64,000 nt of DNA from Shinella fusca (GTDB lineage Bacteria; Pseudomonadota; Alphaproteobacteria; Rhizobiales; Rhizobiaceae), in contig NZ_JACHIK010000002.1 in NCBI RefSeq assembly GCF_014203155.1, forward strand, positions 186,001 through 250,000. Direction: 5' to 3'. Of this stretch, positions 1-64,000 are shown piece after piece. The notes under the pieces are model-generated. The model did no database searches. It worked only from the letters and a program-made list of their open reading frames with translations, and was not told the DNA's origin. Every line of letters starts with the position of its first letter. Position 1 is the first letter of the stretch. The translations under genes were made by a program, and so were the position numbers.

Positions 1-676
1 CGAAGCCGATCTTGAACTTGCGCGGCATGTAGGTGCGCCCGTACATCGGCTCTTCCGGCGCCTCGCCCTTCGTCTGGCGCTCCTCGCCGTACCAGATCTC
101 CGGATAGGCGCCGGTCTTCGGCGTGGCGTGGTCGCTTGCGCCCTTGGCGAGCGCGTAGACCTCGGCGTGCAGCGCCGAAAGCTCGGGATTGATCGAGGCC
201 ATGACGCCGCGCGCGTCGTCGCCGCAGGCCGCCTTGGTGTCGAGCGCGACGTCGTTCAGCCCCTGCATGACGGCGCGCAGGTTTTTCTTGTGGATGTAGT
301 GGAACTGGAAGGTCTGGCGTGTCGTCAGGCGCAGCATGTCGCCGGCATAGGCACGTCCCAGCGCATCGAGCTTCAGCCATTGCGCGGGTGTCAGCACGCC
401 GCCGGGAAGGCGCACGCGCGCCATGAAGCGATAGGCGGGCTCCAGCTTCTGCCGGCGCCGCTCGTCGCGGATGTCGCGGTCGTCCTGCTGGTAGACGCCA
501 TGGAACTTCATCAGCTTGATGTCGTCGCCGGGAACGGCGGCGGTCAGCGGCGCAGCGAGCCCCTCGGCGATGGTGCCGCGCAGCTGGTCGCTGTTCGCCT
601 TCATCGTCTCGTCCGGCGTGAGCCTTTCGAGGGGCTGGGAGATGTCGTGGCTGCGGTCGGTTTCAAGAAGGGTCAT
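1..676 (-). CDS. cysI: Sulfite reductase hemoprotein beta subunit, partial
   Basis: Assimilatory sulfite reductase hemoprotein, which reduces sulfite to sulfide with electrons from CysJ in the cytosol. Only the N-terminal 225 or so codons are present; the gene leaves the window at base 1. I read it from the reverse strand starting ATG ACC CTT CTT GAA. Family signatures are HGVYQQDDRD followed by KLEPAYRFMARVRLPGGVLTP and the TTRQTFQFHYIHKKNL stretch, which belong to the nitrite/sulfite reductase ferredoxin-like half-domain. The siroheme and 4Fe-4S cysteines lie beyond the edge. It follows cysJ by 8 bases on the same strand, so the two are one operon (cysJ-cysI). The NADPH-type partner makes the CysI assignment firmer than a ferredoxin-dependent enzyme. 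Confidence 0.9.
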   Translation of the reverse strand, partial: MTLLETDRSHDISQPLERLTPDETMKANSDQLRGTIAEGLAAPLTAAVPGDDIKLMKFHGVYQQDDRDIRDERRRQKLEPAYRFMARVRLPGGVLTPAQWLKLDALGRAYAGDMLRLTTRQTFQFHYIHKKNLRAVMQGLNDVALDTKAACGDDARGVMASINPELSALHAEVYALAKGASDHATPKTGAYPEIWYGEERQTKGEAPEEPMYGRTYMPRKFKIGF

Positions 677-684
677 GTCGGTCC

Positions 685-2487
685 TCAATAGACGTCGATC
701 TGGTAGCGGCGGCTTTCCTGCAGTGCGGCGAGGTATTCCTCGGCGGCAGCCTTGCCACGCCCGCTTTGCTCGGTGACGATCGTCAGGAGGGCGCGGTGGA
801 CGTCGGGCGCGAGCTTGGCCCCGTCGCCGCAGACATAGAGATGCGCGCCCTCTTCCAGCCAGGCGTAGACGTCGCGCGCCTCTTCCTGGAGGCGGTGCTG
901 CACATAGGTCTTTTGCGCCCCGTCGCGCGAGAAGGCGACGTTCATGCGGGACAGGACGCCGTCCTTCAGAAAGCCCTGCCATTCCGTCTGGTAGAGGAAG
1001 TCGCTGTCGAAGTTGCGCTCGCCGAAGAAGAGCCATGCGCGGCCGTCCGCGCCTTGCGCCTCGCGCTCCTGCAGGAAGGCGCGGTAGGGGGCGACGCCCG
1101 TGCCCGCGCCGATCATGATGATCGGCGCATCGCCCGCCGGCAGGCGGAAGCGCGGGTTCTCCTGCACATAGACGGGCAGGACGGTTTCCGGCGCGGCGCG
1201 GCGCGAGAACTGGCCGGAGGCGACGCCGAAACGCTCCTCGCCGTTCAGCGCATATTGCACGGTGGAGACCGTCAGATGCACCTCGTCGGGAACGGTCGTC
1301 GCGGAGGAGGCGATGGAATAGAGCCGCGGCTGGAGCGGGCGAAGGCCGGCGGCGAGCGCCGCCGCATCGACACCCCTTACCGGGAAGCGGCGCACGATAT
1401 CGATGACGTGGTTTTCGCGCAGGAATGCCGAGCGGGCATCGCCCGTCAGGTCCTTCAGCTCCGTCGAGCCGGTCACCTCGGCCCACTGGTCGAGGAAGCG
1501 CGGGGTAGCGGCGGTGATTTCCAGAACGCCACCGAGCGCCTCGCTGAGCGTCGTCGCCTCGCCCTTGAGCGTCAGGGGCTCGGCGCCGGAAAGATCGAGC
1601 GCCGACAGGAGGCTTTCGACGAGCGCCGGATCGTTGCGCGGCACGATGCCGAGGGCGTCGCCTGGCGCGAAGGAGAGGCCGGAGCCCTCCAGCGAGAGTT
1701 CGATATGCCGCGTCTCCTTGCTCGATCCCCGGCCGGTGAGCGCCAGGTTCTCGATGACGATGGCCGGGAAGGGGTTGCGCTTGTCGTAGGCTGTGGCAGC
1801 GGATACGGCCAGGCTGGCGGCGGGTGTCGCGGCGACGGCGCGCGGCGGGGCGAGCAGGCCGACGGCCGTCTCGATCCAGCCGGCGGCGGGGTCGTCATAG
1901 TCGACGTCGCAGTCGATGCGCGGGTGCAGGCGCTCGGCGCCGAGCTCGGCAAGGCGCTCGTCGATCCGCCGGCCCGCGCCGCAGAAGAATTCGTAGGTGG
2001 AATCGCCGAGCGCCAGCACGGCATAGCGCAGGCCCTCGAGCTTGGGCGCCTTGCGGCTTTCGACGAATTCGAAGAAGCCGGCGGCGGAGGTCGGCGGCGC
2101 GCCCTCGCCATGGGTGGAGGCGACGATGAGAAGGTCCTGCTCCTCCTTCAGCCGGCGCGGCTTGTAGTCGGCCATGTCGGCGAGGACCGGGGCGAAACCG
2201 GCCGCGCGTGCCGCTTCGGCAAGGCGGGTGGCGACGCCCTTGCCGTTGCCGGTCTCGCTGCCGTAGAGGATGGTGAGCGTGCGCACGGGAGCGGCCGCGG
2301 CGACCGGCGCCGGATCGAGGCCGGCGGGCAGGAGATGGGCCGCATCGGGACGGCCGGCATCGGCAAGGCCGGCGAAATAGCCGCTCAGCCAGAGCGCCTG
2401 GTGGGGCTTGAGCTGGGTGGCGACGGTGCGCACCGTCTTCCACTGTTCTTCGTTCAGCCCGGGTCCGTTGAATTCCAAGAGAGTCAT
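685..2487 (-). CDS. cysJ: Sulfite reductase (NADPH) flavoprotein alpha subunit
   Basis: Carries electrons from NADPH through FAD and FMN to CysI for sulfite reduction. The 600-residue protein has the usual order: a short helical lead (LNEEQWKTV), an FMN flavodoxin domain beginning near residue 70 (TILYGSETGNGKG), a FAD-binding domain (RLYSIASSA), and the NADPH-binding domain (IGAGTGVAPYRAFLQER), ending RRYQIDVY as is usual for CysJ. I place the start at 2487 (MTLLEFNGPG) because AGGAGG lies 11 bases upstream; an in-frame ATG at 2544 has no such site and would add 19 unsupported residues. It precedes cysI by 8 bases. A 21-base inverted repeat lies about 105 bases upstream. Confidence 0.95.
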   Translation of the reverse strand: MTLLEFNGPGLNEEQWKTVRTVATQLKPHQALWLSGYFAGLADAGRPDAAHLLPAGLDPAPVAAAAPVRTLTILYGSETGNGKGVATRLAEAARAAGFAPVLADMADYKPRRLKEEQDLLIVASTHGEGAPPTSAAGFFEFVESRKAPKLEGLRYAVLALGDSTYEFFCGAGRRIDERLAELGAERLHPRIDCDVDYDDPAAGWIETAVGLLAPPRAVAATPAASLAVSAATAYDKRNPFPAIVIENLALTGRGSSKETRHIELSLEGSGLSFAPGDALGIVPRNDPALVESLLSALDLSGAEPLTLKGEATTLSEALGGVLEITAATPRFLDQWAEVTGSTELKDLTGDARSAFLRENHVIDIVRRFPVRGVDAAALAAGLRPLQPRLYSIASSATTVPDEVHLTVSTVQYALNGEERFGVASGQFSRRAAPETVLPVYVQENPRFRLPAGDAPIIMIGAGTGVAPYRAFLQEREAQGADGRAWLFFGERNFDSDFLYQTEWQGFLKDGVLSRMNVAFSRDGAQKTYVQHRLQEEARDVYAWLEEGAHLYVCGDGAKLAPDVHRALLTIVTEQSGRGKAAAEEYLAALQESRRYQIDVY

Positions 2488-2591
2488 GCGTCCGCTCGCC
2501 TCCTGAGGCCGGAAAACCGGCATTTCCAAAGAGTTCGCGGGCACTATTGGCGGCCGTTCGGAGGTGTGACAAACGAATGATATTGTCCGCT

Positions 2592-2612
2592 GACTGCAAG
2601 AAAATTGCAGTC
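2592..2612. promoter_or_regulatory. Inverted repeat upstream of cysJ, candidate LysR-type operator
   Basis: GACTGCAA and TTGCAGTC form perfect 8-base arms around a 5-base A-rich centre, in the 254-base gap between the LysR gene and cysJ. LysR-family proteins bind interrupted dyads of T-N11-A type, which this contains. The link to the adjacent LysR protein is inference. Confidence 0.45.
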
Positions 2613-2741
2613 AACCCATCTTGAGACGCGTGTTCCAAAGGGGCGGGGAAGGGCGTTTCAGGCATTTTACCGCGAGCAGATTTGTTGGGACAACGTTCCC
2701 TTTGCCGAAGTGCAACTTTTTTCGCCTTTTCGGCCGTCCGG

Positions 2742-3584
2742 CTAGGCGGAAACCTGCTTCAGGCCGGAAAGGGCGTCCTGTACGTCCCGGCGCCCCTCCG
2801 ACGATTCCGCATAGACGGCATAGACGGGATAGGTGAATTCGGGCGCGCCTTCGACCCTTTCGAGCGTGCCCGCCGCAAGATAGGGCGCCACCGTTCCCTT
2901 GCGGAAATAGCCCGTGCCGCCGACGCGCAGGATATAGTGAAGGGCAAGCAGGCCGAAATCCACCTGAAGCGCCGGCTCGGCGAAACCGGCCTGCCCGAAA
3001 CCGGACTGGCCGGCGAATTGCGTGCCCCATTCGACGCGCACATGGTCCGGTTCCTCGCCTTCCTCCAAGCCGGCGACGTTCTGCACGAGGATGAGCTGCT
3101 CTTCCTCCAGAAGATCGATCCGGAAGCCGGGCATCAGCTTCGGCGCATAGAGGACGGCGACATCGAGCACGCCCGTGCGCAGCTGCTCCAGCAACTGGTC
3201 GGGAATGCCGACGCGGGCGTGGACGGCGATATGCGGGCAATTGCCCTTCATCCAGACGAGCCATTCCAGCATGAGCGGGTTCCACAGGCTCATCTCCCCG
3301 CCGACAGCCACGACCGCGGTGCGGCCGGGCGGCACGGTGAGCTGCTGGCGTGCCCGCTCCCATACCTGCACGAAGGACTGCGCGAAACGCTCGAATTCGC
3401 GGCCCGCCGGCGTGAGCGCCGCACCGTTGCGCGTGCGCACGAAGAGCTTGCGGCCCAGCGCCTCCTCCAGCGTGCGGATGCGCGCGCTCACCGTCGTCTG
3501 TGTGATATGCAGCCGTTCGGATGCCTTCAGGAAGCTGCCGGTATGCACGATCTCCAGAAAGGTGCGCGCCCGGTCGATATCCAT
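2742..3584 (-). CDS. LysR family transcriptional regulator
   Basis: A 280-residue LysR-type regulator. The N-terminal winged helix-turn-helix covers about residues 1-60 (FLEIVHTGSFLKASERLHITQTTVSARIRTLE, split by the usual LysR spacing), and the rest is a periplasmic-binding-like effector domain that is shorter than in most of the family (about 300-330 residues), so it is not CysB. A GAAGGA sequence precedes the ATG by 7 bases. It lies directly upstream of cysJ-cysI on the same strand, and the 254-base gap holds a perfect dyad, so control of sulfite reduction is plausible but unproved. The effector is unknown. Confidence 0.85.
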   Translation of the reverse strand: MDIDRARTFLEIVHTGSFLKASERLHITQTTVSARIRTLEEALGRKLFVRTRNGAALTPAGREFERFAQSFVQVWERARQQLTVPPGRTAVVAVGGEMSLWNPLMLEWLVWMKGNCPHIAVHARVGIPDQLLEQLRTGVLDVAVLYAPKLMPGFRIDLLEEEQLILVQNVAGLEEGEEPDHVRVEWGTQFAGQSGFGQAGFAEPALQVDFGLLALHYILRVGGTGYFRKGTVAPYLAAGTLERVEGAPEFTYPVYAVYAESSEGRRDVQDALSGLKQVSA

Positions 3585-3661
3585 GCAATCATCCTTCAGT
3601 GCAATTTTTTTGTCCTGACACTATAGTCCTTTTCATCCGAAAGCCCATTCGGGAATGCGAA

Positions 3662-3691
3662 AACCCGCCCGCGATATTTCGCGGGCGGGTT
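3662..3691 (-). terminator. Rho-independent terminator of the chemoreceptor gene
   Basis: A perfect 13-base-pair stem (AACCCGCCCGCGA with its complement) and 4-base loop, followed on the minus strand by TTTTCGC. It sits 27 bases past the chemoreceptor stop codon. Confidence 0.8.
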
Positions 3692-3718
3692 CAGTCTGGC
3701 GGCTTTCCGCCGGGGCGG

Positions 3719-5731
3719 TCAGAACTCCTGCCATTCCGCCCGGGTGTCGAGGGCCGCATTGCCGCTGAAGGCGGCGGCGACCTTGCGGCCAAGCGTGCGG
3801 GCGGGGGAGGCCTGCGGGCGTGCGGCCTGCCCGGATGCCGCTTTCGCCGCCGGCATGCCGGCGAGGCGGAACCGGCCGACGAGGTCGCGAAGGCGCACCG
3901 CTTCCGTCGCCAGCGTATTGGATGCGGCGTTGGATTCTTCCACCATCGCCGCGTTCTGCTGCGTCGTCTGGTCCATGGCGTTGACGGCGGTGTTGACCTC
4001 CGCAAGCCCGACGGACTGCTCCTTCGCGGACGTTGCGATGGATTCCATGTGCGTGTTGATCTCGATGATGAAGCCGCTGATGGTCTTCAGCGCCGAACCC
4101 GCATCGCGCACCAGCTTCACGCCGTTGTCCACCTCGGTGGAGGAGTTGTGGATCAGCTCCTTGATCTCCTTTGCCGCCTGTGCGGAGCGCTGGGCGAGCT
4201 CGCGCACTTCCTGGGCGACGACGGCAAAGCCCTTGCCGGCCTCGCCCGCGCGCGCCGCTTCCACCCCGGCATTCAGCGCCAGAAGGTTCGTCTGGAAGGC
4301 GATCTCGTCGATCACGCCGATGATGTTGGAGATCTGCTGGGCGCTCTCCTCGATCTTGCGCATCGCTTCCTCCGCGTAGGAGACCACTTCGGCGGACTGG
4401 GCGGCGGCGTGGTTGGCCTGCCCCGCGACGCTGCGCGCCTCCTCCGTGCGCTTGCTGGAATTGGCGACGTTGACGGTGATCTCGTCGAGTGCTGCCGCGG
4501 TTTCCTCGAGCGAGGCCGCCTGCTGCTCGGTGCGTTTGGAAAGATCGTCCGTGCCGGCGGCGATTTCCCGTGTGCCGTTGTCGAGCGTCGAGATGGCGTT
4601 CGATATATCGCTGAGCGTCGTGGCGAGCTGGGCGACCGACTGGTTGAAGTCGTGGCGCAGCGGCTCGAAATCGGGCGCGAAGATTTCGTCGATCTGGAAG
4701 GCGAGGTCGCCGGCGGCGAGGCGCTTCAGGCCCGCCGCAAGGCCGGAGGTGGCCACGCGCAGCCGTTCGGCCGCATCGGCCTCGGCCTTTTCCTGCATGG
4801 CGATCCGTTCGGCTTCGGCGCGCTTGCGGCCTTCCACCGCTTCCTCCTCCAGGCGCCGGTTGGCGATGGCGCTCTGGCGGAACACTTCGAGCGCCTTGCC
4901 CATGTCGCCGATCTCGTCATTGTTGCGGGCAAGGACGATCTCGGTGTCGAGCTGACCGTCGGCGACAAGGCCCATGGATGCGCCGAGGCGCGACATGCCG
5001 CCGATGATGCGCCTGAACGTCACGTAGCCGACGATGGAGAACATCAGCGCCAACGCGGACATGGCCGTGACGATCAGCGTCCAACAGAGGCCGGCCCGGC
5101 CGTTGGCCTCGTCGATGACGCTTTGCGTGCGCGCCTCCATCTTCTCGAAGAAGGTATCGACCGGCTGCATCACGTTGGCCTTGAACTTGTGATAGTCGGG
5201 CGAGTTGAGCATCCGGGTCGCTTTTTCGCGCGCTTGCGGGCCGAGGGTGGCGGCGTTGTCGACCAGGGTCATCGCCTCGGTCTCCAGCTTGATGAGCGCG
5301 TCCGAGCGCTTGCCGGCCTCGTCGAGAAGGCCGAATTCCTCGTCGGTGAAGCCGGCCTGCTTCATCAGGTCGTGCAGCGAGACGGCCGGGCCGTCCGGCC
5401 GCGGCTTGGCGACGCCCCCGGCGACGAAATCCCAGTAGATCCGTTCATAACCTTCCGGCCGCGGACGCGTGCCGTTGCGGATTTCGATGACGGCGTTGTA
5501 CTGGTCCTTGAAGGCCGGATCGCCCGTCTCGGCATAGGTGCGCACCATGCGCGTCAGGTCGTCCGATGATTGCCGGAAGCCGTCGGCGAGCACATAGGAC
5601 TGGTATTTCTGGTCGTAAGCCCGGGTGACGTCGTCGGCTGCGCCGGCATATTCCCAGAGGCTCACCACGAGCCCTGCCATCACCACGCCGGTAGCCGACG
5701 CCAGGGCGATGAATTGCGTCTTGATTTTCAT
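3719..5731 (-). CDS. Methyl-accepting chemotaxis protein with CheR-docking tail
   Basis: A transmembrane chemoreceptor of about 670 residues. A first membrane segment lies near residues 8-28, then a periplasmic helical sensor of about 185 residues, a second membrane segment around 214-240 ([25 protein letters not shown]), a HAMP linker, a second helical segment, and the cytoplasmic signalling hairpin with the conserved tip region [21 protein letters not shown] (read in two parts) near residue 485. The last five residues are EWQEF, which fits the xWxxF pentapeptide that tethers CheR and CheB in high-abundance receptors. ATG 5731 is preferred (GGGA 9 bases upstream); ATG 5740 and GTG 5755 are in frame. 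The ligand is unknown, and no che genes are nearby. Confidence 0.92.
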
Positions 5732-5755
5732 GATGGTCATTCCCGACGTGGACAC

Positions 5756-6247
5756 ACCTTTCCTGCCGCGCCGAAATCATTTCGGACGTCACGAAGACAT
5801 GCCACCGATGAGTGCAACGCCGGCAGCATCGCCGGAATAACTATAGACTGTCGAAGCGAATGGTTAGCAAATCGATAAAACCATGCAACTTTGGTCTAAG
5901 AACACGCAATTTCTCCTCCCTATTTCTAGGGATGTCGAATTTTCAATTTTATGTTGTGGTGTCGATTCTATCACTAATTTTATCGTATGAAGTATTTAAG
6001 GAATAAGTATTTGTATATTCGCATCAATACTTATATATTCATATATAATAAAATAAAGGCGCGCGTAAGGCCCTGCCGGCAGGGTGAAACTTGCGTATAG
6101 TCAGAAAAGAAGATGTATATCGCGATACGATATATTTCTGAAAGGAACCGTTCGCCCCGGAAACGAGAGGTGCAGGCCCGGGACTTGCGCCTTGCCAGCG
6201 GCCTTGCCGGGGTCTATCGACGGCGAAACGCACGTCGAGGAACTGCC
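5756..6247. other. AT-rich intergenic island
   Basis: This 490-base gap contains no convincing gene. From about 5830 to 6110 the base composition falls to strongly AT-rich, in sharp contrast to the GC-rich surroundings. A 24-codon hydrophobic open frame (MSNFQFYVVV..., 5935-6006) is present but its only GA-rich sequence touches the ATG, so translation is doubtful. The tract lies between divergent genes and probably contains both promoters; it could also be a binding region for an AT-preferring silencer such as MucR/Ros, or a remnant of imported DNA. Confidence 0.6.
6003..6034. repeat. Inverted repeat in AT-rich island
   Basis: ATAAGTATT at 6003-6011 and AATACTTAT at 6026-6034 are perfect 9-base arms around 14 bases. 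It could be an operator or a hairpin; no run of T follows that would make it a clear terminator. Confidence 0.5.
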
Positions 6248-6739
6248 ATGCACCACATCGGAAAAATCGAGGCGGCCGACAAGCCGGGCTTCTACCGTGA
6301 GCTTTTGGCGCAGGCAGAAGGGCTCCTGCACGGCGAGCGCGACGCCATCGCCAACGCGGCCAATCTTGCCGCGCTGATCTTCGATGCCGTCGAGGACCTC
6401 AACTGGGCCGGCTTCTATTTCCTGAAATCGGAGAGGGAACTGGTGCTCGGCCCGTTCCAGGGCAAGGTGGCGTGCGTGCGCATTCCGGTCGGCAAGGGCG
6501 TGTGCGGCAGCGCAGTCGCCGAGCGGCGCAGCCGGCGCGTCGAGGACGTCGACGCCTTTCCCGGCCATATCGCCTGCGACGCCGCTTCGCGCTCGGAACT
6601 CGTCGTGCCGCTCATCAGGGACGGCGCCGTCCTCGGCGTCCTCGATCTCGACAGTCCGTCGCCGGGCCGCTTCACGCCGGAAGACCAGGCCGGTTTCGAG
6701 GCGCTCGCCGCGCTCTACGTCGCGGCGAGCGATCCTTAA
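6248..6739 (+). CDS. msrC: Free methionine-(R)-sulfoxide reductase, GAF type
   Basis: A 163-residue single GAF-domain enzyme that reduces free methionine-R-sulfoxide with thioredoxin, in the cytosol. The signature tail CDAASRSELVVPL and NWAGFYFL are diagnostic of the YebR/fRMsr family, and the three conserved cysteines are visible (VACVRI, GVCGSAV, IACDAAS). GAGGAA sits 7 bases before ATG 6248. Its stop lies 4 bases from the stop of the convergent small gene. The promoter must lie in the AT-rich island upstream. Confidence 0.9.
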   Translation: MHHIGKIEAADKPGFYRELLAQAEGLLHGERDAIANAANLAALIFDAVEDLNWAGFYFLKSERELVLGPFQGKVACVRIPVGKGVCGSAVAERRSRRVEDVDAFPGHIACDAASRSELVVPLIRDGAVLGVLDLDSPSPGRFTPEDQAGFEALAALYVAASDP

Positions 6740-6743
6740 ATCC

Positions 6744-6932
6744 CTAGTGGGTGGTGGTGCCGGACGGTTCGCCCGCCTTGGGGGCGATGCCGGCGGCCTG
6801 CTCGCAAATCTCCACATGCCGCGCCAGTGCCGTGTTGGACAGCACCGCGCTGATGGTGGTGATGTCGCGGCCCTGGTACTTGGGGGTCTGCTGGGCGGCT
6901 TTCAGCCTTTCCAGAAGGGTAAGACGGCTCAT
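6744..6932 (-). CDS. Conserved small hypothetical protein
   Basis: A 62-residue soluble protein (MSRLTLLERLKAAQ...). A strong AAAAGGAGG precedes the ATG by 6 bases, which supports real translation. It starts 41 bases after minE on the same strand, so it may be cotranscribed with minCDE. No domain is recognised; a short helical N-terminus and one cysteine can be seen. Function unknown. Confidence 0.7.
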   Translation of the reverse strand: MSRLTLLERLKAAQQTPKYQGRDITTISAVLSNTALARHVEICEQAAGIAPKAGEPSGTTTH

Positions 6933-6973
6933 GGCATCCTCCTTTTGAGCGGTTGAGGTTGAAGCTCGAAGGC

Positions 6974-7237
6974 TCAGGCGGCCTTCTTGCCGGCGTTGAA
7001 CGGAATCTCGATGTCGACGGCGAGCGTGGAGACCTGCGCGCCGCGTTCCATCTTGATGGAGACCTTTTCGTCGTCGACCTGCATGTGCTTGGAAATCGCT
7101 TTGAGGATTTCGTCGCGCAGCTTGTTGACGAGGTCGGAGTCGCCGGTGGCGGCGCGCTCGTGGGCGAGCAGCACCTGCAGCCGCTCGCGGGCGGCCGGGG
7201 CCGACTGGGCGCGGGAGAAGAAGCGGAAAGGATTCAT
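6974..7237 (-). CDS. minE: Cell division topological specificity factor MinE
   Basis: An 87-residue MinE. The N-terminal part ([26 protein letters not shown]) is the membrane-binding and anti-MinCD segment that stimulates MinD ATPase; the C-terminal half is the dimerising topological-specificity domain ([22 protein letters not shown]). It drives pole-to-pole oscillation of MinCD. The ATG overlaps the minD stop by 4 bases, indicating translational coupling in a minC-minD-minE operon. Confidence 0.97.
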
Positions 7238-8049
7238 GCCGCCTTCCTTCCGAAGATCTTGCCGAGGAAGCTGCGCTTCTCGCCCGGCACCGTGACCGGC
7301 AGGGTCTCGCCTTTCAGGCGCCGCGTCGCCTCGAAATAGGCGAGCGCCGGGGCGCTGCGGCCGTCGGCGAGGGTAACGGGCGCGCCGACGTTCGAGGCGC
7401 GCAGCACGTCCATGCTTTCGGGAATGATGCCGAGCAGCGGGATCGACAGGATCTCCAGCACGTCCTCGACCTTCAGCATGTCGCCGCGCTCGGCGCGGGC
7501 CGCGTCGTAGCGGGTGAGCAGGAGGTGCTTTTCGATGCGCTCGCCGTTCTCCGCCTTCAGCGTCTTGGAATCGAGAAGGCCGATGATGCGGTCGCTATCG
7601 CGCACCGAGGAGACTTCCGGATTGGTGACGACGATGGCGACGTCGGCGTGGCGCATGGCGAGCGTCGCGCCGCGCTCGATGCCGGCGGGACTGTCGCAGA
7701 TCACCCAGTCGAACGCGTTCTTGAGGGCGGTGATGACCTTCTCGACGCCTTCCGGCGTCAGGTTGTCCTTGTCGCGGGTCTGCGAGGCAGGCAGCAGGTA
7801 GAGCGTCTCGACGCGCTTGTCGCGGATCAGCGCCTGGGTGAGCTTTGCCTCACCCTGGATGACGTTGACGAGGTCGTAGACCACGCGCCGTTCCGCGCCC
7901 ATGACGAGATCGAGGTTGCGCAGGCCGACGTCGAAATCCACGACCACGACCTTCTCGCCGTTCTGCGCCAGCGCGGCGCCCAGAGCTGCCGACGACGTCG
8001 TCTTGCCGACGCCGCCCTTGCCCGATGTGACAACGATTACCTTGCCCAT
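7234..8049 (-). CDS. minD: Septum site-determining ATPase MinD
   Basis: A 271-residue ParA/MinD ATPase that binds the membrane with ATP and recruits MinC to block FtsZ rings away from midcell. It has the deviant Walker A motif [10 protein letters not shown] at residues 9-18, the [11 protein letters not shown] segment and a C-terminal amphipathic tail ([13 protein letters not shown]) that serves as the membrane-targeting sequence. GGAGAC precedes ATG 8049. It lies 35 bases after minC and overlaps minE. Confidence 0.98.
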
Positions 8050-8084
8050 ATACGTCTCCAGTAAATGGCTGTTCGCCTTGTTGT

Positions 8085-8825
8085 TCAGCCGAGTGTCGCG
8101 GCCTTGATCGTTTCGCCTTCGAGCCAGATCTGCACGGGCTTGCCGCGCAGTTCCGGTTCCATGTCGTCCGCCGTCTTGTAGAAGCCGTCGACGGCGATCA
8201 GCTCGGCTTCGAGCTTGCGGCAGAAGATGCGCGCCGAGGCATTGCCCGTCGAGCCGGCCATCGCCCGGCCGCGCAAGGGGCCGTAGACGTGGATCGAGCC
8301 GCCGGCGACCACTTCGGCGCCCGAGGCGACCGAGCCGACGATGGTGACGTCGCCTTCCGGAAAGAAGATCGACTGGCCCGAGCGGACCGGCCGCGTCACG
8401 ACCAGCGAGGGCGTTACGCCCACCGGCGCCGGCATGGCGGGAACCGCCGGTACAGGCGTGACCGGGCCGGCCGCTTCCGCCGGTTCGCTCTCGGGCGCCT
8501 CGATGTCGCCGGCCGGGCGGCCGTCGGTCATGGCCGGCGGCAGGTCGGGGCCGAGCAGCGAGGAACGTGCGCCCTCGATGCCCATGACGCGCACGTTGCG
8601 CGCCCTCAGCGCCTCGACCAGCATGTGAAGCTCCGAGCGGTCGATGTCGAGGCCGTCGACGTCGAGCACGACCGGGCGGCGCAGGAAGAAGCCGGCCGAG
8701 CGGGCGGCCAGGTCGTCGAGGCGCACCAGCCAGTCCTCGAAGGGCAGCTCCGGGGTCAATGCAAGCGCAAGGAAGGACCGCCCCTTGAGGCGGATCGGCC
8801 GGGGTTGAGTTAACACGTCAGTCAT
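8085..8825 (-). CDS. minC: Septum site-determining protein MinC
   Basis: A 246-residue FtsZ polymerisation inhibitor. The N-terminal FtsZ-binding domain covers about residues 10-105. It is joined by a proline- and alanine-rich linker (about 120-155) to the C-terminal beta-helix that binds MinD (QSIFFPEGDVTIVGSVASGAEV and the following GSIHVYGPLRGRAMAG). It is first in the operon. The start is ATG 8825; the upstream TTAATTTTCAG tract is AT-rich and probably holds the operon promoter. Confidence 0.96.
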   Translation of the reverse strand: MTDVLTQPRPIRLKGRSFLALALTPELPFEDWLVRLDDLAARSAGFFLRRPVVLDVDGLDIDRSELHMLVEALRARNVRVMGIEGARSSLLGPDLPPAMTDGRPAGDIEAPESEPAEAAGPVTPVPAVPAMPAPVGVTPSLVVTRPVRSGQSIFFPEGDVTIVGSVASGAEVVAGGSIHVYGPLRGRAMAGSTGNASARIFCRKLEAELIAVDGFYKTADDMEPELRGKPVQIWLEGETIKAATLG

Positions 8826-8877
8826 CTTGGTTAATTTTCAGTTGCTTCGATGTAGCGGTGGAATGGTTAACAAATGG

Positions 8878-9471
8878 TTAACGGATTGCCGGGCCGAAGC
8901 CGCGCAGCGCCCAGCGTGTGCCCTCGCTCGAAAGCGAAAGCAGACAGAAAGGCTCGGCATCGATGCGCCAGACCGAGGAGAGCGGCGCGCCGAGAACATG
9001 GGCGAACAGGAGCTTGAGGATGACGGGATGCGTCACGGCGAGCCGGTGCCCGCCGGTGCCGTGCAGGCTTTCCAGCCAGACGGCGGCTCGCGCCTGCGCC
9101 GTTTCGAACGATTCGCCGCCATGCGGCGCGGCCGCCGGATTCGCCATCCAGCGCCGAAGGTCCTGCGGCGCCTCGGCGGCGATGTCGGCAAGGGTGCGGC
9201 CCGTCCAGCGGCCGAAATCGACGTCGGCGAGGGCAGGGCAGGCAACGGCATCCGGCGCGAAGGCCGCCGCCGTTTGCGCCGCGCTCGCCTCCGGCCCGTG
9301 CAGCACCGCCTCGAAGCGGCCAAGCGTGCCGGCAAGGCGGCTTGCCCGCTCCGCTTCGCCCGCCGGCAAGGGCTCGTCGGAGGAGAATCGGGCCTGCCGG
9401 CTGGCGGGCGTCGCGCCGCGGCAGAGCACGGTCAGGCGGCTTGCGCGGGCGGCCGTGGATGGCGTCGTCAC
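8878..9471 (-). CDS. Histidine phosphatase-like protein lacking the catalytic RHG motif
   Basis: A 197-residue protein of the phosphoglycerate mutase-like (histidine phosphatase) fold. Where active members have RHGET this one reads CRGAT, so the phospho-accepting histidine is an arginine, and the second conserved arginine of the RAxQTA region is also missing (ASAAQTA). The late histidine (VTHPVI) and the DFGRWTGRTLADI segment remain. It is therefore probably non-hydrolytic or altered in chemistry. The start is GTG 9471 with AGGGG upstream. It diverges from the cobalamin-riboswitch-controlled cbtBA genes, which suggests descent from a cobalamin-pathway CobC-type phosphatase; that origin is inference. 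Confidence 0.75.
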   Translation of the reverse strand: MTTPSTAARASRLTVLCRGATPASRQARFSSDEPLPAGEAERASRLAGTLGRFEAVLHGPEASAAQTAAAFAPDAVACPALADVDFGRWTGRTLADIAAEAPQDLRRWMANPAAAPHGGESFETAQARAAVWLESLHGTGGHRLAVTHPVILKLLFAHVLGAPLSSVWRIDAEPFCLLSLSSEGTRWALRGFGPAIR

Positions 9472-9531
9472 TCTTTGCCCCTTCCAATTCGTCTTTTGCC
9501 GCCGAATCGGCCGGCAAGTCCCCGGATTTCA

Positions 9532-9561
9532 TTGACAGGCGGGAAACACCGTTGATAGATA
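9532..9561 (+). promoter_or_regulatory. Sigma-70-type promoter for riboswitch-cbtBA
   Basis: A perfect TTGACA at 9532-9537 with TAGATA 18 bases later (9556-9561) places transcription start near 9568, just ahead of the riboswitch core. Confidence 0.55.
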
Positions 9562-9652
9562 TTCCACTTGTCTCGGGAAGCCAGTGGAATTCTGGCGCGG
9601 TCGCGCCACTGTAATCGCAAATTCGCGAAAGCCAGACCTCGAGAGTTTCAAA
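9562..9652 (+). promoter_or_regulatory. Cobalamin riboswitch
   Basis: Conserved elements occur in the right order: GGGAAGCCAGTGGAATTC, then GGCGCGGTCGCGCCACTGTA (the central hairpin and invariant CACTGTAA), then AAAGCCAGACCTC, the B12-box-like sequence. It lies 40 bases before cbtB. Cobalamin binding should lower expression of the cobalt transporter, as known for cbtAB leaders. The 5' arms are short, so it may be a compact variant. Confidence 0.85.
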
Positions 9653-9691
9653 TTCGCCCCACTAGCGAACGCGTATTCTGAGAGGGACCAA

Positions 9692-9901
9692 ATGTCTGAT
9701 ATTACCTTGAGCCACGGCACGGCCGTAACGCCCATTCCCGCAGCGCAGCTCTTCCCCTGGGCTCTTTTCGGCGGCATCCTGATGCTGCTCGCGCTTTATT
9801 TCGTCAGCACCGAAGAAGGTGCCGCACGTCTCCTGTCGGGTCTGGAAGTTCACGAATTCGTACACGACGGGCGCCATCTCCTCGGCTTTCCCTGCCATTG
9901 A
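9692..9901 (+). CDS. cbtB: Cobalt transporter subunit CbtB
   Basis: A 69-residue single-span membrane protein predicted to act with CbtA in cobalt uptake for cobalamin synthesis. The membrane helix is at about residues 20-41 (LFPWALFGGILMLLALYFVS), and the C-terminal tail HEFVHDGRHLLGFPCH carries the histidines and cysteine that form the metal-binding site typical of CbtB. GAGGGA precedes ATG 9692 by 6 bases. cbtA follows after 9 bases, and the pair is under the upstream cobalamin riboswitch. Confidence 0.92.
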   Translation: MSDITLSHGTAVTPIPAAQLFPWALFGGILMLLALYFVSTEEGAARLLSGLEVHEFVHDGRHLLGFPCH

Positions 9902-9910
9902 GGTGACGAC

Positions 9911-10660
9911 ATGACCGGACACCTTTTGCTGAGGGGCATGATCGCCGGCCTCGTCGCCGGCCTCATTGCCTTCGGTTTCGCACGTCTTTACGGCGAACCG
10001 CAGGTCGACCGCGCCATCGCGTTCGAAGAGCTGATGGCCGCGGCGGAAGCACCCGCCGGTGCGCCCGAGGAACCCGAGGCGGTCAGCCGCCAGACACAGG
10101 CCGGCATCGGCCTCTTCACCGGGGTCGTCACCTATGCCGTCGCCATGGGCGGCATCTTCTCGCTGGTCTTCGCCGGCCTTTACGGCCGCGTCGGTCGCCT
10201 CAGCCCGCGCGCGCTTGCGCTCGTTCTGGGCGCTGCTGCCTTCGTCGCCCTCGTCGTGGTTCCGGACCTCAAATATCCGCCGAACCCGCCGGCCGTCGGC
10301 GATCCCGAGACGATCGGCGTTCGCACCGGGCTGTTCTTCGTGACGCTCGCCGCTTCCATCTTCGCGCTCTCCCTTGCCGTGGCCTTCGCCCGCCGTCTTG
10401 GCGAGCAGTGGGGCCGCTGGAACGGCGCGATCGTCGCCGGCGTCGCCTATGTGGCGTTCCTGACGATCGTCTTCCGCCTCCTGCCGGCAATCAACGAAGT
10501 GCCGGAGAATTTTCCGGCGCTGACGCTCTACGAATTCCGCCTTGCGACGGTAGGGCTGCAAGCCGTTCTCTGGACGGCCCTCGCGCTCGTCTTCGGCTAT
10601 CTGGCGGAACGCAGCCTCCAGCAGTCCGGCAACTATCGCGCACTCGCCGCGAAGTTCTGA
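9911..10660 (+). CDS. cbtA: Cobalt transporter subunit CbtA
   Basis: A 249-residue integral membrane protein with about five hydrophobic helices, starting LLLRGMIAGLVAGLIAFGFARLYGEP and containing the acidic loop AFEELMAAAEA and the conserved PDLKYPPNPPAVGDPETI loop typical of CbtA. It is the presumed permease of the CbtAB cobalt importer. It is cotranscribed with cbtB, 9 bases downstream, under cobalamin riboswitch control. No ATPase is present, as expected for this energy-coupling-independent type. Confidence 0.92.
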   Translation: MTGHLLLRGMIAGLVAGLIAFGFARLYGEPQVDRAIAFEELMAAAEAPAGAPEEPEAVSRQTQAGIGLFTGVVTYAVAMGGIFSLVFAGLYGRVGRLSPRALALVLGAAAFVALVVVPDLKYPPNPPAVGDPETIGVRTGLFFVTLAASIFALSLAVAFARRLGEQWGRWNGAIVAGVAYVAFLTIVFRLLPAINEVPENFPALTLYEFRLATVGLQAVLWTALALVFGYLAERSLQQSGNYRALAAKF

Positions 10661-10673
10661 CTTTCGATCCAGC

Positions 10674-10699
10674 GAATGCCGCGGTCCGCCGCGGCATTC
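10674..10699. terminator. Strong hairpin after cbtA
   Basis: GAATGCCGCGG and CCGCGGCATTC pair perfectly over 11 bases with a 4-base loop. No T-run follows, so it may stop transcription only partly or protect the cbtBA message end. Confidence 0.5.
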
Positions 10700-10724
10700 C
10701 GCCGGCCTGAAGAGGACCATCGCC

Positions 10725-11309
10725 TTGCGTCTGCTTCTTCTCCTGACGTTCATGGTCGCCGCTTGCGGCCCGGCCCTTGCCCACAGCAGCCGCGTATCCT
10801 CCTTCAACGCAACCGGCCTTGCCATTCCGAGCCTTTCGCACGGCGCCCTTGCGGTGCTGGACGAACACTACGGCGCCATCCTCGGTATCGCCGCCGGGGC
10901 CAGGGAAACCGACCCGGTCTTCCGCAAGCTGGAAAACTACGCGCGCATCCAGAACTACTATTGCCTGTGGGGCCTGGGGCCGCGGGCGATCGCCGACGAG
11001 GCGAGCCCCTTCAACGAATGTTCCCATGCCTATCTTTCCGCCGCGCGGATGCTGCTCCTGCACATGCGCGCCATGCCGAGCGTGGCGGCGGCGGCAGGCG
11101 ATCTCGTCTCGACGATCGACGCCGAGATGATCCGGCGCGGCAGCGCGCTGATCCTGTGCGAATATTCCGAAGAACCCTTCTACACCAGCGCCTTCATCAC
11201 GCCCCACTGGGAAAACGCGATCGAGCACAAGCCCACGCTGTTCGCCGCCGCCTCTCCCCTTCTTGCGGTGGCCGGGCTCGTCTTCCTGCGCTTGCGGCGC
11301 GTTACCTGA
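10725..11309 (+). CDS. Exported or membrane-anchored hypothetical protein linked to cbtBA
   Basis: A 194-residue protein of unknown function. It starts with TTG 10725 behind AGAGGA. The N-terminus is a secretion signal (LLLLLTFMVAACGPALAHSS) that could be cut at ALA-H or, since VAAC resembles a lipobox, lipidated at Cys14. A C-terminal hydrophobic helix (about 174-188) followed by RLRR would anchor it with the body outside the cytoplasm. Conserved-looking features include three cysteines (NYYCLWG, NECSHAYL, ILCEYSEE) and several histidines, compatible with metal binding. It is separated from cbtA by a hairpin. A role in cobalt handling is inferred from context only. Confidence 0.7.
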   Translation: MRLLLLLTFMVAACGPALAHSSRVSSFNATGLAIPSLSHGALAVLDEHYGAILGIAAGARETDPVFRKLENYARIQNYYCLWGLGPRAIADEASPFNECSHAYLSAARMLLLHMRAMPSVAAAAGDLVSTIDAEMIRRGSALILCEYSEEPFYTSAFITPHWENAIEHKPTLFAAASPLLAVAGLVFLRLRRVT

Positions 11310-11440
11310 GCGCAATGTGCCAGGCATGCTTCGCGGCGCATGGAATTTGTCCTCGCAAGGCATAGTCTGAGAATTTCCTGCCTGTGTTGGCGGCGCGATT
11401 GGCGCCAATATCCGGCAGTCCCGTCATTGAGGAGCAACCG

Positions 11441-13051
11441 ATGCTGACCGCGATTCCGACCCGGCGAACCTTCCTTCAGGCAGGCGCCGCCCTTCTCGCC
11501 TCCACCGCCCTGCCGACCCTTGCCCGCGCGCAGGCCGCATCTGCCGGCGGGCGGCTGATCGTGGCGGCCGATTCGGAGCCGAAGAACCTCAATCCGGCCA
11601 TCGTCGCCTCCAACGGTGTGTTCTTCGTGGCGAGCAAGGTGATCGAGCCGCTGGCCGAGGCCTCCTTCGAGGGCAAGGATGGTCTTTCGCCGCGCCTTGC
11701 CACCGCCTGGGAAGGATCCGAGGACGGGCTTTCCGTGACGTTCAAGTTGCGCGCGGGCGTGACCTGGCACGACGGCAAGCCCTTCACCTCCGCCGACGTC
11801 GCCTTCTCGGCTCTCAGCGTCTGGAAGCCCCTGCAGAATCTCGGCCGCATCGTCTTCGCCAATCTGGAGACCGTGGAAACGCCCGATGCGGCCACCGCCG
11901 TCTTCCGCTTTTCCAAGCCGACGCCGCTCCAGCTCATCCGCAACGCCCTGCCGGTCGTCAGCAGCGTCATTCCGAAGCACCTCTACGAGGGCACGGACAT
12001 CGCCGCCAATCCGGCGAACGTCCAGCTCGTCGGGACCGGCCCGTTCCGTTTCGCCGAATACAAGCCCGGCGAATATTACCGCCTGACCCGCAACGACGCC
12101 TATTGGGGCAAGCCGCAGCCGAACCTCGACGAGATCGTCTTCCGCGTCCTGCCGGACCGCGCCGGGGCGGGTGCCGCGCTGGAGGCGGAGGAGATCCAGC
12201 TCGCCGCCTTCTCCGCCGTGCCGCTCACCGACCTCGACCGCATCTCCAGGGTGCCGGGTATCAAGGTCATCACCAAGGGCTACGAGGCGCTGACCTACCA
12301 GCTCGTCGTGGAGATCAACCACCGCCGCAAGGAACTCGCCGACCTCAAGGTCCGCCAGGCCATCGCCCATGCCATCGACAGGAAATTCGTCGTCGACACG
12401 ATCTTCCTCGGCTATGCGGCCGCCTCCACCGGCCCCGTGCCGAAGAACGCGCCGGAATTCTACGACGCCGACGTGCCGACCTACGATTTCGACGTCGCAA
12501 AGGCCAATGCGCTGCTCGACGAGGCGGGCTATGCCAAGGATGCGGACGGCAAGCGCTTCTCGCTGAAACTGCGTCCGGCGCCCTATTTCAACGAGACGCG
12601 CCAGTTCGGCGATTACCTGCGCCAGGCGCTCGCCGCCGTCGGCATCGATGCGGAAATCGTCAACGCCGATTCGGCCGCGCACCAGAAGGCGGTCTATACC
12701 GACCACGATTTCGATCTCGCCGTCGCCCCGCCGGTCTTCCGCGGCGATCCGGCGATCTCCACCACCATCCTCGTCCAGTCCGGCATTCCGGCCGGCGTCG
12801 GCTTCTCCAACCAGGGCGGCTATGCGAATGCCGAGCTCGACGCCGTCATCGCCAAGGCGGCCGAGACCATCGATACCGCCCGGCGCACCGAGCTCTACCG
12901 CCAGTTCCAGAAGCTCGTCGCGGCCGACCTGCCGCTGATCAACGTCGCCGAATGGGGCTTCATCACGGTCGCCCGCGACAGCGTACTCAACGTCGCCAGC
13001 AACCCCCGCTGGGCCGTCTCCAACTGGGCCGATACCGCGCTTCAGGGGTGA
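11441..13051 (+). CDS. Peptide/nickel-type ABC transporter substrate-binding protein (SBP family 5)
   Basis: A 536-residue periplasmic binding protein of the DppA/OppA fold. The N-terminus carries a twin-arginine signal (RRTFLQAGAALLAS, cut probably after ARAQA), so it is exported folded. The family 5 pattern LKVRQAIAHAIDRKFVVD lies near residue 310. GAGGAG precedes ATG 11441. It is the first gene of a seven-gene same-strand set: two permeases, two ATPases, an aminotransferase and a Rieske oxygenase. The ligand could be a small zwitterion rather than a peptide, judged by the catabolic genes; that is inference. Confidence 0.92.
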   Translation: MLTAIPTRRTFLQAGAALLASTALPTLARAQAASAGGRLIVAADSEPKNLNPAIVASNGVFFVASKVIEPLAEASFEGKDGLSPRLATAWEGSEDGLSVTFKLRAGVTWHDGKPFTSADVAFSALSVWKPLQNLGRIVFANLETVETPDAATAVFRFSKPTPLQLIRNALPVVSSVIPKHLYEGTDIAANPANVQLVGTGPFRFAEYKPGEYYRLTRNDAYWGKPQPNLDEIVFRVLPDRAGAGAALEAEEIQLAAFSAVPLTDLDRISRVPGIKVITKGYEALTYQLVVEINHRRKELADLKVRQAIAHAIDRKFVVDTIFLGYAAASTGPVPKNAPEFYDADVPTYDFDVAKANALLDEAGYAKDADGKRFSLKLRPAPYFNETRQFGDYLRQALAAVGIDAEIVNADSAAHQKAVYTDHDFDLAVAPPVFRGDPAISTTILVQSGIPAGVGFSNQGGYANAELDAVIAKAAETIDTARRTELYRQFQKLVAADLPLINVAEWGFITVARDSVLNVASNPRWAVSNWADTALQG

Positions 13052-13082
13052 TGGCGAGGCAATGAAGGCACCTGCCGCGAAC

Positions 13083-13237
13083 ACCCCCCTCTGGCCTGCC
13101 GGCCATCTCCCCCTCAAGGGGGGAGATCGGATGGAGCTGCGTTTTGCCCGTTTCCAGCGATGCCGTTTGAACGGGGTGGGTGCATCTTGCCAATCTCCCC
13201 CCTTGAGGGGGAGATGGCCGGCAGGCCAGAGGGGGGT
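13083..13237. repeat. Pair of inverted 48-base palindromic repeats
   Basis: 13083-13130 and the complement of 13190-13237 match in all but one of 48 bases, separated by 59 bases. Each unit itself holds the hairpin CTCCCCCTCAAGGGGGGAG. A related unit is at 22803-22858. These resemble interspersed rhizobial palindromes. The pair sits between the binding-protein and permease genes and could form a very stable mRNA stem. Confidence 0.85.
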
Positions 13238-13282
13238 GCCACAGACGCGTTGCCCACGGCGCACAAGTCTGCGGCAGGCGGC

Positions 13283-14272
13283 ATGAACCGCGCGCTCCGC
13301 CTCATTGCACGCCGCGCGCTCGCCAGCATCCCGGTGCTGCTGATCGTCGTCGTCCTGACGTTCCTGCTTCTGGAGACGGCGGCGGGGGATGCGGTGGATG
13401 CCTATCTTCTTTCCATCGGCGGCGGGGACGCCAGTGTCGCGCAGTCGCTGCGCGCGGCCTACGGGCTCGACCAGTCCATGCCGGCGCGGCTGTGGCTCTA
13501 TCTTTCCTCGCTCGCCCGGCTCGACCTCGGCTGGTCCGTCGCCTTCGACCGGCCGGTGCGCGACCTCATCGTCGAGCGCCTGCCGAATACGCTGCTGCTG
13601 ATGGGCAGCGCCACCGCGCTGTCCTTCGGGCTCGGCTCGGCGCTCGGCATCCTCGCCGGCGCGCGGCCGGGCAGCTTTCGCGACCGGGCGCTGTCGACGG
13701 TTTCGCTCGTGCTCTATGCGATCCCGAGCTTCTGGCTCGGCCTCGTCCTCAGCATCGTCTTCGCCGTGCAGCTGCGCTGGCTGCCGACCTCGGGGATCGA
13801 GACCATCGCCTCCGGCCGCACCGGCCTTGCTCGCGCGGTCGATATTGCCGTCCATCTCGCGCTTCCCGTCGGCACGCTGGCGCTCATCTACATGGCGCTG
13901 TTCCTGCGCGTGATGCGCGCCGGCATGGCGGAGGTCTGGGGCATGGATTTCGTGCTCTTCGCCCGCTCCAAGGGGCTTTCGCGCATGCGGATCGTGCTCA
14001 GGCACGTCGCGCGCAATGCGCTGCTGCCGCTCGTCACCATGCTCGGCCTGCAGGCGGCGGCGATGCTCGGCGGCAGCGTCGTCATCGAGAGCATCTTCGC
14101 CATTCCCGGCTTCGGCCGCCTTGCGCAGGAGGCCGTCAGCGGGCGCGACACGGCACTCCTTACCGGCATCATCGTCACGAGCGCGGTGCTGGTCATCGCG
14201 GTCAACCTCCTCGTCGACATCGTCTACGCCCTGCTCGATCCGCGCGTCGGCGCCACGGAGCGCGGCGCATGA
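13283..14272 (+). CDS. Peptide-type ABC transporter permease (DppB-like)
   Basis: A 329-residue inner-membrane permease with about six spans and the binding-protein-dependent transport signature near residues 190-290 (EVWGMDFVLFARSKGLSRMRIVLRHVARNA). The first span is near residues 10-30 (ALASIPVLLIVVVLTFLLLE). The start at 13283 (MNRALRLIARR) follows the palindromic repeat; extension further upstream would translate the repeat and is rejected. The ribosome site is weak. It overlaps the next permease by 4 bases. Confidence 0.92.
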   Translation: MNRALRLIARRALASIPVLLIVVVLTFLLLETAAGDAVDAYLLSIGGGDASVAQSLRAAYGLDQSMPARLWLYLSSLARLDLGWSVAFDRPVRDLIVERLPNTLLLMGSATALSFGLGSALGILAGARPGSFRDRALSTVSLVLYAIPSFWLGLVLSIVFAVQLRWLPTSGIETIASGRTGLARAVDIAVHLALPVGTLALIYMALFLRVMRAGMAEVWGMDFVLFARSKGLSRMRIVLRHVARNALLPLVTMLGLQAAAMLGGSVVIESIFAIPGFGRLAQEAVSGRDTALLTGIIVTSAVLVIAVNLLVDIVYALLDPRVGATERGA

Positions 14273-15099
14273 GGACGATGCGGCGATTGCTGGCGACCCC
14301 GGAAGGCGCGGTCGGGCTTGCCCTTCTGGCATGCCTCGCGCTCGTCGCCCTCTTCGCGCCGGTGCTTTCGCCGGGCGATCCGCTGCGCATTGCCGGCCGG
14401 GCGCTGACGACGCCGTTCAGCGATCCCGCCTTTCCGCTCGGCACGGACCGGCTGGGGCGCGACGTGCTGGCGGGCCTCATCCACGGCGCGCGCACCTCAC
14501 TCGCCGTCGGCCTTGCCGCGGCGGCGGCGGCGCTCGCCATGGGCCTGTGCGTGGGGCTTGCGGCGGGCTTTGCCGGGGGGCTCCTCGACGAGGCGCTGAT
14601 GCGCATGGTCGATGCTTTCCAGATCGTGCCGGGCTTCCTTCTGGCGCTTGCCTTCGTCAGTGTTGTCGGCCCCTCCGTGCCGGTGGTGGTGCTGGCCATC
14701 GCGCTGGGCGCCTGGGCCGATCCGGCGCGGCTCACCCGGGCGCAGGTCCTCTCCGTCCGCGAGCGCGACTATGTCGCCGCCGCGCGGGTCGCCGGCATGC
14801 ATCCGGTGGAGATCGCCGTCCGGGAAATCCTGCCGAACGTGCTGCCGCCGGTGCTGGCGCTCTCGGCGATCATCGTCGCCGCAGCCATCCTCACCGAGGC
14901 CGCGCTGTCCTTCCTCGGCCTTGGCGATCCGAACGTGGTCACCTGGGGCTCGATGATCGCCGAAGGGCGCAACGTGCTGCGCTCCTCGCCCTGGCTGTCG
15001 ATCTTCCCGGGCATCGCGCTCGTCCTCACGGTCGTCGGCGTCTATCTGCTCGGCGAGGGGCTGACCCGGGCGCTTTCCGGCCGGAGGGCAGCGGCATGA
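14269..15099 (+). CDS. Peptide-type ABC transporter permease (DppC-like)
   Basis: A 276-residue inner-membrane permease. It has the DppC-type N-terminal helix (VGLALLACLALVALFAPVLS), then DRLGRDVLAGLIHGART and the EAA loop (ERDYVAAARVAGMHPVEIAVREILPNV, split by the family motif). ATG overlaps the preceding stop (ATGA), and its own stop overlaps the following ATPase start by 4 bases, so the transporter proteins are translationally coupled. Confidence 0.93.
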   Translation: MRTMRRLLATPEGAVGLALLACLALVALFAPVLSPGDPLRIAGRALTTPFSDPAFPLGTDRLGRDVLAGLIHGARTSLAVGLAAAAAALAMGLCVGLAAGFAGGLLDEALMRMVDAFQIVPGFLLALAFVSVVGPSVPVVVLAIALGAWADPARLTRAQVLSVRERDYVAAARVAGMHPVEIAVREILPNVLPPVLALSAIIVAAAILTEAALSFLGLGDPNVVTWGSMIAEGRNVLRSSPWLSIFPGIALVLTVVGVYLLGEGLTRALSGRRAAA

Positions 15100-15878
15100 C
15101 GGCGCTCTGCGAAATCCGCGGTCTTTCCGTCGCCTATCCCGGCGCGTCCGTGCCCGCCCTTGACGGCATCGACCTCGATATCCGCGCCGGCGAGCGGCTG
15201 GCGGTGATCGGCGAGAGCGGCTCGGGCAAGAGCACGCTCGCCTGCGCGCTTGCCGGCCTTTTACCGGACGGCGCGCGGGTCGAAGGCGGGATGCGCTGGG
15301 CCGCGGGGTCGCCGCCGCGGCCGGGCCGCGACCTCGGCTTCGTCTTCCAGGATCCGGCGGCAAGCCTCAATCCGGTGCTGACTATCGGCGAGCAGGTGGG
15401 GGAGGGCGCCCGCCGGCATCTCGGCCTGTCGCGGCGACAGGCGCTTTCGCTCGCGGTGGAGATGCTGGAGAAGGTACGGCTCCCCGATCCCGGAAAGGTG
15501 GCGAAGGCCTTTCCGCACCAGCTTTCCGGCGGCCAGCGCCAGCGCGTGGCGATCGCCGCCGCGCTTGCCGCGAAACCCGGAATGCTGATCGCCGACGAGG
15601 CGACGAGCGCGCTCGACATGGTGGTGCAGGCGGAAATCGTCGCGCTGCTCGACGATCTCGTGCGCGCGGCCGGTATGACGCTGCTCTTCATCACCCACGA
15701 TATCGCGCTCGCCTCCGGCTTTGCCGACCGCGTCGCGATCTTCCGCAAGGGCGCGCTGGTCGAGACCGGCCCGACCCGGACGGTGCTCGCAGCGCCGGCG
15801 GCGGCCTATACGAAAACGCTGATTGCCAGTCATCGCGACCTTGCGACGCCGCCCCTCATTCACGAGGCGGCGCCATGA
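15096..15878 (+). CDS. Peptide-type ABC transporter ATPase (DppD-like)
   Basis: A 260-residue nucleotide-binding subunit. Visible motifs are Walker A GESGSGKST (near 38), Q-loop FQDPAASLNP, signature LSGGQRQRVAIA, Walker B MLIADEATSALD and the switch histidine in FITHDIALA. It lacks the long C-terminal oligopeptide-transporter zinc/cysteine region seen in many DppD proteins, being about 60 residues shorter. It overlaps both neighbours by 4 bases. Confidence 0.93.
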   Translation: MTALCEIRGLSVAYPGASVPALDGIDLDIRAGERLAVIGESGSGKSTLACALAGLLPDGARVEGGMRWAAGSPPRPGRDLGFVFQDPAASLNPVLTIGEQVGEGARRHLGLSRRQALSLAVEMLEKVRLPDPGKVAKAFPHQLSGGQRQRVAIAAALAAKPGMLIADEATSALDMVVQAEIVALLDDLVRAAGMTLLFITHDIALASGFADRVAIFRKGALVETGPTRTVLAAPAAAYTKTLIASHRDLATPPLIHEAAP

Positions 15879-16642
15879 CCCTGCTTGTTGCCGAAGGCCT
15901 TTGCAAGCGCTATGCCGCCGGCCGCGGCGTGACGGCACTCGACGGCGTCTCGCTTCACCTGTCGCCCGGCGAGACGCTCGGCCTGGCGGGCGCCTCCGGC
16001 AGCGGAAAGTCGACGCTGGCGCGCGTCCTCACGCGCCTCGCCGAGCCGGATACCGGCAGCATCCGCTTTGCCGGCGAGGACTGGCTGGCGCTTTCCGGCG
16101 CGCCGCTGCGCCGCAGGCGGGCCAGGATGCAGATGGTCTTCCAGGATGTGCTCGGCGCGTTCAACCCGCGCGCCACGGTCGCCTCCGCGCTGGAGGATCC
16201 CTTGCGCATCCACGCCGTCGTGCCGAAGGGCGAGCGGGCGCGCGAGGTCGCCGCGCTGCTCGACCGCGTCGGCCTGCCCGCCGCCTATGCCGGCCGGTCG
16301 ATCCGCGAGGTCTCCGGCGGCGAGCGTCAGCGCATCGCCATCGCGCGGGCCATCGCCACGCATCCGGCGCTGATCGTGCTGGACGAAGCCGTCTCGGCCC
16401 TCGACGTCTCCGTGCGCGAAAAGATCCTCGAGCTGCTGGTGACGCTTCAGGAGGAGCGGGGCATCGCCTATCTCTTCGTCTCGCACGACCTTTCGGTACT
16501 CGCCGCCGTCGCCCATCGCATCGCCGTCATGGAGGCGGGCCGGATCGTCGAGACCGGACCTACTTCCCGCGTGATCGCCGATCCGCAATCGCCCGCCGCC
16601 CGCGCGCTGGTGCGCGCCGTGCCGCGCCTTGTCATCGAATAG
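15875..16642 (+). CDS. Peptide-type ABC transporter ATPase (DppF-like)
   Basis: A 255-residue second nucleotide-binding subunit. Walker A is GASGSGKST, Q-loop is FQDVLGAFNP, the signature reads VSGGERQRIAIARA (V in place of the usual L), Walker B is LIVLDEAVSALD, and the switch histidine is in FVSHDLSVL. It completes the importer with the first ATPase and the two permeases. The aminotransferase gene starts 8 bases downstream, so the enzymes are probably in the same transcript. Confidence 0.93.
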   Translation: MTLLVAEGLCKRYAAGRGVTALDGVSLHLSPGETLGLAGASGSGKSTLARVLTRLAEPDTGSIRFAGEDWLALSGAPLRRRRARMQMVFQDVLGAFNPRATVASALEDPLRIHAVVPKGERAREVAALLDRVGLPAAYAGRSIREVSGGERQRIAIARAIATHPALIVLDEAVSALDVSVREKILELLVTLQEERGIAYLFVSHDLSVLAAVAHRIAVMEAGRIVETGPTSRVIADPQSPAARALVRAVPRLVIE

Positions 16643-16650
16643 GAGCCGCC

Positions 16651-17751
16651 ATGCCGTTCGACCGCTGGAATGCCCTCAACGACGTCCCCGTCTTTCCCGC
16701 CGAACGCTTCGGCGCGGTCGCCGACCGGCTTGGGAAAATCCTGGCGACCCGCAACGATATCCTGCTCTTCCAGACGGAGGCCGTGGTGGCGCTGGAGGCG
16801 GTGGCGGCAAGCCTTGCCCGTCCGGGCCTGAAAGCGATCAACATCGTCACCAGCCCCTTCGGCGCCTGGACCGGCGGCTGGCTGCGACGCGGCGGGGCGG
16901 AGGTCGTGACGCTGACTGCCGAACCCGCTCGCCCTATCGGCATTGCGGCCGTAACGGCGGCCTTCGATGCCCATCCCGATGTCAAGGCGGTCTTCTTGTG
17001 CCATGCCGAATCGGCGAACGGCGTGCTCAATCCGCTGGAGGAGATCGTCGCGGCCGCCCGGGCGCGCGGCATCGTCACGGTGGTGGATGCCGTCGCCTCG
17101 GTGGGCGGCCATCCCCTTGCGGTCGATGCCCTCGGCGTCGATATCGCGGTGATCGGGCCGCAGAAGTCGCTGGCCGGCCCTGCCGGCGTCTCGGCGGTTT
17201 CGGTAAGCCCGGCCGCGTGGGCGCTCATAGGCAGGGAGGGAGGGCCGCGGGACTCCAGCCTTTCGCTCCTCGACCGCAAGGCCTGGCTCGATGCCGGCCG
17301 CGGGGCGCTGCCCGGCACCTCGGCGCAACTGGAATTCTTCGCGCTGGAAGCGGCGCTCGACCGCGTGGAGGCCGAAGGGCTCGACGCCATTCTTGCCCGC
17401 CACGCCACGGCGGCGCGGGCGACGCGGGCCGGCCTCCTCGCGCTGGGCGCCGAACCCTCCGCCGAGGCCGGCCGCGCCTCCCATCTCGTCACGACGACAT
17501 GCCTGCCGGAGGGCGTGGACATGGAGGCCTTCCTTGCCGCCGCCGCGCCGCTCGACACGGATTTCTCCGCCGGCGTCGGCCCGGGCGCCGAGAGGCTGGT
17601 GCGGCTCAACCATACCGGCCGGCGCGCGCGCTTCGAGACGGTGCTTTCGGGCGTCGTCGGCTACGGTATCGCGCTTGGCAAGGTCGGGCAGACGGCGGAT
17701 GTCGCCGCAGCGGCGGCAGCGGTCGCGGCGCACTATCGGGCGGATGTCTAA
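16651..17751 (+). CDS. Class V PLP-dependent aminotransferase
   Basis: A 366-residue fold-type I PLP enzyme related to alanine-glyoxylate and serine-glyoxylate aminotransferases. The cofactor aspartate is in VVDAVASVGG and the Schiff-base lysine in GPQKSLAGPAG; the C-terminal HTGRRA segment is also typical. AGGAGCC precedes the ATG by 5 bases. Its place after the ABC importer and before the Rieske oxygenase suggests it takes an amino acid released from the imported compound. The exact amino donor and acceptor cannot be read from sequence. Confidence 0.85.
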   Translation: MPFDRWNALNDVPVFPAERFGAVADRLGKILATRNDILLFQTEAVVALEAVAASLARPGLKAINIVTSPFGAWTGGWLRRGGAEVVTLTAEPARPIGIAAVTAAFDAHPDVKAVFLCHAESANGVLNPLEEIVAAARARGIVTVVDAVASVGGHPLAVDALGVDIAVIGPQKSLAGPAGVSAVSVSPAAWALIGREGGPRDSSLSLLDRKAWLDAGRGALPGTSAQLEFFALEAALDRVEAEGLDAILARHATAARATRAGLLALGAEPSAEAGRASHLVTTTCLPEGVDMEAFLAAAAPLDTDFSAGVGPGAERLVRLNHTGRRARFETVLSGVVGYGIALGKVGQTADVAAAAAAVAAHYRADV

Positions 17752-17767
17752 TCGACACCGTCGATTA
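17749..17767. repeat. Inverted repeat overlapping aminotransferase stop codon
   Basis: TAATCGAC and GTCGATTA form perfect 8-base arms around ACC; the first three bases are the stop codon. It could be an operator ahead of the Rieske gene or a small processing hairpin. Confidence 0.4.
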
Positions 17768-17847
17768 ATCGCGGCCATTCGGCCATCTTGCCGGAAACCG
17801 GGGGCCTATCGATACTTGACGGATATCAGCCGCGCGAGATCGATCCC

Positions 17848-19077
17848 ATGGGACACATTGCCGAAGCCGTCATAACCGAGACACCCGACCGCATCGACCG
17901 CCTCGTTTCGGAGCATCGGCCGGGCTACGGCCTTGCCCGGCCGTTCTACCACGACCCGGAAATCTACCAGCGCGACATGGAGCGGGTCTTCCGCCGCCAC
18001 TGGCACTGTATCGCCCATGAGAGCGTGATCGCGAACGTCAACGACTTCGAGGTCTTCCGCATCGACACCGAGCAGGTGATCGTCACCCGCGCGGCGGATG
18101 GCACGGTCCATGCCATGCTGAACGTCTGTCGTCATCGCGGCGCGGAGGTCTGCACCAAGCCGAAGGGCAATGCCCGCGCCTTCGTCTGTCCCTATCACGC
18201 CTGGACCTACGGCAACGACGGCAACCTGAAAGCCGCCCGGCTGATGCCGAAGGATTTCAGGCGCGAGGACCATGGGCTGAAGAAGCTCCATGTGCGGGTG
18301 GTCGAAGGCCTCATCTTCATTTCCTTCGCCGAAGATCCGCTCGACTTCCTGGAGGTGGAGAACCTCCTGCACGCGACCTGCGGCCAGTACGGCTGGGCGA
18401 GCGCGAAGGTGGCGCACCGGGAAAGCTATCCGGTCGACGCCAACTGGAAGCTCGCCGTCGAGAACTATGTCGAATGCTACCATTGCGGCCCGGCCCATCC
18501 GGAATATTCGCAGACCCATGCGCTGGAGCAGCCGCTGCACATGATCGAGGCGCTGAACGAGGCCATGGAGGCGCGCACCTGCGCGCTCGGTATCGAGGTG
18601 GGCTCGGGCAACCATTGGCAGACCTCGCGGGAAGGCCGCGAAGCAATCCACGCCTTCCGTTATGCGCTCTATGACGGCGTGGAGAGCGGCAGCGAGGACG
18701 GCAAGGCGGTGGCGCCGCTGATGGGGCGCTTTTCCGCCTTCGACGGCGGCGTGACGTCCATCCATCTCGGCGGCACGACCTTCCTCGTCTGCTATCCCGA
18801 CCACGGCATGATCTACCGCTTCATCCCCAAGACGGCGGAAAGCTGCGAGATGGAGCTGATCTGGCTCGTCGACGGCAAGGCGGAGGAGGGGCGCGATTAC
18901 GACCTTTCCAAGCTCACCTGGCTGTGGAAGGTGACGACCGAGGAGGACAAGACGATCATCGAGCATACGGCCCGCGGCGTGCGCTCGCACTATTTCGTGC
19001 CCGGCCCCATCGCGCCGATGGAGCAGAACGAGTTGCGCTATATCGACTGGTATCTCGACGAGATCGGCCGCGCCTGA
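17848..19077 (+). CDS. Rieske non-heme iron oxygenase, quaternary-ammonium type
   Basis: A 409-residue oxygenase alpha subunit. The Rieske 2Fe-2S site is C94-x-H96 with C114-x2-H117 (CRHRGAEV and CPYHAWTYG). The mononuclear iron motif is ENYVECYHCGPAH with H212 and H217. The residue linking the two metal centres is Glu209 in place of the aspartate of ring-hydroxylating dioxygenases; this exchange is known in carnitine (CntA), glycine betaine (GbcA) and stachydrine oxygenases. It likely demethylates or cleaves a quaternary amine, needing a ferredoxin-type reductase that is not encoded here. ATG 17848 is chosen, though its ribosome site is poor; a TTG at 17788 would add 20 residues. Confidence 0.85.
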   Translation: MGHIAEAVITETPDRIDRLVSEHRPGYGLARPFYHDPEIYQRDMERVFRRHWHCIAHESVIANVNDFEVFRIDTEQVIVTRAADGTVHAMLNVCRHRGAEVCTKPKGNARAFVCPYHAWTYGNDGNLKAARLMPKDFRREDHGLKKLHVRVVEGLIFISFAEDPLDFLEVENLLHATCGQYGWASAKVAHRESYPVDANWKLAVENYVECYHCGPAHPEYSQTHALEQPLHMIEALNEAMEARTCALGIEVGSGNHWQTSREGREAIHAFRYALYDGVESGSEDGKAVAPLMGRFSAFDGGVTSIHLGGTTFLVCYPDHGMIYRFIPKTAESCEMELIWLVDGKAEEGRDYDLSKLTWLWKVTTEEDKTIIEHTARGVRSHYFVPGPIAPMEQNELRYIDWYLDEIGRA

Positions 19078-19088
19078 GGTTTGGGAGC

Positions 19089-19113
19089 AACGCAGCATGT
19101 GCATAGCTGCGTT
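19089..19113. other. Hairpin after the Rieske gene
   Basis: AACGCAGC and GCTGCGTT pair perfectly over 8 bases with a 9-base loop, starting 12 bases past the stop codon. No T-run follows. It may end the operon message or be a protein site upstream of the small RNA candidate. Confidence 0.4.
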
Positions 19114-19160
19114 GCACAATAAATGTTTCCCATTTGGTCAAAAAACGAGCATAGTGCCCT

Positions 19161-19276
19161 CAGCTGATGCACAGGACGGCTTTTTCCTCCCAGTGCCGTC
19201 GCAGCAGCTGTTCCCCTCTGGAGGTTTTTAACCTTCACATCTCATGGGCCGCGGTTTCCGCCGGCCCATTTTTTTT
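19161..19276 (+). ncRNA. Candidate small RNA with anti-Shine-Dalgarno loop
   Basis: A gene-free stretch ends in a strong terminator: ATGGGCC (19244-19250) pairs with GGCCCAT (19263-19269), followed by T residues to 19276. Upstream, CAGCTG at 19161 and 19205 and GACGGC/GCCGTC at 19175 and 19195 fold into a hairpin whose loop is TTTTTCCTCCCAGT, exposing CCUCCC; a second CCCCUC lies unpaired at 19213. A CATAGT -10-like box at 19150-19155 fits a start near 19162, giving about 115 nt. This resembles the alpha-r14/NfeR1 rhizobial sRNA family in size and loop logic. Family membership is inference. Confidence 0.6.
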
Positions 19277-19284
19277 GCCCGCCG

Positions 19285-20589
19285 TCAGACGTCGACGGGC
19301 CGTGCGTCCTGTCCGCTCACGCCGAAGACGCGCCGGTAGCGCTCGATCTCGGCGGGATCGCCCGTCGCCTTCAGCGGATTGTCGGAGAGCTTGACGGCCG
19401 GGCGGCCGTTGGCGCTCGTCACCTTGCACACGAGCGAGATGGGGTCGAGGCCCGTGCCGCCGTCCGGGTCGCAGCCGCGGAAATCGTTGGTGAGGTTGGT
19501 GCCCCAGCCGAAGCTCATGCGCACGCGGCCTTGGAAATGTCGGTAGGTCTCCTCGATGCTGTCGATGTCCATGCCGTCGGAGAAGATCAGCAGCTTGCTG
19601 CGCGGATCGCGTCCCTTCCCCCGCCACCAGCGGATGATCTGCTCGCCGCCCTCGATGGGCGGCATGCTGTCGGGGCGGAAGCCCGTCCAGTCGGCCACCC
19701 AGTTCGGCGCGTTGGCAAGGAAGGAGGCGGTGCCGAAGGCATCGGGCAGCGCGATGAGGAGGTTGCCGTTGTAGTGCTGGCGCCACTCCTCCAGCACCTC
19801 GTAGGGTGCGCGGGCGAGCGCTTCGTCGCCTTCGGCGAGTGCCGCCGCGACCATCGGCAACTCATGGGCATTGGTCCCGATGGCTTCGAGGTCGGCGTCC
19901 ATGGCGAGGAGCACGTTGGAGGTGCCGATGAAACGCTCGCCGAGCCCCTCCTTCAGCGCCTCCACGCACCAGCGCTGCCAGAGGAAGCCGTGCCGGCGGC
20001 GCGTGCCGAAATCGGAGATGACGAGGTCGGGCAGGTGCCGCAGCCGTTCGACCTTCTCCCAGAGCCGGGCCTTGGCGCGGGCATAGAGCACGTCGAGCGT
20101 GAACTGGCCGCGGTTGCGCATCGCCGCGCGCGATTTCAGCTCGTTGATGATGGCGAGCGCCGGGATTTCCCACATGGTCGTGTGGGTCCAGGGGCCGGAG
20201 AAGTGCAGCTCGTACTGCCCGTCCGCCTTGTGCAGCGCGTATTCCGGCAGGCGGAAATCGGCAAGCCAGGCGATGAAATCCGGGCCGAACATGCGCGCCT
20301 TGCCGTAGAAGCTGTTGCCGGCCAGCCAGATCAGCTCCTTCTTGGTGAAGCGGATGTTTCGGGCATGGTCGAGCTGGGCGCGCAGTTCCCCCTCGTCGAT
20401 GATGTCGGCAAGGCGCACGCGCGTCGTGCGGTTAATGAGCGAGAAGGTCGCCTGCACGTCCGGGTGAAGCTGCCGGATCATCTGCAGCATCAGCAGCTTG
20501 TAGAAGTCCGTGTCGAGCAGGCTGCGCACGATGGGATCGAGCCGGAACGTGTGGTCGTAGGCGCGGGTCGCGATGTCGGTGACGGCCAT
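19285..20589 (-). CDS. pncB: Nicotinate phosphoribosyltransferase
   Basis: A 434-residue enzyme of the NAD salvage pathway that converts nicotinate and PRPP to nicotinate mononucleotide with ATP. Characteristic segments are [16 protein letters not shown] near the N-terminus, [12 protein letters not shown] with the phosphoribosyl-binding arginines, [10 protein letters not shown] and [10 protein letters not shown]. Length matches proteobacterial PncB. The start is ATG 20589 ([14 protein letters not shown]). The proC-like gene lies 7 bases upstream on the same strand, so they are probably cotranscribed. Confidence 0.96.
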
Positions 20590-20596
20590 TGTCTTC

Positions 20597-21385
20597 CTAA
20601 CCCGTGATGCGCTGGTGGACGCGGTCGAGTGCGCGGGAGAGGGCCGAGAGCCCGCCCTTCTCCCCGAAGTCGCGCAACACCTGCTCGTTGAGGCCGCCCT
20701 TCGTGGCAAATTCCCCGGCAAGATGCGCGAAGGGGAGCTTCGGATCGGCGGCAAGCGCCGTCTCGGAAAGGCCGGCAAAGAGCGGCGCGAGATAGGCGCG
20801 GCCCTTCTCCTCCGGCAGACCCTTGTCCGAAAGCCAGTCCGTCGCCTGCTGCATGATGCCGAAATAGGTGGCCATCAGGGCGCTTGCTGCGGCGAGAAGG
20901 TCGTACTCCGCCTTCGTCTCGCATTCGACGGCCGTGCCGAGCGCGGCAAACAGCGCCGCCGTCTCCCCGTCCGGCGGAAAGATCGCGGTGACGCCCTTGC
21001 GCTGCGCCACGAAGGGCAGGGGGATCGTCTGTGTCAGGTGCACGTCCGCGCCGATCCAGTCGAGGAGGGTCGGCCGGGCGGTTGCGGCGACGACGCTGAT
21101 CACCGTCTGGCCGTCGCGAAAGCGCAAGGGGCGGACGACCTCCTCGGCGATCTGCGGGCGGATGGCGAGCACGACGGTCTCGCAGCCGTCGACGATCGCC
21201 TGGTTGTCCTTCGAGACGGCAACGGCCGGGAAATCGGCGGCGAGCCTTGCGGCGATCTGCGCATTGCGGGCCGAGACCATGACCGCCTCCACTGCGGGCG
21301 GGGACGCAAGAAGCCCACGCACCATGGCGTCGGTGATCGCGCCGGTTCCGATGAACCCGATCCTGCGGGCAAAGGGCTTGGTCAT
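20597..21385 (-). CDS. Pyrroline-5-carboxylate reductase family protein
   Basis: A 262-residue NAD(P)-dependent reductase of the ProC fold. The Rossmann motif [16 protein letters not shown] is at residues 9-24, and the C-terminal dimer domain is all-helical. It would reduce pyrroline-5-carboxylate to proline or act on a related imine. The protein matches ProC only loosely in the C-terminal substrate loop, and rhizobial genomes carry several paralogs, so the substrate is uncertain. ATG 21385 is chosen because the upstream extension is arginine-rich and non-homologous in appearance. It is followed by pncB after 7 bases. Confidence 0.8.
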
Positions 21386-21624
21386 TCTGAGGTTCCGTTC
21401 CTGTCGCGTCGGCATAGGGCCAGAAAAACCGGCGCGCAGCAATTGCAAATTTCCCCTTCCGCCGGGCATGCGGGTGCCTTGCGGCCCCGGCGCCCGCCAT
21501 GCCAGTGTGCGTATCGCGGGAAGAGCCCGCAAGCCGGCCGATGAAGAAGAGCAGGCTGCGGGCGGGGAACGATCTTGCAGGTAACGACCCGCGCGGACGC
21601 GGGCGAAAAAGGGAGTTGAGAGAC

Positions 21625-22740
21625 ATGAGACGCATCCTGATCCTCGGCGCGGCCTTCGGCCTGCTCATGGGCACGGCCGCGCGGGCGGACGACATCACCT
21701 TCGCGGTGGCCGGCCCCATGACCGGGCCGCTCGCCACCATCGGCGACCAGTTCAAGCAGGGCGCGCAGGCCGCCGCCGACGCCATCAACGCCAAGGGCGG
21801 CGTCATGGGCCGGCAGGTCAAGCTGCAGTTCGAGGACGACCAGTGCGACCCGAAGCAGGCGGTCTCCGTCGCCAACCGCATCGCGGCGAGCGGCATCAAG
21901 TTCGTCGACGGCCATGCCTGCTCGGGTTCGAGCATTCCGGCCTCCGCCGTCTATGCGGAAAACGGTACGCTGATGATGAGCCCGGCTTCCTCCAACCCGG
22001 TGATGACGGACGACGCTGCCGCCAAGGGCTGGACCAACATCATGCGCCTCTACACGCGCGACGACGCGCAGGGCGCCTTCATCGGCCCATGGATCGCCAT
22101 GCAATATGCCGGCAAGAATGTCGCCGTGCTGCATGACAAGACGGCCTATGGCCAGGGCGTTGCCGACGCCGTGCGCGCCACGATGAACGAGAACGGTCTG
22201 AAGGAGGCGATCTACGAAGGCATCAATGCCGGCGAGAAGGACTACAACGCCCTCGTCACCAAGCTGAAGGACGCCAAGGTCGAGGTCGTCTATTTCGGCG
22301 GCTACCATCCGGAAGCCGGCCTCATCCTGCGCCAGGCCGCCGAGCAGAACTACAAGTTCCAGCTCATCATGCCCGATTCCATCGCCTCGCCGGAATTCTG
22401 GCAGGTGGCGGGCCCGGCCGGCGAAGGCACGCTCTTCGTCTTCCCGTCCGATCCGCAGGCCAAGCCCGAGGCGAAGGAGGCCGTCGAGAAGATTTCGGCC
22501 GGCGGCTTCAAGCCGGAAGGCTTCACGCTCTTCTCCTATGCCGTGATCCAGGCCTTCGCGCAGGGCATCGAGCGCGCCGGCTCCGACGATCCGACGAAGG
22601 TCGCCGAAGCCCTCAAGAACGGTCAGCCGATCGACACCGTCGTCGGTTCCGTCCTTTTCGACGAGAAGGGCGACCTGAAGGACGCCAGCTACGACATCAA
22701 CCGCTGGAGCAACGGCAGCTACGCCTCGATCAAGAAGTAG
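21625..22740 (+). CDS. Branched-chain amino acid-type ABC substrate-binding protein (LivK-like)
   Basis: A 371-residue periplasmic binding protein of the Leu/Ile/Val type (type I fold). The signal peptide is cut after ARA (MRRILILGAAFGLLMG...). Typical motifs follow: VAGPMTGPLATIGDQFKQGA, DDQCDPKQAVSVANRI and VDGHACSGSSIPAS for ligand binding. A GGGAG sits upstream of ATG 21625. There are no permease or ATPase genes next to it, so it is an orphan that must use a transporter encoded elsewhere. Confidence 0.93.
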   Translation: MRRILILGAAFGLLMGTAARADDITFAVAGPMTGPLATIGDQFKQGAQAAADAINAKGGVMGRQVKLQFEDDQCDPKQAVSVANRIAASGIKFVDGHACSGSSIPASAVYAENGTLMMSPASSNPVMTDDAAAKGWTNIMRLYTRDDAQGAFIGPWIAMQYAGKNVAVLHDKTAYGQGVADAVRATMNENGLKEAIYEGINAGEKDYNALVTKLKDAKVEVVYFGGYHPEAGLILRQAAEQNYKFQLIMPDSIASPEFWQVAGPAGEGTLFVFPSDPQAKPEAKEAVEKISAGGFKPEGFTLFSYAVIQAFAQGIERAGSDDPTKVAEALKNGQPIDTVVGSVLFDEKGDLKDASYDINRWSNGSYASIKK

Positions 22741-22802
22741 GCAAGGTGCGGGAGGCGGCGAGGGCCGCCTTCCGTCCCGAAGCAGGGCAGTCGACCATGA
22801 AG

Positions 22803-22970
22803 ACCCTCTCTGCCTGCCGGCATCTCCCCCACAAGGGGGGAGAAAGGCTGGCAGCCCGCTCTTCTCTCAATCCGTGAATGCCGAGGGTGCCGCGCGTTAA
22901 GTCCCTCCCCCTTGTGGGGAGGGGTTGGGGAGGGGCCTTTGCTCCATATGCGATACCCTCCCCACCCCGC
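22803..22970. repeat. Palindromic intergenic repeats
   Basis: Two related G/C palindromes: CATCTCCCCCACAAGGGGGG... near 22820 and TCCCTCCCCCTTGTGGGGAG... near 22902, similar to the pair at 13083-13237. They fill the gap between the convergent binding-protein and RpiR genes and may end both transcripts. Confidence 0.7.
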
Positions 22971-22974
22971 AGGA

Positions 22975-23838
22975 TCAGTCGCCGAGCGCCTGCCGGTCGT
23001 CGCCGTCGCGGCGGCGGACAAGCTCTTCCTTGATGCTGCGCAGGATCCTCGTCGCCTTCTCGCGATCCGCATAGGCGACGAGGTTGGCGAGGATGTCGAT
23101 GACGGCGAGATAGGCGTAGCGCGTCGAGGTGGGGCGGAAGATATTCCTGCCCTCCGGCAGGTCGACGGCAATGACGACGTCGGCCGCCTTCGCCACCGGC
23201 GAGCCGCTCTGCGTGACGACGATGGTGGGAACGCCTCGCCCGCGCGCAAGGTCGAGGCAGCGCACCAGCATCGGGTCGCGCCCGCTGAAGGACGAGCCGA
23301 AGACCACCGTGCCCGGCCCGGCGGCGGCGGCGAGCATGGCGTTCATGCCGTGGTCGCTGGAGGCGCTGACCGGGCAGCCGAGCCGGAAGAGCCGGTTGTG
23401 CAGTTCATGGGCCATCATCGCGGAATTGCCGCTGGCGCCGAAGGCATGGATGAAATCGGCCCCGCGCAGGAGATGCGCGGCCTTGCTCATCGCCGCGAGG
23501 TCGAGCTGGCGGTGCATCTGGAAAAGCGCGTTCTGCGCCTTGGCGACGATATCCTCGGCGACCTCCTCCGGCGTCTCGGTCGGCGTTTCCGGTGCGAAAT
23601 AGCGAAGGCCCACATAGGGCATCTTGGCGAGCTGCACCTTGAAATCGGGAAAACCCTGGCAGCCGAGCCGGCGGCAGAAGCGCGTCACCGTCGGCGGCGA
23701 GACGCCCGCCCGCTCCGCCAGATCGTTGATCGACGCGTTGACGGCAAAATCGATATCCTCCAGCACCAGGCGGGCGAGCGCCTTTTCCCGTGCGGAAAAC
23801 GTGCCCTCTTCGTCCGAAAGGGCGTGAAGAAGGTCCAT
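22975..23838 (-). CDS. RpiR/MurR family transcriptional regulator
   Basis: A 287-residue regulator. An N-terminal HTH_6 domain (about 1-77; SINDLAERAGVSPPTVTRFCRRLG) is joined to a SIS sugar-phosphate-isomerase domain (about 110-240; IHAFGASGNSAMMAHELHNRLFRLG and VVFGSSFSGRDP). Members sense phosphorylated sugars or related metabolites. AGGAGC lies 6 bases before ATG 23838; a longer frame from 23982 lacks such a site. It diverges from the MlrC-RidA genes and probably controls them from the 165-base AT-rich gap. Confidence 0.9.
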   Translation of the reverse strand: MDLLHALSDEEGTFSAREKALARLVLEDIDFAVNASINDLAERAGVSPPTVTRFCRRLGCQGFPDFKVQLAKMPYVGLRYFAPETPTETPEEVAEDIVAKAQNALFQMHRQLDLAAMSKAAHLLRGADFIHAFGASGNSAMMAHELHNRLFRLGCPVSASSDHGMNAMLAAAAGPGTVVFGSSFSGRDPMLVRCLDLARGRGVPTIVVTQSGSPVAKAADVVIAVDLPEGRNIFRPTSTRYAYLAVIDILANLVAYADREKATRILRSIKEELVRRRDGDDRQALGD

Positions 23839-24003
23839 GCATGCTCCTAACAGATGATGTGCCGTCCCGCCGTTCGTATCATACCCGGCGTGCCGCTTCA
23901 TATGTAAATTATTTTCATAAAATGGCATTCCGTATTGACGAAAACGGAGAAAATAGCTCATTTCTGAAAACAGATTACACATCGAACGTCAGGAATGATC
24001 GGC

Positions 24004-25497
24004 ATGCGCATCTTCACCGCGTCGCTCGCCACCGAGACCAACACCTTTTCCCCCGTGCCGACGGACCTCAACGCCTTCAAGGCGGCGTTCTATGCGGGGC
24101 CGGGAGAGCATCCGGAAACGCCGACGCTCTGCTCCTCCGTCGTGCCGATCCTGCGCCGGCGTGGGCGTGCCGAGGGTTTCACGGTCATCGAGGGCACGTC
24201 CTGCTGGGCGGAGCCGGCCGGCCTCATCCAGCGGCAGACCTATGAGGGCCTGCGCGACCTGATCCTCGGCGAGCTTGCCGCCGCTCTGCCCGTCGATGCC
24301 GTCGTGCTGGGCCTGCACGGGGCGATGGTGGCGCAGGGCTACCACGACCCGGAGGGCGATTTGCTGACCCGCATCCGCGATCTCGTCGGCCCCGGCGTAC
24401 TGGTCGCCGCCGAATTCGACCCGCACAGCCATCTGACGGCCAAGCGCGTCGAAAATCTCGACCTGATGGCGGCTTTCCTCGAATTCCCACATACGGATTT
24501 CGAGGAGCGCGGCGAGCATGTCGTCGATCTTGCGCTACGCACCCTGAAGGGCGAGATCCGCCCGGTCATCTCCACCTTCGACTGCCGGATGATCACCATC
24601 TACCCGACGAGCCGCGAGCCGATGCGCTCCTTCGTCGACCGGCTGAAGGCGCTGGAAGGGCGCGACGGCATCCTCTCCGTCTCCGTCATCCACGGCTTCA
24701 TGGCCGGCGACGTGCCGGAGATGGGAACGCGCATCGTCGTCGTCACGGACGGCGACAGGGCGAAGGGCGATGCGCTGGCGCAGCGGCTCGGCCACGAGCT
24801 TTACGGCCTGCGCAGGACGACCGCCATGCCGATGCTCGATACCGAGGCCGGCCTCGACCGGGCCATCACCATCCGCGCCGGGCGGCCGGAAAAGCCGGTG
24901 ACGATCGCCGATGTCTGGGACAATCCCGGCGGCGGCGTGGCGGGCGATGCGACGCATATCCTGCGCCGGATGATAGAGCGCGGCTTCGAGGACGTGGCTG
25001 TCGCGACGATCTGGGACCCCATCGCCGTCACCTTCTGCCATGCGGCGGGCGAGGGGGCGGAGCTGGCGCTGCGCTTTGGTGGCAAGTCGGGGCCGGAGGG
25101 CGGCGAGCCGCTCGACCTGCGCGTGACGGTCGAGCATGTCTTCGATGCCGGCTGGCAGAGCTTCCGCAACAGCCGCGTGACGCTCGGCAGCACGGCGGTC
25201 GTGCGCCCGGTCGGCACGAGCATCGACATCGTGCTGATCACAAGCCGCACCCAGACCTACGAGCCGGACATCTTCTCCAACCAGGGCGTGGATTTCACGA
25301 AGAAGGCCTTCCTGCTGGTCAAGTCGACCAACCATTTCCATGCCGGCTTCGAGCCGGTTTCCTCCGAGATCGTCTATATCGCCGCGCCGACCTCCTATCC
25401 GACCGATCCTGCGACGACCGCCTACCGCAAGGCGCGCCTCGACATCTGGCCGCGCGTCGCCGATCCGCTCGGGCTCGATCAGCCGATTTCCGGTTGA
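24004..25497 (+). CDS. M81 family (MlrC-type) metallopeptidase
   Basis: A 497-residue protein of the MlrC/microcystinase C family. Both halves of the family are present: the N-terminal M81 domain with LATETNTFSP, LGLHGAMV and the metal-site motif EFDPHSH (near residue 140), and the C-terminal MlrC domain with DNPGGGVAGDATHIL. In cyanotoxin degraders MlrC cleaves linear microcystin fragments, but rhizobial relatives most likely act on other amides or modified peptides. ATG 24004 is chosen because AGGA is 9 bases upstream; ATG 23995 touches that site. RidA follows after 54 bases. Confidence 0.9.
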   Translation: MRIFTASLATETNTFSPVPTDLNAFKAAFYAGPGEHPETPTLCSSVVPILRRRGRAEGFTVIEGTSCWAEPAGLIQRQTYEGLRDLILGELAAALPVDAVVLGLHGAMVAQGYHDPEGDLLTRIRDLVGPGVLVAAEFDPHSHLTAKRVENLDLMAAFLEFPHTDFEERGEHVVDLALRTLKGEIRPVISTFDCRMITIYPTSREPMRSFVDRLKALEGRDGILSVSVIHGFMAGDVPEMGTRIVVVTDGDRAKGDALAQRLGHELYGLRRTTAMPMLDTEAGLDRAITIRAGRPEKPVTIADVWDNPGGGVAGDATHILRRMIERGFEDVAVATIWDPIAVTFCHAAGEGAELALRFGGKSGPEGGEPLDLRVTVEHVFDAGWQSFRNSRVTLGSTAVVRPVGTSIDIVLITSRTQTYEPDIFSNQGVDFTKKAFLLVKSTNHFHAGFEPVSSEIVYIAAPTSYPTDPATTAYRKARLDIWPRVADPLGLDQPISG

Positions 25498-25551
25498 CGG
25501 ACGGCGTGAAAGCCTATGTCGCTTCCTGCAACACCACAGAGGAGAATCGCC

Positions 25552-25944
25552 ATGGCCGGACACGACGCCCCCTTCTTCATCGAGGATACGGACGAGAGCG
25601 AGATTTCCTCCGACGTCGCCGGCCTCGGCAACCTCCTGATGACGACGCATATCCCGCTCAGGGCCGACGGCTCCATCGAGACAGGCGATATCCGCACGCA
25701 AAGCACATGCACGCTGGAGAGCCTGAAGACCTCGCTGGAAAAGGCCGGCAGCAGCCTTGCCGACGTGATCCACCTGACGATCTACCTCACCGACATGGCC
25801 GAGCGCCCGGTCTTCAACGAGGTCTACTGCGCCTATTTCAAGAAGCCCTATCCGGTGCGCTGCGCGGTCGGCGTTAGCGCGCTCGCCGATCCCGGCATGC
25901 GCGTCGAGGTGACGGCGATGGCCGTGCGGCGCCGACCCGCCTGA
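25552..25944 (+). CDS. RidA family protein
   Basis: A 130-residue member of the YjgF/YER057c/UK114 family, which hydrolyses reactive enamine or imine intermediates. The C-terminal signature YPVRCAVGVSALADPGMRVEVTAMAV keeps the arginine and glutamate that bind and activate the carboxylate substrate in RidA-type enzymes. AGAGGAG precedes ATG 25552 by 7 bases. Its position after the MlrC peptidase suggests it clears an unstable amine-derived product of that pathway; the actual substrate is unknown. Confidence 0.88.
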   Translation: MAGHDAPFFIEDTDESEISSDVAGLGNLLMTTHIPLRADGSIETGDIRTQSTCTLESLKTSLEKAGSSLADVIHLTIYLTDMAERPVFNEVYCAYFKKPYPVRCAVGVSALADPGMRVEVTAMAVRRRPA

Positions 25945-26011
25945 CGGTTTCCTTTGACCCCCATCGCGCGGGCCGCTAGACGGGGCCAGCCGATTTCCGA
26001 TGGAGGTTCCG

Positions 26012-27325
26012 ATGAGCGATCTTTTCGACGCCGCGCCGCGCACCGGCTCCATGCCGCTTGCCGCCGAACTGCGCCCGGCGACGCTGGACGACGTCATCGG
26101 CCAGGAGAAGATCATCGGCCCCGGCACGATGCTGCGCCGGCGCATCGCCGCCGGCCGGCTCGGCAGCATCATCCTCTACGGGCCGCCGGGCCTCGGCAAG
26201 ACCTCCATCGCCCGGGCCATCGGCACCATGCTCGGCAAGAATTTCCGTCCGCTGCACGCCGCCCACAACAATGTCGCCGACATCCGCAAGATCGCCGACG
26301 AGGCGCGCATGCGCCCGACGCTGCTCTTCGCCGACGAGGTGCACCGCTTCAGCGCCACCCAGCAGGACCATCTCCTCGCCCTCTGCGAGGAGGGTGTCGC
26401 CGACTTCATCGGCGCGACGACGGGCAATCCCTACCACACGCTCACGCCCGCGCTGATCTCCCGCTCGACGATCCTGAAGCTGGAGCCGTTGAGCATCGAG
26501 GAGATGGAGGAGGTGGTGCGGCGCGGCCTTGCCCATCTTACGAACCAGGGCATCGAGGTTCAATTGGAGCCGGAGCAGCTTCGCCGCATCGCCGGCCGCT
26601 CCGGGGGCGACGCCCGCCGCGCGCTGACCGTGCTGGAGAGCCTTGCCGTCGGTCATGCGCCGGGAGAGCCGGTCGTCGTGACGGAAGCGATGGTCGAGGA
26701 GGCCTACGCGGCCGCGCCCGTCAACCACGACCGCATGGGCGATGCGCATTACGACGTCGTCTCGGCCTTCGTGAAATCCATGCGCGGCTCGGACCCCGAC
26801 GCCACGCTCTACTGGCTCGCCCGGCTCGTCCATGGCGGCGAGGACCCGCGCTACATCGCCCGGCGCATCATGATCCACGCGTCCGAAGACGTCGGCCTTG
26901 CCGACAACACCGCGCTCCAGACGGCCGTGGCGGCGCTGCATGCGGTGGAGAAGATCGGCTATCCCGAAGCGCAGATCGTGCTCGCCCATGCCGCGCTCCA
27001 CGTCGCCCGCGCGCCGAAATCCAATTCCGCCTGCCGCGGCATCTCGCTGGCGCTCGCCCATGTGGCGGCCGAACCGCCTTCCGCCGTGCCGATGCACTTG
27101 CGTGACGCCCACTACAAGGGCGCGGCCGCCCTCGGCCATGTCGGCTATGCCTTCCCGCATGACGACACGCGCGGCTGGAGCGAGCAGGCCTATGCGCCCG
27201 ACGTGCCGCGCGGCGCCTTCTACCAGAGCGATGCCCGGGATGCGGCGACCTTCGAGCGGCGCGCCGACGAGCACTGGGACGAGGTGACGGGACGTTCGAC
27301 GCCGCGCCGTTTCCGCAAGCGCTAG
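26012..27325 (+). CDS. rarA: Replication-associated recombination protein A
   Basis: A 437-residue AAA+ ATPase (RarA/MgsA, the bacterial WRNIP1 homolog) that acts at stalled replication forks with SSB. Walker A is GPPGLGKTS, Walker B is LLFADEVHRF, and sensor 2 is in GDARRALTVLE; the C-terminal half is the MgsA tetramerisation domain (HYDVVSAFVKSMRGSDPDATLYWLARL). GGAGG precedes ATG 26012 by 5 bases. Its stop codon shares CTAG with the convergent phosphatidyltransferase gene. Confidence 0.95.
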   Translation: MSDLFDAAPRTGSMPLAAELRPATLDDVIGQEKIIGPGTMLRRRIAAGRLGSIILYGPPGLGKTSIARAIGTMLGKNFRPLHAAHNNVADIRKIADEARMRPTLLFADEVHRFSATQQDHLLALCEEGVADFIGATTGNPYHTLTPALISRSTILKLEPLSIEEMEEVVRRGLAHLTNQGIEVQLEPEQLRRIAGRSGGDARRALTVLESLAVGHAPGEPVVVTEAMVEEAYAAAPVNHDRMGDAHYDVVSAFVKSMRGSDPDATLYWLARLVHGGEDPRYIARRIMIHASEDVGLADNTALQTAVAALHAVEKIGYPEAQIVLAHAALHVARAPKSNSACRGISLALAHVAAEPPSAVPMHLRDAHYKGAAALGHVGYAFPHDDTRGWSEQAYAPDVPRGAFYQSDARDAATFERRADEHWDEVTGRSTPRRFRKR

Positions 27326-27912
27326 GCGAGGCCCGCCCGCACGCGGTTGGCGACGGTCCAGGCAAGCAGCACGCAGGCGATGGGCTGGATGTGCCAGGTC
27401 CAGGCCGGCAGCGTGCCGAAGGCGGCGACGAGCGCGCCGAGCGCGCCGAAGAGCAGCGCCCGGTCGCTCTTGCCCATCGGCCCTTCGTAGCTGCGCCCCT
27501 TGCCGTGCGCGACGCCAAGCACGCCGGCAAATTCCGTCAACGCCGAGAGGAAGACGACGGCGGAAAGCCACGGCAGCGAGAAGGGCGCGACGAGCGCGAA
27601 GGGCGCATAGAGCGCGGCATCGGACACCACGTCGGCAAGCTCGTTGAGATAGCCGCCGAGCGGGCTTTGCTGGCCGTGCTCGCGGGCGAGCATGCCGTCC
27701 ACGGCGTTGAAGGCCATGCGCAGGAACATCCAGACCGGGACGAGCGCGAAGAGCGCAGGCCGCGGATCGAGCGCGAGAAGCGCGCCGATCCCCAGCGAGA
27801 CGACCGCCGCGACGATGGTCACCTGGTTGGCGGTGACGCCGAGCGCGGCGAGCCGCCCGACGAGCGGGCGCAGCAGGGACTGGAAGGAGGATTTCAGCTT
27901 GTAGATCGACAT
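27322..27912 (-). CDS. CDP-alcohol phosphatidyltransferase (YnbA-like)
   Basis: A 196-residue inner-membrane enzyme with about five to six hydrophobic helices that transfers a phosphatidyl group from CDP-diacylglycerol to an alcohol. The catalytic motif D-G-x2-A-R-x8-G-x3-D-x3-D is present as DGMLAREHGQQSPLGGYLNE... with asparagine in place of the third aspartate. The acceptor is unknown. It diverges from the hydrolase-methyltransferase gene that begins a lipid gene set equivalent to E. coli ynbBCD, so it is assigned as the YnbA member. The start at 27912 (MSIYKLKSS) is a choice; an in-frame ATG lies at 27981. Confidence 0.85.
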   Translation of the reverse strand: MSIYKLKSSFQSLLRPLVGRLAALGVTANQVTIVAAVVSLGIGALLALDPRPALFALVPVWMFLRMAFNAVDGMLAREHGQQSPLGGYLNELADVVSDAALYAPFALVAPFSLPWLSAVVFLSALTEFAGVLGVAHGKGRSYEGPMGKSDRALLFGALGALVAAFGTLPAWTWHIQPIACVLLAWTVANRVRAGLA

Positions 27913-28032
27913 GAAGGCGCGGTCCGCACGAGTATTCCCCTGAAAAGAAAGCCCAATCGCACGAAAATCAACTGCAAACATGCCCGCTCATCCGTATAGG
28001 TGGGGATGACATCGACGCAGAGGGAAGACGGC

Positions 28033-29769
28033 ATGATCGAAACGGCGTTCGCGAGCCATGACGGCGTGGAACTCTTCTACCGCCATTGGCCCGCCCGCTC
28101 CGGCACGGCGAAGGGCGCTGTCGTGCTCCTGCATCGCGGCCACGAGCATGGCGGCCGGGTGGCCCATATCGTGGAGGAACTGGGGCTCGACGATTTCGAT
28201 TTCTATGCCTGGGATGCGCGCGGCCACGGCCGTTCGCCGGGCAAAAGGGGCCATTCGCCGTCCTTCGCCCATTCGGTGCGCGACCTCGACTGTTTCGTGA
28301 AGCATATCGTCGAAACCGGGGGCTTCCCGATGGAGCGGATCGCCGTCGTCGCCCAGAGCGTCGGCGCCGTGCTGGCCGCGACCTGGGTGCACGACTACGC
28401 GCCTTCCATTCGTGCACTGGTGCTCGCCTCGCCCGCCTTCGACGTGAAGCTCTACGTGCCTTTCGCGAAAGAGGGCATTGCACTCTGGCAGAAGCTGAAA
28501 GGCCCGTTCTTCGTCAATTCCTACGTCAAGGCCCGCTTCCTGACGCACGATCCGGCGCGCATCGCCTCGTTCGAGGCCGATCCGCTGATCACCCGTCCCA
28601 TCGCCTCCAACATCCTGCTGGAACTCTACGAGGCGGCGGGCCGCGTGGTGGCGGATGCCCGTGCCATCACGGTGCCGACGCAGGTCCTCATCTCCGGCAG
28701 CGATTTCGTCGTGCGCCATGCGCCGCAGCACCGCTTCTTCGAAAATCTCGGCAGCACGATCAAGGAGCGCCACATCCTGCCCGGCTTCTACCACGACACG
28801 CTCGGCGAGCGGGACCGGGCCACGGCGCTGGAGAAGGTGCGGGCCTTCGTCACGGCGCGTTTCGTCGAACCGCCGGTCGTCGCCGACCTGCGGCAGGCGC
28901 ATCTTTCCGGCGCGACGCGCGACGAGGCCGACCGGCTGGCAAGCCCGCTGCCGCTTCTTTCTCCCCGAGGGCTCTATTGGGCGCTCACGCGGGCCTCGAT
29001 CCGCCTCGGCGGCCTCATCTCCAAGGGCATCGCCACGGGCCTTCGCACCGGCTTCGATTCCGGCTCGACGCTGGATTATGTCTATGAAGATGAGGCGCGC
29101 GGCCTCGGTCCCGGCGGGCGGCTGGTCGACCGGCAGTTCCTGAGCGCCATCGGCTGGCGCGGCATCCGCCAGCGCAAGGTCCATCTGGAAGAACTGATCG
29201 GCAGGGCGCTGGCGCGGCTTGCCGGCGAGGGCAGGCCGCTGCGCGTCCTCGACATCGCCGCCGGCCACGGACGCTACGTGCTCGACGCCGTCGCGGCCTC
29301 CGCGGCGAAGCCGGAAAGCATCCGCCTGCAGGATTATTCGCCGATCAATGTCGAGAAGGGCACGGCGCTGATCGCCGCGCGCGGCCTGCAATCCGTCGCG
29401 TCCTTCCGCCGCGCTGACGCCTTCGACACGGAAGGGCTGGCGCGGATCGATCCCAAGCCGACGCTCGCCATCGTCTCCGGCCTTTACGAGCTCTTCCCGG
29501 ACAATGCGCTGATCGAGGCCTCGCTTACGGGTCTTGCGCGGGCGATGGAGCCTGGCGCGCTGCTCGTCTATACCGGCCAGCCCTGGCATCCGCAGCTCGA
29601 GATGATCGCCCGGGCGCTGACGTCCCATCGCGGCGGGGCGGCATGGATCATGCGGCGACGCAGCCAGCAGGAGATGGACCAGCTCGTTACCGCCGCCGGC
29701 TTCCGCAAGATCGAGCAGCGCATCGACAGATGGGGCATCTTCACCGTGTCGCTGGCCGAGCGCGTCTGA
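28033..29769 (+). CDS. Bifunctional alpha/beta hydrolase-methyltransferase (YnbC-like)
   Basis: A 578-residue two-domain protein. Residues about 1-285 are a monoglyceride-lipase-like alpha/beta hydrolase with LLHRGHEHGGR, the nucleophile serine in AQSVG, an aspartate in SGSDFV and a histidine in GFYHDTLGE. Residues about 380-578 are a class I SAM-dependent methyltransferase (VLDIAAGHGRYVLDA, then LQDYSPINVEKG). The fusion is the mark of E. coli YnbC, whose biochemical function is not established. GAGGGAAG precedes ATG 28033. It leads a run of five coupled genes of lipid metabolism. A lysophospholipase or head-group-modifying role is inference. Confidence 0.88.
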   Translation: MIETAFASHDGVELFYRHWPARSGTAKGAVVLLHRGHEHGGRVAHIVEELGLDDFDFYAWDARGHGRSPGKRGHSPSFAHSVRDLDCFVKHIVETGGFPMERIAVVAQSVGAVLAATWVHDYAPSIRALVLASPAFDVKLYVPFAKEGIALWQKLKGPFFVNSYVKARFLTHDPARIASFEADPLITRPIASNILLELYEAAGRVVADARAITVPTQVLISGSDFVVRHAPQHRFFENLGSTIKERHILPGFYHDTLGERDRATALEKVRAFVTARFVEPPVVADLRQAHLSGATRDEADRLASPLPLLSPRGLYWALTRASIRLGGLISKGIATGLRTGFDSGSTLDYVYEDEARGLGPGGRLVDRQFLSAIGWRGIRQRKVHLEELIGRALARLAGEGRPLRVLDIAAGHGRYVLDAVAASAAKPESIRLQDYSPINVEKGTALIAARGLQSVASFRRADAFDTEGLARIDPKPTLAIVSGLYELFPDNALIEASLTGLARAMEPGALLVYTGQPWHPQLEMIARALTSHRGGAAWIMRRRSQQEMDQLVTAAGFRKIEQRIDRWGIFTVSLAERV

Positions 29770-29776
29770 GGCCGGC

Positions 29777-31111
29777 ATGGGGGAGGGCGTCGCACCCGTT
29801 CCGGTCCTGTCACGTCGCGCCGCCGTACGCGCGGCGGCGCTATGGCTCGCCGTCCTCGGGCCGTTCTTCTATCTTACCTACGGCACGTCGAACTGGCTGG
29901 CCTCGCTGCGCACGGACGTGCCGAACCTCGCCTTCGGCTGGGAGCGGCACATTCCCTTCGTTGCCTGGACGATCGTGCCCTACTGGTCGATCAACGTCTT
30001 CTACGCGCTTTCGCTCTTCGTTTGCGACACGCCGGAGGAGGTGGGGCGGCTGGCGCGGCGTTATCTTGTCGCGCAGGTGGTCGCCGTTCTCTGCTTCATC
30101 GCCTTTCCCCTGCGGGCGATCTTCGTGCGGCCGGAGACGCACGGCGTGCCGGGCTTCCTGTTCGACGTGCTCGGCGGTTTCGACAAACCGTTCAACCAGG
30201 CGCCCTCGCTGCATATCGCGCTGCTGGTGATCATCTGGGATCACTGGCGCGGGCGGCTGCGCGGCGCGTGGCGGACCGTCTGGCATGTCTGGTGCTTTCT
30301 GATTGGCCTTTCCGTGCTGACCACATGGCAGCACCATGCCATCGATATCCCGACCGGCGCGCTGCTCGGCCTCTTCGCCCTCTGGTTGTTTCCGACCGAA
30401 GGCCCCGCGCTGCCGTCCGGCTTTCGCCCGGCCGGGGAGCCGAAGGCCCGGCGGCTTGCCGCCTGCTACGCGGCGGGTGCGGCTATCTTCCTTGCCCTGT
30501 CGATAGCCGCCACGCGCATCACCGGCGCCGGCCTTCTCCTCCTCTGGCCGGCGCTTGCGCTGGCCATCGTCGCCTTCGCCTATGCCGGCGGCGGCGCGGA
30601 CGCGTTCCAGAAACGGCCGGACGGGCGCATCAGCCTTGCAAGCCGCTGGTTGCTGCTGCCTTACCGGCTCGGCGTGCGGCTCAACGTCCTCTGGTGGACG
30701 CGGCGGCTACCGGCGGCGGCGGAGATCGCGGACGGCGTCTTCCTCGGCCGCCTGCCGAGGAAGGGCGCGCTTTCCCCCTATGCCGCGGTGATCGACATGA
30801 TGGCGGAACTGCCGGGCGTGGCGCTGCCCGGCCTTGACTGGCACGCCTTTGCCTCGCTCGACCTGCTGCCGGTTCCCGTGGCGCGTCTCCGCGCGGCGGC
30901 CGATGCGCTCGATATCGCTCGCCGCCGCGGTCCCGTTCTTGTCTGCTGCGCGCTCGGCTTCCAGCGCAGCGCCCTCGTCGCCGCCTGCTGGCTGGTGCGG
31001 TCGGGGCTGGCCGGGAATGCCGCGGCAGCCGTCGAGCAGGTGAGGGCCGCCGGCCGGCCGGTGCGCCTTTCCCTCGCCGCCCATGCCCTCATCGAGGAGG
31101 CCGCGCGATGA
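29777..31111 (+). CDS. PAP2 / dual-specificity phosphatase fusion (YnbD-like)
   Basis: A 444-residue membrane protein with two phosphatase parts. The N-terminal half has about six membrane helices and PAP2 motifs (APSLHIALL and the TTWQHHAIDIPTG segment with H-x3-D), for dephosphorylating lipid phosphates. After further helices near 225-270, the C-terminal part (about 310-440) is a dual-specificity/tyrosine-phosphatase domain with the P-loop CALGFQRS (C-x5-R). The residue before the catalytic cysteine is cysteine rather than the usual histidine. It overlaps the next gene by 4 bases. E. coli YnbD has the same fusion. Confidence 0.87.
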   Translation: MGEGVAPVPVLSRRAAVRAAALWLAVLGPFFYLTYGTSNWLASLRTDVPNLAFGWERHIPFVAWTIVPYWSINVFYALSLFVCDTPEEVGRLARRYLVAQVVAVLCFIAFPLRAIFVRPETHGVPGFLFDVLGGFDKPFNQAPSLHIALLVIIWDHWRGRLRGAWRTVWHVWCFLIGLSVLTTWQHHAIDIPTGALLGLFALWLFPTEGPALPSGFRPAGEPKARRLAACYAAGAAIFLALSIAATRITGAGLLLLWPALALAIVAFAYAGGGADAFQKRPDGRISLASRWLLLPYRLGVRLNVLWWTRRLPAAAEIADGVFLGRLPRKGALSPYAAVIDMMAELPGVALPGLDWHAFASLDLLPVPVARLRAAADALDIARRRGPVLVCCALGFQRSALVAACWLVRSGLAGNAAAAVEQVRAAGRPVRLSLAAHALIEEAAR

Positions 31112-31533
31112 CGGATTTGTCGGCAATCGTCGCCCGCCTTCGCCGCCACGGCCTTGCAGGCGGGCTTCTCGCGGTGCTGATCCTCGCCGCCGCGCCGCCG
31201 ACGGCGGGCGCACACGGCTTTGCCGGGCCGCTTGCCTGGGGATTGCTGCTCGCCTTCTGCCTCCTGCCGCTCGCCCTTTCCGTCCATCTCGTCTTCGACG
31301 CCGCGCTCTTCCGTCTCGCCGCCTCTTATGGCACAGAAGAAGCGGGCCTTGCCGCGGTGGACGACGTGCTGGCGCGCATGGGCCTTCGCGAAAAGAGCCC
31401 CGCACCGGCTCCGCTTGCCGCACGCCTTGCCGGCTGCCGGCGGCTCGTGCGGCTGCAATGGGCCGCGCTCGCCGTCGCCCTTTGCCTCTATGCCGTCCTG
31501 CTGCTCGACGCGGCCGGGGGAGGCGGGGCATGA
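31108..31533 (+). CDS. Small membrane protein of the ynb-like operon
   Basis: A 141-residue protein of unknown function with three hydrophobic segments (about 15-33, 39-66 and 116-133) and a short amphipathic region between the second and third. Its start and stop overlap the neighbours by 4 bases each, so it is translated as part of the lipid gene set. No catalytic motif is visible. It could be a subunit or chaperone of one of the enzymes. Confidence 0.75.
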   Translation: MTDLSAIVARLRRHGLAGGLLAVLILAAAPPTAGAHGFAGPLAWGLLLAFCLLPLALSVHLVFDAALFRLAASYGTEEAGLAAVDDVLARMGLREKSPAPAPLAARLAGCRRLVRLQWAALAVALCLYAVLLLDAAGGGGA

Positions 31534-32171
31534 CGACGCTGCTGCAACGGGCTTCCGGCGCGGTTCTGGCGGTCCTGTCGCGCGCCGTCACCGGGGTGCG
31601 GCCGATCTGGGCCGGCGCGGCGCCGCGCGGCCGCCAGCGCATCTATTTCGCCAACCATGCAAGCCATGGCGACTTCATCCTCGTCTCGACCTGCCTGCCG
31701 CCGGCCGAGCGCGCCCGCACCGCCGCCGTCGCCGGCGCGGACTACTGGAATGGCGGCCCCGTGCGCCGCTTCATCGCGGGCCGGCTGCTGCGCACGGTTC
31801 TGGTCGAGCGCAACTGGGTGGAGCGTACGGCTGACCCCATGCAGGTCATGCTGGGTGCGCTCGACGCCGGCCAGTCGCTGATCTTCTTTCCGGAGGGCAC
31901 GCGCAACATGGGCGAGGCGCCGCTGCTGCGCTTCCGCTCAGGCCTCTACAACCTTGCCGCCGCGCGGCCGGACGTCGAGCTCGTGCCCTGCTGGATCGAG
32001 AACATGTCGCGCGTCCTGCCGAAGGGCGCGCTGCTGCCCGTGCCGCTACTCTGCCGCGTCGTCTTCGGCGCGCCGATGGCGCTGGAGGCGGGGGAAGACC
32101 GCAAGGCCTTCCTCGAGCGGGCGCGGCAGGCGCTTCTGGCGCTCGCGCCGAAAAGGGATGGAAACGGATGA
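31530..32171 (+). CDS. Lysophospholipid acyltransferase family protein (PlsC-like)
   Basis: A 213-residue acyltransferase of the PlsC/LPLAT superfamily. The catalytic H-x4-D is NHASHGDF (near residue 46) and the acceptor-phosphate motif is FFPEGTRN (near 116), followed by the PCWIENMSRVLPKG segment. It should acylate a lysophosphatidate-like substrate. The start overlaps the preceding stop by 4 bases. It supplies a reaction step directly before the CDP-diglyceride synthase encoded next. Confidence 0.88.
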   Translation: MTTLLQRASGAVLAVLSRAVTGVRPIWAGAAPRGRQRIYFANHASHGDFILVSTCLPPAERARTAAVAGADYWNGGPVRRFIAGRLLRTVLVERNWVERTADPMQVMLGALDAGQSLIFFPEGTRNMGEAPLLRFRSGLYNLAAARPDVELVPCWIENMSRVLPKGALLPVPLLCRVVFGAPMALEAGEDRKAFLERARQALLALAPKRDGNG

Positions 32172-33100
32172 ACGACGACACGACACGCCTCTTCCTCGGC
32201 CTCGTCGCCGTGCTTGCGACGGCAAGCCTCGTTGCGGGCGTGCTGTCCTGGCGCGCCGCAAAACCCCTGCCGTCGACGCTGGAAAACCTCAATGCGCGCA
32301 TCAAAGCCTGGTGGATCATGGTGGCGGGCATCAGCGTCGCCTTCCTCTTCGGCAAGGGCGGCGTGGTCCTGCTCTTCGCCTTCGTCTCCTTCGCGGCGCT
32401 GCGTGAATATGTGACGCTCACCAACACGCGCCGCGCCGACCGCTGGACGCTGCTCGGCATGTTCCTCGTCGTCATCCCGGTGCAATATTATCTCATCTGG
32501 ATCGACTGGTACGGGCTCTATTCCATCTTCGTGCCCGTCTACTGCTTCCTGGCCATGCCGGCGCTCACGGCGATCCGGGGCGACACCTCCCGGTTTCTCG
32601 AGCGGGTGAGCGAGCAGCAATGGGGCATCATGCTCTCGGTCTATTGCATCAGCCATGTGCCGGCGCTGGTGACGTTGCCGATTCCCGGCAACGAGGGCCG
32701 GGGCCTGCTGCTCATCGCCTTCCTCATCGCGACGGTGCAGGGCAGCGACGTGCTGCAATATATCTTCGGCAAGCTCTTCGGCCGCCACAAGGTCGCGCCG
32801 ACCGTCTCGCCGTCGAAGACCTGGGAGGGGCTGATCGGCGGCCTTGCCAGCGCCTCGCTGCTCGGCGCGGGGCTCTGGTGGCTGACGCCCTTCTCGCCGC
32901 TGGAGGCCGGAACGCTTGCCGCGCTTGCCGCCGTCATGGGCTTCTTCGGCGGCCTCGTCGCCTCCGCCATCAAGCGCGACCGGGGCGTCAAGGATTGGGG
33001 CCACATGATCGAGGGCCATGGCGGCATGCTCGACAGGGCTGACAGCCTCGTCTTCGCCGCGCCGGTCTTCTTCCACATCGTGCGCTATGCCTGGACGTGA
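32168..33100 (+). CDS. Phosphatidate cytidylyltransferase (CdsA/YnbB-like)
   Basis: A 310-residue integral membrane enzyme that makes CDP-diacylglycerol from phosphatidate and CTP. About eight helices are visible, and the C-terminal CDP-diglyceride synthase signature is clear: SPSKTWEGLIGGL near residue 218 and SAIKRDRGVKDWGHMIEGHGGMLDRADS (read in two parts) near 262-289. Order and coupling with the phosphatase, acyltransferase and phosphatidyltransferase identify it as the YnbB member rather than the housekeeping CdsA, which usually sits beside uppS and dxr. Confidence 0.9.
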   Translation: MNDDTTRLFLGLVAVLATASLVAGVLSWRAAKPLPSTLENLNARIKAWWIMVAGISVAFLFGKGGVVLLFAFVSFAALREYVTLTNTRRADRWTLLGMFLVVIPVQYYLIWIDWYGLYSIFVPVYCFLAMPALTAIRGDTSRFLERVSEQQWGIMLSVYCISHVPALVTLPIPGNEGRGLLLIAFLIATVQGSDVLQYIFGKLFGRHKVAPTVSPSKTWEGLIGGLASASLLGAGLWWLTPFSPLEAGTLAALAAVMGFFGGLVASAIKRDRGVKDWGHMIEGHGGMLDRADSLVFAAPVFFHIVRYAWT

Positions 33101-33204
33101 TCTTCACGGATTTGCGCCTGCGCGCGTTGCACTCCGCCGGCCTTTCGGGCATTGATGCCGCGCTGCCGCCATCCGGCAAAACCGTTCCCAGAAGGAGGAT
33201 TTCC

Positions 33205-33543
33205 ATGATCAAGCGTATCGAACCCGGCAAGCGCTTCTGCAAGGCCGTCGTCGTCAACGGCATCGTCACCACCGCCGGCGTCACGGGCGAAGGCGCCGAC
33301 GCCACGGCGCAGACCCGCGACATCCTCAACCAGATCGACGGCCTGCTTGCCAAAGCCGGCACGTCCAAGGCCAAGCTCCTCAGCGCCAATATCTGGCTGC
33401 GCGACATCGCCCATTTCGCCCAGATGAACGACGTGTGGGACAAGTGGGTCGACCCGGACAACCTGCCGGTACGCGCCACCGTCGAAGCCCGCCTCGCAAC
33501 GCCCGAGCTCCTCGTGGAGATCCAGGTAACCGCGCTCGTCTGA
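33205..33543 (+). CDS. RidA family protein
   Basis: A 112-residue YjgF/UK114-fold protein, a second RidA-type member in this window. The C-terminal part LPVRATVEARLATPELLVEIQVTAL keeps the arginine (RATVEARL) and the glutamate of the active-site pocket. AGGAGG precedes ATG 33205 by 6 bases. It differs clearly from the 130-residue protein at 25552-25944, being shorter at the N-terminus. Probably an enamine/imine deaminase; substrate unknown. Confidence 0.85.
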   Translation: MIKRIEPGKRFCKAVVVNGIVTTAGVTGEGADATAQTRDILNQIDGLLAKAGTSKAKLLSANIWLRDIAHFAQMNDVWDKWVDPDNLPVRATVEARLATPELLVEIQVTALV

Positions 33544-33590
33544 GCGGGTCCACGCACGGGAAACGCCGGGAGCACTACCTTCCTCTCCTG

Positions 33591-33672
33591 CGTCATCCTC
33601 GGGCTTGACCCGAGGATCCACGATCCGCGGCGTGCCGTTGGATGGATGGTCGGGTCAAGCCCGACCATGACG
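33591..33672. repeat. Palindromic intergenic repeat (GTCATCCTCGGGCTTGACCC type)
   Basis: The left arm has the hairpin CCTCGGGCTTGACCCGAGG and the right arm GGTCGGGTCAAGCCCGACC. Copies occur at 38995-39073 and 51172-51260. When translated, the arm gives the well-known artefact MDPRVKPEDD. It lies between the converging RidA and phospho-lyase genes. Confidence 0.85.
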
Positions 33673-33701
33673 ACGGAAAGGGGTGTGGCCCGGCTTTTTC
33701 G

Positions 33702-35018
33702 TCAGAGCGTCTTCAGCACATCGGCGAGGCCGTCGACCAGCATGTCGGCGTTCTCGCGCGAGAAGACGAGCGGCGGGCGGATTTTCAGGACGTTCGCCCG
33801 CGGGCCGGAGGCGCTGATGAGAATGCGCCGTTCGCGCAGGCCGTTGACGATGCGCGTCGTCAGCGTCGCGTCCGGCGATTTGGCCGCCGGGTCGGCGACG
33901 ATCTCGACGCCGACGAAGAGGCCGGAGCCGCGCACGTCGCCGATGGCGTGATAGCGGTCGGTAAGGCTTTCAAGCCCCTCCCTGAGGTAGCGGCCGACCT
34001 CAAGCGCATTTTCCTGCAGGCCTTCCTCGCGGATCGTGTCCAGCACCGCCTTGCCGGCGGCGGCGGCGACGGGGTTGCCGCCGAAGGTGTTGAAATAGCG
34101 GGCGCGCGGGCCGAACTCGGCGACGACTTCCGGCCGCAGCACGATGCCGGCCATGGGATAGCCGTTGCCCATCGGCTTGCCGATCGTCACCATGTCAGGC
34201 TGGACGCCGTGGCGCTCGAAACCCCACATCGCTTCGCCCGTGCGCCCGAAGCCGGGCTGCACCTCGTCGGCGACGAAGAGGCCGCCGGCCGCATGGATGG
34301 CGTCTACCGCGGGCTTGAGGAAGCCTTTCGGGCCGGCGAAGATGCCGTCGCTCGAAAAGATCGTGTCGGTGATCAGTATGGCCGGCTTGATGCCGTGGCG
34401 CTTGAGGTCGTCGATGGCCGCCTGAACGTCGCGGCCGAATTTCTCCATCATCACGTCCGGCGCGTGGCGGTAGCTGTCGGGCGCCGGCACGGTGCGCACA
34501 TGCGGGCCGAGCGTCACGGCCTCGCCGAGCGAGGGGGAGAACTCGGCGACGGCGCTCGTCAGGCCGTGATAGGCAAGGTCCGTGGCGATGATGCCGGTGC
34601 CGCCCGTCACGAAGCGGGCGATGCGCACGGCAAGGTCGTTCGCCTCGCTCCCCGTGCAGGTGAACATCGCCTGGCTGAGGGTTTCGGGGAAGGTCGCCGT
34701 CAGCGCCTCGGCATAGTCGACGATGCCCTCGTGCAGGTAGCGCGTGTGGGTGTTGAGCACGGCAGTCTGCGCGTTGATGGCCTCTACCACGCGCGGGTGG
34801 CAATGGCCGAGCGAGGCGACGTTGTTGTAGGCGTCGAGATATGTTTCGCCCGCAGCGTCGTAGAGGAAGACGCCTTCGCCGCGCACGAGGTGCAGCGGTT
34901 TTTCGTAGAACAGGCGGTAGGCCGGGCCGAGCACCTTTTCCCGGCGGGCGATGAGCGCCCGGTCGGCCTCGCTCAGCCGCTCGAAATCCTCGCGCGAAAA
35001 TGCATTCACCATCGACAT
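33702..35018 (-). CDS. Class III PLP enzyme, AGXT2L-type phospho-lyase
   Basis: A 438-residue fold-type I class III PLP enzyme. The segment [21 protein letters not shown], then [23 protein letters not shown] and [17 protein letters not shown] (each read separately) closely resembles human AGXT2L1/AGXT2L2, which are ethanolamine-phosphate and 5-phosphohydroxylysine phospho-lyases, not transaminases. The PLP aspartate is in [14 protein letters not shown] and the lysine in [11 protein letters not shown]. The ATG follows the kinase stop by 2 bases (TGATCATG) with GAGG upstream. With that kinase it would phosphorylate an amino alcohol and then eliminate phosphate and ammonia. The substrate is inferred. 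Confidence 0.85.
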
Positions 35019-35020
35019 GA

Positions 35021-36070
35021 TCAGGCCTCGGAAAGGTTGGGCACGAGCCGTTTCAGCCCGGCGGGAGTGAGATCGGATATGTTCTGCAAGCCGCGCCAGG
35101 AGGTGGCGTGGTTGCGCATGATGTAGTCGCGGTTTTCCGGAAACAGCGCGGAACGCCATTCGGCGATGACGACCGACATGGTGAGCCGGGCGCGCAGGAG
35201 AAGCGGCAGGACCGCGATCTCCTCCGGCGCCAGCGGGCGGGCCGACAGGAAGCCTTCGAGGAAGGCGCTGGCGCGGGCCGCCCAGTCGTCCGTCGCCAGA
35301 TGATAGGACAGGCCGACGGCAAGGTCGTTGACGAGCGGCGCGTGCACCATGTCGCCGAAGTCGATGATGCCGACCACTTTGCTCGGCTCGGCCGGATCGA
35401 GCAGGATGTTGTGCGGGTTGAAGTCGTTGTGGATGATCTGCCGGCGTGGCAGGGCGGCAAGGGCGGGCAGGGCGCGCTCGAATTCGGCGAGCACGGCGCC
35501 GGTCGCCGCCTGCCGCTCCGGCGCGACGTGGCCGGCGACGGCGACGAGGTCGAGCGTGTGGGAGATGTCCCACATCAGCTTTCCGGCCGGCGGGCGGCCG
35601 TCATAGCCTTCGAGGCCAAGCCCGAGCTCGGCGAGCGCCCGGCCGACATTGCGGCTCTGCTTTTCGCCCGGCGGCGTGCGGTATTGCAATTCGCCGGGCA
35701 GGAAGGTGAGGAGCCGCATGATGCGCGGGCCGTCGGCGGTGGCGAGCGTGTGGCTGGGCGCGCCGGCACGCGTCGGCACGAGGCGCGGCACGGGCACGGC
35801 GGGCGCGGCCGCTTCGAGGTGCAGCAGCGCGCCGTCCTGGAATTGCAGCGCCGCCGGGTCCTCGGCGGGATTGGCGATCTTGAGCACGAAGGGTGTGCCG
35901 TCTTCCCGTGTGAAGAGGAAGGTCTCGTCCCGTTCGCTGGACAGGCGCTTGACGGTGCCGTCGTGTCCATAGACCGCGGCCACGGCGGCGCGCGCGTCGT
36001 CGAGCGTCGTCGGGTTCCACGTCGCGGACATGGAATCGGCCGCGCGGGCGGCGGGCGGTGAGTGTGTCAT
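35021..36070 (-). CDS. Hydroxylysine kinase-like phosphotransferase
   Basis: A 349-residue kinase of the aminoglycoside/choline phosphotransferase fold. The catalytic loop is IIHNDFNPHNILLD (Brenner motif) and the metal-binding aspartate is in GIIDFGDMVHAPLVNDLAV, a form shared with the hydroxylysine kinase HYKK/AGPHD1. ATG 36070 is chosen since GGGAG is 5 bases upstream; 36082 and 36031 are alternatives. Its stop nearly touches the start of the phospho-lyase, so the two are made together. 5-hydroxylysine or another amino alcohol is the expected substrate; resistance to drugs is unlikely from this context. Confidence 0.82.
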   Translation of the reverse strand: MTHSPPAARAADSMSATWNPTTLDDARAAVAAVYGHDGTVKRLSSERDETFLFTREDGTPFVLKIANPAEDPAALQFQDGALLHLEAAAPAVPVPRLVPTRAGAPSHTLATADGPRIMRLLTFLPGELQYRTPPGEKQSRNVGRALAELGLGLEGYDGRPPAGKLMWDISHTLDLVAVAGHVAPERQAATGAVLAEFERALPALAALPRRQIIHNDFNPHNILLDPAEPSKVVGIIDFGDMVHAPLVNDLAVGLSYHLATDDWAARASAFLEGFLSARPLAPEEIAVLPLLLRARLTMSVVIAEWRSALFPENRDYIMRNHATSWRGLQNISDLTPAGLKRLVPNLSEA

Positions 36071-36159
36071 GCTGGCTCCCATGCGCAGGCCGCATCGCCT
36101 TTGAACTGCTGCCCGCGAGGCGTCGAAAACGGCCCGCAGACTTGAAACCCGTCAAAAAA

Positions 36160-36174
36160 GATGCATCAAGTATC
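36160..36174. promoter_or_regulatory. Candidate GntR operator, divergent promoter
   Basis: GATGCATCAAGTATC lies 29 bases before the gntR start, between the kinase and gntR genes. It matches the site at 36927-36941 in 13 of 15 positions, which suggests autoregulation. Confidence 0.5.
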
Positions 36175-36202
36175 GTGTTACTCGATTTTGCGGACCAGTT
36201 CC

Positions 36203-36883
36203 ATGCCCGAATTCACGACACTGGACCATGCGAGCCTCAACGGTGCCGTCTACGGCGCGCTGTGCGATGCGCTGATCGAAGGACGCTTCCAGCCGGGCGA
36301 CCGGCTGAAGATCCGCGACCTTGCCGAGCAGTTCGGCACCTCCGTCACGCCGATCCGCGACGCGATCCTGCGCCTTGCCAACGACGAGGCGATCACCTTC
36401 CGCTCGCCGCGCGACATCCGTATCCCCGGCCTCAGCGAGAGCCGCTACATGGAAATCCGCGCGATCCGCATCCGGCTGGAAGGCCTTGCCGCGGAAACGG
36501 CGGCGCAGGTGGCGACGAGCGCGGATATCGAGGCACTGGAGCGCATTCTGCGGGAAAACGAGGCGGCAATCGCCGCCGGCGACCGGCTGAAGGGCACGCA
36601 GCTCAACCAGGCCTTCCACTTCATGCTGCCGCAGATCGCCGGGCTTCCGGTGCTCAACGGCATCCTGCGCCGGCTCTGGCTGCAGATGGGACCGCATATT
36701 TCCGACGCCTATATCCCGGGCGGGCGGGCAATGATCGACCACCACTATCCGGTCGTCGAGGCGCTGAAGCGGCACGATCCGGCCGCCGCCTCCATGGCGA
36801 TCGTCGACGACATCCTGCTCGGTGGAAAGCCGATCCTCGAACGCATCGAGCGTGGCGAGGAGCGCATCGCGCGCCGGGCCTAG
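36203..36883 (+). CDS. GntR family regulator, FCD/FadR type
   Basis: A 226-residue regulator. The N-terminal winged helix is at about residues 8-75 (DRLKIRDLAEQFGTSVTPIRDAILRLANDEAI, split at the family motif), and the C-terminal all-helical FCD effector domain at about 85-210 has the metal-ligand histidines expected (FHFML, DHHYPVV). It diverges from the kinase and phospho-lyase genes and precedes the SDR gene by 74 bases. Two near-identical sites upstream of it and of the SDR gene are probable operators. ATG 36203 is preferred over 36161, which lies within the operator candidate. Confidence 0.9.
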   Translation: MPEFTTLDHASLNGAVYGALCDALIEGRFQPGDRLKIRDLAEQFGTSVTPIRDAILRLANDEAITFRSPRDIRIPGLSESRYMEIRAIRIRLEGLAAETAAQVATSADIEALERILRENEAAIAAGDRLKGTQLNQAFHFMLPQIAGLPVLNGILRRLWLQMGPHISDAYIPGGRAMIDHHYPVVEALKRHDPAAASMAIVDDILLGGKPILERIERGEERIARRA

Positions 36884-36926
36884 GCTTTTGCGGCGGGAGG
36901 CTTGCAATTCGCCGGCCGCTCATTAC

Positions 36927-36941
36927 GATGTATCAAGCATC
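36927..36941 (+). promoter_or_regulatory. Candidate GntR operator ahead of the SDR gene
   Basis: GATGTATCAAGCATC has perfect GATG/CATC arms. It is 16 bases before the SDR start and resembles the site at 36160-36174, so the GntR protein likely controls the SDR gene too. Confidence 0.5.
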
Positions 36942-36957
36942 AAGGAGATCGCCCCGC

Positions 36958-37698
36958 ATGACCGAAGAACGTCGCTACATGTTGCTGACGGGGGCGAGCC
37001 GCGGCATCGGCCATGCCACGGTCAAGCTCTTCCAGTCGAAGGGCTGGCGCATCTTCACCGTCTCGCGCCAGGCGTTCTCCGAGGAATGCGCTTGGCCCTC
37101 GGCGCGCGAAAGCCACATCCAGGCCGACCTTGCCGATCTTTCGCAGATCGACCGCCTTGCCGCGACGGTGCGCGAGCGCCTGCCGAACGGCCGGCTGCAC
37201 GCGCTCGTCAACAATGCCGGCATCTCGCCGAAGGGGCCGGACCGCAGCCGCCTCGGCGTGCTCGATACGGACGCCGCCGCCTGGACGCAGGTGCTCAACG
37301 TCAACCTCGTCTCCACGGCGCTGATCGCCCGGGCCCTGATGCCGGAACTGGAGGCCGCGAAGGGCTCGATCGTCAACGTCACCTCGATTGCCGGCTCGCG
37401 CGTGCATCCCTTCGCGGGCGTCGCCTATGCCGCGTCCAAGGCGGCGCTGGCGGCTTTGACGCGCGAGATGGCGCATGAATTCGGCCGCCGCGGCGTGCGC
37501 GCCAATGCCATCGCGCCGGGCGAGATCGAGACCTCGATCCTTTCGCCGGGCACCGACGCGCTGGTGGCGGCGGAAGTGCCGATGGGCCGGCTCGGCGAGC
37601 CGCGCGAAGTGGCCGAGACCATCCATTTCCTCTGCACCGAACAGTCGTCCTACATCAACGGCGCGGAAATCCACATCAACGGAGGACAGCACGTCTGA
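36958..37698 (+). CDS. Short-chain dehydrogenase/reductase
   Basis: A 246-residue classical SDR. The nucleotide motif TGASRGIG is at residues 11-18, NNAG at about 83, the catalytic serine in NVTSIAGSR, and Y-x3-K in YAASKAALAA. The C-terminal FLCTEQSSYINGAEIHINGG is typical of FabG-like enzymes. GGAG lies before ATG 36958. It sits between the GntR gene and a polyamine-type ABC importer, so it may oxidise or reduce an intermediate of the imported compound. Confidence 0.9.
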   Translation: MTEERRYMLLTGASRGIGHATVKLFQSKGWRIFTVSRQAFSEECAWPSARESHIQADLADLSQIDRLAATVRERLPNGRLHALVNNAGISPKGPDRSRLGVLDTDAAAWTQVLNVNLVSTALIARALMPELEAAKGSIVNVTSIAGSRVHPFAGVAYAASKAALAALTREMAHEFGRRGVRANAIAPGEIETSILSPGTDALVAAEVPMGRLGEPREVAETIHFLCTEQSSYINGAEIHINGGQHV

Positions 37699-37877
37699 TA
37701 CGGCCGGCACGGAAAATTCCGTTGACCGCAAATGACCGGAGTGCATCAATCGGCCGACGGCCCAGGGGAAAGGGCAGGCGGCAGCCGCAGCGTCGACACG
37801 CCAAAGGCGGGGACGGCGGCAGCATATCGTCATCGGAGCCGGATGGCCGGTTCCATCCAAACGAAAAGGGGAGTGCA

Positions 37878-38930
37878 ATGAAGACAATCTTGAAATCCGG
37901 GATCCTTGCTGCCGCCGCGCTCGCGCTTTCGGCGAGCCTTGCGGCGCCGTCTTTCGCGCGGGACCTCACCGTCGTCTCCTGGGGCGGCAACTATCAGGAC
38001 GCGCAGCGCGAGATCTATTTCAAGCCGTTCGCGGAAAAGACCGGCAAGCCCGTGCTGGACGAGGCCTGGGACGGCGGCATCGGCGTCATCCAGTCCAAGG
38101 TGAAGGCCGGCGCGCCGAACTGGGATGCCGTGCAGGTCGAATCCGAGGAACTGGCGCTGGGCTGTGCCGACGGCCTCTACGAGAAGATCGACTGGGACAA
38201 GATGGGCGGCAAGGACCGCTTCCTCGACAGCGCGGTCAACGACTGCGGCGTCGGCGCCATCGTCTGGTCGACGGCCATCGCCTATGACGGCGACAAGCTG
38301 AAGGAAGGCCCGACCTCCTGGGCGGACTTCTGGAACGTGGAGAAGTTCCCCGGCAAGCGCTCGCTGCGCAAGGGCCCGAAATACACGCTCGAATTCGCCC
38401 TGCTCGCCGACGGCGTGCCGAAGGACGAGATCTACGACGTGCTCGGCACGGAAGAGGGCGTCGCCCGCGCCTTCAAGAAGCTCGACGAACTGAAGCCGAA
38501 CATCGTCTGGTGGGAATCGGGCGCCCAGCCGCTGCAGTTCCTCGCCTCCGGCGAAGTCGCCATGACCTCGGCCTATAACGGCCGCATCACCGGCATCAAC
38601 CGCACGGAAGGCAAGAACTTCAAGGTCGTCTGGCCGGGCAGCATCTATGCCGTGGATAGCTGGGTCGTGCTGAAGGACGCCGAGAACAAGGACGCCGCGC
38701 AGGATTTCATCGCCTTTGCGAGCGAGCCGGACAACCAGGCCAAGCTGCCGGAATTCGTCGCCTACGGTCTGCCGGTCAAGGAAGCCGCCGCCAAGGTGCC
38801 GGAAAAGTTCGCCAAGGACCTGCCGACCGATCCCGCCAACATGACGGACGCGATCTCCCTCGACGTCGATTTCTGGATCGACAACGCGGAAACGCTGACG
38901 CAGCGCTTCAACGCCTGGCTGGCGCAGTAA
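37878..38930 (+). CDS. Polyamine-type ABC substrate-binding protein (PotD-like)
   Basis: A 350-residue periplasmic protein of the spermidine/putrescine-binding (type II) family. The signal peptide ends at SFA-RDL. Characteristic segments are LTVVSWGGNYQDAQREIYFKPF at the mature N-terminus and WWESGAQPLQFLASGEVAM in the second lobe, with the acidic residues that bind an amine. GGGGAG precedes ATG 37878. The ATPase and two permeases follow, separated by a hairpin and a palindromic repeat, so the binding protein is probably made in excess. Confidence 0.93.
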   Translation: MKTILKSGILAAAALALSASLAAPSFARDLTVVSWGGNYQDAQREIYFKPFAEKTGKPVLDEAWDGGIGVIQSKVKAGAPNWDAVQVESEELALGCADGLYEKIDWDKMGGKDRFLDSAVNDCGVGAIVWSTAIAYDGDKLKEGPTSWADFWNVEKFPGKRSLRKGPKYTLEFALLADGVPKDEIYDVLGTEEGVARAFKKLDELKPNIVWWESGAQPLQFLASGEVAMTSAYNGRITGINRTEGKNFKVVWPGSIYAVDSWVVLKDAENKDAAQDFIAFASEPDNQAKLPEFVAYGLPVKEAAAKVPEKFAKDLPTDPANMTDAISLDVDFWIDNAETLTQRFNAWLAQ

Positions 38931-38943
38931 AAGGCCTCCCGAT

Positions 38944-38970
38944 CCGGGGGTGGGCGTGCTACGCCCCCGG
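38944..38970. terminator. Hairpin after the PotD-like gene
   Basis: CCGGGGGTGGGCG pairs with CGCCCCCGG around a short loop, 14 bases past the stop codon. There is no T-run, so it may be a partial terminator or a message stabiliser within the ABC operon. Confidence 0.5.
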
Positions 38971-38994
38971 TCGCGGGTAAGCCTGCCCCCTCCG

Positions 38995-39073
38995 TCGTCA
39001 TCCTCGGGCTTGACCCGAGGATCCACAAACGCCGTGCGGAGGCATGGATCCTCGGGTCAAGCCCGAGGATGAC
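38995..39073. repeat. Palindromic intergenic repeat
   Basis: Two inverted arms, each with the CCTCGGGCTTGACCCGAGG hairpin, around about 18 bases. The same family as at 33591 and 51172. It would extend the following ATPase by the spurious MDPRVKPEDDE if read through. Confidence 0.85.
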
Positions 39074-39127
39074 GAAAGTGAGGTTTGCGTTCGCCGGCGC
39101 GCGAGCTTCCGGCAGCCAGCAGAAGTC

Positions 39128-40207
39128 ATGGAGTATCCCTTGGCCGAATTCATCCGGTTTGACCGCATCACAAAGTTCTACGGCTCGCTCTGCGTGGTGG
39201 AGAATCTCGACCTTGGCATCGGCAAGGGCGAGTTCGTCAGCCTGCTCGGCCCGTCCGGCTCGGGCAAGACGACGCTCCTCATGATGCTCGCGGGTTTCGA
39301 GCAGCCGACCTCCGGCGCCATCCTTCTCGACGGGGCGGCGATCAATGCCGTGCCGACCCACAAGCGCGACATGGGCGTCGTCTTCCAGAGCTATGCCCTC
39401 TTCCCGCATATGACAGTGGGCGAGAACGTCGCCTTTCCGCTGCAGATGCGCGGGCTCGGCCGGGCAGAGATTGCCGGGCGCGTCAAGCGGGCGCTCGATA
39501 TGGTGCAGCTTTCCGCGCTTTCCGAGCGCCGGCCCTCGCAGCTTTCCGGCGGCCAGCAGCAGCGCGTGGCGCTTGCCCGCGCGCTCGTCTTCGAGCCGCG
39601 CGTGGTGCTGATGGACGAGCCGCTCGGCGCGCTCGACAAGCAGCTTCGCGAGCAGATGCAGCTCGATATTCGCGACCTCCACCGCCGCCTCGGCCTTACC
39701 ATCGTCTTCGTCACGCACGACCAGTCCGAGGCGTTGACCATGTCCGACCGGGTCGCCGTCTTCAACAGGGGCAGGATCGAGCAGATCGGCACGCCGCGCC
39801 AGGTCTACGACGAGCCGGCGACCCGCTTCGTGGCCGAGTTCATCGGCGAGACCAACCTCGTCGAAGGTGTCGTCGAGGCGGTCGAGGGGGCGGAGGCGAC
39901 GGTGCGCCTTTCCTCCGGCGCGCGCATCGTCTCGGCCGTTTCCGCGCCCGTCGCCTCGGGCCAGCCGGTCTATCTCTCCATCCGGCCGGAGCGGGTCGAT
40001 CTCAGCGAGACGCGCGGCGAGGCGCGCAACGTGCTCGAAACGGAGGTCGCCGATTTCGTCTACCAGGGCGATCACCTGCGCGTGCAGCTCCAGAACGACG
40101 CCCATCCGCTGATCGCCAAGCTCGGCCGCCGCTCACGGGAGTTCCCGCCGGGCACCAAGGTCTATGCCGCCTTCTCGGCCGGCGATTGCCGGGTCATCGC
40201 GCCATGA
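39128..40207 (+). CDS. Polyamine-type ABC transporter ATPase (PotA-like)
   Basis: A 359-residue nucleotide-binding subunit. Walker A GPSGSGKTT, Q-loop VVFQSYALFPHMTV, signature LSGGQQQRVALARAL, Walker B VVLMDEPLGALD and the switch histidine in FVTHDQSEAL are all present; a C-terminal TOBE domain (about 265-359) is regulatory. ATG 39128 is chosen; an ATG at 39044 would translate the palindromic repeat. It overlaps the permease start by 4 bases. Confidence 0.94.
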   Translation: MEYPLAEFIRFDRITKFYGSLCVVENLDLGIGKGEFVSLLGPSGSGKTTLLMMLAGFEQPTSGAILLDGAAINAVPTHKRDMGVVFQSYALFPHMTVGENVAFPLQMRGLGRAEIAGRVKRALDMVQLSALSERRPSQLSGGQQQRVALARALVFEPRVVLMDEPLGALDKQLREQMQLDIRDLHRRLGLTIVFVTHDQSEALTMSDRVAVFNRGRIEQIGTPRQVYDEPATRFVAEFIGETNLVEGVVEAVEGAEATVRLSSGARIVSAVSAPVASGQPVYLSIRPERVDLSETRGEARNVLETEVADFVYQGDHLRVQLQNDAHPLIAKLGRRSREFPPGTKVYAAFSAGDCRVIAP

Positions 40208-41382
40208 CGGCGGCCGCGCCCAGGACCGTCCGGTCGCTGCTCCTGCTTGCGCCGCTCCTCGTCTTCCTGCTCGCCTTCTTCGTCTGGCCGCTGTTCAGCA
40301 TGATGTCGCAGTCGGTGTCCGACACGGCCGTGCTGCGCCTCCTGCCGCGCAGCGCCGAGGTGCTGGCCGGCTGGGACCGCACTTCGCCGCCGACCCTGCC
40401 CATGCAGCAGGCGCTGATGGAGGATCTTCGGGCCGTCGACGACGACCAGGCGCTCGGCGACATGGTGCGCCGCCTCAACTCGGCCCGCTCGGGCTTCCGC
40501 ACGCTGATGGGCAAGACGACGAGCGCGCTCGGCGATACCGACAATCCGCCCGCCGACCTCGTTTCCATCGACAAGCGCTGGGGCAAGCCCGAATTCTGGC
40601 TCGCCATCGCCGATGCGCTCTCGCCGCTCACAGACCGCAACCTGCTCGCCGCCCTCGACCTCGGCCGCAATGCCGCCGGCGAGATCGAGCACCTGCCGGC
40701 CGACCAGTCCGTCAACAGCGTCATCCTCGTGCGCACCTTCTGGATCGCCGCGCTCGTGACGTTCTTCTGCGCGGCGATCGGCTATCCCTATGCCATCATC
40801 GCCGCCTCGCTGTCCGGCTGGAAGCGCGACCTGATGCTCGCCGCCGTGCTGCTGCCGCTGTGGACCTCGCTTCTGGTGCGCACGGCCGCCTGGTTCATCC
40901 TCCTGCAGGAACAGGGGCTCATCAACGACCTCCTGCGCTGGCTCCGCCTCATCGACGCGCCGCTGCCGCTGATCTTCAACCGCACCGGCGTCATCATCGC
41001 CATGACCCATGTGCTGCTGCCCTTCATGGTGCTGCCGATCTATTCCGTGCTGATCACCATTCCGAAGAACCTGATGCCGGCGGCCGCCTCGCTCGGCGCG
41101 CCGCCGCTGCGGGCCTTCCTGCGCGTGCTGCTGCCGCTCAGCTTGCGCGGCGTCGCCTCGGGCGGTCTTCTCGTCTTCATCTCGGCCATCGGCTACTACA
41201 TCACGCCGGCGCTGATCGGCGGGCCGGGCGACCAGATGATCTCCTCCATCATCGCCTTCTACGCCACGGGCTCGGCGAACTGGGGCATGGCCGGTGCGCT
41301 CGGCGTCGTGCTGCTGGTCGCGACGCTCCTCCTCTATAGCGTCTATGCGCGGCTTTCGGCCGACGAGCCGGGGAGGCGCTGA
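40204..41382 (+). CDS. Polyamine-type ABC transporter permease (PotB-like)
   Basis: A 392-residue inner-membrane permease, longer than usual for the family because of an extra-cytoplasmic insert of about 120 residues between the first (VRSLLLLAPLLVFLLAFFVWPL) and second membrane helices. The transport signature is near residue 290 (ITIPKNLMPAAASLGAPPLRAFLRVLLPLS, read in two parts). The start overlaps the ATPase stop (ATGA). The large insert may contact the binding protein. It is followed by the second permease after 2 bases. Confidence 0.92.
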   Translation: MTAAAPRTVRSLLLLAPLLVFLLAFFVWPLFSMMSQSVSDTAVLRLLPRSAEVLAGWDRTSPPTLPMQQALMEDLRAVDDDQALGDMVRRLNSARSGFRTLMGKTTSALGDTDNPPADLVSIDKRWGKPEFWLAIADALSPLTDRNLLAALDLGRNAAGEIEHLPADQSVNSVILVRTFWIAALVTFFCAAIGYPYAIIAASLSGWKRDLMLAAVLLPLWTSLLVRTAAWFILLQEQGLINDLLRWLRLIDAPLPLIFNRTGVIIAMTHVLLPFMVLPIYSVLITIPKNLMPAAASLGAPPLRAFLRVLLPLSLRGVASGGLLVFISAIGYYITPALIGGPGDQMISSIIAFYATGSANWGMAGALGVVLLVATLLLYSVYARLSADEPGRR

Positions 41383-41384
41383 CC

Positions 41385-42167
41385 ATGCCGATGAAGCTCG
41401 CCAAGACCGCCTTCGCCACGCTGACGATCCTCTTCCTCGTCGCCCCGCTCATCGCCATCCTGCCGCTCGCCTTCACCTCGAGCGTCATTCTCACCTATCC
41501 GGTACCCTCCTGGTCGATGCGCTGGTTCCACGAGCTCTTCTTCGCCGATGCCTGGCGGCGGGCGATCGTCAACAGCCTGATCGTCGGCACGGGCACGACG
41601 GTGCTCGCCACCGCGCTCGGCACGGCCGCCTCGCTCGGCCTTCGCAACCGGGTCGTCCTTTTCCGCGGCGCGGTGCGCACGCTCTTCCTTCTGCCGATGG
41701 TGGTGCCGGCCGTGGTGCTCGGCGTCGGCATGCAGGTGCTTCTGGCGCGCTTCGGCCTCACCAACAGCTATATGGGCGTCATCATCGCCCACACGGTCGT
41801 CGCCGTGCCCTTCGTGGTGGTCAGCGTCACCGGCGCCCTTGCCGGCATCGACGAGCGCGTGGAGCTTGCCGCCGAGAGCCTCGGTGCAGCGCCCGCGACC
41901 GTCTTCCGCCGCGTGACCCTGCCGCTCGCCATGCCGGGCGTGCTCTCCGGCGCCGTGCTCGCCTTCGCCACCTCGCTCGACGAGGTGGTGCTGACGCTCT
42001 TCGTCGCCGGTCCCAACCAGCGCACGCTGGCGCGGCAGATGTTCTCCTCGATCCGCGAGAACATCAGCCCGGCGATTGCCGCTGCCGCCTTCCTCTTCAT
42101 CGCCGCAACGCTGCTCATCGGCCTTGCCGTCGTCCTGTCGCGCTCGGTGCTGGCCAAGCGCCGCTAG
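41385..42167 (+). CDS. Polyamine-type ABC transporter permease (PotC-like)
   Basis: A 260-residue inner-membrane permease with six helices, N-terminal FATLTILFLVAPLIAILPLAFTS, and the EAA signature ELAAESLGAAPATVFRRVTLPLAMPG (read in two parts) near residue 160. It pairs with the larger permease 2 bases upstream. Its stop codon shares the tetranucleotide CTAG with the convergent MocR-type gene. It ends the importer operon. Confidence 0.93.
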   Translation: MPMKLAKTAFATLTILFLVAPLIAILPLAFTSSVILTYPVPSWSMRWFHELFFADAWRRAIVNSLIVGTGTTVLATALGTAASLGLRNRVVLFRGAVRTLFLLPMVVPAVVLGVGMQVLLARFGLTNSYMGVIIAHTVVAVPFVVVSVTGALAGIDERVELAAESLGAAPATVFRRVTLPLAMPGVLSGAVLAFATSLDEVVLTLFVAGPNQRTLARQMFSSIRENISPAIAAAAFLFIAATLLIGLAVVLSRSVLAKRR

Positions 42168-43558
42168 CCTTTCAGGGCATCGGCCAGCACGCGGTAGATG
42201 CGCGGATCCTGCATGTGCGCGACGTTGAAGCGCATGAAGCCGGCCGCTCCCTGCGAGACGCTGAAGACATTGCCGGGTGCGAAGACGACGCCGCCGGCGA
42301 GGGCCGCCTGCGCGACTTCGCCGGAATCCCGCCCCTCCGGCAGCCGGCACCAGAGGTTGAAGCCGCCCCGCGGCATCAGCCAGGGCTCGATGCCGAGCCG
42401 CGAAAGCCGGTCCGCCGTCTCCCGGCGCAGGCGCACCAGCTTGCGGCGCAGTTCCTCCATGTGCTTGCGATAGCCGCCGCCCGCCAGCATGTGCGCGACG
42501 ATCTCGCTGGAGATCGGGCTCGGCCCGCCGAAATTCGTGGCGATCTGTAAATCCACCAGCGCCTCGATCCAGTCCGGCCGCGCGGCGATGTAGCCGCAGC
42601 GCGCGGAGGCGGAAAGCGTCTTGGAGAAGCTGCCGATGCGGATGACGCGCTCCAGCCCATCGAGAGCGGCAAGACGCGTCGAGGGTTCGGGCTCGAAATC
42701 GGCAAAGATGTCGTCCTCGACGATGATCGTCTCGCCGGCCGCCGCCGTGTTCAGCAGGCGGTGCGCGATCTGTGGCGAAAGCGTCGCGCCCGTCGGGTTG
42801 TGGATCGCCGAATTGGTGATGTAGAGGCGGGGGCGCTCGGCGGCAAGCACCGCCTCGAAGGCCGCGACATCCGGCCCTGACGGCGTATGGGGCACGCCGA
42901 CCACCCGTGCCTGATGTGCTTTCAGGAGTGCCTGGAAGTTGAAATAGCAGGGGTCGTCCACCAGCACCGTGTCGCCCGGCCGCAGCAGGAGGCGACAGAC
43001 GAGGTCGAGCGCCTGCGTGCCCGTGCTGGAGAGCATCAGGTGGTCCGGCCCCGCGGCGATGCCTTCTTCCGCCAGCCGGCCGAGCAGCAGCCGGCGCAGG
43101 GCCGGCGAGCCGCGCGTGCTGCCGTAATAGGCAAGCAGGTCGCCGTCGCTGCGCGCGAGGCCGCGGATCGCCCGGCGCAGCGCATCGTTCGGCATCCAGT
43201 CCGCCGGCAGCCAGCCGCAGCCGGGCTTCAGCACCGCCGCATCGGCATCGAGCGACTGGCGCGAGACCCAGAACGGATCGACCGCGCGCGCCTTCGGCGT
43301 TTCGGCCTCCGCCAGACGCAAGGGCGCGGGCGCCGCGCTGGCGACGTAGAAGCCGGAACCCCGCTGCGCGCGGATCAACCCTTCGGCGGCGAGCCGGTCA
43401 TAGGCTTCGACGACGGTTGAGGGCGACACCTTCATCGCCGCCGCGAAACGACGGATCGACGGCAGCCGGTCGCCGGCCGCCAGCGCCCGGCCGGCGATGC
43501 GTTCGCGGATGGCAGCCATGACCTCGGTCGTCCGGCCTCTCGCAGCAGTCTCCAGCAT
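42164..43558 (-). CDS. MocR-type GntR regulator with aminotransferase domain
   Basis: A 464-residue MocR-family regulator. The N-terminal GntR winged helix covers about residues 10-75 (LPSIRRFAAAMKVSPSTVVEAYDRLAAEG, read in two parts), and the rest is a fold-type I aminotransferase-like domain with the PLP lysine in GSFSKTLSASARCGY and the aspartate in IVEDDIFADFEP. Family members sense PLP-linked amino compounds. GAGG precedes ATG 43558. It diverges from an EamA exporter, and a 20-base palindrome between them is its probable operator. Confidence 0.92.
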   Translation of the reverse strand: MLETAARGRTTEVMAAIRERIAGRALAAGDRLPSIRRFAAAMKVSPSTVVEAYDRLAAEGLIRAQRGSGFYVASAAPAPLRLAEAETPKARAVDPFWVSRQSLDADAAVLKPGCGWLPADWMPNDALRRAIRGLARSDGDLLAYYGSTRGSPALRRLLLGRLAEEGIAAGPDHLMLSSTGTQALDLVCRLLLRPGDTVLVDDPCYFNFQALLKAHQARVVGVPHTPSGPDVAAFEAVLAAERPRLYITNSAIHNPTGATLSPQIAHRLLNTAAAGETIIVEDDIFADFEPEPSTRLAALDGLERVIRIGSFSKTLSASARCGYIAARPDWIEALVDLQIATNFGGPSPISSEIVAHMLAGGGYRKHMEELRRKLVRLRRETADRLSRLGIEPWLMPRGGFNLWCRLPEGRDSGEVAQAALAGGVVFAPGNVFSVSQGAAGFMRFNVAHMQDPRIYRVLADALKG

Positions 43559-43589
43559 GGCGCGCCTCGTGTATGGGAATTCGAACCAG

Positions 43590-43609
43590 TACAGTTTTGC
43601 GAAATTGTA
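43590..43609. promoter_or_regulatory. Palindrome between MocR and EamA genes
   Basis: TACAGTTTTGCGAAATTGTA has 8-base arms that differ from perfect symmetry by one base. It lies 32 bases from the MocR start and 63 from the EamA start. It is the likely regulator-binding site for both promoters. Confidence 0.6.
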
Positions 43610-43671
43610 TTGATTTGTTCCTGTCTTGGCCAGCCCTTCGCGCGTAGCGGGAGTAAGGAAAGCGAGGAAAC

Positions 43672-44535
43672 ATGAAAACATCCATGGACGGTTGGGGCAG
43701 CGGGTTTGCCGGTGTCGTCATCTTCAGCGGCTCTCTGCCGGCGACGCGCGTGGCGGTCACGGATTTCTCGCCGCTGTTTCTCACCTCCGCCCGGGCGGTG
43801 ATCGCCGCGCTGCTGGGTGCGGCGCTGCTTCTTGCGCTGCGGCAGGAGAAGCCGTCGCGCGGCGATCTCCTCTCGCTCGTCATCGTTGCGCTCGGCGTCG
43901 TCGTCGGCTTTCCGCTCCTGACGGCCTTCGCCCTGCAATATGTCACGGCGGCGCATTCCATCGTCTTCATCGGCCTCTTGCCGCTCGCCACCGCCGTTTT
44001 CGGTGTCCTTCGCGGCGGGGAGCGGCCGAAGCCGATGTTCTGGCTGTTCTCCTGCCTCGGCAGCGCGACGGTGGCGGGTTTCGCGCTGAGTGCCGGCGGC
44101 GAGATTTCCGTTGCCGGCGACCTCCTGATGATCGCGGCCGTCCTTGCCTGCGGGCTCGGCTATGCCGAGGGCGCGAAGCTCTCGCGTCGTCTCGGCGGCT
44201 GGCAGGTCATCTCCTGGGCGCTCGTCCTCTCCCTGCCGCTGATGGCGGTGATCGCGCTCGCTTCGCTGCCGGGAACCTGGCAGGGCATTGCCGGCAGCGC
44301 ATGGGCGGGGCTCGCCTATGTCTCGGTCTTCAGCATGTTGGTGGGGTTCGTCTTCTGGTATCGCGGCCTTGCGCTCGGCGGCATCGCGGCGGTCGGCCAG
44401 CTGCAACTGCTCCAGCCCTTCTTCGGCCTGCTCCTGGCCGCCGGCCTGCTGCACGAGAAGGTCAGCCCGCTGATGGTGGCGACGACGCTCGCCGTCGTCG
44501 CCTGCGTCGCCGGCGCACGAAAGTTCGCCCGCTAG
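43672..44535 (+). CDS. EamA/DMT family transporter
   Basis: A 287-residue inner-membrane protein with about ten hydrophobic helices in two EamA repeats (about 10-135 and 148-280), usually an exporter of amino acids or metabolites. The usual residues at the second repeat (FSMLVGFVFWYRGLALGGIAAVGQLQLLQP, read in two parts) are present. GAGGAAAC lies directly before ATG 43672. It is divergent from the MocR-type regulator, a common pairing. Confidence 0.9.
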   Translation: MKTSMDGWGSGFAGVVIFSGSLPATRVAVTDFSPLFLTSARAVIAALLGAALLLALRQEKPSRGDLLSLVIVALGVVVGFPLLTAFALQYVTAAHSIVFIGLLPLATAVFGVLRGGERPKPMFWLFSCLGSATVAGFALSAGGEISVAGDLLMIAAVLACGLGYAEGAKLSRRLGGWQVISWALVLSLPLMAVIALASLPGTWQGIAGSAWAGLAYVSVFSMLVGFVFWYRGLALGGIAAVGQLQLLQPFFGLLLAAGLLHEKVSPLMVATTLAVVACVAGARKFAR

Positions 44536-44560
44536 GCAAGGCGCCGGGGTGGCGCCTTGC
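44536..44560. terminator. Hairpin between convergent EamA and putA genes
   Basis: GCAAGGCGCC and GGCGCCTTGC pair over 10 bases with a GGGGT loop, immediately after the EamA stop. It has no T-run on either strand; it may serve both converging genes. Confidence 0.55.
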
Positions 44561-44570
44561 CGGATCGGCC

Positions 44571-47500
44571 TCAGCCGATGGCCATCAGGCTGGCGTTGCC
44601 GCCGGCGGCGGCCGTGTTGATCGAGGTCGAGACCTCTTCCAGCAGCCAGTTGAGGCAATAGGCCTCCGGATCGCTCGCCAGTTCCTCGCTCGAAGCGGCC
44701 TGCACCAGCACGAGCGGGCCGGGAAGGGCCGCGATCTTGCGGTTGACGCGGCGCACGTCCTCCGCGTCACCCTCGACCAGCGCACCGGCGAAGGGGCCGC
44801 TCTTCTCCCAGTCCGCCGACCAGGACAGGCGGGCCGCGACAGAGGCCGGCAGGTCCGAAAGCGCCGGCTTCAGGGACGCGATGTCGTCTATGGCGACCGC
44901 ATTGCCCGTCGCGAGCGCGGCGGCGACCTGCCGCAGCAGGCCCTCTTCCGTCTTCGGAACGAGCAGCACGCGGCCGCGCGGATGCAGCGCATAGAGGTTG
45001 CGTTCGCCGACCGGGCCCGGCAGCTCGCGTTCGAGGCCGAGCGCCGAGCGGTTGGCGAAGCTGCGCGCCGTCTCGCCTTCCGCCGCCTTGCCCTTGCGGT
45101 CGAGCCAGGTGATGAAGTCGCGCAGCGCCGGATCGGTATGCACCGAATCCTGCTGCGGCGGCACGGGGGCCTTCTGCACGAGGCGGCCGATATAGAGCGG
45201 GCCGCCCGCCTTGGGGCCGGTGCCGGAAAGGCCGCGTCCGCCGAAGGGCTGCACGCCGACGACCGCGCCGATGATGTTGCGGTTGACGTAGACGTTGCCG
45301 ACCTTGATGCGGCTCGTGACATGCGCGATCGTCTCGTCGAGGCGCGTGTGCAGGCCGAAGGTGAGGCCGTAGCCCGAGGCGTTGATGTCGTCGATCAGCT
45401 TGTCGAGATCGGCGCGGCGGAAGCGGATGACGTGCAGCACGGGGCCGAAGACCTCGCGCTTCAGGTCGGAAAGCGTCTTCAGCTCGATGATGGTCGGTGC
45501 AACGAAGGTGCCGTGCTCCGTGCCGGCCGGCAGCTGCAGTTGCTCGACCGTGTTGCCGAGGCCGCGCATGCGCTCGATATGCTTGTCGATGCCGTCGCGC
45601 GCCTCCGCCGTGATGACGGGGCCGATATCGACATTGAGGCTGTCGGTGCGGCCGAGCGACAGTTCCTTCAGCGCACCCTTCAGCATGGCGAGCGTGCGGT
45701 CGGCGACGTCGTCCTGCAGGCACAGCACGCGCAGCGCCGAGCAGCGCTGGCCGGCGCTGTCGAAGGCCGACGCGATGACGTCGCCGACGACCTGCTCGGC
45801 GAGCGCCGAGGAATCGACGATCATGGCGTTCTGCCCGCCCGTCTCGGCGATCAGCGGGATCGGCTTGCCGCCGGCCGAAAGCCGTTCGGCAAGCTGCGCC
45901 TGGATGAGGCGGGCGACTTCCGTCGAGCCGGTGAACATGACGCCGGCCGTCTTCGACGCGCCGACGAGGGCGGCGCCGACGCGGCCCGCGCCGGGCACGA
46001 ACTGCAGCGCGCCGACCGGAACGCCGGCCTCGTGCAGGATTTTCACGCTCTCATGGGCGATGATCGGCGTCTCCTCGGCGGGCTTGGCCAGCACGCTGTT
46101 GCCGGCGACGAGGGCGGCGGCGACCTGTCCGGTGAAGATGGCGAGCGGGAAGTTCCACGGGCTGATGCAGACGATGGGCCCGAGCGGCAGGTGCGCCGGG
46201 CCGAGCGTGCGGCGGGCCTGTTCGGCGTAATAACGCAGGAAGTCGACCGCCTCGCGCACCTCGCCGATGGCGTTGGCCGCCGACTTGCCGGCCTCGCGCA
46301 TGATGATGCCCATCAGCGCTTCGATGCGGCCTTCCATGATGTCCGCTGCCCGGTCGAGGCTGGCGGCGCGCTCGGCGGGTGCGGTCGCGGCCCAGGCAGC
46401 GCCGTGTTCGGCGGCCATGGCGACGATGCGCTCGCCATCCTCGGCGCGGATCTCGGTGACGCGGCCGACGACGTCGCGATGGTCGGCCGGGTTCAGCACG
46501 TCGCTCGTCTCGCCCTCGGCCGTGCCGTCGGCCAGAAGCGGCGCGGCATGCCATTCACGGGCGGCGGTGCCGGCAAGCTCGGTCGAAAGGCCGGCAAGCG
46601 TCACCTCGTTGGAGAGGTCGAGGCCCCTGGAATTCTTGCGGGCCTTGCCGAAGAGGTCGTCCGGCAGGGCGATCTGGTCGTGCTGCGCGCCGACGACGGG
46701 CATGGCGGCGACGATGTCGACCGGATCGGCGATCAGCGATTCCACCGAGACCTTCGGGTCGGAAATACGGTTGACGAAGGAGGAGTTGGCGCCGTTTTCC
46801 AGAAGGCGGCGGACGAGGTAGGCCAGCAGCGTCTCATGCGTGCCGACGGGGGCGTAGATGCGGCAGGGCCGGTCGAGCTTGTCCTTGCCGACCACCTCGT
46901 CGTAGAGCGGCTCGCCCATGCCGTGCAGGCACTGGAACTCGTACTTGCCGACGGTGAAGTCGGGACCTGCGAGCTGGTAGATCGTGGCAAGGCTCTGCGC
47001 GTTGTGCGTGGCGAACTGCGGGAAGACGGCATCCGTCGCGGCGAGCAGCTTGCGCGCGCAGGCGACATAGGCGACGTCCGTGTAGATTTTCCGGGTGTAG
47101 ACCGGAAAGCCGTCGAGACCGTCGAGCTGGGCGCGCTTGATCTCGGCGTCCCAATAGGCGCCCTTGACGAGGCGCACCATCATGCGCCGGCCGGCGCGGC
47201 GGGCAAGGTCGATGATGTAGTCGAGCACGAAGGGGCAGCGCTTGCCATAGGCCTGCACGACGAAGCCGAGGCCGTTCCAGCCCTTGAGGTCCTCGTCGAG
47301 GGCGAGGCTTTCGAGGAGGTCCAGCGAAAGCTCCAGCCGGTCGGCTTCCTCGGCGTCGATGTTGAGACCGATGTCGTAGCCCTTGGCGATGGCGGCGAGC
47401 GCCTTCACCTTCGGGAGAAGCTCGGTCATGACGCGTTCGGCCTGCGCGCGGACATAGCGCGGATGCAATGCCGAGAGCTTGATGGAAATGCCGGGGCCTT

Positions 47501-48251
47501 CATAGATGCCGCGCCCGGCCGAGGCCTTGCCGATGGCGTGGATGGCGGCCTCGTAGTCGCGGTAGTACCGCTCGGCGTCGGCGGCCGTCGTCGCGGCCTC
47601 GCCCAGCATGTCGTAGGAATAGCGGAAGCCGCGGGCCTCAAGGGGTTTGGAGCGCTTCAACGCCTCGTCGATCGTCTCGCCGGTGACGAACTGTTCTCCC
47701 ATCATGCGCATCGCCATGTCGACGCCGCGGCGGATGACCGGCTCGCCGGCCCGCGCGATGAGGCGCGTCAATGCGGCGGAAAGGCCGCGGTCGTTGACCG
47801 TCGAGGTGAGCTTGCCGGTGACGACGAGGCCCCAGGTGGCCGCGTTGACGAACATCGACTTGCCGCCGCCGATATGAGAGGTCCAGTCGCCCTCGGCGAT
47901 CTTGTCGCGGATCAGCGCATCGCGCGTATCGGTGTCGGGAATGCGCAGCAGGGCTTCGGCAAGGCACATCAGCGCCACACCTTCCTGGCTCGACAGAGAA
48001 TATTCCTGCACCAGGCCCTCGACGCCCGTGCCCTTGTGCTTGGCGCGCAGCGCCTCGATCAGCGTGCGGGCGGTGCTGCGGATGTCGTAGCGCTCGCGCT
48101 CGGAAACGCGCGCGGCGGCGACGAGCGGCGGCAGGCATTCCGTCTCGGGGCGGCGGTAGGCGGCGGTGATCGCCTGTCGCAGGTCCGTCTGCGGGCGGAT
48201 CGGCGGGGCGAAATGCGAGAAGGGGGCGGCGGTGTCGGCGGGCTTGTGCAT
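44571..48251 (-). CDS. putA: Bifunctional proline dehydrogenase / P5C dehydrogenase
   Basis: A 1226-residue enzyme that oxidises proline to glutamate with FAD and NAD. The FAD-binding proline dehydrogenase barrel (about 100-460) has NIDAEEADRLELSLDLLESL and RLVKGAYWDAEIK; the aldehyde dehydrogenase domain (about 540-980) has AETGGQNAMIV and the catalytic cysteine in SAGQRCSALR. A C-terminal ALDH-like tail follows to LMAIG. There is no N-terminal ribbon-helix-helix, so unlike E. coli PutA it does not bind DNA; the divergent Lrp-type regulator should do so. The start at 48251 (MHKPADTAAP) lacks a clear ribosome site. Confidence 0.96.
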   Translation of the reverse strand: MHKPADTAAPFSHFAPPIRPQTDLRQAITAAYRRPETECLPPLVAAARVSERERYDIRSTARTLIEALRAKHKGTGVEGLVQEYSLSSQEGVALMCLAEALLRIPDTDTRDALIRDKIAEGDWTSHIGGGKSMFVNAATWGLVVTGKLTSTVNDRGLSAALTRLIARAGEPVIRRGVDMAMRMMGEQFVTGETIDEALKRSKPLEARGFRYSYDMLGEAATTAADAERYYRDYEAAIHAIGKASAGRGIYEGPGISIKLSALHPRYVRAQAERVMTELLPKVKALAAIAKGYDIGLNIDAEEADRLELSLDLLESLALDEDLKGWNGLGFVVQAYGKRCPFVLDYIIDLARRAGRRMMVRLVKGAYWDAEIKRAQLDGLDGFPVYTRKIYTDVAYVACARKLLAATDAVFPQFATHNAQSLATIYQLAGPDFTVGKYEFQCLHGMGEPLYDEVVGKDKLDRPCRIYAPVGTHETLLAYLVRRLLENGANSSFVNRISDPKVSVESLIADPVDIVAAMPVVGAQHDQIALPDDLFGKARKNSRGLDLSNEVTLAGLSTELAGTAAREWHAAPLLADGTAEGETSDVLNPADHRDVVGRVTEIRAEDGERIVAMAAEHGAAWAATAPAERAASLDRAADIMEGRIEALMGIIMREAGKSAANAIGEVREAVDFLRYYAEQARRTLGPAHLPLGPIVCISPWNFPLAIFTGQVAAALVAGNSVLAKPAEETPIIAHESVKILHEAGVPVGALQFVPGAGRVGAALVGASKTAGVMFTGSTEVARLIQAQLAERLSAGGKPIPLIAETGGQNAMIVDSSALAEQVVGDVIASAFDSAGQRCSALRVLCLQDDVADRTLAMLKGALKELSLGRTDSLNVDIGPVITAEARDGIDKHIERMRGLGNTVEQLQLPAGTEHGTFVAPTIIELKTLSDLKREVFGPVLHVIRFRRADLDKLIDDINASGYGLTFGLHTRLDETIAHVTSRIKVGNVYVNRNIIGAVVGVQPFGGRGLSGTGPKAGGPLYIGRLVQKAPVPPQQDSVHTDPALRDFITWLDRKGKAAEGETARSFANRSALGLERELPGPVGERNLYALHPRGRVLLVPKTEEGLLRQVAAALATGNAVAIDDIASLKPALSDLPASVAARLSWSADWEKSGPFAGALVEGDAEDVRRVNRKIAALPGPLVLVQAASSEELASDPEAYCLNWLLEEVSTSINTAAAGGNASLMAIG

Positions 48252-48460
48252 CGGAGGACCTATGAGAAGCGGTTTGGTGTCGTGAAGGTCAGCGGATGAA
48301 GGCGACGGCAGGCGCGTTCCGCCTTGGGATGCCGCGGCGGAACAGGTCCGGCGCCATGCTAGCATCGAAGCGGTCGTCTTGCATCCGTCTCCCCCGGTCT
48401 CATCGGAACGCGGCAGGATTTCGTTCCGGGAAAACCGGTGCGGACAATATCACGCGGCCG

Positions 48461-48530
48461 AAAAGCATATGGACTTCGTATCGTTATGATTTAGGCTATA
48501 TGGATCTATTTTTAGCCATAGGGAGATCGA
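48461..48530. promoter_or_regulatory. putA-putR divergent control region
   Basis: An AT-rich tract in a 280-base gap. It has repeated CATATGGA/TATATGGA at 48467 and 48498, and GGCTA/TAGCC arms at 48494 and 48513. These fit binding by an Lrp-type protein; no exact operator is claimed. Confidence 0.45.
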
Positions 48531-48531
48531 T

Positions 48532-49002
48532 TTGCCTGATATTTCCCAGATTGAAAGTTCATTGGACGCCTTCGACCGGAAGATACTCGAGGAGCTGGCG
48601 GAAAACGGCCGGATCCCGGTGGCCGAGCTGGCGGAGAAGGTCGGCCTTTCCAAGACGCCGTGCCAGAACCGCTTCAAGCGGCTGATCGCCGACGGCTTCA
48701 TCCAGGGCTTCAAGGCGATCCTCGATCCGTCGAAGATGAACCTCGACCACATCGCCTTTGCCGAGGTGAAGCTGACCCACACGCACGAAGCGGCGCTGAC
48801 CGGCTTCAACGCGGCGGTGAAGAAGATCAAGGAGGTGGAGGAGTGCCACATGATCGCCGGCCGCTTCGACTATCTCCTGAAGATCCGCACGCGCGACATC
48901 AAGAAATACCGGCTCGTCCTCGGCGAGCGAATCTCGAACCTGCCCTATGTCGCCAGCACCTCGACCAACGTGGCGATGGAGACGGTGAAGGAACGCGGCT
49001 GA
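48532..49002 (+). CDS. putR: Lrp/AsnC family regulator of putA
   Basis: A 156-residue feast/famine regulator. The N-terminal HTH_AsnC domain covers about residues 10-60 (FDRKILEELAENGRIPVAELAEKVGLSKTP, read in two parts), and the C-terminal RAM effector domain is at about 70-145. The start is TTG 48532 with GGGAG 7 bases upstream. Divergence from putA matches the PutR arrangement of Agrobacterium, Rhizobium and Rhodobacter, in which PutR activates putA in response to proline; the symbol rests on that context. Confidence 0.88.
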   Translation: MPDISQIESSLDAFDRKILEELAENGRIPVAELAEKVGLSKTPCQNRFKRLIADGFIQGFKAILDPSKMNLDHIAFAEVKLTHTHEAALTGFNAAVKKIKEVEECHMIAGRFDYLLKIRTRDIKKYRLVLGERISNLPYVASTSTNVAMETVKERG

Positions 49003-49065
49003 GGCACGCCAAGGAACAACGCGAGACGATTGCGGGTTGATCGGATCATCGCCAAGGAGGATGCC

Positions 49066-49257
49066 ATGCCCGCAAAATCGAAAGCACAGCAGAAGGCCGC
49101 CGGCGCCGCCCTTGCCGCCAAGCGCGACGACATGAAGAAGAGCGAACTCAAGGGCGCCTCGAAGGGCATGGAGAAATCCATGTCCGAGAAGGAGCTGGAG
49201 GAGCTCGCCTCCACCAAGCGCAAGGGCAAGCCCGAGCACAAGTCCAAGTCGGATTGA
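49066..49257 (+). CDS. DUF3008 small basic protein
   Basis: A 63-residue highly charged, Lys-rich protein (MPAKSKAQQKAAGAALAAKR...) ending ASTKRKGKPEHKSKSD, which is the DUF3008 pattern. It is likely disordered. AAGGAGG precedes ATG 49066 by 6 bases, a strong site. Members are commonly found with stress and stationary-phase genes; the molecular role is unknown. The DUF2171 gene follows 81 bases later and may be cotranscribed. Confidence 0.85.
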   Translation: MPAKSKAQQKAAGAALAAKRDDMKKSELKGASKGMEKSMSEKELEELASTKRKGKPEHKSKSD

Positions 49258-49338
49258 GGAACCGGATCGGGACTGGGCCGGAACCACGCGCCGGGTCCGG
49301 CGTTCCCCTGGGGTCATCCCCAATGAAGGAGAACCCCA

Positions 49339-49572
49339 ATGGTTGCTGCAACAGACATTCGCGAACACATGGAAGTGCGTGCCGCAGACGGCCGCCATGT
49401 CGGCACCGTGGACCATCTCGACGGCGAAAGCCGCATCAAGCTGACGAAGAGCGATTCCACCGACGGCAAGCACCACCTCATTCCGCTGGAATGGGTCGAT
49501 CATGTCGATGCGCATGTCCATCTCAACAAGAATGCCGACGACGTCCAGCGCCAATGGACGTCGCTGAACTGA
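49339..49572 (+). CDS. DUF2171 domain protein
   Basis: A 77-residue soluble protein of the DUF2171/PRC-like beta type (VRAADGRHVGTVDHLDGESRIKLTK, read in two parts) with a histidine-rich middle (GKHHLIPLEWVDHVDAHVHL). GAAGGAG precedes ATG 49339 by 7 bases. A terminator follows 23 bases after the stop. Function unknown; family members are frequent in rhizobial stress-linked loci. Confidence 0.85.
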   Translation: MVAATDIREHMEVRAADGRHVGTVDHLDGESRIKLTKSDSTDGKHHLIPLEWVDHVDAHVHLNKNADDVQRQWTSLN

Positions 49573-49595
49573 CGTCGGGCCGAACCGACATCAAG

Positions 49596-49618
49596 AAGCC
49601 GCCGCAAGGCGGCTTTTT
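49596..49618 (+). terminator. Rho-independent terminator after DUF2171 gene
   Basis: AAGCCGCC-GCAA-GGCGGCTT followed by TTT; 8-base stem, 4-base loop. Confidence 0.9.
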
Positions 49619-49691
49619 CGTACGCGGCAGGAATGGAGCGGACCGGCGAAATCTGTTATGACAGCAGACAGTGGCGGTTTGGGAGGCCCGG

Positions 49692-50711
49692 ATGGCGGTG
49701 GATGTGCGCGCATCGAAGGAGATTGGCGGGGCGTCGGCGCCGAAGGCGTTGCGCGTCGGCTTCATCCTGTCGAAGGGTTTCACCCTTTCCGCCTTTGCCC
49801 TGTTCGTCGACACGCTACGGCTTGCCAGCGACAGCGAGGATCGCTCCCGGCGTGTCAATTGCGACTGGGACGTGCTGTCCAGCACGCGCAACTTCATCTC
49901 CTCTTCCAGCGGCATCCAGGTCGCGCCGACCGCGCCCTTCGCCGATCCCTCCTGTTTCGACTACATCGCCGTCGTCGGCGGGCTCCTCAGCGTGGAGGAG
50001 CCGATCGACAGCTATGCCAAGACCTACCTGCGCAAGGCGGCCAATGCGGGCGTCGGGCTCATCGGTCTGTGTACGGGCAGCTTCATCCTGGCCGAGGCGG
50101 GCCTGCTCAAGGGGCATACGGCCTGCGTGAGCTGGCTGCACCACCGCGATTTCCGCGCCCGCTATCCCGACATCGAGGCGACCTCGGAGCAGATCTTCCG
50201 CTTCGACGGCAAGGTCGCCACCTGTGCCGGCGGCAGCAGCGTCGCAGATCTTGCCGCCACGCTCGTGCGCCACCATGTCGGCGAGGCGGCCGAGCGCAAT
50301 GCGCTGGAAATCCTGCAGATCCGCCACCGGCGCGACGCGACGGACCTCCAGCCGCGCAACCCGCTGGGGCTGGAGGCGCGCGACCGCCGGGTGCATCTCG
50401 CCATCATGATGATGGAGCAGCACACGGAAGACCTTCTTTCCATCGACAGCATCGCCACCATGACCGGCGTTTCCCGCCGGCAGCTCGAACGGCTGTTCGA
50501 GGGTGACATGGGCGCCTCGCCGAGCACGATCTACATGCGCATCCGCATGGCCGCGGCCTTCACCATGGTGATCCGCACCAACAAGCCGCTGATCGAGATC
50601 GCGCTTGAAACCGGCTTCGAGAGCCTGTCGCACTTCACCCGCCGCTTCCGTGCGGCCTTCGGCGATACGCCCTCGCAGATCCGCCGCGACGGCCGACGCC
50701 AGGCGAGCTGA
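49692..50711 (+). CDS. GlxA family AraC-type regulator
   Basis: A 339-residue regulator with an N-terminal DJ-1/PfpI (class I glutamine amidotransferase-like) domain (about 20-195) and a C-terminal AraC DNA-binding domain (about 230-330; SIDSIATMTGVSRRQLERLFEGDMG and IALETGFESLSHFTRRFRAAFGDTPS). The nucleophile-elbow cysteine is in GLCTGSFILAEAG. This architecture is seen in GbdR, ArgR and CdhR-type regulators of quaternary amine and arginine catabolism. GGGAGG is 5 bases before ATG 49692. The target genes are not evident here. Confidence 0.9.
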   Translation: MAVDVRASKEIGGASAPKALRVGFILSKGFTLSAFALFVDTLRLASDSEDRSRRVNCDWDVLSSTRNFISSSSGIQVAPTAPFADPSCFDYIAVVGGLLSVEEPIDSYAKTYLRKAANAGVGLIGLCTGSFILAEAGLLKGHTACVSWLHHRDFRARYPDIEATSEQIFRFDGKVATCAGGSSVADLAATLVRHHVGEAAERNALEILQIRHRRDATDLQPRNPLGLEARDRRVHLAIMMMEQHTEDLLSIDSIATMTGVSRRQLERLFEGDMGASPSTIYMRIRMAAAFTMVIRTNKPLIEIALETGFESLSHFTRRFRAAFGDTPSQIRRDGRRQAS

Positions 50712-50768
50712 GGGAACCAGAAGGCCTCTTCATCCGTTCGGTCCCTCATTGCTGACAAGGAGACCGCA

Positions 50769-51092
50769 ATGGCAAGCAACGACGTTCAATCCCAGATTTC
50801 AGCCCTGCGCGCGGAAATCGCCCAGCTCCAGAAGGACCTCGGCGACAAGGGCGCCGAAGCCTATGACACCATGCGCGAGCGTGCCGGCAATGCGATGGAG
50901 GCGGCACGCCCGGCGGTCCGCTCCGCCAGCCGCTATGTCCGCAACGAGGGCGCGGCGGTGGCCCAGGCGGCCCGCGAGCACCCCGCCGCCGTTTCGACAC
51001 TCGTCCTGACGGCCGGCCTTGCCGGCATCGTTCTCGGCTATCTCATCGGTTCCCTCGAAAGCGAACCGCCCCGCCGCCAGCGCTGGTTCTGA
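50769..51092 (+). CDS. Small membrane-anchored DUF883-like protein
   Basis: A 107-residue protein with an N-terminal coiled coil (about 4-25; SQISALRAEIAQLQKDL), an alanine-rich amphipathic helix and a single C-terminal membrane helix (about 76-96) ending RRQRWF. This matches the ElaB/YqjD (DUF883) layout, whose E. coli members are stress-induced and bind ribosomes. AAGGAG precedes ATG 50769. A terminator follows. A similar protein is encoded at 51287-51592. Confidence 0.78.
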   Translation: MASNDVQSQISALRAEIAQLQKDLGDKGAEAYDTMRERAGNAMEAARPAVRSASRYVRNEGAAVAQAAREHPAAVSTLVLTAGLAGIVLGYLIGSLESEPPRRQRWF

Positions 51093-51120
51093 TGAGCGCC
51101 GATTGGCCCTAAATGCAGGA

Positions 51121-51145
51121 AAGCCCGGCAATGCCGGGCTTTTTC
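51121..51145 (+). terminator. Rho-independent terminator
   Basis: AAGCCCGGC-AAT-GCCGGGCTT followed by TTT; perfect 9-base stem, 28 bases after the DUF883-like gene. Confidence 0.9.
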
Positions 51146-51171
51146 TTGTCTTCTCCCTGCCTTGTCTCCTC

Positions 51172-51260
51172 CGTCATGGTCGGGCTTGACCCGACCATCC
51201 ATATGCCTCGGCACGCCCTGCGTTCGTGGCATGGATCCTCGGCTCAAGGCCGAGGATGAC
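51172..51260. repeat. Palindromic intergenic repeat
   Basis: The left arm has GGTCGGGCTTGACCCGACC and the right arm CCTCGGCTCAAGGCCGAGG, members of the repeat family at 33591 and 38995. The stem bases differ between arms but remain paired within each. Confidence 0.85.
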
Positions 51261-51286
51261 GACGGTGAGCGGAGTTGCCGGCAGGA

Positions 51287-51592
51287 TCACCGATGGCGCA
51301 GGCCGCAGAGGTAGCCGATGAGGGCGGCGCCGGCGAGGGCGGCGAGGGGGTTGGCCTGGATGGTCTGGCGCAGGTCGTCGCGCAGGGATTCCGCCTTGGC
51401 GGCCGCCAGCTGGCCGGTGCCTTCGGCGATCAGCCCGGCGGATTCCTTCAGCCGGCCGATTTCCGATTTCAACGCCTCGATCTGCTCGTTGATCGTCGCC
51501 TCCGCCTCGGCGCTGCGCGCTTCCTGCGAAACCGTGTCGCGACCTTCGACGACGCCGAGCGTGCGCTTGCCGGTGCTCTTTTCGTCAGCCAT
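51287..51592 (-). CDS. Small DUF883-like membrane-anchored protein
   Basis: A 101-residue protein (MADEKSTGKRTLGVVEG...) with a central coiled coil (about 30-60; EATINEQIEALKSEIGRLKES) and a C-terminal glycine-containing membrane helix (ANPLAALAGAALIGYLCGLRHR, read in two parts). ATG 51592 is chosen because AGGAG is 8 bases upstream; ATG 51598 is too close. The layout resembles ElaB/YqjD proteins and its neighbour at 50769. It is divergent from the imu operon. Confidence 0.75.
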   Translation of the reverse strand: MADEKSTGKRTLGVVEGRDTVSQEARSAEAEATINEQIEALKSEIGRLKESAGLIAEGTGQLAAAKAESLRDDLRQTIQANPLAALAGAALIGYLCGLRHR

Positions 51593-51730
51593 GGGCATGT
51601 CTCCTGAATTGAGGGCCTGAATTGAGAGAATGTCGGAAGGAGAACTTTTATCGCGCGACTTGGTTCCAGGGGATGATTCAAACTGTGATCTTTCCCGTGC
51701 GGGAGTCCGGTTGACTCTTTCGCATGATGT

Positions 51731-51745
51731 GAACAAATAGAGAAC
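51731..51745. promoter_or_regulatory. LexA box (SOS operator)
   Basis: GAACAAATAGAGAAC is an exact GAAC-N7-GAAC, the alphaproteobacterial LexA site, 32 bases before imuA. It should keep imuA-imuB-dnaE2 silent until DNA damage. Confidence 0.9.
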
Positions 51746-51777
51746 ATGTGCCGTCAAACCCGGGAGCCGCCACGCCG

Positions 51778-52536
51778 ATGTCCGCCGCCGCAAATGCCGT
51801 TGTCGCCGATCTGCGCGACCGCATCCGGCAGTTCGACGGCCGTGCGGCGGGCGACCGGGCGGTGCTGCCCTTCGGCGTGCCGGAGATCGACGGGCGGCTT
51901 CCCGGCGGCGGCCTGGCGCTCGCCAGCCTGCATGAGGTCTGCGGCGGCGGCGCGGATGCCGTCGAGGGTGCGGCGGCCATGCTCTTTGCCGCCGGCATCG
52001 CCGCGCGCACGAAGGGGCAGGTGCTCTGGTGCCTGACGCGGCCCGATCTCTTCGCCCCGGCGCTGGCGCAGGCCGGCCTTGCCCCTGGCCGGGTCCTCTA
52101 TGTGGAGGCGGGCGACGAGAAGAGCCTGCTCCTCTGTTTCGAGGAGGGGCTGCGCCATGGCGGGCTCGGCGCGGTGGTGGCGGAGGTCGCGCGCCTGTCG
52201 ATGACGGCCTCGCGGCGCCTGCAGCTTGCCGCGGAAGCCGGCGGCACGCTCGCCATCGCGCTCCGCCGCTTTCGCCACCGGCGGGAGGCGGATGCCTTTG
52301 CGCTGCCGTCTGCCGCCGTGACGCGCTGGCGGGTTTCCCAGCGTCCGTCCGCGCCGCTCCCCGTGCCGGGCATCGGCCGGGCGCGCTGGCTTCTGGAACT
52401 CATGCGCTGCCGGGCGGGCGAAACGGCGGAATTCGAAGTGGAGGCATCCGATGGCGAGGGTCGTATCGCTTTTTCTCCCCGGCTGGCCGATCGATCGCCT
52501 GCGGCGGGCCATGGGCGCCGCCGCGCCGCCGGCTGA
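51778..52536 (+). CDS. imuA: ImuA, SOS mutasome protein
   Basis: A 252-residue RecA-like protein lacking part of the ATPase core, required for damage-induced mutagenesis with ImuB and DnaE2. Recognisable segments are VLPFGVPEIDGRLPGGGLALASLHEV near the N-terminus (read in two parts), and LWCLTRPDLFAPALAQAGL. GTG 51748 is in frame but only 2 bases beyond the LexA box, so ATG 51778 is preferred (GGGAG 12 bases upstream). The gene overlaps imuB by 86 bases. Confidence 0.9.
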   Translation: MSAAANAVVADLRDRIRQFDGRAAGDRAVLPFGVPEIDGRLPGGGLALASLHEVCGGGADAVEGAAAMLFAAGIAARTKGQVLWCLTRPDLFAPALAQAGLAPGRVLYVEAGDEKSLLLCFEEGLRHGGLGAVVAEVARLSMTASRRLQLAAEAGGTLAIALRRFRHRREADAFALPSAAVTRWRVSQRPSAPLPVPGIGRARWLLELMRCRAGETAEFEVEASDGEGRIAFSPRLADRSPAAGHGRRRAAG

Positions 52537-53974
52537 CAAACGGCTCGTGCTCGTCGGCCGCGACGGGTCGCGCCGCATCCTGACGGCGGTGAGCCGGCCG
52601 GCCGAGCAGGCGGGCCTTCGCATCGGCATGGCGCTCACCAAGGCCCATGCGCTGGTGCCCGACATCCTGACCCTGCCGGCCGATCCCGCTGCCGATGCGG
52701 CGGCGTTGGAGCGCCTCGCGCTCTGGGCCCTGCAGCACTATGCGCCCATCGTCTCGCCCGACCCGCCGGACGGGCTCGTCATCGACACGACGGGCGCCGA
52801 CCACCTGCACGGCGGCGAGGCGCGCATGCTGTCCGGCCTCGTCAACCGCCTCGGCGCCTCCGGCATTTTCGCGCGCGCCGCCATCGCCGACACCTGGGGC
52901 GCGGCCCATGCCGCCGCCCGGTTCCTCGCCGATCCGACCTCGATCCTTCCCACCGGCGCGGGGGCGAAGGCCGTCTCATCCCTGCCGATCCCGGGCCTTC
53001 GCCTTCCGCCGGAAACCGCAGCGGGCCTGCATGTGCTCGGCTTTTCCACCATCGGCGACGTACTCGCCGTGCCGCGCGCGCCGCTCGTCCAGCGCTTCGG
53101 CCCGCTCCTCGGCCGCCGGCTCGACCAGTTGCAGGGCGTGGTCTGCGAGCCTGTCGATCCGCTGCGCGATGCCGAACGGGTTTCTGCGCGAAGGGTCTTC
53201 GGCGAGCCGATCGGCGCGCCCGAAACTATCGCGCGCTATACGGTCGCCCTTATCGGCGATCTCTGCCGGGAGCTGGAGAAGCGCGGCCTCGGCGCACGCC
53301 GCCTCGACCTTCTCTTCCACCGGGTCGACAATTCCCTGCAGGCCATCCGCATCGGCACGGCGCGCCCGGTGCGCGACGAAAAGCGGCTCGCGCGGCTCCT
53401 GTGCGACCGGATCGAGACCATCGAGCCGGGCTTCGGCATCGAGATCATGGAATTGTCGGCGACGCTCGCCGAACCGCTCGTCCTTGCGCAGGCCGCGACC
53501 TCGCTGATCGAGACGGAAGAGGCGGACCTTGCCGGCCTTGTCGACGTCATCGCCAACCGCATCGGCGCACGCCGGCTCTACCGCATCGCGCCCGTCGAAA
53601 GCGACGTGCCGGAACGCTCCGTCCGCCGCATTGCCCCGCTGGCGCTCGATAGCGGGGCGACGTGGCCGGAAGGCTGGCCGCGCCCCGCCCGCCTGCTCGC
53701 CCGGCCGGAGGAGATCGAGGTCATGGCGCTCGTGCCCGACCATCCGCCGGCCTTCTTCACCTGGCGCGGCGTGCGGCGGCGGGTGACGCGCGCCGACGGG
53801 CCGGAGCGCATCTTCGGCGAATGGTGGAAGCGCGACGCCGAGCTTGCCGCCGTGCGCGACTACTTCCAGGTCGAGGACGAGGCGGGCGAGCGCTTCTGGC
53901 TCTTCCGCTCGGGCAGCGAGGCGGAAGCCCTGAGCGGCACCGGCCGCTGGTTCCTGCACGGGATTTTCGCATGA
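52451..53974 (+). CDS. imuB: ImuB, catalytically inactive Y-family polymerase homolog
   Basis: A 507-residue Y-family polymerase-like protein that bridges DnaE2, ImuA and the beta clamp. The N-terminus LFLPGWPIDRL lacks the metal-binding aspartates of active Y polymerases, which is normal for ImuB. The palm/finger region runs to about 240 and the little-finger region to about 345; the C-terminal tail (WRGVRRRVTRADGPERIFGEWW, read in two parts) is ImuB-specific. GGAGG precedes ATG 52451 inside imuA. Its stop overlaps the dnaE2 start (ATGA). Confidence 0.93.
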   Translation: MARVVSLFLPGWPIDRLRRAMGAAAPPADKRLVLVGRDGSRRILTAVSRPAEQAGLRIGMALTKAHALVPDILTLPADPAADAAALERLALWALQHYAPIVSPDPPDGLVIDTTGADHLHGGEARMLSGLVNRLGASGIFARAAIADTWGAAHAAARFLADPTSILPTGAGAKAVSSLPIPGLRLPPETAAGLHVLGFSTIGDVLAVPRAPLVQRFGPLLGRRLDQLQGVVCEPVDPLRDAERVSARRVFGEPIGAPETIARYTVALIGDLCRELEKRGLGARRLDLLFHRVDNSLQAIRIGTARPVRDEKRLARLLCDRIETIEPGFGIEIMELSATLAEPLVLAQAATSLIETEEADLAGLVDVIANRIGARRLYRIAPVESDVPERSVRRIAPLALDSGATWPEGWPRPARLLARPEEIEVMALVPDHPPAFFTWRGVRRRVTRADGPERIFGEWWKRDAELAAVRDYFQVEDEAGERFWLFRSGSEAEALSGTGRWFLHGIFA

Positions 53975-56900
53975 AGCCGCCGCGCTATGCCGAGCTCCAG
54001 GTCACCTCCCATTTCTCGTTCCTGCGCGGGGCGAGCAGTTGCGCGGAGTTTTTCGCGACCGCCAGGGAACTCGGCATCGATGCCCTCGCCGTCACCGACC
54101 GCAACAGCCTTGCCGGCGTCGTGCAGGCTTTCCGGGCGGCAAGGGAAACGGGGGTGCGCCTCGTCGTCGGCTGCCGGCTGGACCTTCTCGGCGGCATGTC
54201 GTTGCTCGTCTACCCGACCGACCGAGAGGCCTATGCCCGCCTTTGCCGCCTGCTGACCATCGGCAAGAAGAAGGCCGGCAAGGGCAAGTGCCATCTCGAC
54301 TGGCAGGATGTGGTGGAATGGAACGAGGGCCTGCTGGCCGTGCTGGTGCCCGGCGAGGCGGACGACACCGCGGCCTTCCACCTGCGCCGTCTCTCGGAAA
54401 CATTTCCCGGCCGCTGCTATCTCGCTCTCACGCTCCGCCGCCGGCCGAACGACCAGCTCCGCCTCCACGACCTCTCCGGCCTTGCCGCGCGATACCGTGT
54501 GCCCACGGTCGTCACCAACGACGTGCTCTACCACGAGCCCGCCCGGCGCATGCTGCAGGACGTCGTCACCTGCATCCGCCACAACGTCACCATCGACGAG
54601 GCCGGCTTCCTGCGCGAGCGCCACGCCGACCGCTACCTCAAGCCGCCAGCGGAAATGCACCGCCTCTTCGAGCGCTACCCCGAGGCGCTCGCCCGCACGC
54701 TGGAGATCGTGGAGCGCTGCCGGTTCTCGCTGGACGAGTTGAAGTATCAGTATCCGGAGGAGCGCGAGTATGCCCATCTCACGCCGCAGGAGGCACTGGA
54801 GAAATATACGTGGGAAGGAGCGGCGGAGTGTTATCCGGAAGGCATACCGGATATCGTCCGAGGAAAGCTCAATGACGAGCTTCGCCTCATCGAGAAGATG
54901 AAATATGCGCCCTATTTCCTCACCGTCCGGTCGATCGTGCAATATGCCCGCTCCATCGACATCCTCTGCCAGGGGCGCGGCTCGGCGGCCAACAGCGCCG
55001 TCTGCTACGTCCTCGGCATCACCGCCATCCATCCCGAGGTGAACGGTCTCCTCTTCGAGCGCTTCGTCTCGGAGCAGCGCGGGGAGCCGCCCGATATCGA
55101 CGTGGATTTCGAGCACGAACGCCGCGAGGAGGTGATCCAGTGGATCTACAAGACCTACGGCACGGACCGCTCGGCGCTGTGCGCCACCGTCATCCGCTAT
55201 CGCTCGCGCGCGGCCATGCGCGATGTCGGGCGGGCGCTCGGGATGCCGGAGGACGTGCTGAAATCGCTCTCCTCGCAGGTCTGGGGCTGGTCCAACGACA
55301 TCCCGCAGAGCCATGCCGGCTCGGCCGGGCTGAATGTGGACGACCGGCGTATCAAATTGCTCTTCGAATTGGCTCGCCAACTGGTCGACACGCCGCGCCA
55401 CCTCTCGCAGCATCCGGGCGGCTTCGTGCTGACGCGAGACCGGCTGGACGACCTCGTGCCCATCGAGCCCGCCGCGATGGACGACCGGCAGGTGATCGAA
55501 TGGGACAAGGACGATATCGAAGCCCTGAACTTCATGAAGGTCGACGTGCTGGCCCTCGGCATGCTCACCTGCATGCGCCGGGCCTTCGACTTCCTGAAGG
55601 AATATAAGGGGAAAACCTATGCGCTTTCCTCCATTCCGGAGGGGGACGAGGCGACATACGATATGATCTCGAAGGCCGACACGATCGGCACCTTCCAGAT
55701 CGAGAGCCGGGCGCAGATGTCCATGCTGCCGCGCCTCAAGCCGAGGAAACTCTACGACATTGTCATCCAGGTGGCGATCGTGCGGCCGGGACCGATCCAG
55801 GGCGACATGGTGCATCCCTATCTGAGGCGGCGGCAAGAGTTGGAAAAACCGGATTATCCGGATGACGAGAAGTTGAAGGCGGTCCTCGAAAAGACTCTCG
55901 GCGTGCCGCTGTTCCAGGAACAGGCCATGCAGGTGGCCATTATCGGGGCCGGCTTCACGCCCGGACGGGCCGACCAGCTCCGTCGCGCCATGGCGACCTT
56001 CAAGCAGACGGGTGGCGTGGACAAGTTCCGTGACGAACTGATCGCAGGCATGGTCGAGAACAACTATCCGCGCAAATTCGCCGAGCGTATGTGCCGCCAG
56101 CTCGAAGGCTTCGGCTCCTATGGCTTTCCGGAAAGCCATGCCTACAGCTTCGCCATCGTCGCCTATGCCTCGGCTTATGTGAAGTGCCATCACCCGGAGG
56201 TTTTTTGCGCGGCCCTTCTCAATTCACAGCCCATGGGATTCTACGCTCCCGCGCAGATCGTGCGCGATGCGCGCGAGCATGGGGTGGAGGTGCGGCCGGT
56301 CTGCGTCAACGAAAGCCGGTGGGACTGCACGCTGGAGCCGGCGAGGGAGGCGGGGCGCCTTGCCGTACGCCTTGGGCTGAGGCTGGTGAAAGGACTTGGC
56401 AACACGGAAGCGGCGGCCTTCATTTCCAGGCGAGCGGACGAGCCTTTCGCCTCCATCGACGATTTCTGGCGCCGCTCGCGCCTTCCGGCCGAGACGCTGG
56501 TCCGCCTTGCCGAGGCCGATGCCTTCCTGCCGTCGTTGGGCCTTTCGCGCCGCGCCGCGCTCTGGGCGATCCGCGGCCTTCGCGACGAGCCGCTGCCGCT
56601 CTTCACCGCCGCCGCCGAGCGGGAGGCGGCGACCGTTCCGGAACTGATCGAGCCCGCCGTCGCGTTGCGCCCCATGGCGGCGGGCGGCGAGGTGGTGGAG
56701 GATTACGGCCATGTCGGCCTGACGCTGCGCGCCCATCCGGCAAGCTTCCTGCGCGAGAGCCTTGCGCGCCGCCGCTTCCTCTCCTGCGCCGAGGCGGTGC
56801 GGCTGAAGGACGGGCAGGCGGTCGAGACGGCCGGCATCGTTCTGGTGCGCCAGCGGCCGGGCTCGGCCAAGGGCGTCATCTTCGTGACCATCGAGGACGA

Positions 56901-57147
56901 GACGGGCATCGCCAACCTCGTCGTGTGGCGCAAGGTCTTCCTCGCTTATCGCCCCATCGTGATGGGCGCGCCGATGATCGGCGTGAAGGGCCATATCCAG
57001 CGGGAGGGCGAGGTCGTGCACATCGTCGCGCGGCAGATCGTCGACCTTTCCGCCGATTTTGCCACCATCGGCCGGCGCGGCGAGGAGGGGCTGGACGGCG
57101 CGGGCCACACGGAGGCGATCCGCGTCAGGTCTCGCGATTTCCACTGA
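53971..57147 (+). CDS. dnaE2: Error-prone DNA polymerase III alpha DnaE2 (ImuC)
   Basis: A 1058-residue C-family polymerase for translesion synthesis. The N-terminal PHP domain is at about 1-230 (LQVTSHFSFLRGASSCAEFF), the catalytic aspartates are in PPDIDVDFEHERREEV near residue 375, followed by the DVGRALGMPED finger region, the helix-hairpin-helix region near 800 and the OB fold near 945 (TAGIVLVRQRPGSAKGVIFVTIEDE). Length is about 100 residues below replicative DnaE1, as usual for DnaE2. It is the last gene of the LexA-controlled imu operon. Confidence 0.96.
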   Translation: MKPPRYAELQVTSHFSFLRGASSCAEFFATARELGIDALAVTDRNSLAGVVQAFRAARETGVRLVVGCRLDLLGGMSLLVYPTDREAYARLCRLLTIGKKKAGKGKCHLDWQDVVEWNEGLLAVLVPGEADDTAAFHLRRLSETFPGRCYLALTLRRRPNDQLRLHDLSGLAARYRVPTVVTNDVLYHEPARRMLQDVVTCIRHNVTIDEAGFLRERHADRYLKPPAEMHRLFERYPEALARTLEIVERCRFSLDELKYQYPEEREYAHLTPQEALEKYTWEGAAECYPEGIPDIVRGKLNDELRLIEKMKYAPYFLTVRSIVQYARSIDILCQGRGSAANSAVCYVLGITAIHPEVNGLLFERFVSEQRGEPPDIDVDFEHERREEVIQWIYKTYGTDRSALCATVIRYRSRAAMRDVGRALGMPEDVLKSLSSQVWGWSNDIPQSHAGSAGLNVDDRRIKLLFELARQLVDTPRHLSQHPGGFVLTRDRLDDLVPIEPAAMDDRQVIEWDKDDIEALNFMKVDVLALGMLTCMRRAFDFLKEYKGKTYALSSIPEGDEATYDMISKADTIGTFQIESRAQMSMLPRLKPRKLYDIVIQVAIVRPGPIQGDMVHPYLRRRQELEKPDYPDDEKLKAVLEKTLGVPLFQEQAMQVAIIGAGFTPGRADQLRRAMATFKQTGGVDKFRDELIAGMVENNYPRKFAERMCRQLEGFGSYGFPESHAYSFAIVAYASAYVKCHHPEVFCAALLNSQPMGFYAPAQIVRDAREHGVEVRPVCVNESRWDCTLEPAREAGRLAVRLGLRLVKGLGNTEAAAFISRRADEPFASIDDFWRRSRLPAETLVRLAEADAFLPSLGLSRRAALWAIRGLRDEPLPLFTAAAEREAATVPELIEPAVALRPMAAGGEVVEDYGHVGLTLRAHPASFLRESLARRRFLSCAEAVRLKDGQAVETAGIVLVRQRPGSAKGVIFVTIEDETGIANLVVWRKVFLAYRPIVMGAPMIGVKGHIQREGEVVHIVARQIVDLSADFATIGRRGEEGLDGAGHTEAIRVRSRDFH

Positions 57148-57154
57148 CAACGCC

Positions 57155-59152
57155 TTACATGAAATCGCGCGGGATCGCCTTCTCGAACCGCTTCTCGAAG
57201 ATCGGCGTCTCGCCCTCATAGGCCCGGACATGGGCGGAGATCAGCCAGTCCGTCGCGGTGCAGGCGATGATCGCCGTCGAGACCGTGCGCACGAACCAGC
57301 CGGGGCGCTGCATATCGCAGGTCCAGACGGCCGTGCCGGTCATCGAGAGTGGATCGTTTTCGGCGATCGACCAGAGTTCGTCGCGCACCTGCCGCGTGGC
57401 GAGCCCGGTGCCGGGATGCTCGTAGAGGCCGGTATCCTCGTAGATCGTATATTCGGTGAGGCCGTTCGTCAGGTCGCGCTCGACGCCGCGCGCCGTCTCG
57501 GCGGGGGCAAGCTCGGTGTATTTCGGCAGCGGGTCGGGATTTGCCGGCTCGGGGATCGCAATGACGCGGTGGGCGCCGAGCTTCGGCAGGGCAAGGCCGA
57601 GCGAGGCGAGGTCGACCGTCACGCCGGCATCCACCGGTGGCGGCAGCACCATTGGCCAATAGGCGGTGGAGAGCGACAGGCGGATGCGATGGCCGGCGCG
57701 GAAGCGGTAGCCCATGGCATCGAGCACGAGGCGGACGCGCACCTTCTTCCCGCGCGGCATGGCCTTCGGCGCGGCATTGCCGTCGCGATGGGCGAGGTTG
57801 AGGACGCCGACGGTGACGCGCGTCGCCGTGCCGTCCGGATGGATATCGACGAGGCGCGCGCAGAGATTGGCGATGTCCGCCTCCGTCGCGACGTCGAGCT
57901 CCAGCACCGGCTGGCCGAGGAAATCCTGCGCCTCCGCAAGCGGCGCGGTCTCGATCACCAGCGAGCCGGCATCGTCGCCCCGTTGGTCGAGCGCCATTTC
58001 GGCATCCGGCTTCAGCGTGAACCATTCGCCGGCCATGGTGCCGGTATCGAGCGGCGATCTGATGTAGCGGTCATGGCCCGATGCGCCGGCAATCGGCAGG
58101 CCGGGCGCCAGCGCGCCGTATTGCTCGACGTAGAAGATCGCCATCTCCGGCGCCTCCCAGCGGTCCTTGGCGATCCAGAAGCCGGGGTCGGCCTCGCGGC
58201 GGAGCGCCGGGCGCACGGCATCCTGGATATAGGCGCGCACCTGCGGGGTCTTTTCCGCGCCGTTCGCCTCACCGCGCAGCCAGCGGTTCCACCAGGCGAT
58301 GGCCTCGGCATGGAAATCCATGCGCGGCTTCGGCCAGGCGAAATGCGGGTATTTGTGGATCCACGGGCCGATGAGGGCCTTCGCCCTGTCGCCGAGCCCC
58401 TCCACGGCCTTGAGCGGCGTGCTGCGATAGCCGTCCGCCCAGCCGGCGATGACGAGGGCGGGCACGGGGAAGCCGTCAAAATCTTCTGAGATCGAGCCGT
58501 GCTTCCAGAAGGTGTCGCGGCGCTGGTGCTGCAGCCATTCTTCCAGGAAGAAGGGTTCCTTTTCCAGCCGCTCCAGCCACATCGCCTTCCAGCGCTCGCC
58601 GACGATCCCGGGATCGGGCGAGCGGGACTGGTAGGCGAGCATGGTCGCGGCCCAGGAGAGCTGGGCGGAAAGATGCGTACCGTTCTTGTAGTGGATGTCG
58701 TCATTGTAGCGGTCGACAGTGGAGGCGATGGAGATGACGGCCTTCAGCGCCGGCGGCTTGAGGGCCGCGACCTGCAGGCAGTTGAAGCCGCCCCAGGAGA
58801 TGCCCATCATGCCGACCGATCCGTTCGACCAGGACCGGGCGGCGATCCAGCCGATGAGCTCGCAGGCATTCGCCAGCTCCAGCGGCGTATATTCGCCGTC
58901 GATCACGCCGTCCGATTCGCCCGAGCCGCGGATATCCACGCGTACGCCGGCAATGCCGGCGGCGGCGAAGACGGGGTAGGTCGATTCGTCCCGCGGGCTC
59001 GTCCCGTCCCGCTTGCGATAGGGCAGGAACTCGAGGACGGCCGGCACGGGGTCGGCCTCCGCGCCTTCGGGCATCCAGATGCGGGCGGCAAGCCGCGTGC
59101 CGTCGGCAAGCGTGATCCATTCGTTTTCGATGACGGTGAAGGCGCGGGACAT
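57155..59152 (-). CDS. CocE/NonD family hydrolase (S15-type)
   Basis: A 665-residue hydrolase with the X-Pro dipeptidyl-peptidase/cocaine esterase layout. The alpha/beta core is at about 1-320 with the nucleophile serine in GMMGISWGGFNCLQ (near residue 120) and acid/histidine positions in VIAGWADGYRS and GPWIHKYPH; the C-terminal jelly-roll domain runs from about 340. It is likely an acyl-, ester- or amide-cleaving enzyme of unknown substrate. GAGGAG precedes ATG 59152. It converges on dnaE2 with 7 bases between stops. Confidence 0.88.
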   Translation of the reverse strand: MSRAFTVIENEWITLADGTRLAARIWMPEGAEADPVPAVLEFLPYRKRDGTSPRDESTYPVFAAAGIAGVRVDIRGSGESDGVIDGEYTPLELANACELIGWIAARSWSNGSVGMMGISWGGFNCLQVAALKPPALKAVISIASTVDRYNDDIHYKNGTHLSAQLSWAATMLAYQSRSPDPGIVGERWKAMWLERLEKEPFFLEEWLQHQRRDTFWKHGSISEDFDGFPVPALVIAGWADGYRSTPLKAVEGLGDRAKALIGPWIHKYPHFAWPKPRMDFHAEAIAWWNRWLRGEANGAEKTPQVRAYIQDAVRPALRREADPGFWIAKDRWEAPEMAIFYVEQYGALAPGLPIAGASGHDRYIRSPLDTGTMAGEWFTLKPDAEMALDQRGDDAGSLVIETAPLAEAQDFLGQPVLELDVATEADIANLCARLVDIHPDGTATRVTVGVLNLAHRDGNAAPKAMPRGKKVRVRLVLDAMGYRFRAGHRIRLSLSTAYWPMVLPPPVDAGVTVDLASLGLALPKLGAHRVIAIPEPANPDPLPKYTELAPAETARGVERDLTNGLTEYTIYEDTGLYEHPGTGLATRQVRDELWSIAENDPLSMTGTAVWTCDMQRPGWFVRTVSTAIIACTATDWLISAHVRAYEGETPIFEKRFEKAIPRDFM

Positions 59153-59294
59153 GGCAACTCCTCTTTCCCCGCTTTTATGACGGCGCCGCCGGAGGCGGGC
59201 AATAGGCGGGATTTGACCTTCCGTGTCGCTTTTGCGTGCGGCTTGCCCGCTCTCGAAAACTCGCCTACGAAAATGGCAGGCAGAGGAGGGGCAC

Positions 59295-60743
59295 ATGGCG
59301 GAACGGCAGGCGGCTTTGCGGGACGATGCGCGGCTCGACGATCCCGAGCGCGCCTACAAGGTGCTGATCGCCGATCTCGTCGGCCTGCGTTTCGATGCCG
59401 ATGGCCGGCCGGATCACGGCGAGGTGCGCGCCCATATCGAGGCGCGCGGCGGCACCTTCCACGAGGGGGGCTACAAGCGTACGGCGCTGCCGCCGGGCAT
59501 CCATTTCTTCTACCAGCCGGATATAAGCTCCGAGACGGAGATCATCGCCGAGACGGCGGACGGGCGCTACGACGCGCTGATCGCGGCGGCGACCTTCATT
59601 CCCAAGCAGGCGATCTTTCCGCTCGGCGGCGTGCGCATCGGCGCGGGCACCGGCAACATGGGCTCGGCCTCCTGGGGCGGTGGAAACGGCGAGGGCGGCG
59701 CCGCGCCGCTGATGAACACGCCCGGCATCAACAGCCGCGCGACGGCGCAGATGGCGATGAAGGCGATCCTCAAGGTGCTGCCGGACCTGCCGGTCGGCCT
59801 CCTGCATGACCGTGTCGCCGCCGGCGATTTCGATACCGGCCGCGACCTGAAGCTCTATCCCACCGCCAAGCTGGAGGGCCGGCGCCTCGCGGTGCTCGGC
59901 TACGGCAATATCGGCCGGGAGGTCGCAAAGCTCGGCCGCGCCTTCGGCATGGAGGTTGCGGTCTATGCCCGCCCGCGCCACCGGCAATGGATCGAGGCGG
60001 AAGGCTTTACCTTCGCCGAGACGCCCGTGGCGGCGGCGACCGGCGCGGACGTGCTCTCCGCCCATGTCGGCCTCGGCCGGCTGGAGGAGGAGACGCGCCG
60101 CTATGCCAATGCCGGCCTCATCGGCGAGGCGGTGCTTTCGGCGATGAACCACGGTGCGGTCCTCGTCAATTACGACCGCGGCGAGGTGGTGGATACCGCC
60201 GCGCTCGACAAGGCGCTGGCAAGCGGCCAGGTGCGCCACGCCGCCATCGACGCCGATCTCTTCAGGAATGCGACGAGCGGCACCCTGAGCGGCCCGATGC
60301 TGCCCTATCTGAAGCTCGCCGAGCGCCATCCCGGCAAGCTGGAGCTGCTGCCCCATGCGGCCGCGGATACGGATCATCCCTCGCGCGTCGCGGGCGCCTG
60401 CCAGGCTGTCGACCAGATCATCGATGTCATCCGCTACCGCCGCGTCGTCAACCTGAAGGGCGACCTGCCGGAGGGCCATGTCGACGGCGGCGCGAAGGTG
60501 CCGGCCGGCATCGGCGCCGTCACCATCGCGGCGCTGGCGGCCGCCGCCGTCGATCCGCGCTTTGCCGAGCTGCACGATGTCTCCCGCGAGATCGCCGATA
60601 CGCTGGAGGCTGTCGTGGAGGCGGTGGAGGAGGGCATGACGCACCAGCCGGCAAAGGGCGATGTCGCCGCGCTCACCCATCTGCTCCTGCGCCAGCGCCG
60701 GCTCGTCGAGGCGCTGGGGCTGGACGGCCCGGGTGAAGCCTGA
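59295..60743 (+). CDS. D-2-hydroxyacid dehydrogenase family protein, extended
   Basis: A 482-residue NAD-dependent dehydrogenase. The dinucleotide-binding motif is VLGYGNIGREVAKLGRAFGM near 200-219, and the catalytic arginine and histidine are in NYDRGEVVDTAAL and LLPHAAADTDHPS. It is about 160 residues longer than usual D-isomer dehydrogenases, with a C-terminal helical tail (about 400-482) and a glycine-rich loop (GSASWGGGNGEGGAAP) in the substrate domain. GAGGAGGGG precedes ATG 59295. The substrate is unknown; the extended form is closer to phosphoglycerate-dehydrogenase-like orphans. Confidence 0.82.
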   Translation: MAERQAALRDDARLDDPERAYKVLIADLVGLRFDADGRPDHGEVRAHIEARGGTFHEGGYKRTALPPGIHFFYQPDISSETEIIAETADGRYDALIAAATFIPKQAIFPLGGVRIGAGTGNMGSASWGGGNGEGGAAPLMNTPGINSRATAQMAMKAILKVLPDLPVGLLHDRVAAGDFDTGRDLKLYPTAKLEGRRLAVLGYGNIGREVAKLGRAFGMEVAVYARPRHRQWIEAEGFTFAETPVAAATGADVLSAHVGLGRLEEETRRYANAGLIGEAVLSAMNHGAVLVNYDRGEVVDTAALDKALASGQVRHAAIDADLFRNATSGTLSGPMLPYLKLAERHPGKLELLPHAAADTDHPSRVAGACQAVDQIIDVIRYRRVVNLKGDLPEGHVDGGAKVPAGIGAVTIAALAAAAVDPRFAELHDVSREIADTLEAVVEAVEEGMTHQPAKGDVAALTHLLLRQRRLVEALGLDGPGEA

Positions 60744-60802
60744 GGAACTTTCGCGGTTCCGGCCGGTTCTTCCTTCTGAACGACAGACAGGGAGTGCCAG
60801 TC

Positions 60803-61174
60803 ATGACCCATCAACAGGACGAACGCGGCGATCCGCTGACCCGCACCCACGATCCGGACCGCAAGGAATATGCCGGGCGGGAAGCCCGTCAGGGTGGCCT
60901 CGGCCGGCCCGTCCTGAGAGTGCTGGGCATCAGCCTCGTTCTCGTTTTTCTCGTCTGGGGGGCCGTCGAGATCTGGGGCGAGAAGACTGATCCCTCCGCG
61001 CCGCTCGACACTTCGCAGACTTCTTCGACCACCAGCGGCACGCCGACCCAGGATACGATCAAGGAAGACGCGCCCGGCGGCGGCAACACCGCGCCGACGG
61101 ACCGTGACCCGACCCAGTCCTCCGGGACGGGCGGCGACAGCCAGAGCGTGACGCCCGACGGCACCGGTCATTGA
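60803..61174 (+). CDS. Small single-span membrane protein
   Basis: A 123-residue protein with a charged N-terminal tail (about 1-35), one membrane helix (about 38-58; VLRVLGISLVLVFLVWGAVE) and a Ser/Thr/Asp/Gly-rich tail that is probably disordered outside the membrane. GGGAG precedes ATG 60803 by 9 bases. The 2-hydroxyacid dehydrogenase gene lies 59 bases upstream. No family recognised; function unknown. Confidence 0.75.
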   Translation: MTHQQDERGDPLTRTHDPDRKEYAGREARQGGLGRPVLRVLGISLVLVFLVWGAVEIWGEKTDPSAPLDTSQTSSTTSGTPTQDTIKEDAPGGGNTAPTDRDPTQSSGTGGDSQSVTPDGTGH

Positions 61175-61180
61175 GGCTTC

Positions 61181-62299
61181 CTACCGCCCGTATTGCCGCA
61201 TGACGGCCATCAGGTCGTCGTGGCGGATGGCGTCGACGCGCAGCCGGTCATACGGCGTGCCGCCGGCGTCCTCGGCTGCCAGCATGGCGTTGACCACGGC
61301 CTCCTCCACGCTATCCACCGCCGCCATGTAGACGGGGTCGAGCTGTTCGTCGTTGACGATGGCAAGGTCCAGCATCGCCGGGGCATGGTGTGCCATGGGC
61401 TGAGGGTTGGCGGTCGAGAAGGCGAGGAAGATATCGCCGGAATTGTTGCCGCCCGGCGTGCCGCCCCGGCCGATGCCGATGGCGGCGCGGCGCGCGAGGC
61501 GCTTCAACTGATGCGGCGCCACCGGCAGGTCTGTTGCAATGACGACGATGATCGAGCCGCGCTCCTTGAGCTGGCTTTGCGGGGTATTGTCCTGCAGATG
61601 CCTGCCGACCGGCACGCCGCAGACCGTCAGCCAGTCGCGCTGGCCGTGGTTGGCCTGCACGAGCGTGCCGACCGTATAGTCTCGGCCCCCAAAGGAAACG
61701 ACGCGCGAGGCGGTGCCCGTGCCGCCCTTGAAGCCGTAGGTGATCATGCCGGTGCCGCCGCCGCAATTGCCCTCCCGGACGGGGCCGGGCGAGAGGTCGT
61801 CGAGGGCGGCGCGCACGTCGGCCTCCGTCACCGGCAGGCCGTTGATGTCGCTCAGCGCCCCGTCATAGGTCTCGGCGACGACGGGCATCAGCCAGAGGAA
61901 ATCGCCGACCTCGTAGGTCGAGGCGTAGCGCTCCAGCATCCAGCGGATGGTTGCATGGTGGGTGATGCCGACGCCGTGGGTGTTGGTGATCATCACCGGG
62001 CCGAGGAAGGTGCCGCCGTCCTCGATCCAGTGCGTACCGGTCATCTCGCCGTTGCCGTTGAAGCGGTGCACGCCGGCATAGACGGGCACGGGCGTTTGGC
62101 TGCCGCTGTGCGGCAGGATGGCGGTGACGCCGGTGCGTACCGGCAGCTTGCGGCCGGGCCGCGGCACCTCCTCGCGGATGGTGCGGAAGCCGACGGCGAC
62201 GCCTTCGACATCCGTGATCGCATTGAAGGGGCCGGTGCGGCCGGAAAAGGGCAGGCCGAGTTCGCGGGCGCGGGGTTTCGTCTTTTCGTTCATGATCAT
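61181..62299 (-). CDS. P1 family peptidase (DmpA-like)
   Basis: A 372-residue N-terminal-nucleophile peptidase of the DmpA/L-aminopeptidase/esterase type. Members self-cleave before a serine; here it is in GGNNSGDIFLAF (near 270). Other family segments are FNAITDVEGVAVGF, THGVGITHHATIRW and GNCGGGTGMITYGFKGGTGTASR (read in two parts). It may act on beta- or D-peptides or other amides. The ATG at 62299 overlaps the permease stop (ATGA), so peptidase and importer are coupled. Confidence 0.9.
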   Translation of the reverse strand: MIMNEKTKPRARELGLPFSGRTGPFNAITDVEGVAVGFRTIREEVPRPGRKLPVRTGVTAILPHSGSQTPVPVYAGVHRFNGNGEMTGTHWIEDGGTFLGPVMITNTHGVGITHHATIRWMLERYASTYEVGDFLWLMPVVAETYDGALSDINGLPVTEADVRAALDDLSPGPVREGNCGGGTGMITYGFKGGTGTASRVVSFGGRDYTVGTLVQANHGQRDWLTVCGVPVGRHLQDNTPQSQLKERGSIIVVIATDLPVAPHQLKRLARRAAIGIGRGGTPGGNNSGDIFLAFSTANPQPMAHHAPAMLDLAIVNDEQLDPVYMAAVDSVEEAVVNAMLAAEDAGGTPYDRLRVDAIRHDDLMAVMRQYGR

Positions 62300-63126
62300 T
62301 TCTGCCGGGAGCGAAGGTAGAGGCCGAGGGAGGCGATGACGAAGGAGAAGGACAGCATCATCACGGCGATGGCGTTGATCTCCGGCTTGATGCCGCGCCG
62401 GAGCATGGCGAAGATGAACATCGGCAGCGTCGTCACGTCGACGCCCGCGATGAAATAGGTGATGACGAGATCGTCCATCGAGATGATGAAGGCGAGCAGC
62501 GCGCCGCCGAGGATGCCGGGCAGGAGCTGCGGGAAGACCACCTTGCGGAAGGTCGTCCATTCGTTTGCGCCGAGATCGGCCGAGGCGTGTTCCAGCGTGC
62601 GGTCCATGCCGGAGAGCCGGGCGGAGACGACGATGAAGACATAGGAGGTCAGGAACGTGCACTGGCCGATGATGATGGTCTTGAGGCCGAGATTGATGCC
62701 CGAATTGACGAAGAAGATGAGGAGCGCGATGCCGAGCACGATGTCCGGCATCAGCATCGGCATGAACAGGACGACGCGGTAGAAGCGCCGGCCGAAGAAA
62801 TCGAAGTGATAGAGCGCGATGGCGATCGACGTGCCGAAGACGGTGGCGATGAGCGTCGTCGAGGCGGCGATCTTCAGGCTGTTGAAGACGGCCTGCACGA
62901 GCTGGTCGGTCGATTCGACATAGAAGGCGTCGCCCGTGATGGCCGTCTTGTAGCCGAGGACCTGGGCATACCAGTCGGTGGTGAAGCCCGACCAGGTCAT
63001 CATGTTGATCGGGTTGGCGTTGAACGAGTAGACCGCGATCAGCACCAGCGGGATGTAGATGAAGGCGAAGAAGAGCGCGGTATAGGCGACGAGGCTGCCG
63101 CGGGCGAGGGAGGCGAAGATCTTCAT
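62296..63126 (-). CDS. Polyamine-type ABC transporter permease (PotC-like)
   Basis: A 276-residue inner-membrane permease with six helices. The N-terminus is SLVAYTALFFAFIYIPLVLIAVYSFN (read in two parts), and the EAA loop is DRTLEHASADLGANEWTTFRKVVFPQLLPG (read in two parts) near residue 190. GAGGAGG precedes ATG 63126. It follows the PotB-like gene by 11 bases and precedes the peptidase with a 4-base overlap. Confidence 0.94.
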   Translation of the reverse strand: MKIFASLARGSLVAYTALFFAFIYIPLVLIAVYSFNANPINMMTWSGFTTDWYAQVLGYKTAITGDAFYVESTDQLVQAVFNSLKIAASTTLIATVFGTSIAIALYHFDFFGRRFYRVVLFMPMLMPDIVLGIALLIFFVNSGINLGLKTIIIGQCTFLTSYVFIVVSARLSGMDRTLEHASADLGANEWTTFRKVVFPQLLPGILGGALLAFIISMDDLVITYFIAGVDVTTLPMFIFAMLRRGIKPEINAIAVMMLSFSFVIASLGLYLRSRQK

Positions 63127-63137
63127 CGCGGGCCTCC

Positions 63138-64000
63138 TCAGCGTCCCGGCGCGGCGTCGAGGCCGCGGCGGCTGGAGACGACGACATAGGAAAAGAGCAG
63201 GACGAGCATCACGCTCATCACCATCATGGCGAGCGCCGAGCCGAAGGGCCAGTTGCGCGCGGCGAGGAACTGCTGCTCGATGAGGTTGCCGAGCATCATC
63301 ACCTTCGCGCCGCCGAGAATGGCCGGCACGACGAAATTGCCGAGCGCGGGAATGAAGACGATGACCGCGCCGCCCGCAATGCCGGGCGCCGTCAGCGGCA
63401 GGATGATGCGCAGGAACGTGCGAATAGGCCCTGCACCGAGATCGAGCGAGGCGCGCACCAGCGTCCAGTCGAGCTTTTCGACGCTCGCATAGACCGGCAT
63501 GAACATGAACGGAATGAAGACGTAGACCATGCCGAGGATGATCGCGCCTTCCGTATAGATGAGGTCGACGGGGCGGTCGATGATGCCGGTCTGCAGCAGC
63601 ACGTTGTTGACGAGCCCGGTCTGGCGCAGGAGCAGGACCCAGACGAAGAGCCGCACGATGAGGCTGGCGAAGAAAGGCAGCGTGATGAGGAAGAGGCAAA
63701 AACTCTTCCAGCGGTCGGAAAGCCGGCTGATGCAGAAGGCGGCCGGGTAGCAGACGAGAAGCGTCGCAACGACGGTCAGCGCCGCGATCTTCAGCGAGCG
63801 CAGGAAGATCGCGATATAGACCGGGTCGAACTCCTCGAACATCGGATCGGCAAAGCCGAGGATGCGGCCGTAATTGTGCGGATACCAGGTCCATTCCACG
63901 CCGCCGTAAAGACCGGGGGCAAGGAAGCTCGTCACGATCATGATGGCGAGCGGGCCGAGGAAGAAGACGGCGAGGAACAGCGAGGCCGGGCCGAGCAGGA
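63138..64000 (-). CDS. Polyamine-type ABC transporter permease (PotB-like), partial
   Basis: The C-terminal 287 codons of an inner-membrane permease; the 5' end lies beyond base 64000. Reading upstream of the ATG at 63941 remains open (LLGPASLFLAVFFLGPLAIMIVTSF), which is the first membrane helix, so that ATG is internal. Six helices and the EAA signature region (WTLVRASLDLGAGPIRTFLRIILPL, read in two parts) near the C-terminus are present. The ATPase and binding protein genes are presumably outside the window. Confidence 0.93.
   Translation of the reverse strand, partial: LLGPASLFLAVFFLGPLAIMIVTSFLAPGLYGGVEWTWYPHNYGRILGFADPMFEEFDPVYIAIFLRSLKIAALTVVATLLVCYPAAFCISRLSDRWKSFCLFLITLPFFASLIVRLFVWVLLLRQTGLVNNVLLQTGIIDRPVDLIYTEGAIILGMVYVFIPFMFMPVYASVEKLDWTLVRASLDLGAGPIRTFLRIILPLTAPGIAGGAVIVFIPALGNFVVPAILGGAKVMMLGNLIEQQFLAARNWPFGSALAMMVMSVMLVLLFSYVVVSSRRGLDAAPGR

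What the first reader, a model, noticed from the sequence alone, without database searches (positions are those of the whole stretch)
27322..33100. Expanded ynbABCD-like lipid gene set with two extra members
Six genes encode a CDP-alcohol phosphatidyltransferase, an alpha/beta hydrolase fused to a methyltransferase, a PAP2 fused to a dual-specificity phosphatase, a small three-span protein, a PlsC-like acyltransferase and a CdsA-like enzyme. The last four are chained by 4-base overlaps. The two unusual fusions match E. coli YnbC and YnbD. The E. coli locus has no settled overall function, although YnbB has CDP-diacylglycerol synthase activity as far as I recall. Here the acyltransferase and the small membrane protein complete a route from lysophosphatidate to CDP-diacylglycerol to a head-group transfer, with hydrolase and phosphatase for remodelling. 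This looks like a self-contained pathway for an undescribed phospholipid or glycolipid.
Basis: partly seen in the sequence, partly recalled or inferred. Interest (0 to 1): 0.8.

Follow-up and report, generated by a model that had tools for sequence, protein, structure and literature searches.

The report
Six-gene lipid cluster for membrane defence
Six neighbouring genes that look like a private phospholipid factory are the same set that helps another bacterium survive membrane-cutting toxins from rivals, and the key enzyme carries an odd, strongly conserved change in its metal site that makes its unknown lipid product worth finding.

Summary
The six genes are real and correctly named: CDP-alcohol phosphotransferase (A), lipase-methyltransferase (C), PAP2-dual-specificity phosphatase (D), small membrane protein (S), PlsC-like acyltransferase (P), CdsA-like enzyme (B). 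D/S, S/P and P/B overlap by ATGA. 'Expanded E. coli set' should be turned round: A, C, D, P and B occur together in 64 of 76 long named loci, while E. coli ynbABCD lacks S and P. It is not undescribed: proteins and order match P. aeruginosa PA2541-PA2536, the Gac/Rsm-controlled arc1A-F operon that protects against type VI secretion attack, arc1A against lipase effectors (PMC8926400, PMC12663445). Its lipid is unknown; I found no paper linking arc1 and ynb. New here: A has asparagine at two metal-binding aspartates of its family signature in 126 of 126 aligned homologues (one far, partnerless homologue differs), while the catalytic base and phosphate-binding arginines remain; A+P+B also occurs without C and D; A and C are fused in Methylobrevis. 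Likely a dedicated phospholipid line that helps survive membrane attack; product and step order are inferred. New member of a known kind, with a sharp enzymological question.

The parts
27322..27912 (-). A: YnbA/Arc1A homologue, divergent relative of class I CDP-alcohol phosphotransferases, 196 aa; Asn69 at D1 and Asn90 at D3 of the signature, Asp72 (D2), Asp94 (D4), Lys148/Arg151 and Arg190 kept
28033..29769 (+). C: YnbC/Arc1B homologue, monoglyceride-lipase-like alpha/beta hydrolase (S109, D224, H254) fused to a Methyltransf_20 domain, 578 aa
29777..31111 (+). D: YnbD/Arc1C homologue, PAP2-like membrane part (H146, H186, D190) fused to a dual-specificity phosphatase part (D362, C391, R397), 444 aa
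31108..31533 (+). S: small membrane protein of unknown function, 141 aa, three long helices and a short one in the model; D64, F68, D85, R106 conserved
31530..32171 (+). P: PlsC-like lysophospholipid acyltransferase, 213 aa
32168..33100 (+). B: YnbB/Arc1F homologue, CdsA-like CTP:phosphatidate cytidylyltransferase, 310 aa; second such gene in the genome

Best explanation
This is the Shinella-type copy of a widespread locus known as arc1A-F in P. aeruginosa and, without S and P, as ynbABCD in E. coli. It encodes a second, dedicated phospholipid line. P acylates lysophosphatidate to phosphatidate; B makes CDP-diacylglycerol; A moves the phosphatidyl group to a small alcohol that itself carries a phosphate; D removes that phosphate with its dual-specificity domain and may act on another lipid phosphate with its PAP2 part; C trims acyl chains from a lysolipid or an acylated head group and methylates the product or its precursor; S is an accessory membrane protein, perhaps of D. 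The lipid, or the flux through it, helps the cell survive lipase attack by rivals. Shown here: gene identities, order, co-occurrence, conserved active-site residues (D1 and D3 of A excepted), and sequence and order match with PA2541-PA2536. Reported by others: the defence role of arc1 in P. aeruginosa and CDP-DAG synthesis by E. coli YnbB. Inferred: the order of steps, the phosphorylated acceptor, the roles of C and S, and the defence role in this organism.
For: Gene order and proteins match PA2541-PA2536: A 57, C 63, D 50, P 53, B 61% identity to the window; S found with the Burkholderia copy as query, 29% over 110 residues. arc1 mutants are less fit under T6SS attack and two deletions in the operon are not additive; arc1A mutants are more sensitive to V. 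cholerae and to A. baylyi carrying only the lipase Tle1. Co-occurrence: 27 of 27 C carriers among 398 Pseudomonadota genomes have A, 26 of 27 have full-length D. A, B and P stay together in 8 of 10 genomes that have A but no C, so PA supply, CDP-DAG synthesis and transfer form the core. A-C fusion in L092. A is nearest in sequence to PIP synthases among solved structures and keeps the acceptor-phosphate arginines R155 and R195 of PgsA1 in 28 of 28 aligned rows (roles). D keeps D362, C391 and R397 in 119 of 119 rows.
Against: A has Asn at D1 and D3 (126 of 126); Ala at these positions lowers activity in Cho1, so A may work differently. A lacks the equivalents of R94 and K135 of PgsA1. E. coli YnbD did not complement PGP- or C55-PP-phosphatase deficiency. 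Loss of ynbB had no clear effect and YnbB could not replace cdsA. In the eLife study no single B. thailandensis effector mutation relieved the arc1 defect and only one Arc1 gene contributed to Tle3 defence beyond the cut-off; in PMC12663445 arc1A is auxiliary to arc3A. 11 of 76 long loci, all Rhizobium, lack P and/or B beside A-C-D-S. E. coli has D without S and P. Defence in Shinella is untested; Gac/Rsm control was not examined there.
Confidence: 0.45

Rival explanations
1. Phosphatidylglycerol resynthesis: A is an alternative PGP synthase (acceptor glycerol-3-phosphate) and D a PGP phosphatase, so the locus rebuilds ordinary PG after lipase damage.
For: The eLife authors note four arc1 products resembling PG-synthesis enzymes. 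A keeps phosphate-binding arginines but lacks R94 and K135 of the inositol-phosphate enzyme, which would fit a smaller phosphorylated acceptor.
Against: E. coli YnbD fails as PGP phosphatase. A scores 18.5 bits against the PgsA model, cut-off 109. It leaves the methyltransferase of C without a job.
Confidence: 0.2
2. Lysolipid clean-up: the working parts are C (lipase), P (reacylation) and D; A and B only feed the recovered phosphatidate back into ordinary lipid synthesis.
For: C's hydrolase domain is monoglyceride-lipase-like, with PldB lysophospholipase L2 its best NCBIfam match, far below the cut-off. arc1A protects against lipases.
Against: A is the most constant companion and the gene whose deletion was tested. 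A+B+P occurs without C. Prevention of lysophospholipid build-up was shown for Arc3, not Arc1 (abstract, passages).
Confidence: 0.12
3. A is no longer a phosphatidyltransferase: with D1 and D3 changed it binds CDP-DAG as a scaffold or regulator for B, C and D.
For: Asn at two metal ligands in 126 of 126 rows; A-C fusion in L092.
Against: D2 in 126 of 126 and the presumed base D4 in 125 of 126 are kept, as are G1, A, R and G2 and the acceptor arginines; a dead enzyme would not be expected to keep them.
Confidence: 0.1
4. A glycolipid primer pathway like MPIase: B makes a sugar-pyrophosphate-diacylglycerol and the other genes process it.
For: Overproduced YnbB raises MPIase in E. coli.
Against: Deleting ynbB does not change MPIase noticeably; ynbB was not needed for ECA-PG synthesis; no glycosyltransferase was seen among the conserved flank clusters printed; it does not explain A.
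Confidence: 0.05

Closest known systems
P. aeruginosa arc1A-F (PA2541-PA2536); eLife 2022 PMC8926400 and Nat Commun 2025 PMC12663445
   Same: All six homologous genes in the order A-C-D-S-P-B; Asn at D1 and D3 of A (row L179_A).
   Different: In the window A is on the opposite strand, divergent from C-D-S-P-B. Gac/Rsm control and the defence phenotype are known for P. aeruginosa only.
E. coli ynbABCD
   Same: A, B, C, D homologous, including the two unusual fusions; Asn at D1 and D3 of YnbA (row L005_A).
   Different: Order A-B-C-D; no S and no P beside them.
PIP synthases (M. tuberculosis PgsA1, PDB 6h53; Renibacterium PIPS)
   Same: Nearest solved structures to A by sequence (2e-7; 1.3e-10 as profile); R155 and R195 kept, Lys for R152.
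   Different: D1 and D3 are Asn in A; R94 and K135 not kept; NCBIfam PIP synthase model 50.3 bits against a cut-off of 170.
Sister group A' (L160-L173), unnamed in the searches made here
   Same: Asn at D1 and D3 in 14 of 14; a B homologue within 1.9 kb in 13 of 14 (positions); P and B both present in 8 of 8 regions fetched, of 14 A' genes. Profile match to A 99.4%.
   Different: No Arg in the AR position; keeps R94 and an Arg at K135; a separate clade.

Membership tests
arc1A-F locus of P. aeruginosa | Six homologous genes A, C, D, S, P, B in that order | tested here: met
   window order the same with A divergent; S match weak (seen with the Burkholderia copy as query)
arc1A-F locus of P. aeruginosa | Protects against T6SS and lipase attack | not testable with these tools
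   Reported for P. aeruginosa; no data for this organism
arc1A-F locus of P. aeruginosa | Control by Gac/Rsm | not tested
   Reported for P. aeruginosa; not examined in the window's genome
ynbABCD locus of E. coli | Lipase-methyltransferase fusion and PAP2-DSP fusion together with CDP-alcohol phosphotransferase and CdsA-like genes | tested here: met
Class I CDP-alcohol phosphotransferases (A) | Overall sequence similarity to the family | tested here: met
   PF01066 37.5 bits, cut-off 22; PDB matches
Class I CDP-alcohol phosphotransferases (A) | Signature D1xxD2G1xxAR...G2xxxD3xxxD4 | tested here: not met
   D1 and D3 are Asn in the window and in 126 of 126 rows; the other six signature residues are present. 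I therefore call A a divergent homologue, not a canonical member
PIP synthase (A) | NCBIfam equivalog cut-off | tested here: not met
   50.3 bits, cut-off 170; archaetidylinositol phosphate synthase 71.1, cut-off 180
PIP synthase (A) | Inositol-phosphate site: R155 and R195, and R94 and K135 of PgsA1 | tested here: inconclusive
   R155 and R195 kept in 28 of 28, R94 and K135 not kept; the alignment near K135 is gapped
PGP synthase PgsA (A) | NCBIfam TIGR00560 cut-off | tested here: not met
   18.5 bits, cut-off 109.1
PGP phosphatase (D) | Activity on phosphatidylglycerophosphate | not testable with these tools
   E. coli YnbD did not complement a PGP-phosphatase-deficient strain
CTP:phosphatidate cytidylyltransferases (B) | Pfam CTP_transf_1 above cut-off | tested here: met
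   231 bits, cut-off 24; below the E. coli CdsA equivalog model, 109.9 against 385
Anti-phage defence systems (PADLOC) | Convincing match of any of the six proteins | tested here: not met
   Only methyltransferase-domain matches of C: mad2 1.5e-6 and MTase_II 0.016

The most novel reading that the evidence does not exclude
YnbA/Arc1A and its sister group A' are a mechanistically new branch of CDP-alcohol phosphotransferases: two of the four metal-binding aspartates are fixed as asparagines, so the enzyme works with a one-metal or less charged centre and makes a phosphatidyl lipid not yet described. It usually travels with its own acyltransferase (P) and CDP-DAG synthase (B) as a three-gene lipid module to which different finishing genes are added: C-D-S in arc1/ynb, a VTT-like small membrane protein in some other genomes. 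In the arc1/ynb form the lipid is a phospholipase-resistant or repair lipid against injected lipases.
Probability: 0.3. Interest if true: 0.75.

Novelty: new member of a known kind. Interest (0 to 1): 0.5.

Why it matters
Two separately studied loci, ynbABCD of E. coli and arc1 of P. aeruginosa, turn out to be one family. That lends a defence phenotype to the enigmatic ynb genes and gives the arc1 phenotype a chemistry to test. The conserved Asn/Asn in A gives one sharp question: does this enzyme transfer phosphatidyl groups with an altered metal centre, and to what acceptor? The A+P+B core names the smallest set of proteins to express in order to find the lipid.

Tried and rejected
Anti-phage or prophage reading: PADLOC gave only weak methyltransferase-domain matches of C and S, P and B gave no PHROGs match (A, C and D were not sent). 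Extra pathway genes in the flanks: comparison of 5445 flank ORFs gave no specific further partner among the 14 widest clusters printed; the widest (23 loci, 8 groups) is a generic ABC ATPase, and one cluster was S itself. Structure of S: confident model (pLDDT 90.9) but no PDB match with E <= 0.001. Structure of C: 49 of the 50 listed matches are alpha/beta-hydrolase-type entries by title, the other is 3ocj, so the relatives of the methyltransferase domain were not resolved. Tree of A, A' and ordinary CDP-alcohol phosphotransferases: A and A' are each one clade, but their order relative to the Asp/Asp enzymes is unresolved because of long branches, so one or two origins of Asn/Asn cannot be told apart. 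Literature by annotation phrases: no paper held three of six phrases. MPIase synthesis as the main role: set low because ynbB loss does not change MPIase noticeably in E. coli.

Rows dropped or special. L003 was left out of the family alignments (it repeats the window) and L005, L006 and L024 were entered once only. One far homologue, L143 (G345, 42% identical, no partner recognised in 16.6 kb), has Ala at D1 and Asn at D3 and was not among the 126. L145 (G169) is a broken copy. L047 has D and S hits split over two pieces each. L031 lacks D and S together; L066 has D but no S. In one search, 19 of the 45 genomes with a D match have only a partial match.
Full report
THE OBSERVATION. I call the genes A (27322-27912, minus strand), C, D, S, P and B. 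Pfam places A in CDP-alcohol phosphotransferases, C in Hydrolase_4 plus Methyltransf_20, P in acyltransferases and B in cytidylyltransferases; D matches DSPc and PAP2_3 weakly, below the cut-offs; S matches nothing. E. coli K-12 has ynbA-ynbB-ynbC-ynbD in that order, without S and P. Window C is 56% identical to YnbC and window A 47% to YnbA.

THE HOST. Of 17 plasmid records in which one place covers at least 80% of the stretch, 13 are Shinella (best 83.4% identity), so the window is probably from Shinella or a close relative. In the window's genus 18 of 20 sampled genomes carry the methyltransferase family of C, and 0 of 16 genomes from 16 other genera of the family do; a second sample found 4 carriers in the same family in two further genera. 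The window's genome has a second CTP_transf_1 protein, three other PF01066 proteins and two T6SS VipB-type genes on the same contig about 70 kb away.

HOW COMMON. In the 76 longer ones A is present in 76, C in 76, D in 75, S in 72 by script (74 with L089 and L091 seen), B in 66, P in 65; A, C, D, P and B together in 64, all six in 61 by script. They come from Alphaproteobacteria, Betaproteobacteria and one Acidobacteriota genome. The commonest order is A-C-D-S-P-B, with A in line or divergent as in the window. The 11 long loci that lack P and/or B are all Rhizobium by title. All 11 of those genomes have a B homologue, in one (L041) at the edge of the same locus. In three of them fetched around B, P lies beside B, and in one (L176) a different CDP-alcohol phosphotransferase-like gene, A', is recognisable beside P-B.

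CO-OCCURRENCE. In a sample of 398 Pseudomonadota genomes, 27 carry C. All 27 also carry A at 49% identity or more to the window, and 26 carry D over nearly its whole length; no genome of the sample has such a D without C, and 19 more have partial matches only. Ten further genomes carry A without C at 42-60% identity. Of these ten, eight have A, B and P side by side, one has A and B in a broken state, one has A alone. Three of the ten (L137, L138, L141) add a small membrane protein; the L137 copy is weakly VTT-like (E 1.6e-6, below the cut-off), the L141 copy had no Pfam match. The core thus looks like A+B+P, with C-D-S an addition. D and S are missing together in L031, where C is followed directly by P and B. 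In L092 (Methylobrevis) A and C form one 799-residue ORF, which suggests that the two act together.

IT IS ARC1. From memory PA2541-PA2536 of P. aeruginosa looked like the same set, so I tested it. A primer printed for deletion of PA2541 in PMC8926400 occurs in 1 of 25 genomes of one genus, exactly over the start codon of an A homologue, and part of a second primer lies over its stop. Behind it follow C, D, S, P and B; identities to the window are A 57, C 63, D 50, P 53, B 61%, and S is found with the Burkholderia copy as query (29% over 110 residues). That operon was named arc1A-F in 2022. I read the outline, sections 5 and 6 and passages of PMC8926400. It is Gac/Rsm-controlled, needed for fitness against the T6SS of B. 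thailandensis, not needed under heat, peroxide, salt or detergent stress, and the authors note that four products resemble PG-synthesis enzymes. No single effector mutation they tested relieved the arc1 defect, and only one Arc1 gene contributed to Tle3 defence beyond their cut-off. Passages of PMC12663445 add that arc1A mutants are more sensitive to V. cholerae, less so when TseL is inactive, and to A. baylyi carrying only Tle1, with a role auxiliary to arc3A. The main text of the eLife paper does not contain 'ynb'. A library search for papers with two of ynbA, ynbB, ynbC, PA2541, PA2536 and Arc1A found 5; in none do the listed counts pair a ynb name with an arc1 name.

WHAT IS KNOWN OF THE E. 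COLI PARTS. Passages of PMC6362211 and PMC7018664: YnbB makes CDP-DAG in vitro and raises MPIase when overproduced, cannot replace cdsA, and its deletion has no clear effect. Passages of PMC7413402: YnbD fails to complement PGP-phosphatase or C55-PP-phosphatase deficiency and has no assigned function.

THE ODD ENZYME A. Class I CDP-alcohol phosphotransferases carry D1xxD2G1xxAR...G2xxxD3xxxD4. In PgsA1 the four Asp (D68, D71, D89, D93) bind two metals and D93 is the presumed base (passages of PMC6506517, and PMC4634129). In A, D1 is Asn69 and D3 is Asn90 in 126 of 126 rows, while D2 is kept in 126 and D4 in 125 (22 of the rows are from the window's genus). The three other PF01066 proteins of the window's genome have Asp at D1 and D3, as do the enzymes I saw of Table 1 of PMC8727905; in that paper Ala at D1, D3 or D4 of Cho1 impairs function (passages). 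One far, partnerless homologue (L143) has Ala at D1 and Asn at D3. On an alignment with PgsA1, 28 of 28 A rows have Asn for D31, and keep T34, R155 and R195; Lys stands for R152; R94 and K135 are not kept. R155 and R195 are assigned to the acceptor's phosphate in the PIP synthase papers. My reading is an acceptor that carries a phosphate but is not inositol phosphate. A sister group A' also has Asn at D1 and D3 (14 of 14), with a B homologue within 1.9 kb in 13 of 14 (positions) and P and B present in 8 of 8 regions fetched; profile comparison supports kinship with A (99.4%). The tree keeps A and A' as separate clades and does not resolve whether the Asn pair arose once.

THE OTHER PARTS. C: the hydrolase part is modelled close to monoglyceride lipases; triad candidates S109, D224 and H254 are kept in 126, 127 and 127 of 128 rows, and D407, G411 and G413 of the methyltransferase motif in 128 of 128 (roles recalled from the families). 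D: H146, H186 and D190 of the PAP2 part in 123 of 123, D362, C391 and R397 of the phosphatase part in 119 of the 119 rows that reach the C-terminus, of 123 (roles recalled). S: three long helices and a short one, modelled with confidence, no fold match.

MECHANISM. Most likely P and B supply CDP-DAG for A; A forms a phosphatidyl-alcohol-phosphate; D takes off a phosphate; C trims and methylates; the product or the flux helps against lipase attack. Only identities, order, co-occurrence and conservation are shown here. The lipid, the step order and the role in Shinella are inference. The main arguments against the simple reading are the Asn pair in A and the failure of YnbD as PGP phosphatase.

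VERDICT. As a locus it is a new member of a known kind; the conserved Asn/Asn centre and the A+P+B core are the parts that could surprise a specialist.

Noticed in passing
window 25516-25944 and 33097-33543: Two RidA-family (Ribonuc_L-PSP) genes stand on either side of the region.
   Followed up: no
window 22975-25497: An RpiR-type regulator (minus strand) beside an M81 metallopeptidase of the MlrC type (plus strand).
   Followed up: no
window 26000-27325: A RarA/MgsA-type AAA ATPase gene runs towards A; the two genes end tail to tail with a 4-base overlap (27322-27325, coordinates).
   Followed up: no
window 33702-36082 (minus strand): Overlapping ORFs for a class-III aminotransferase and an APH-type kinase.
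   Followed up: no
G000:C2:289349-291800 (outside the window): Two VipB-type T6SS genes on the same contig, about 70 kb from the six genes.
   Followed up: no
L160-L173, L180-L187: A second group of CDP-alcohol phosphotransferase-like proteins (A') with Asn at D1 and D3 and no Arg in the AR position, beside PlsC-like and CdsA-like genes; PF01066 did not match one of two sent.
   Followed up: partly
L147 10208-12361: A 717-residue WG-repeat protein lies between C and D in this genome.
   Followed up: no
L006 (Burkholderia ambifaria record NZ_CP066768.1): The six genes lie on a 19-kb record called a plasmid, with P-B divergent from A-C-D-S and beside bcsB and bcsZ.
   Followed up: no
window 29777-31111, C-terminal half of D: Matches NCBIfam PRK12361 (2.7e-19, far below its cut-off); many of the partial D matches are to the same part of D in ORFs of about 540-570 residues.
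   Followed up: no
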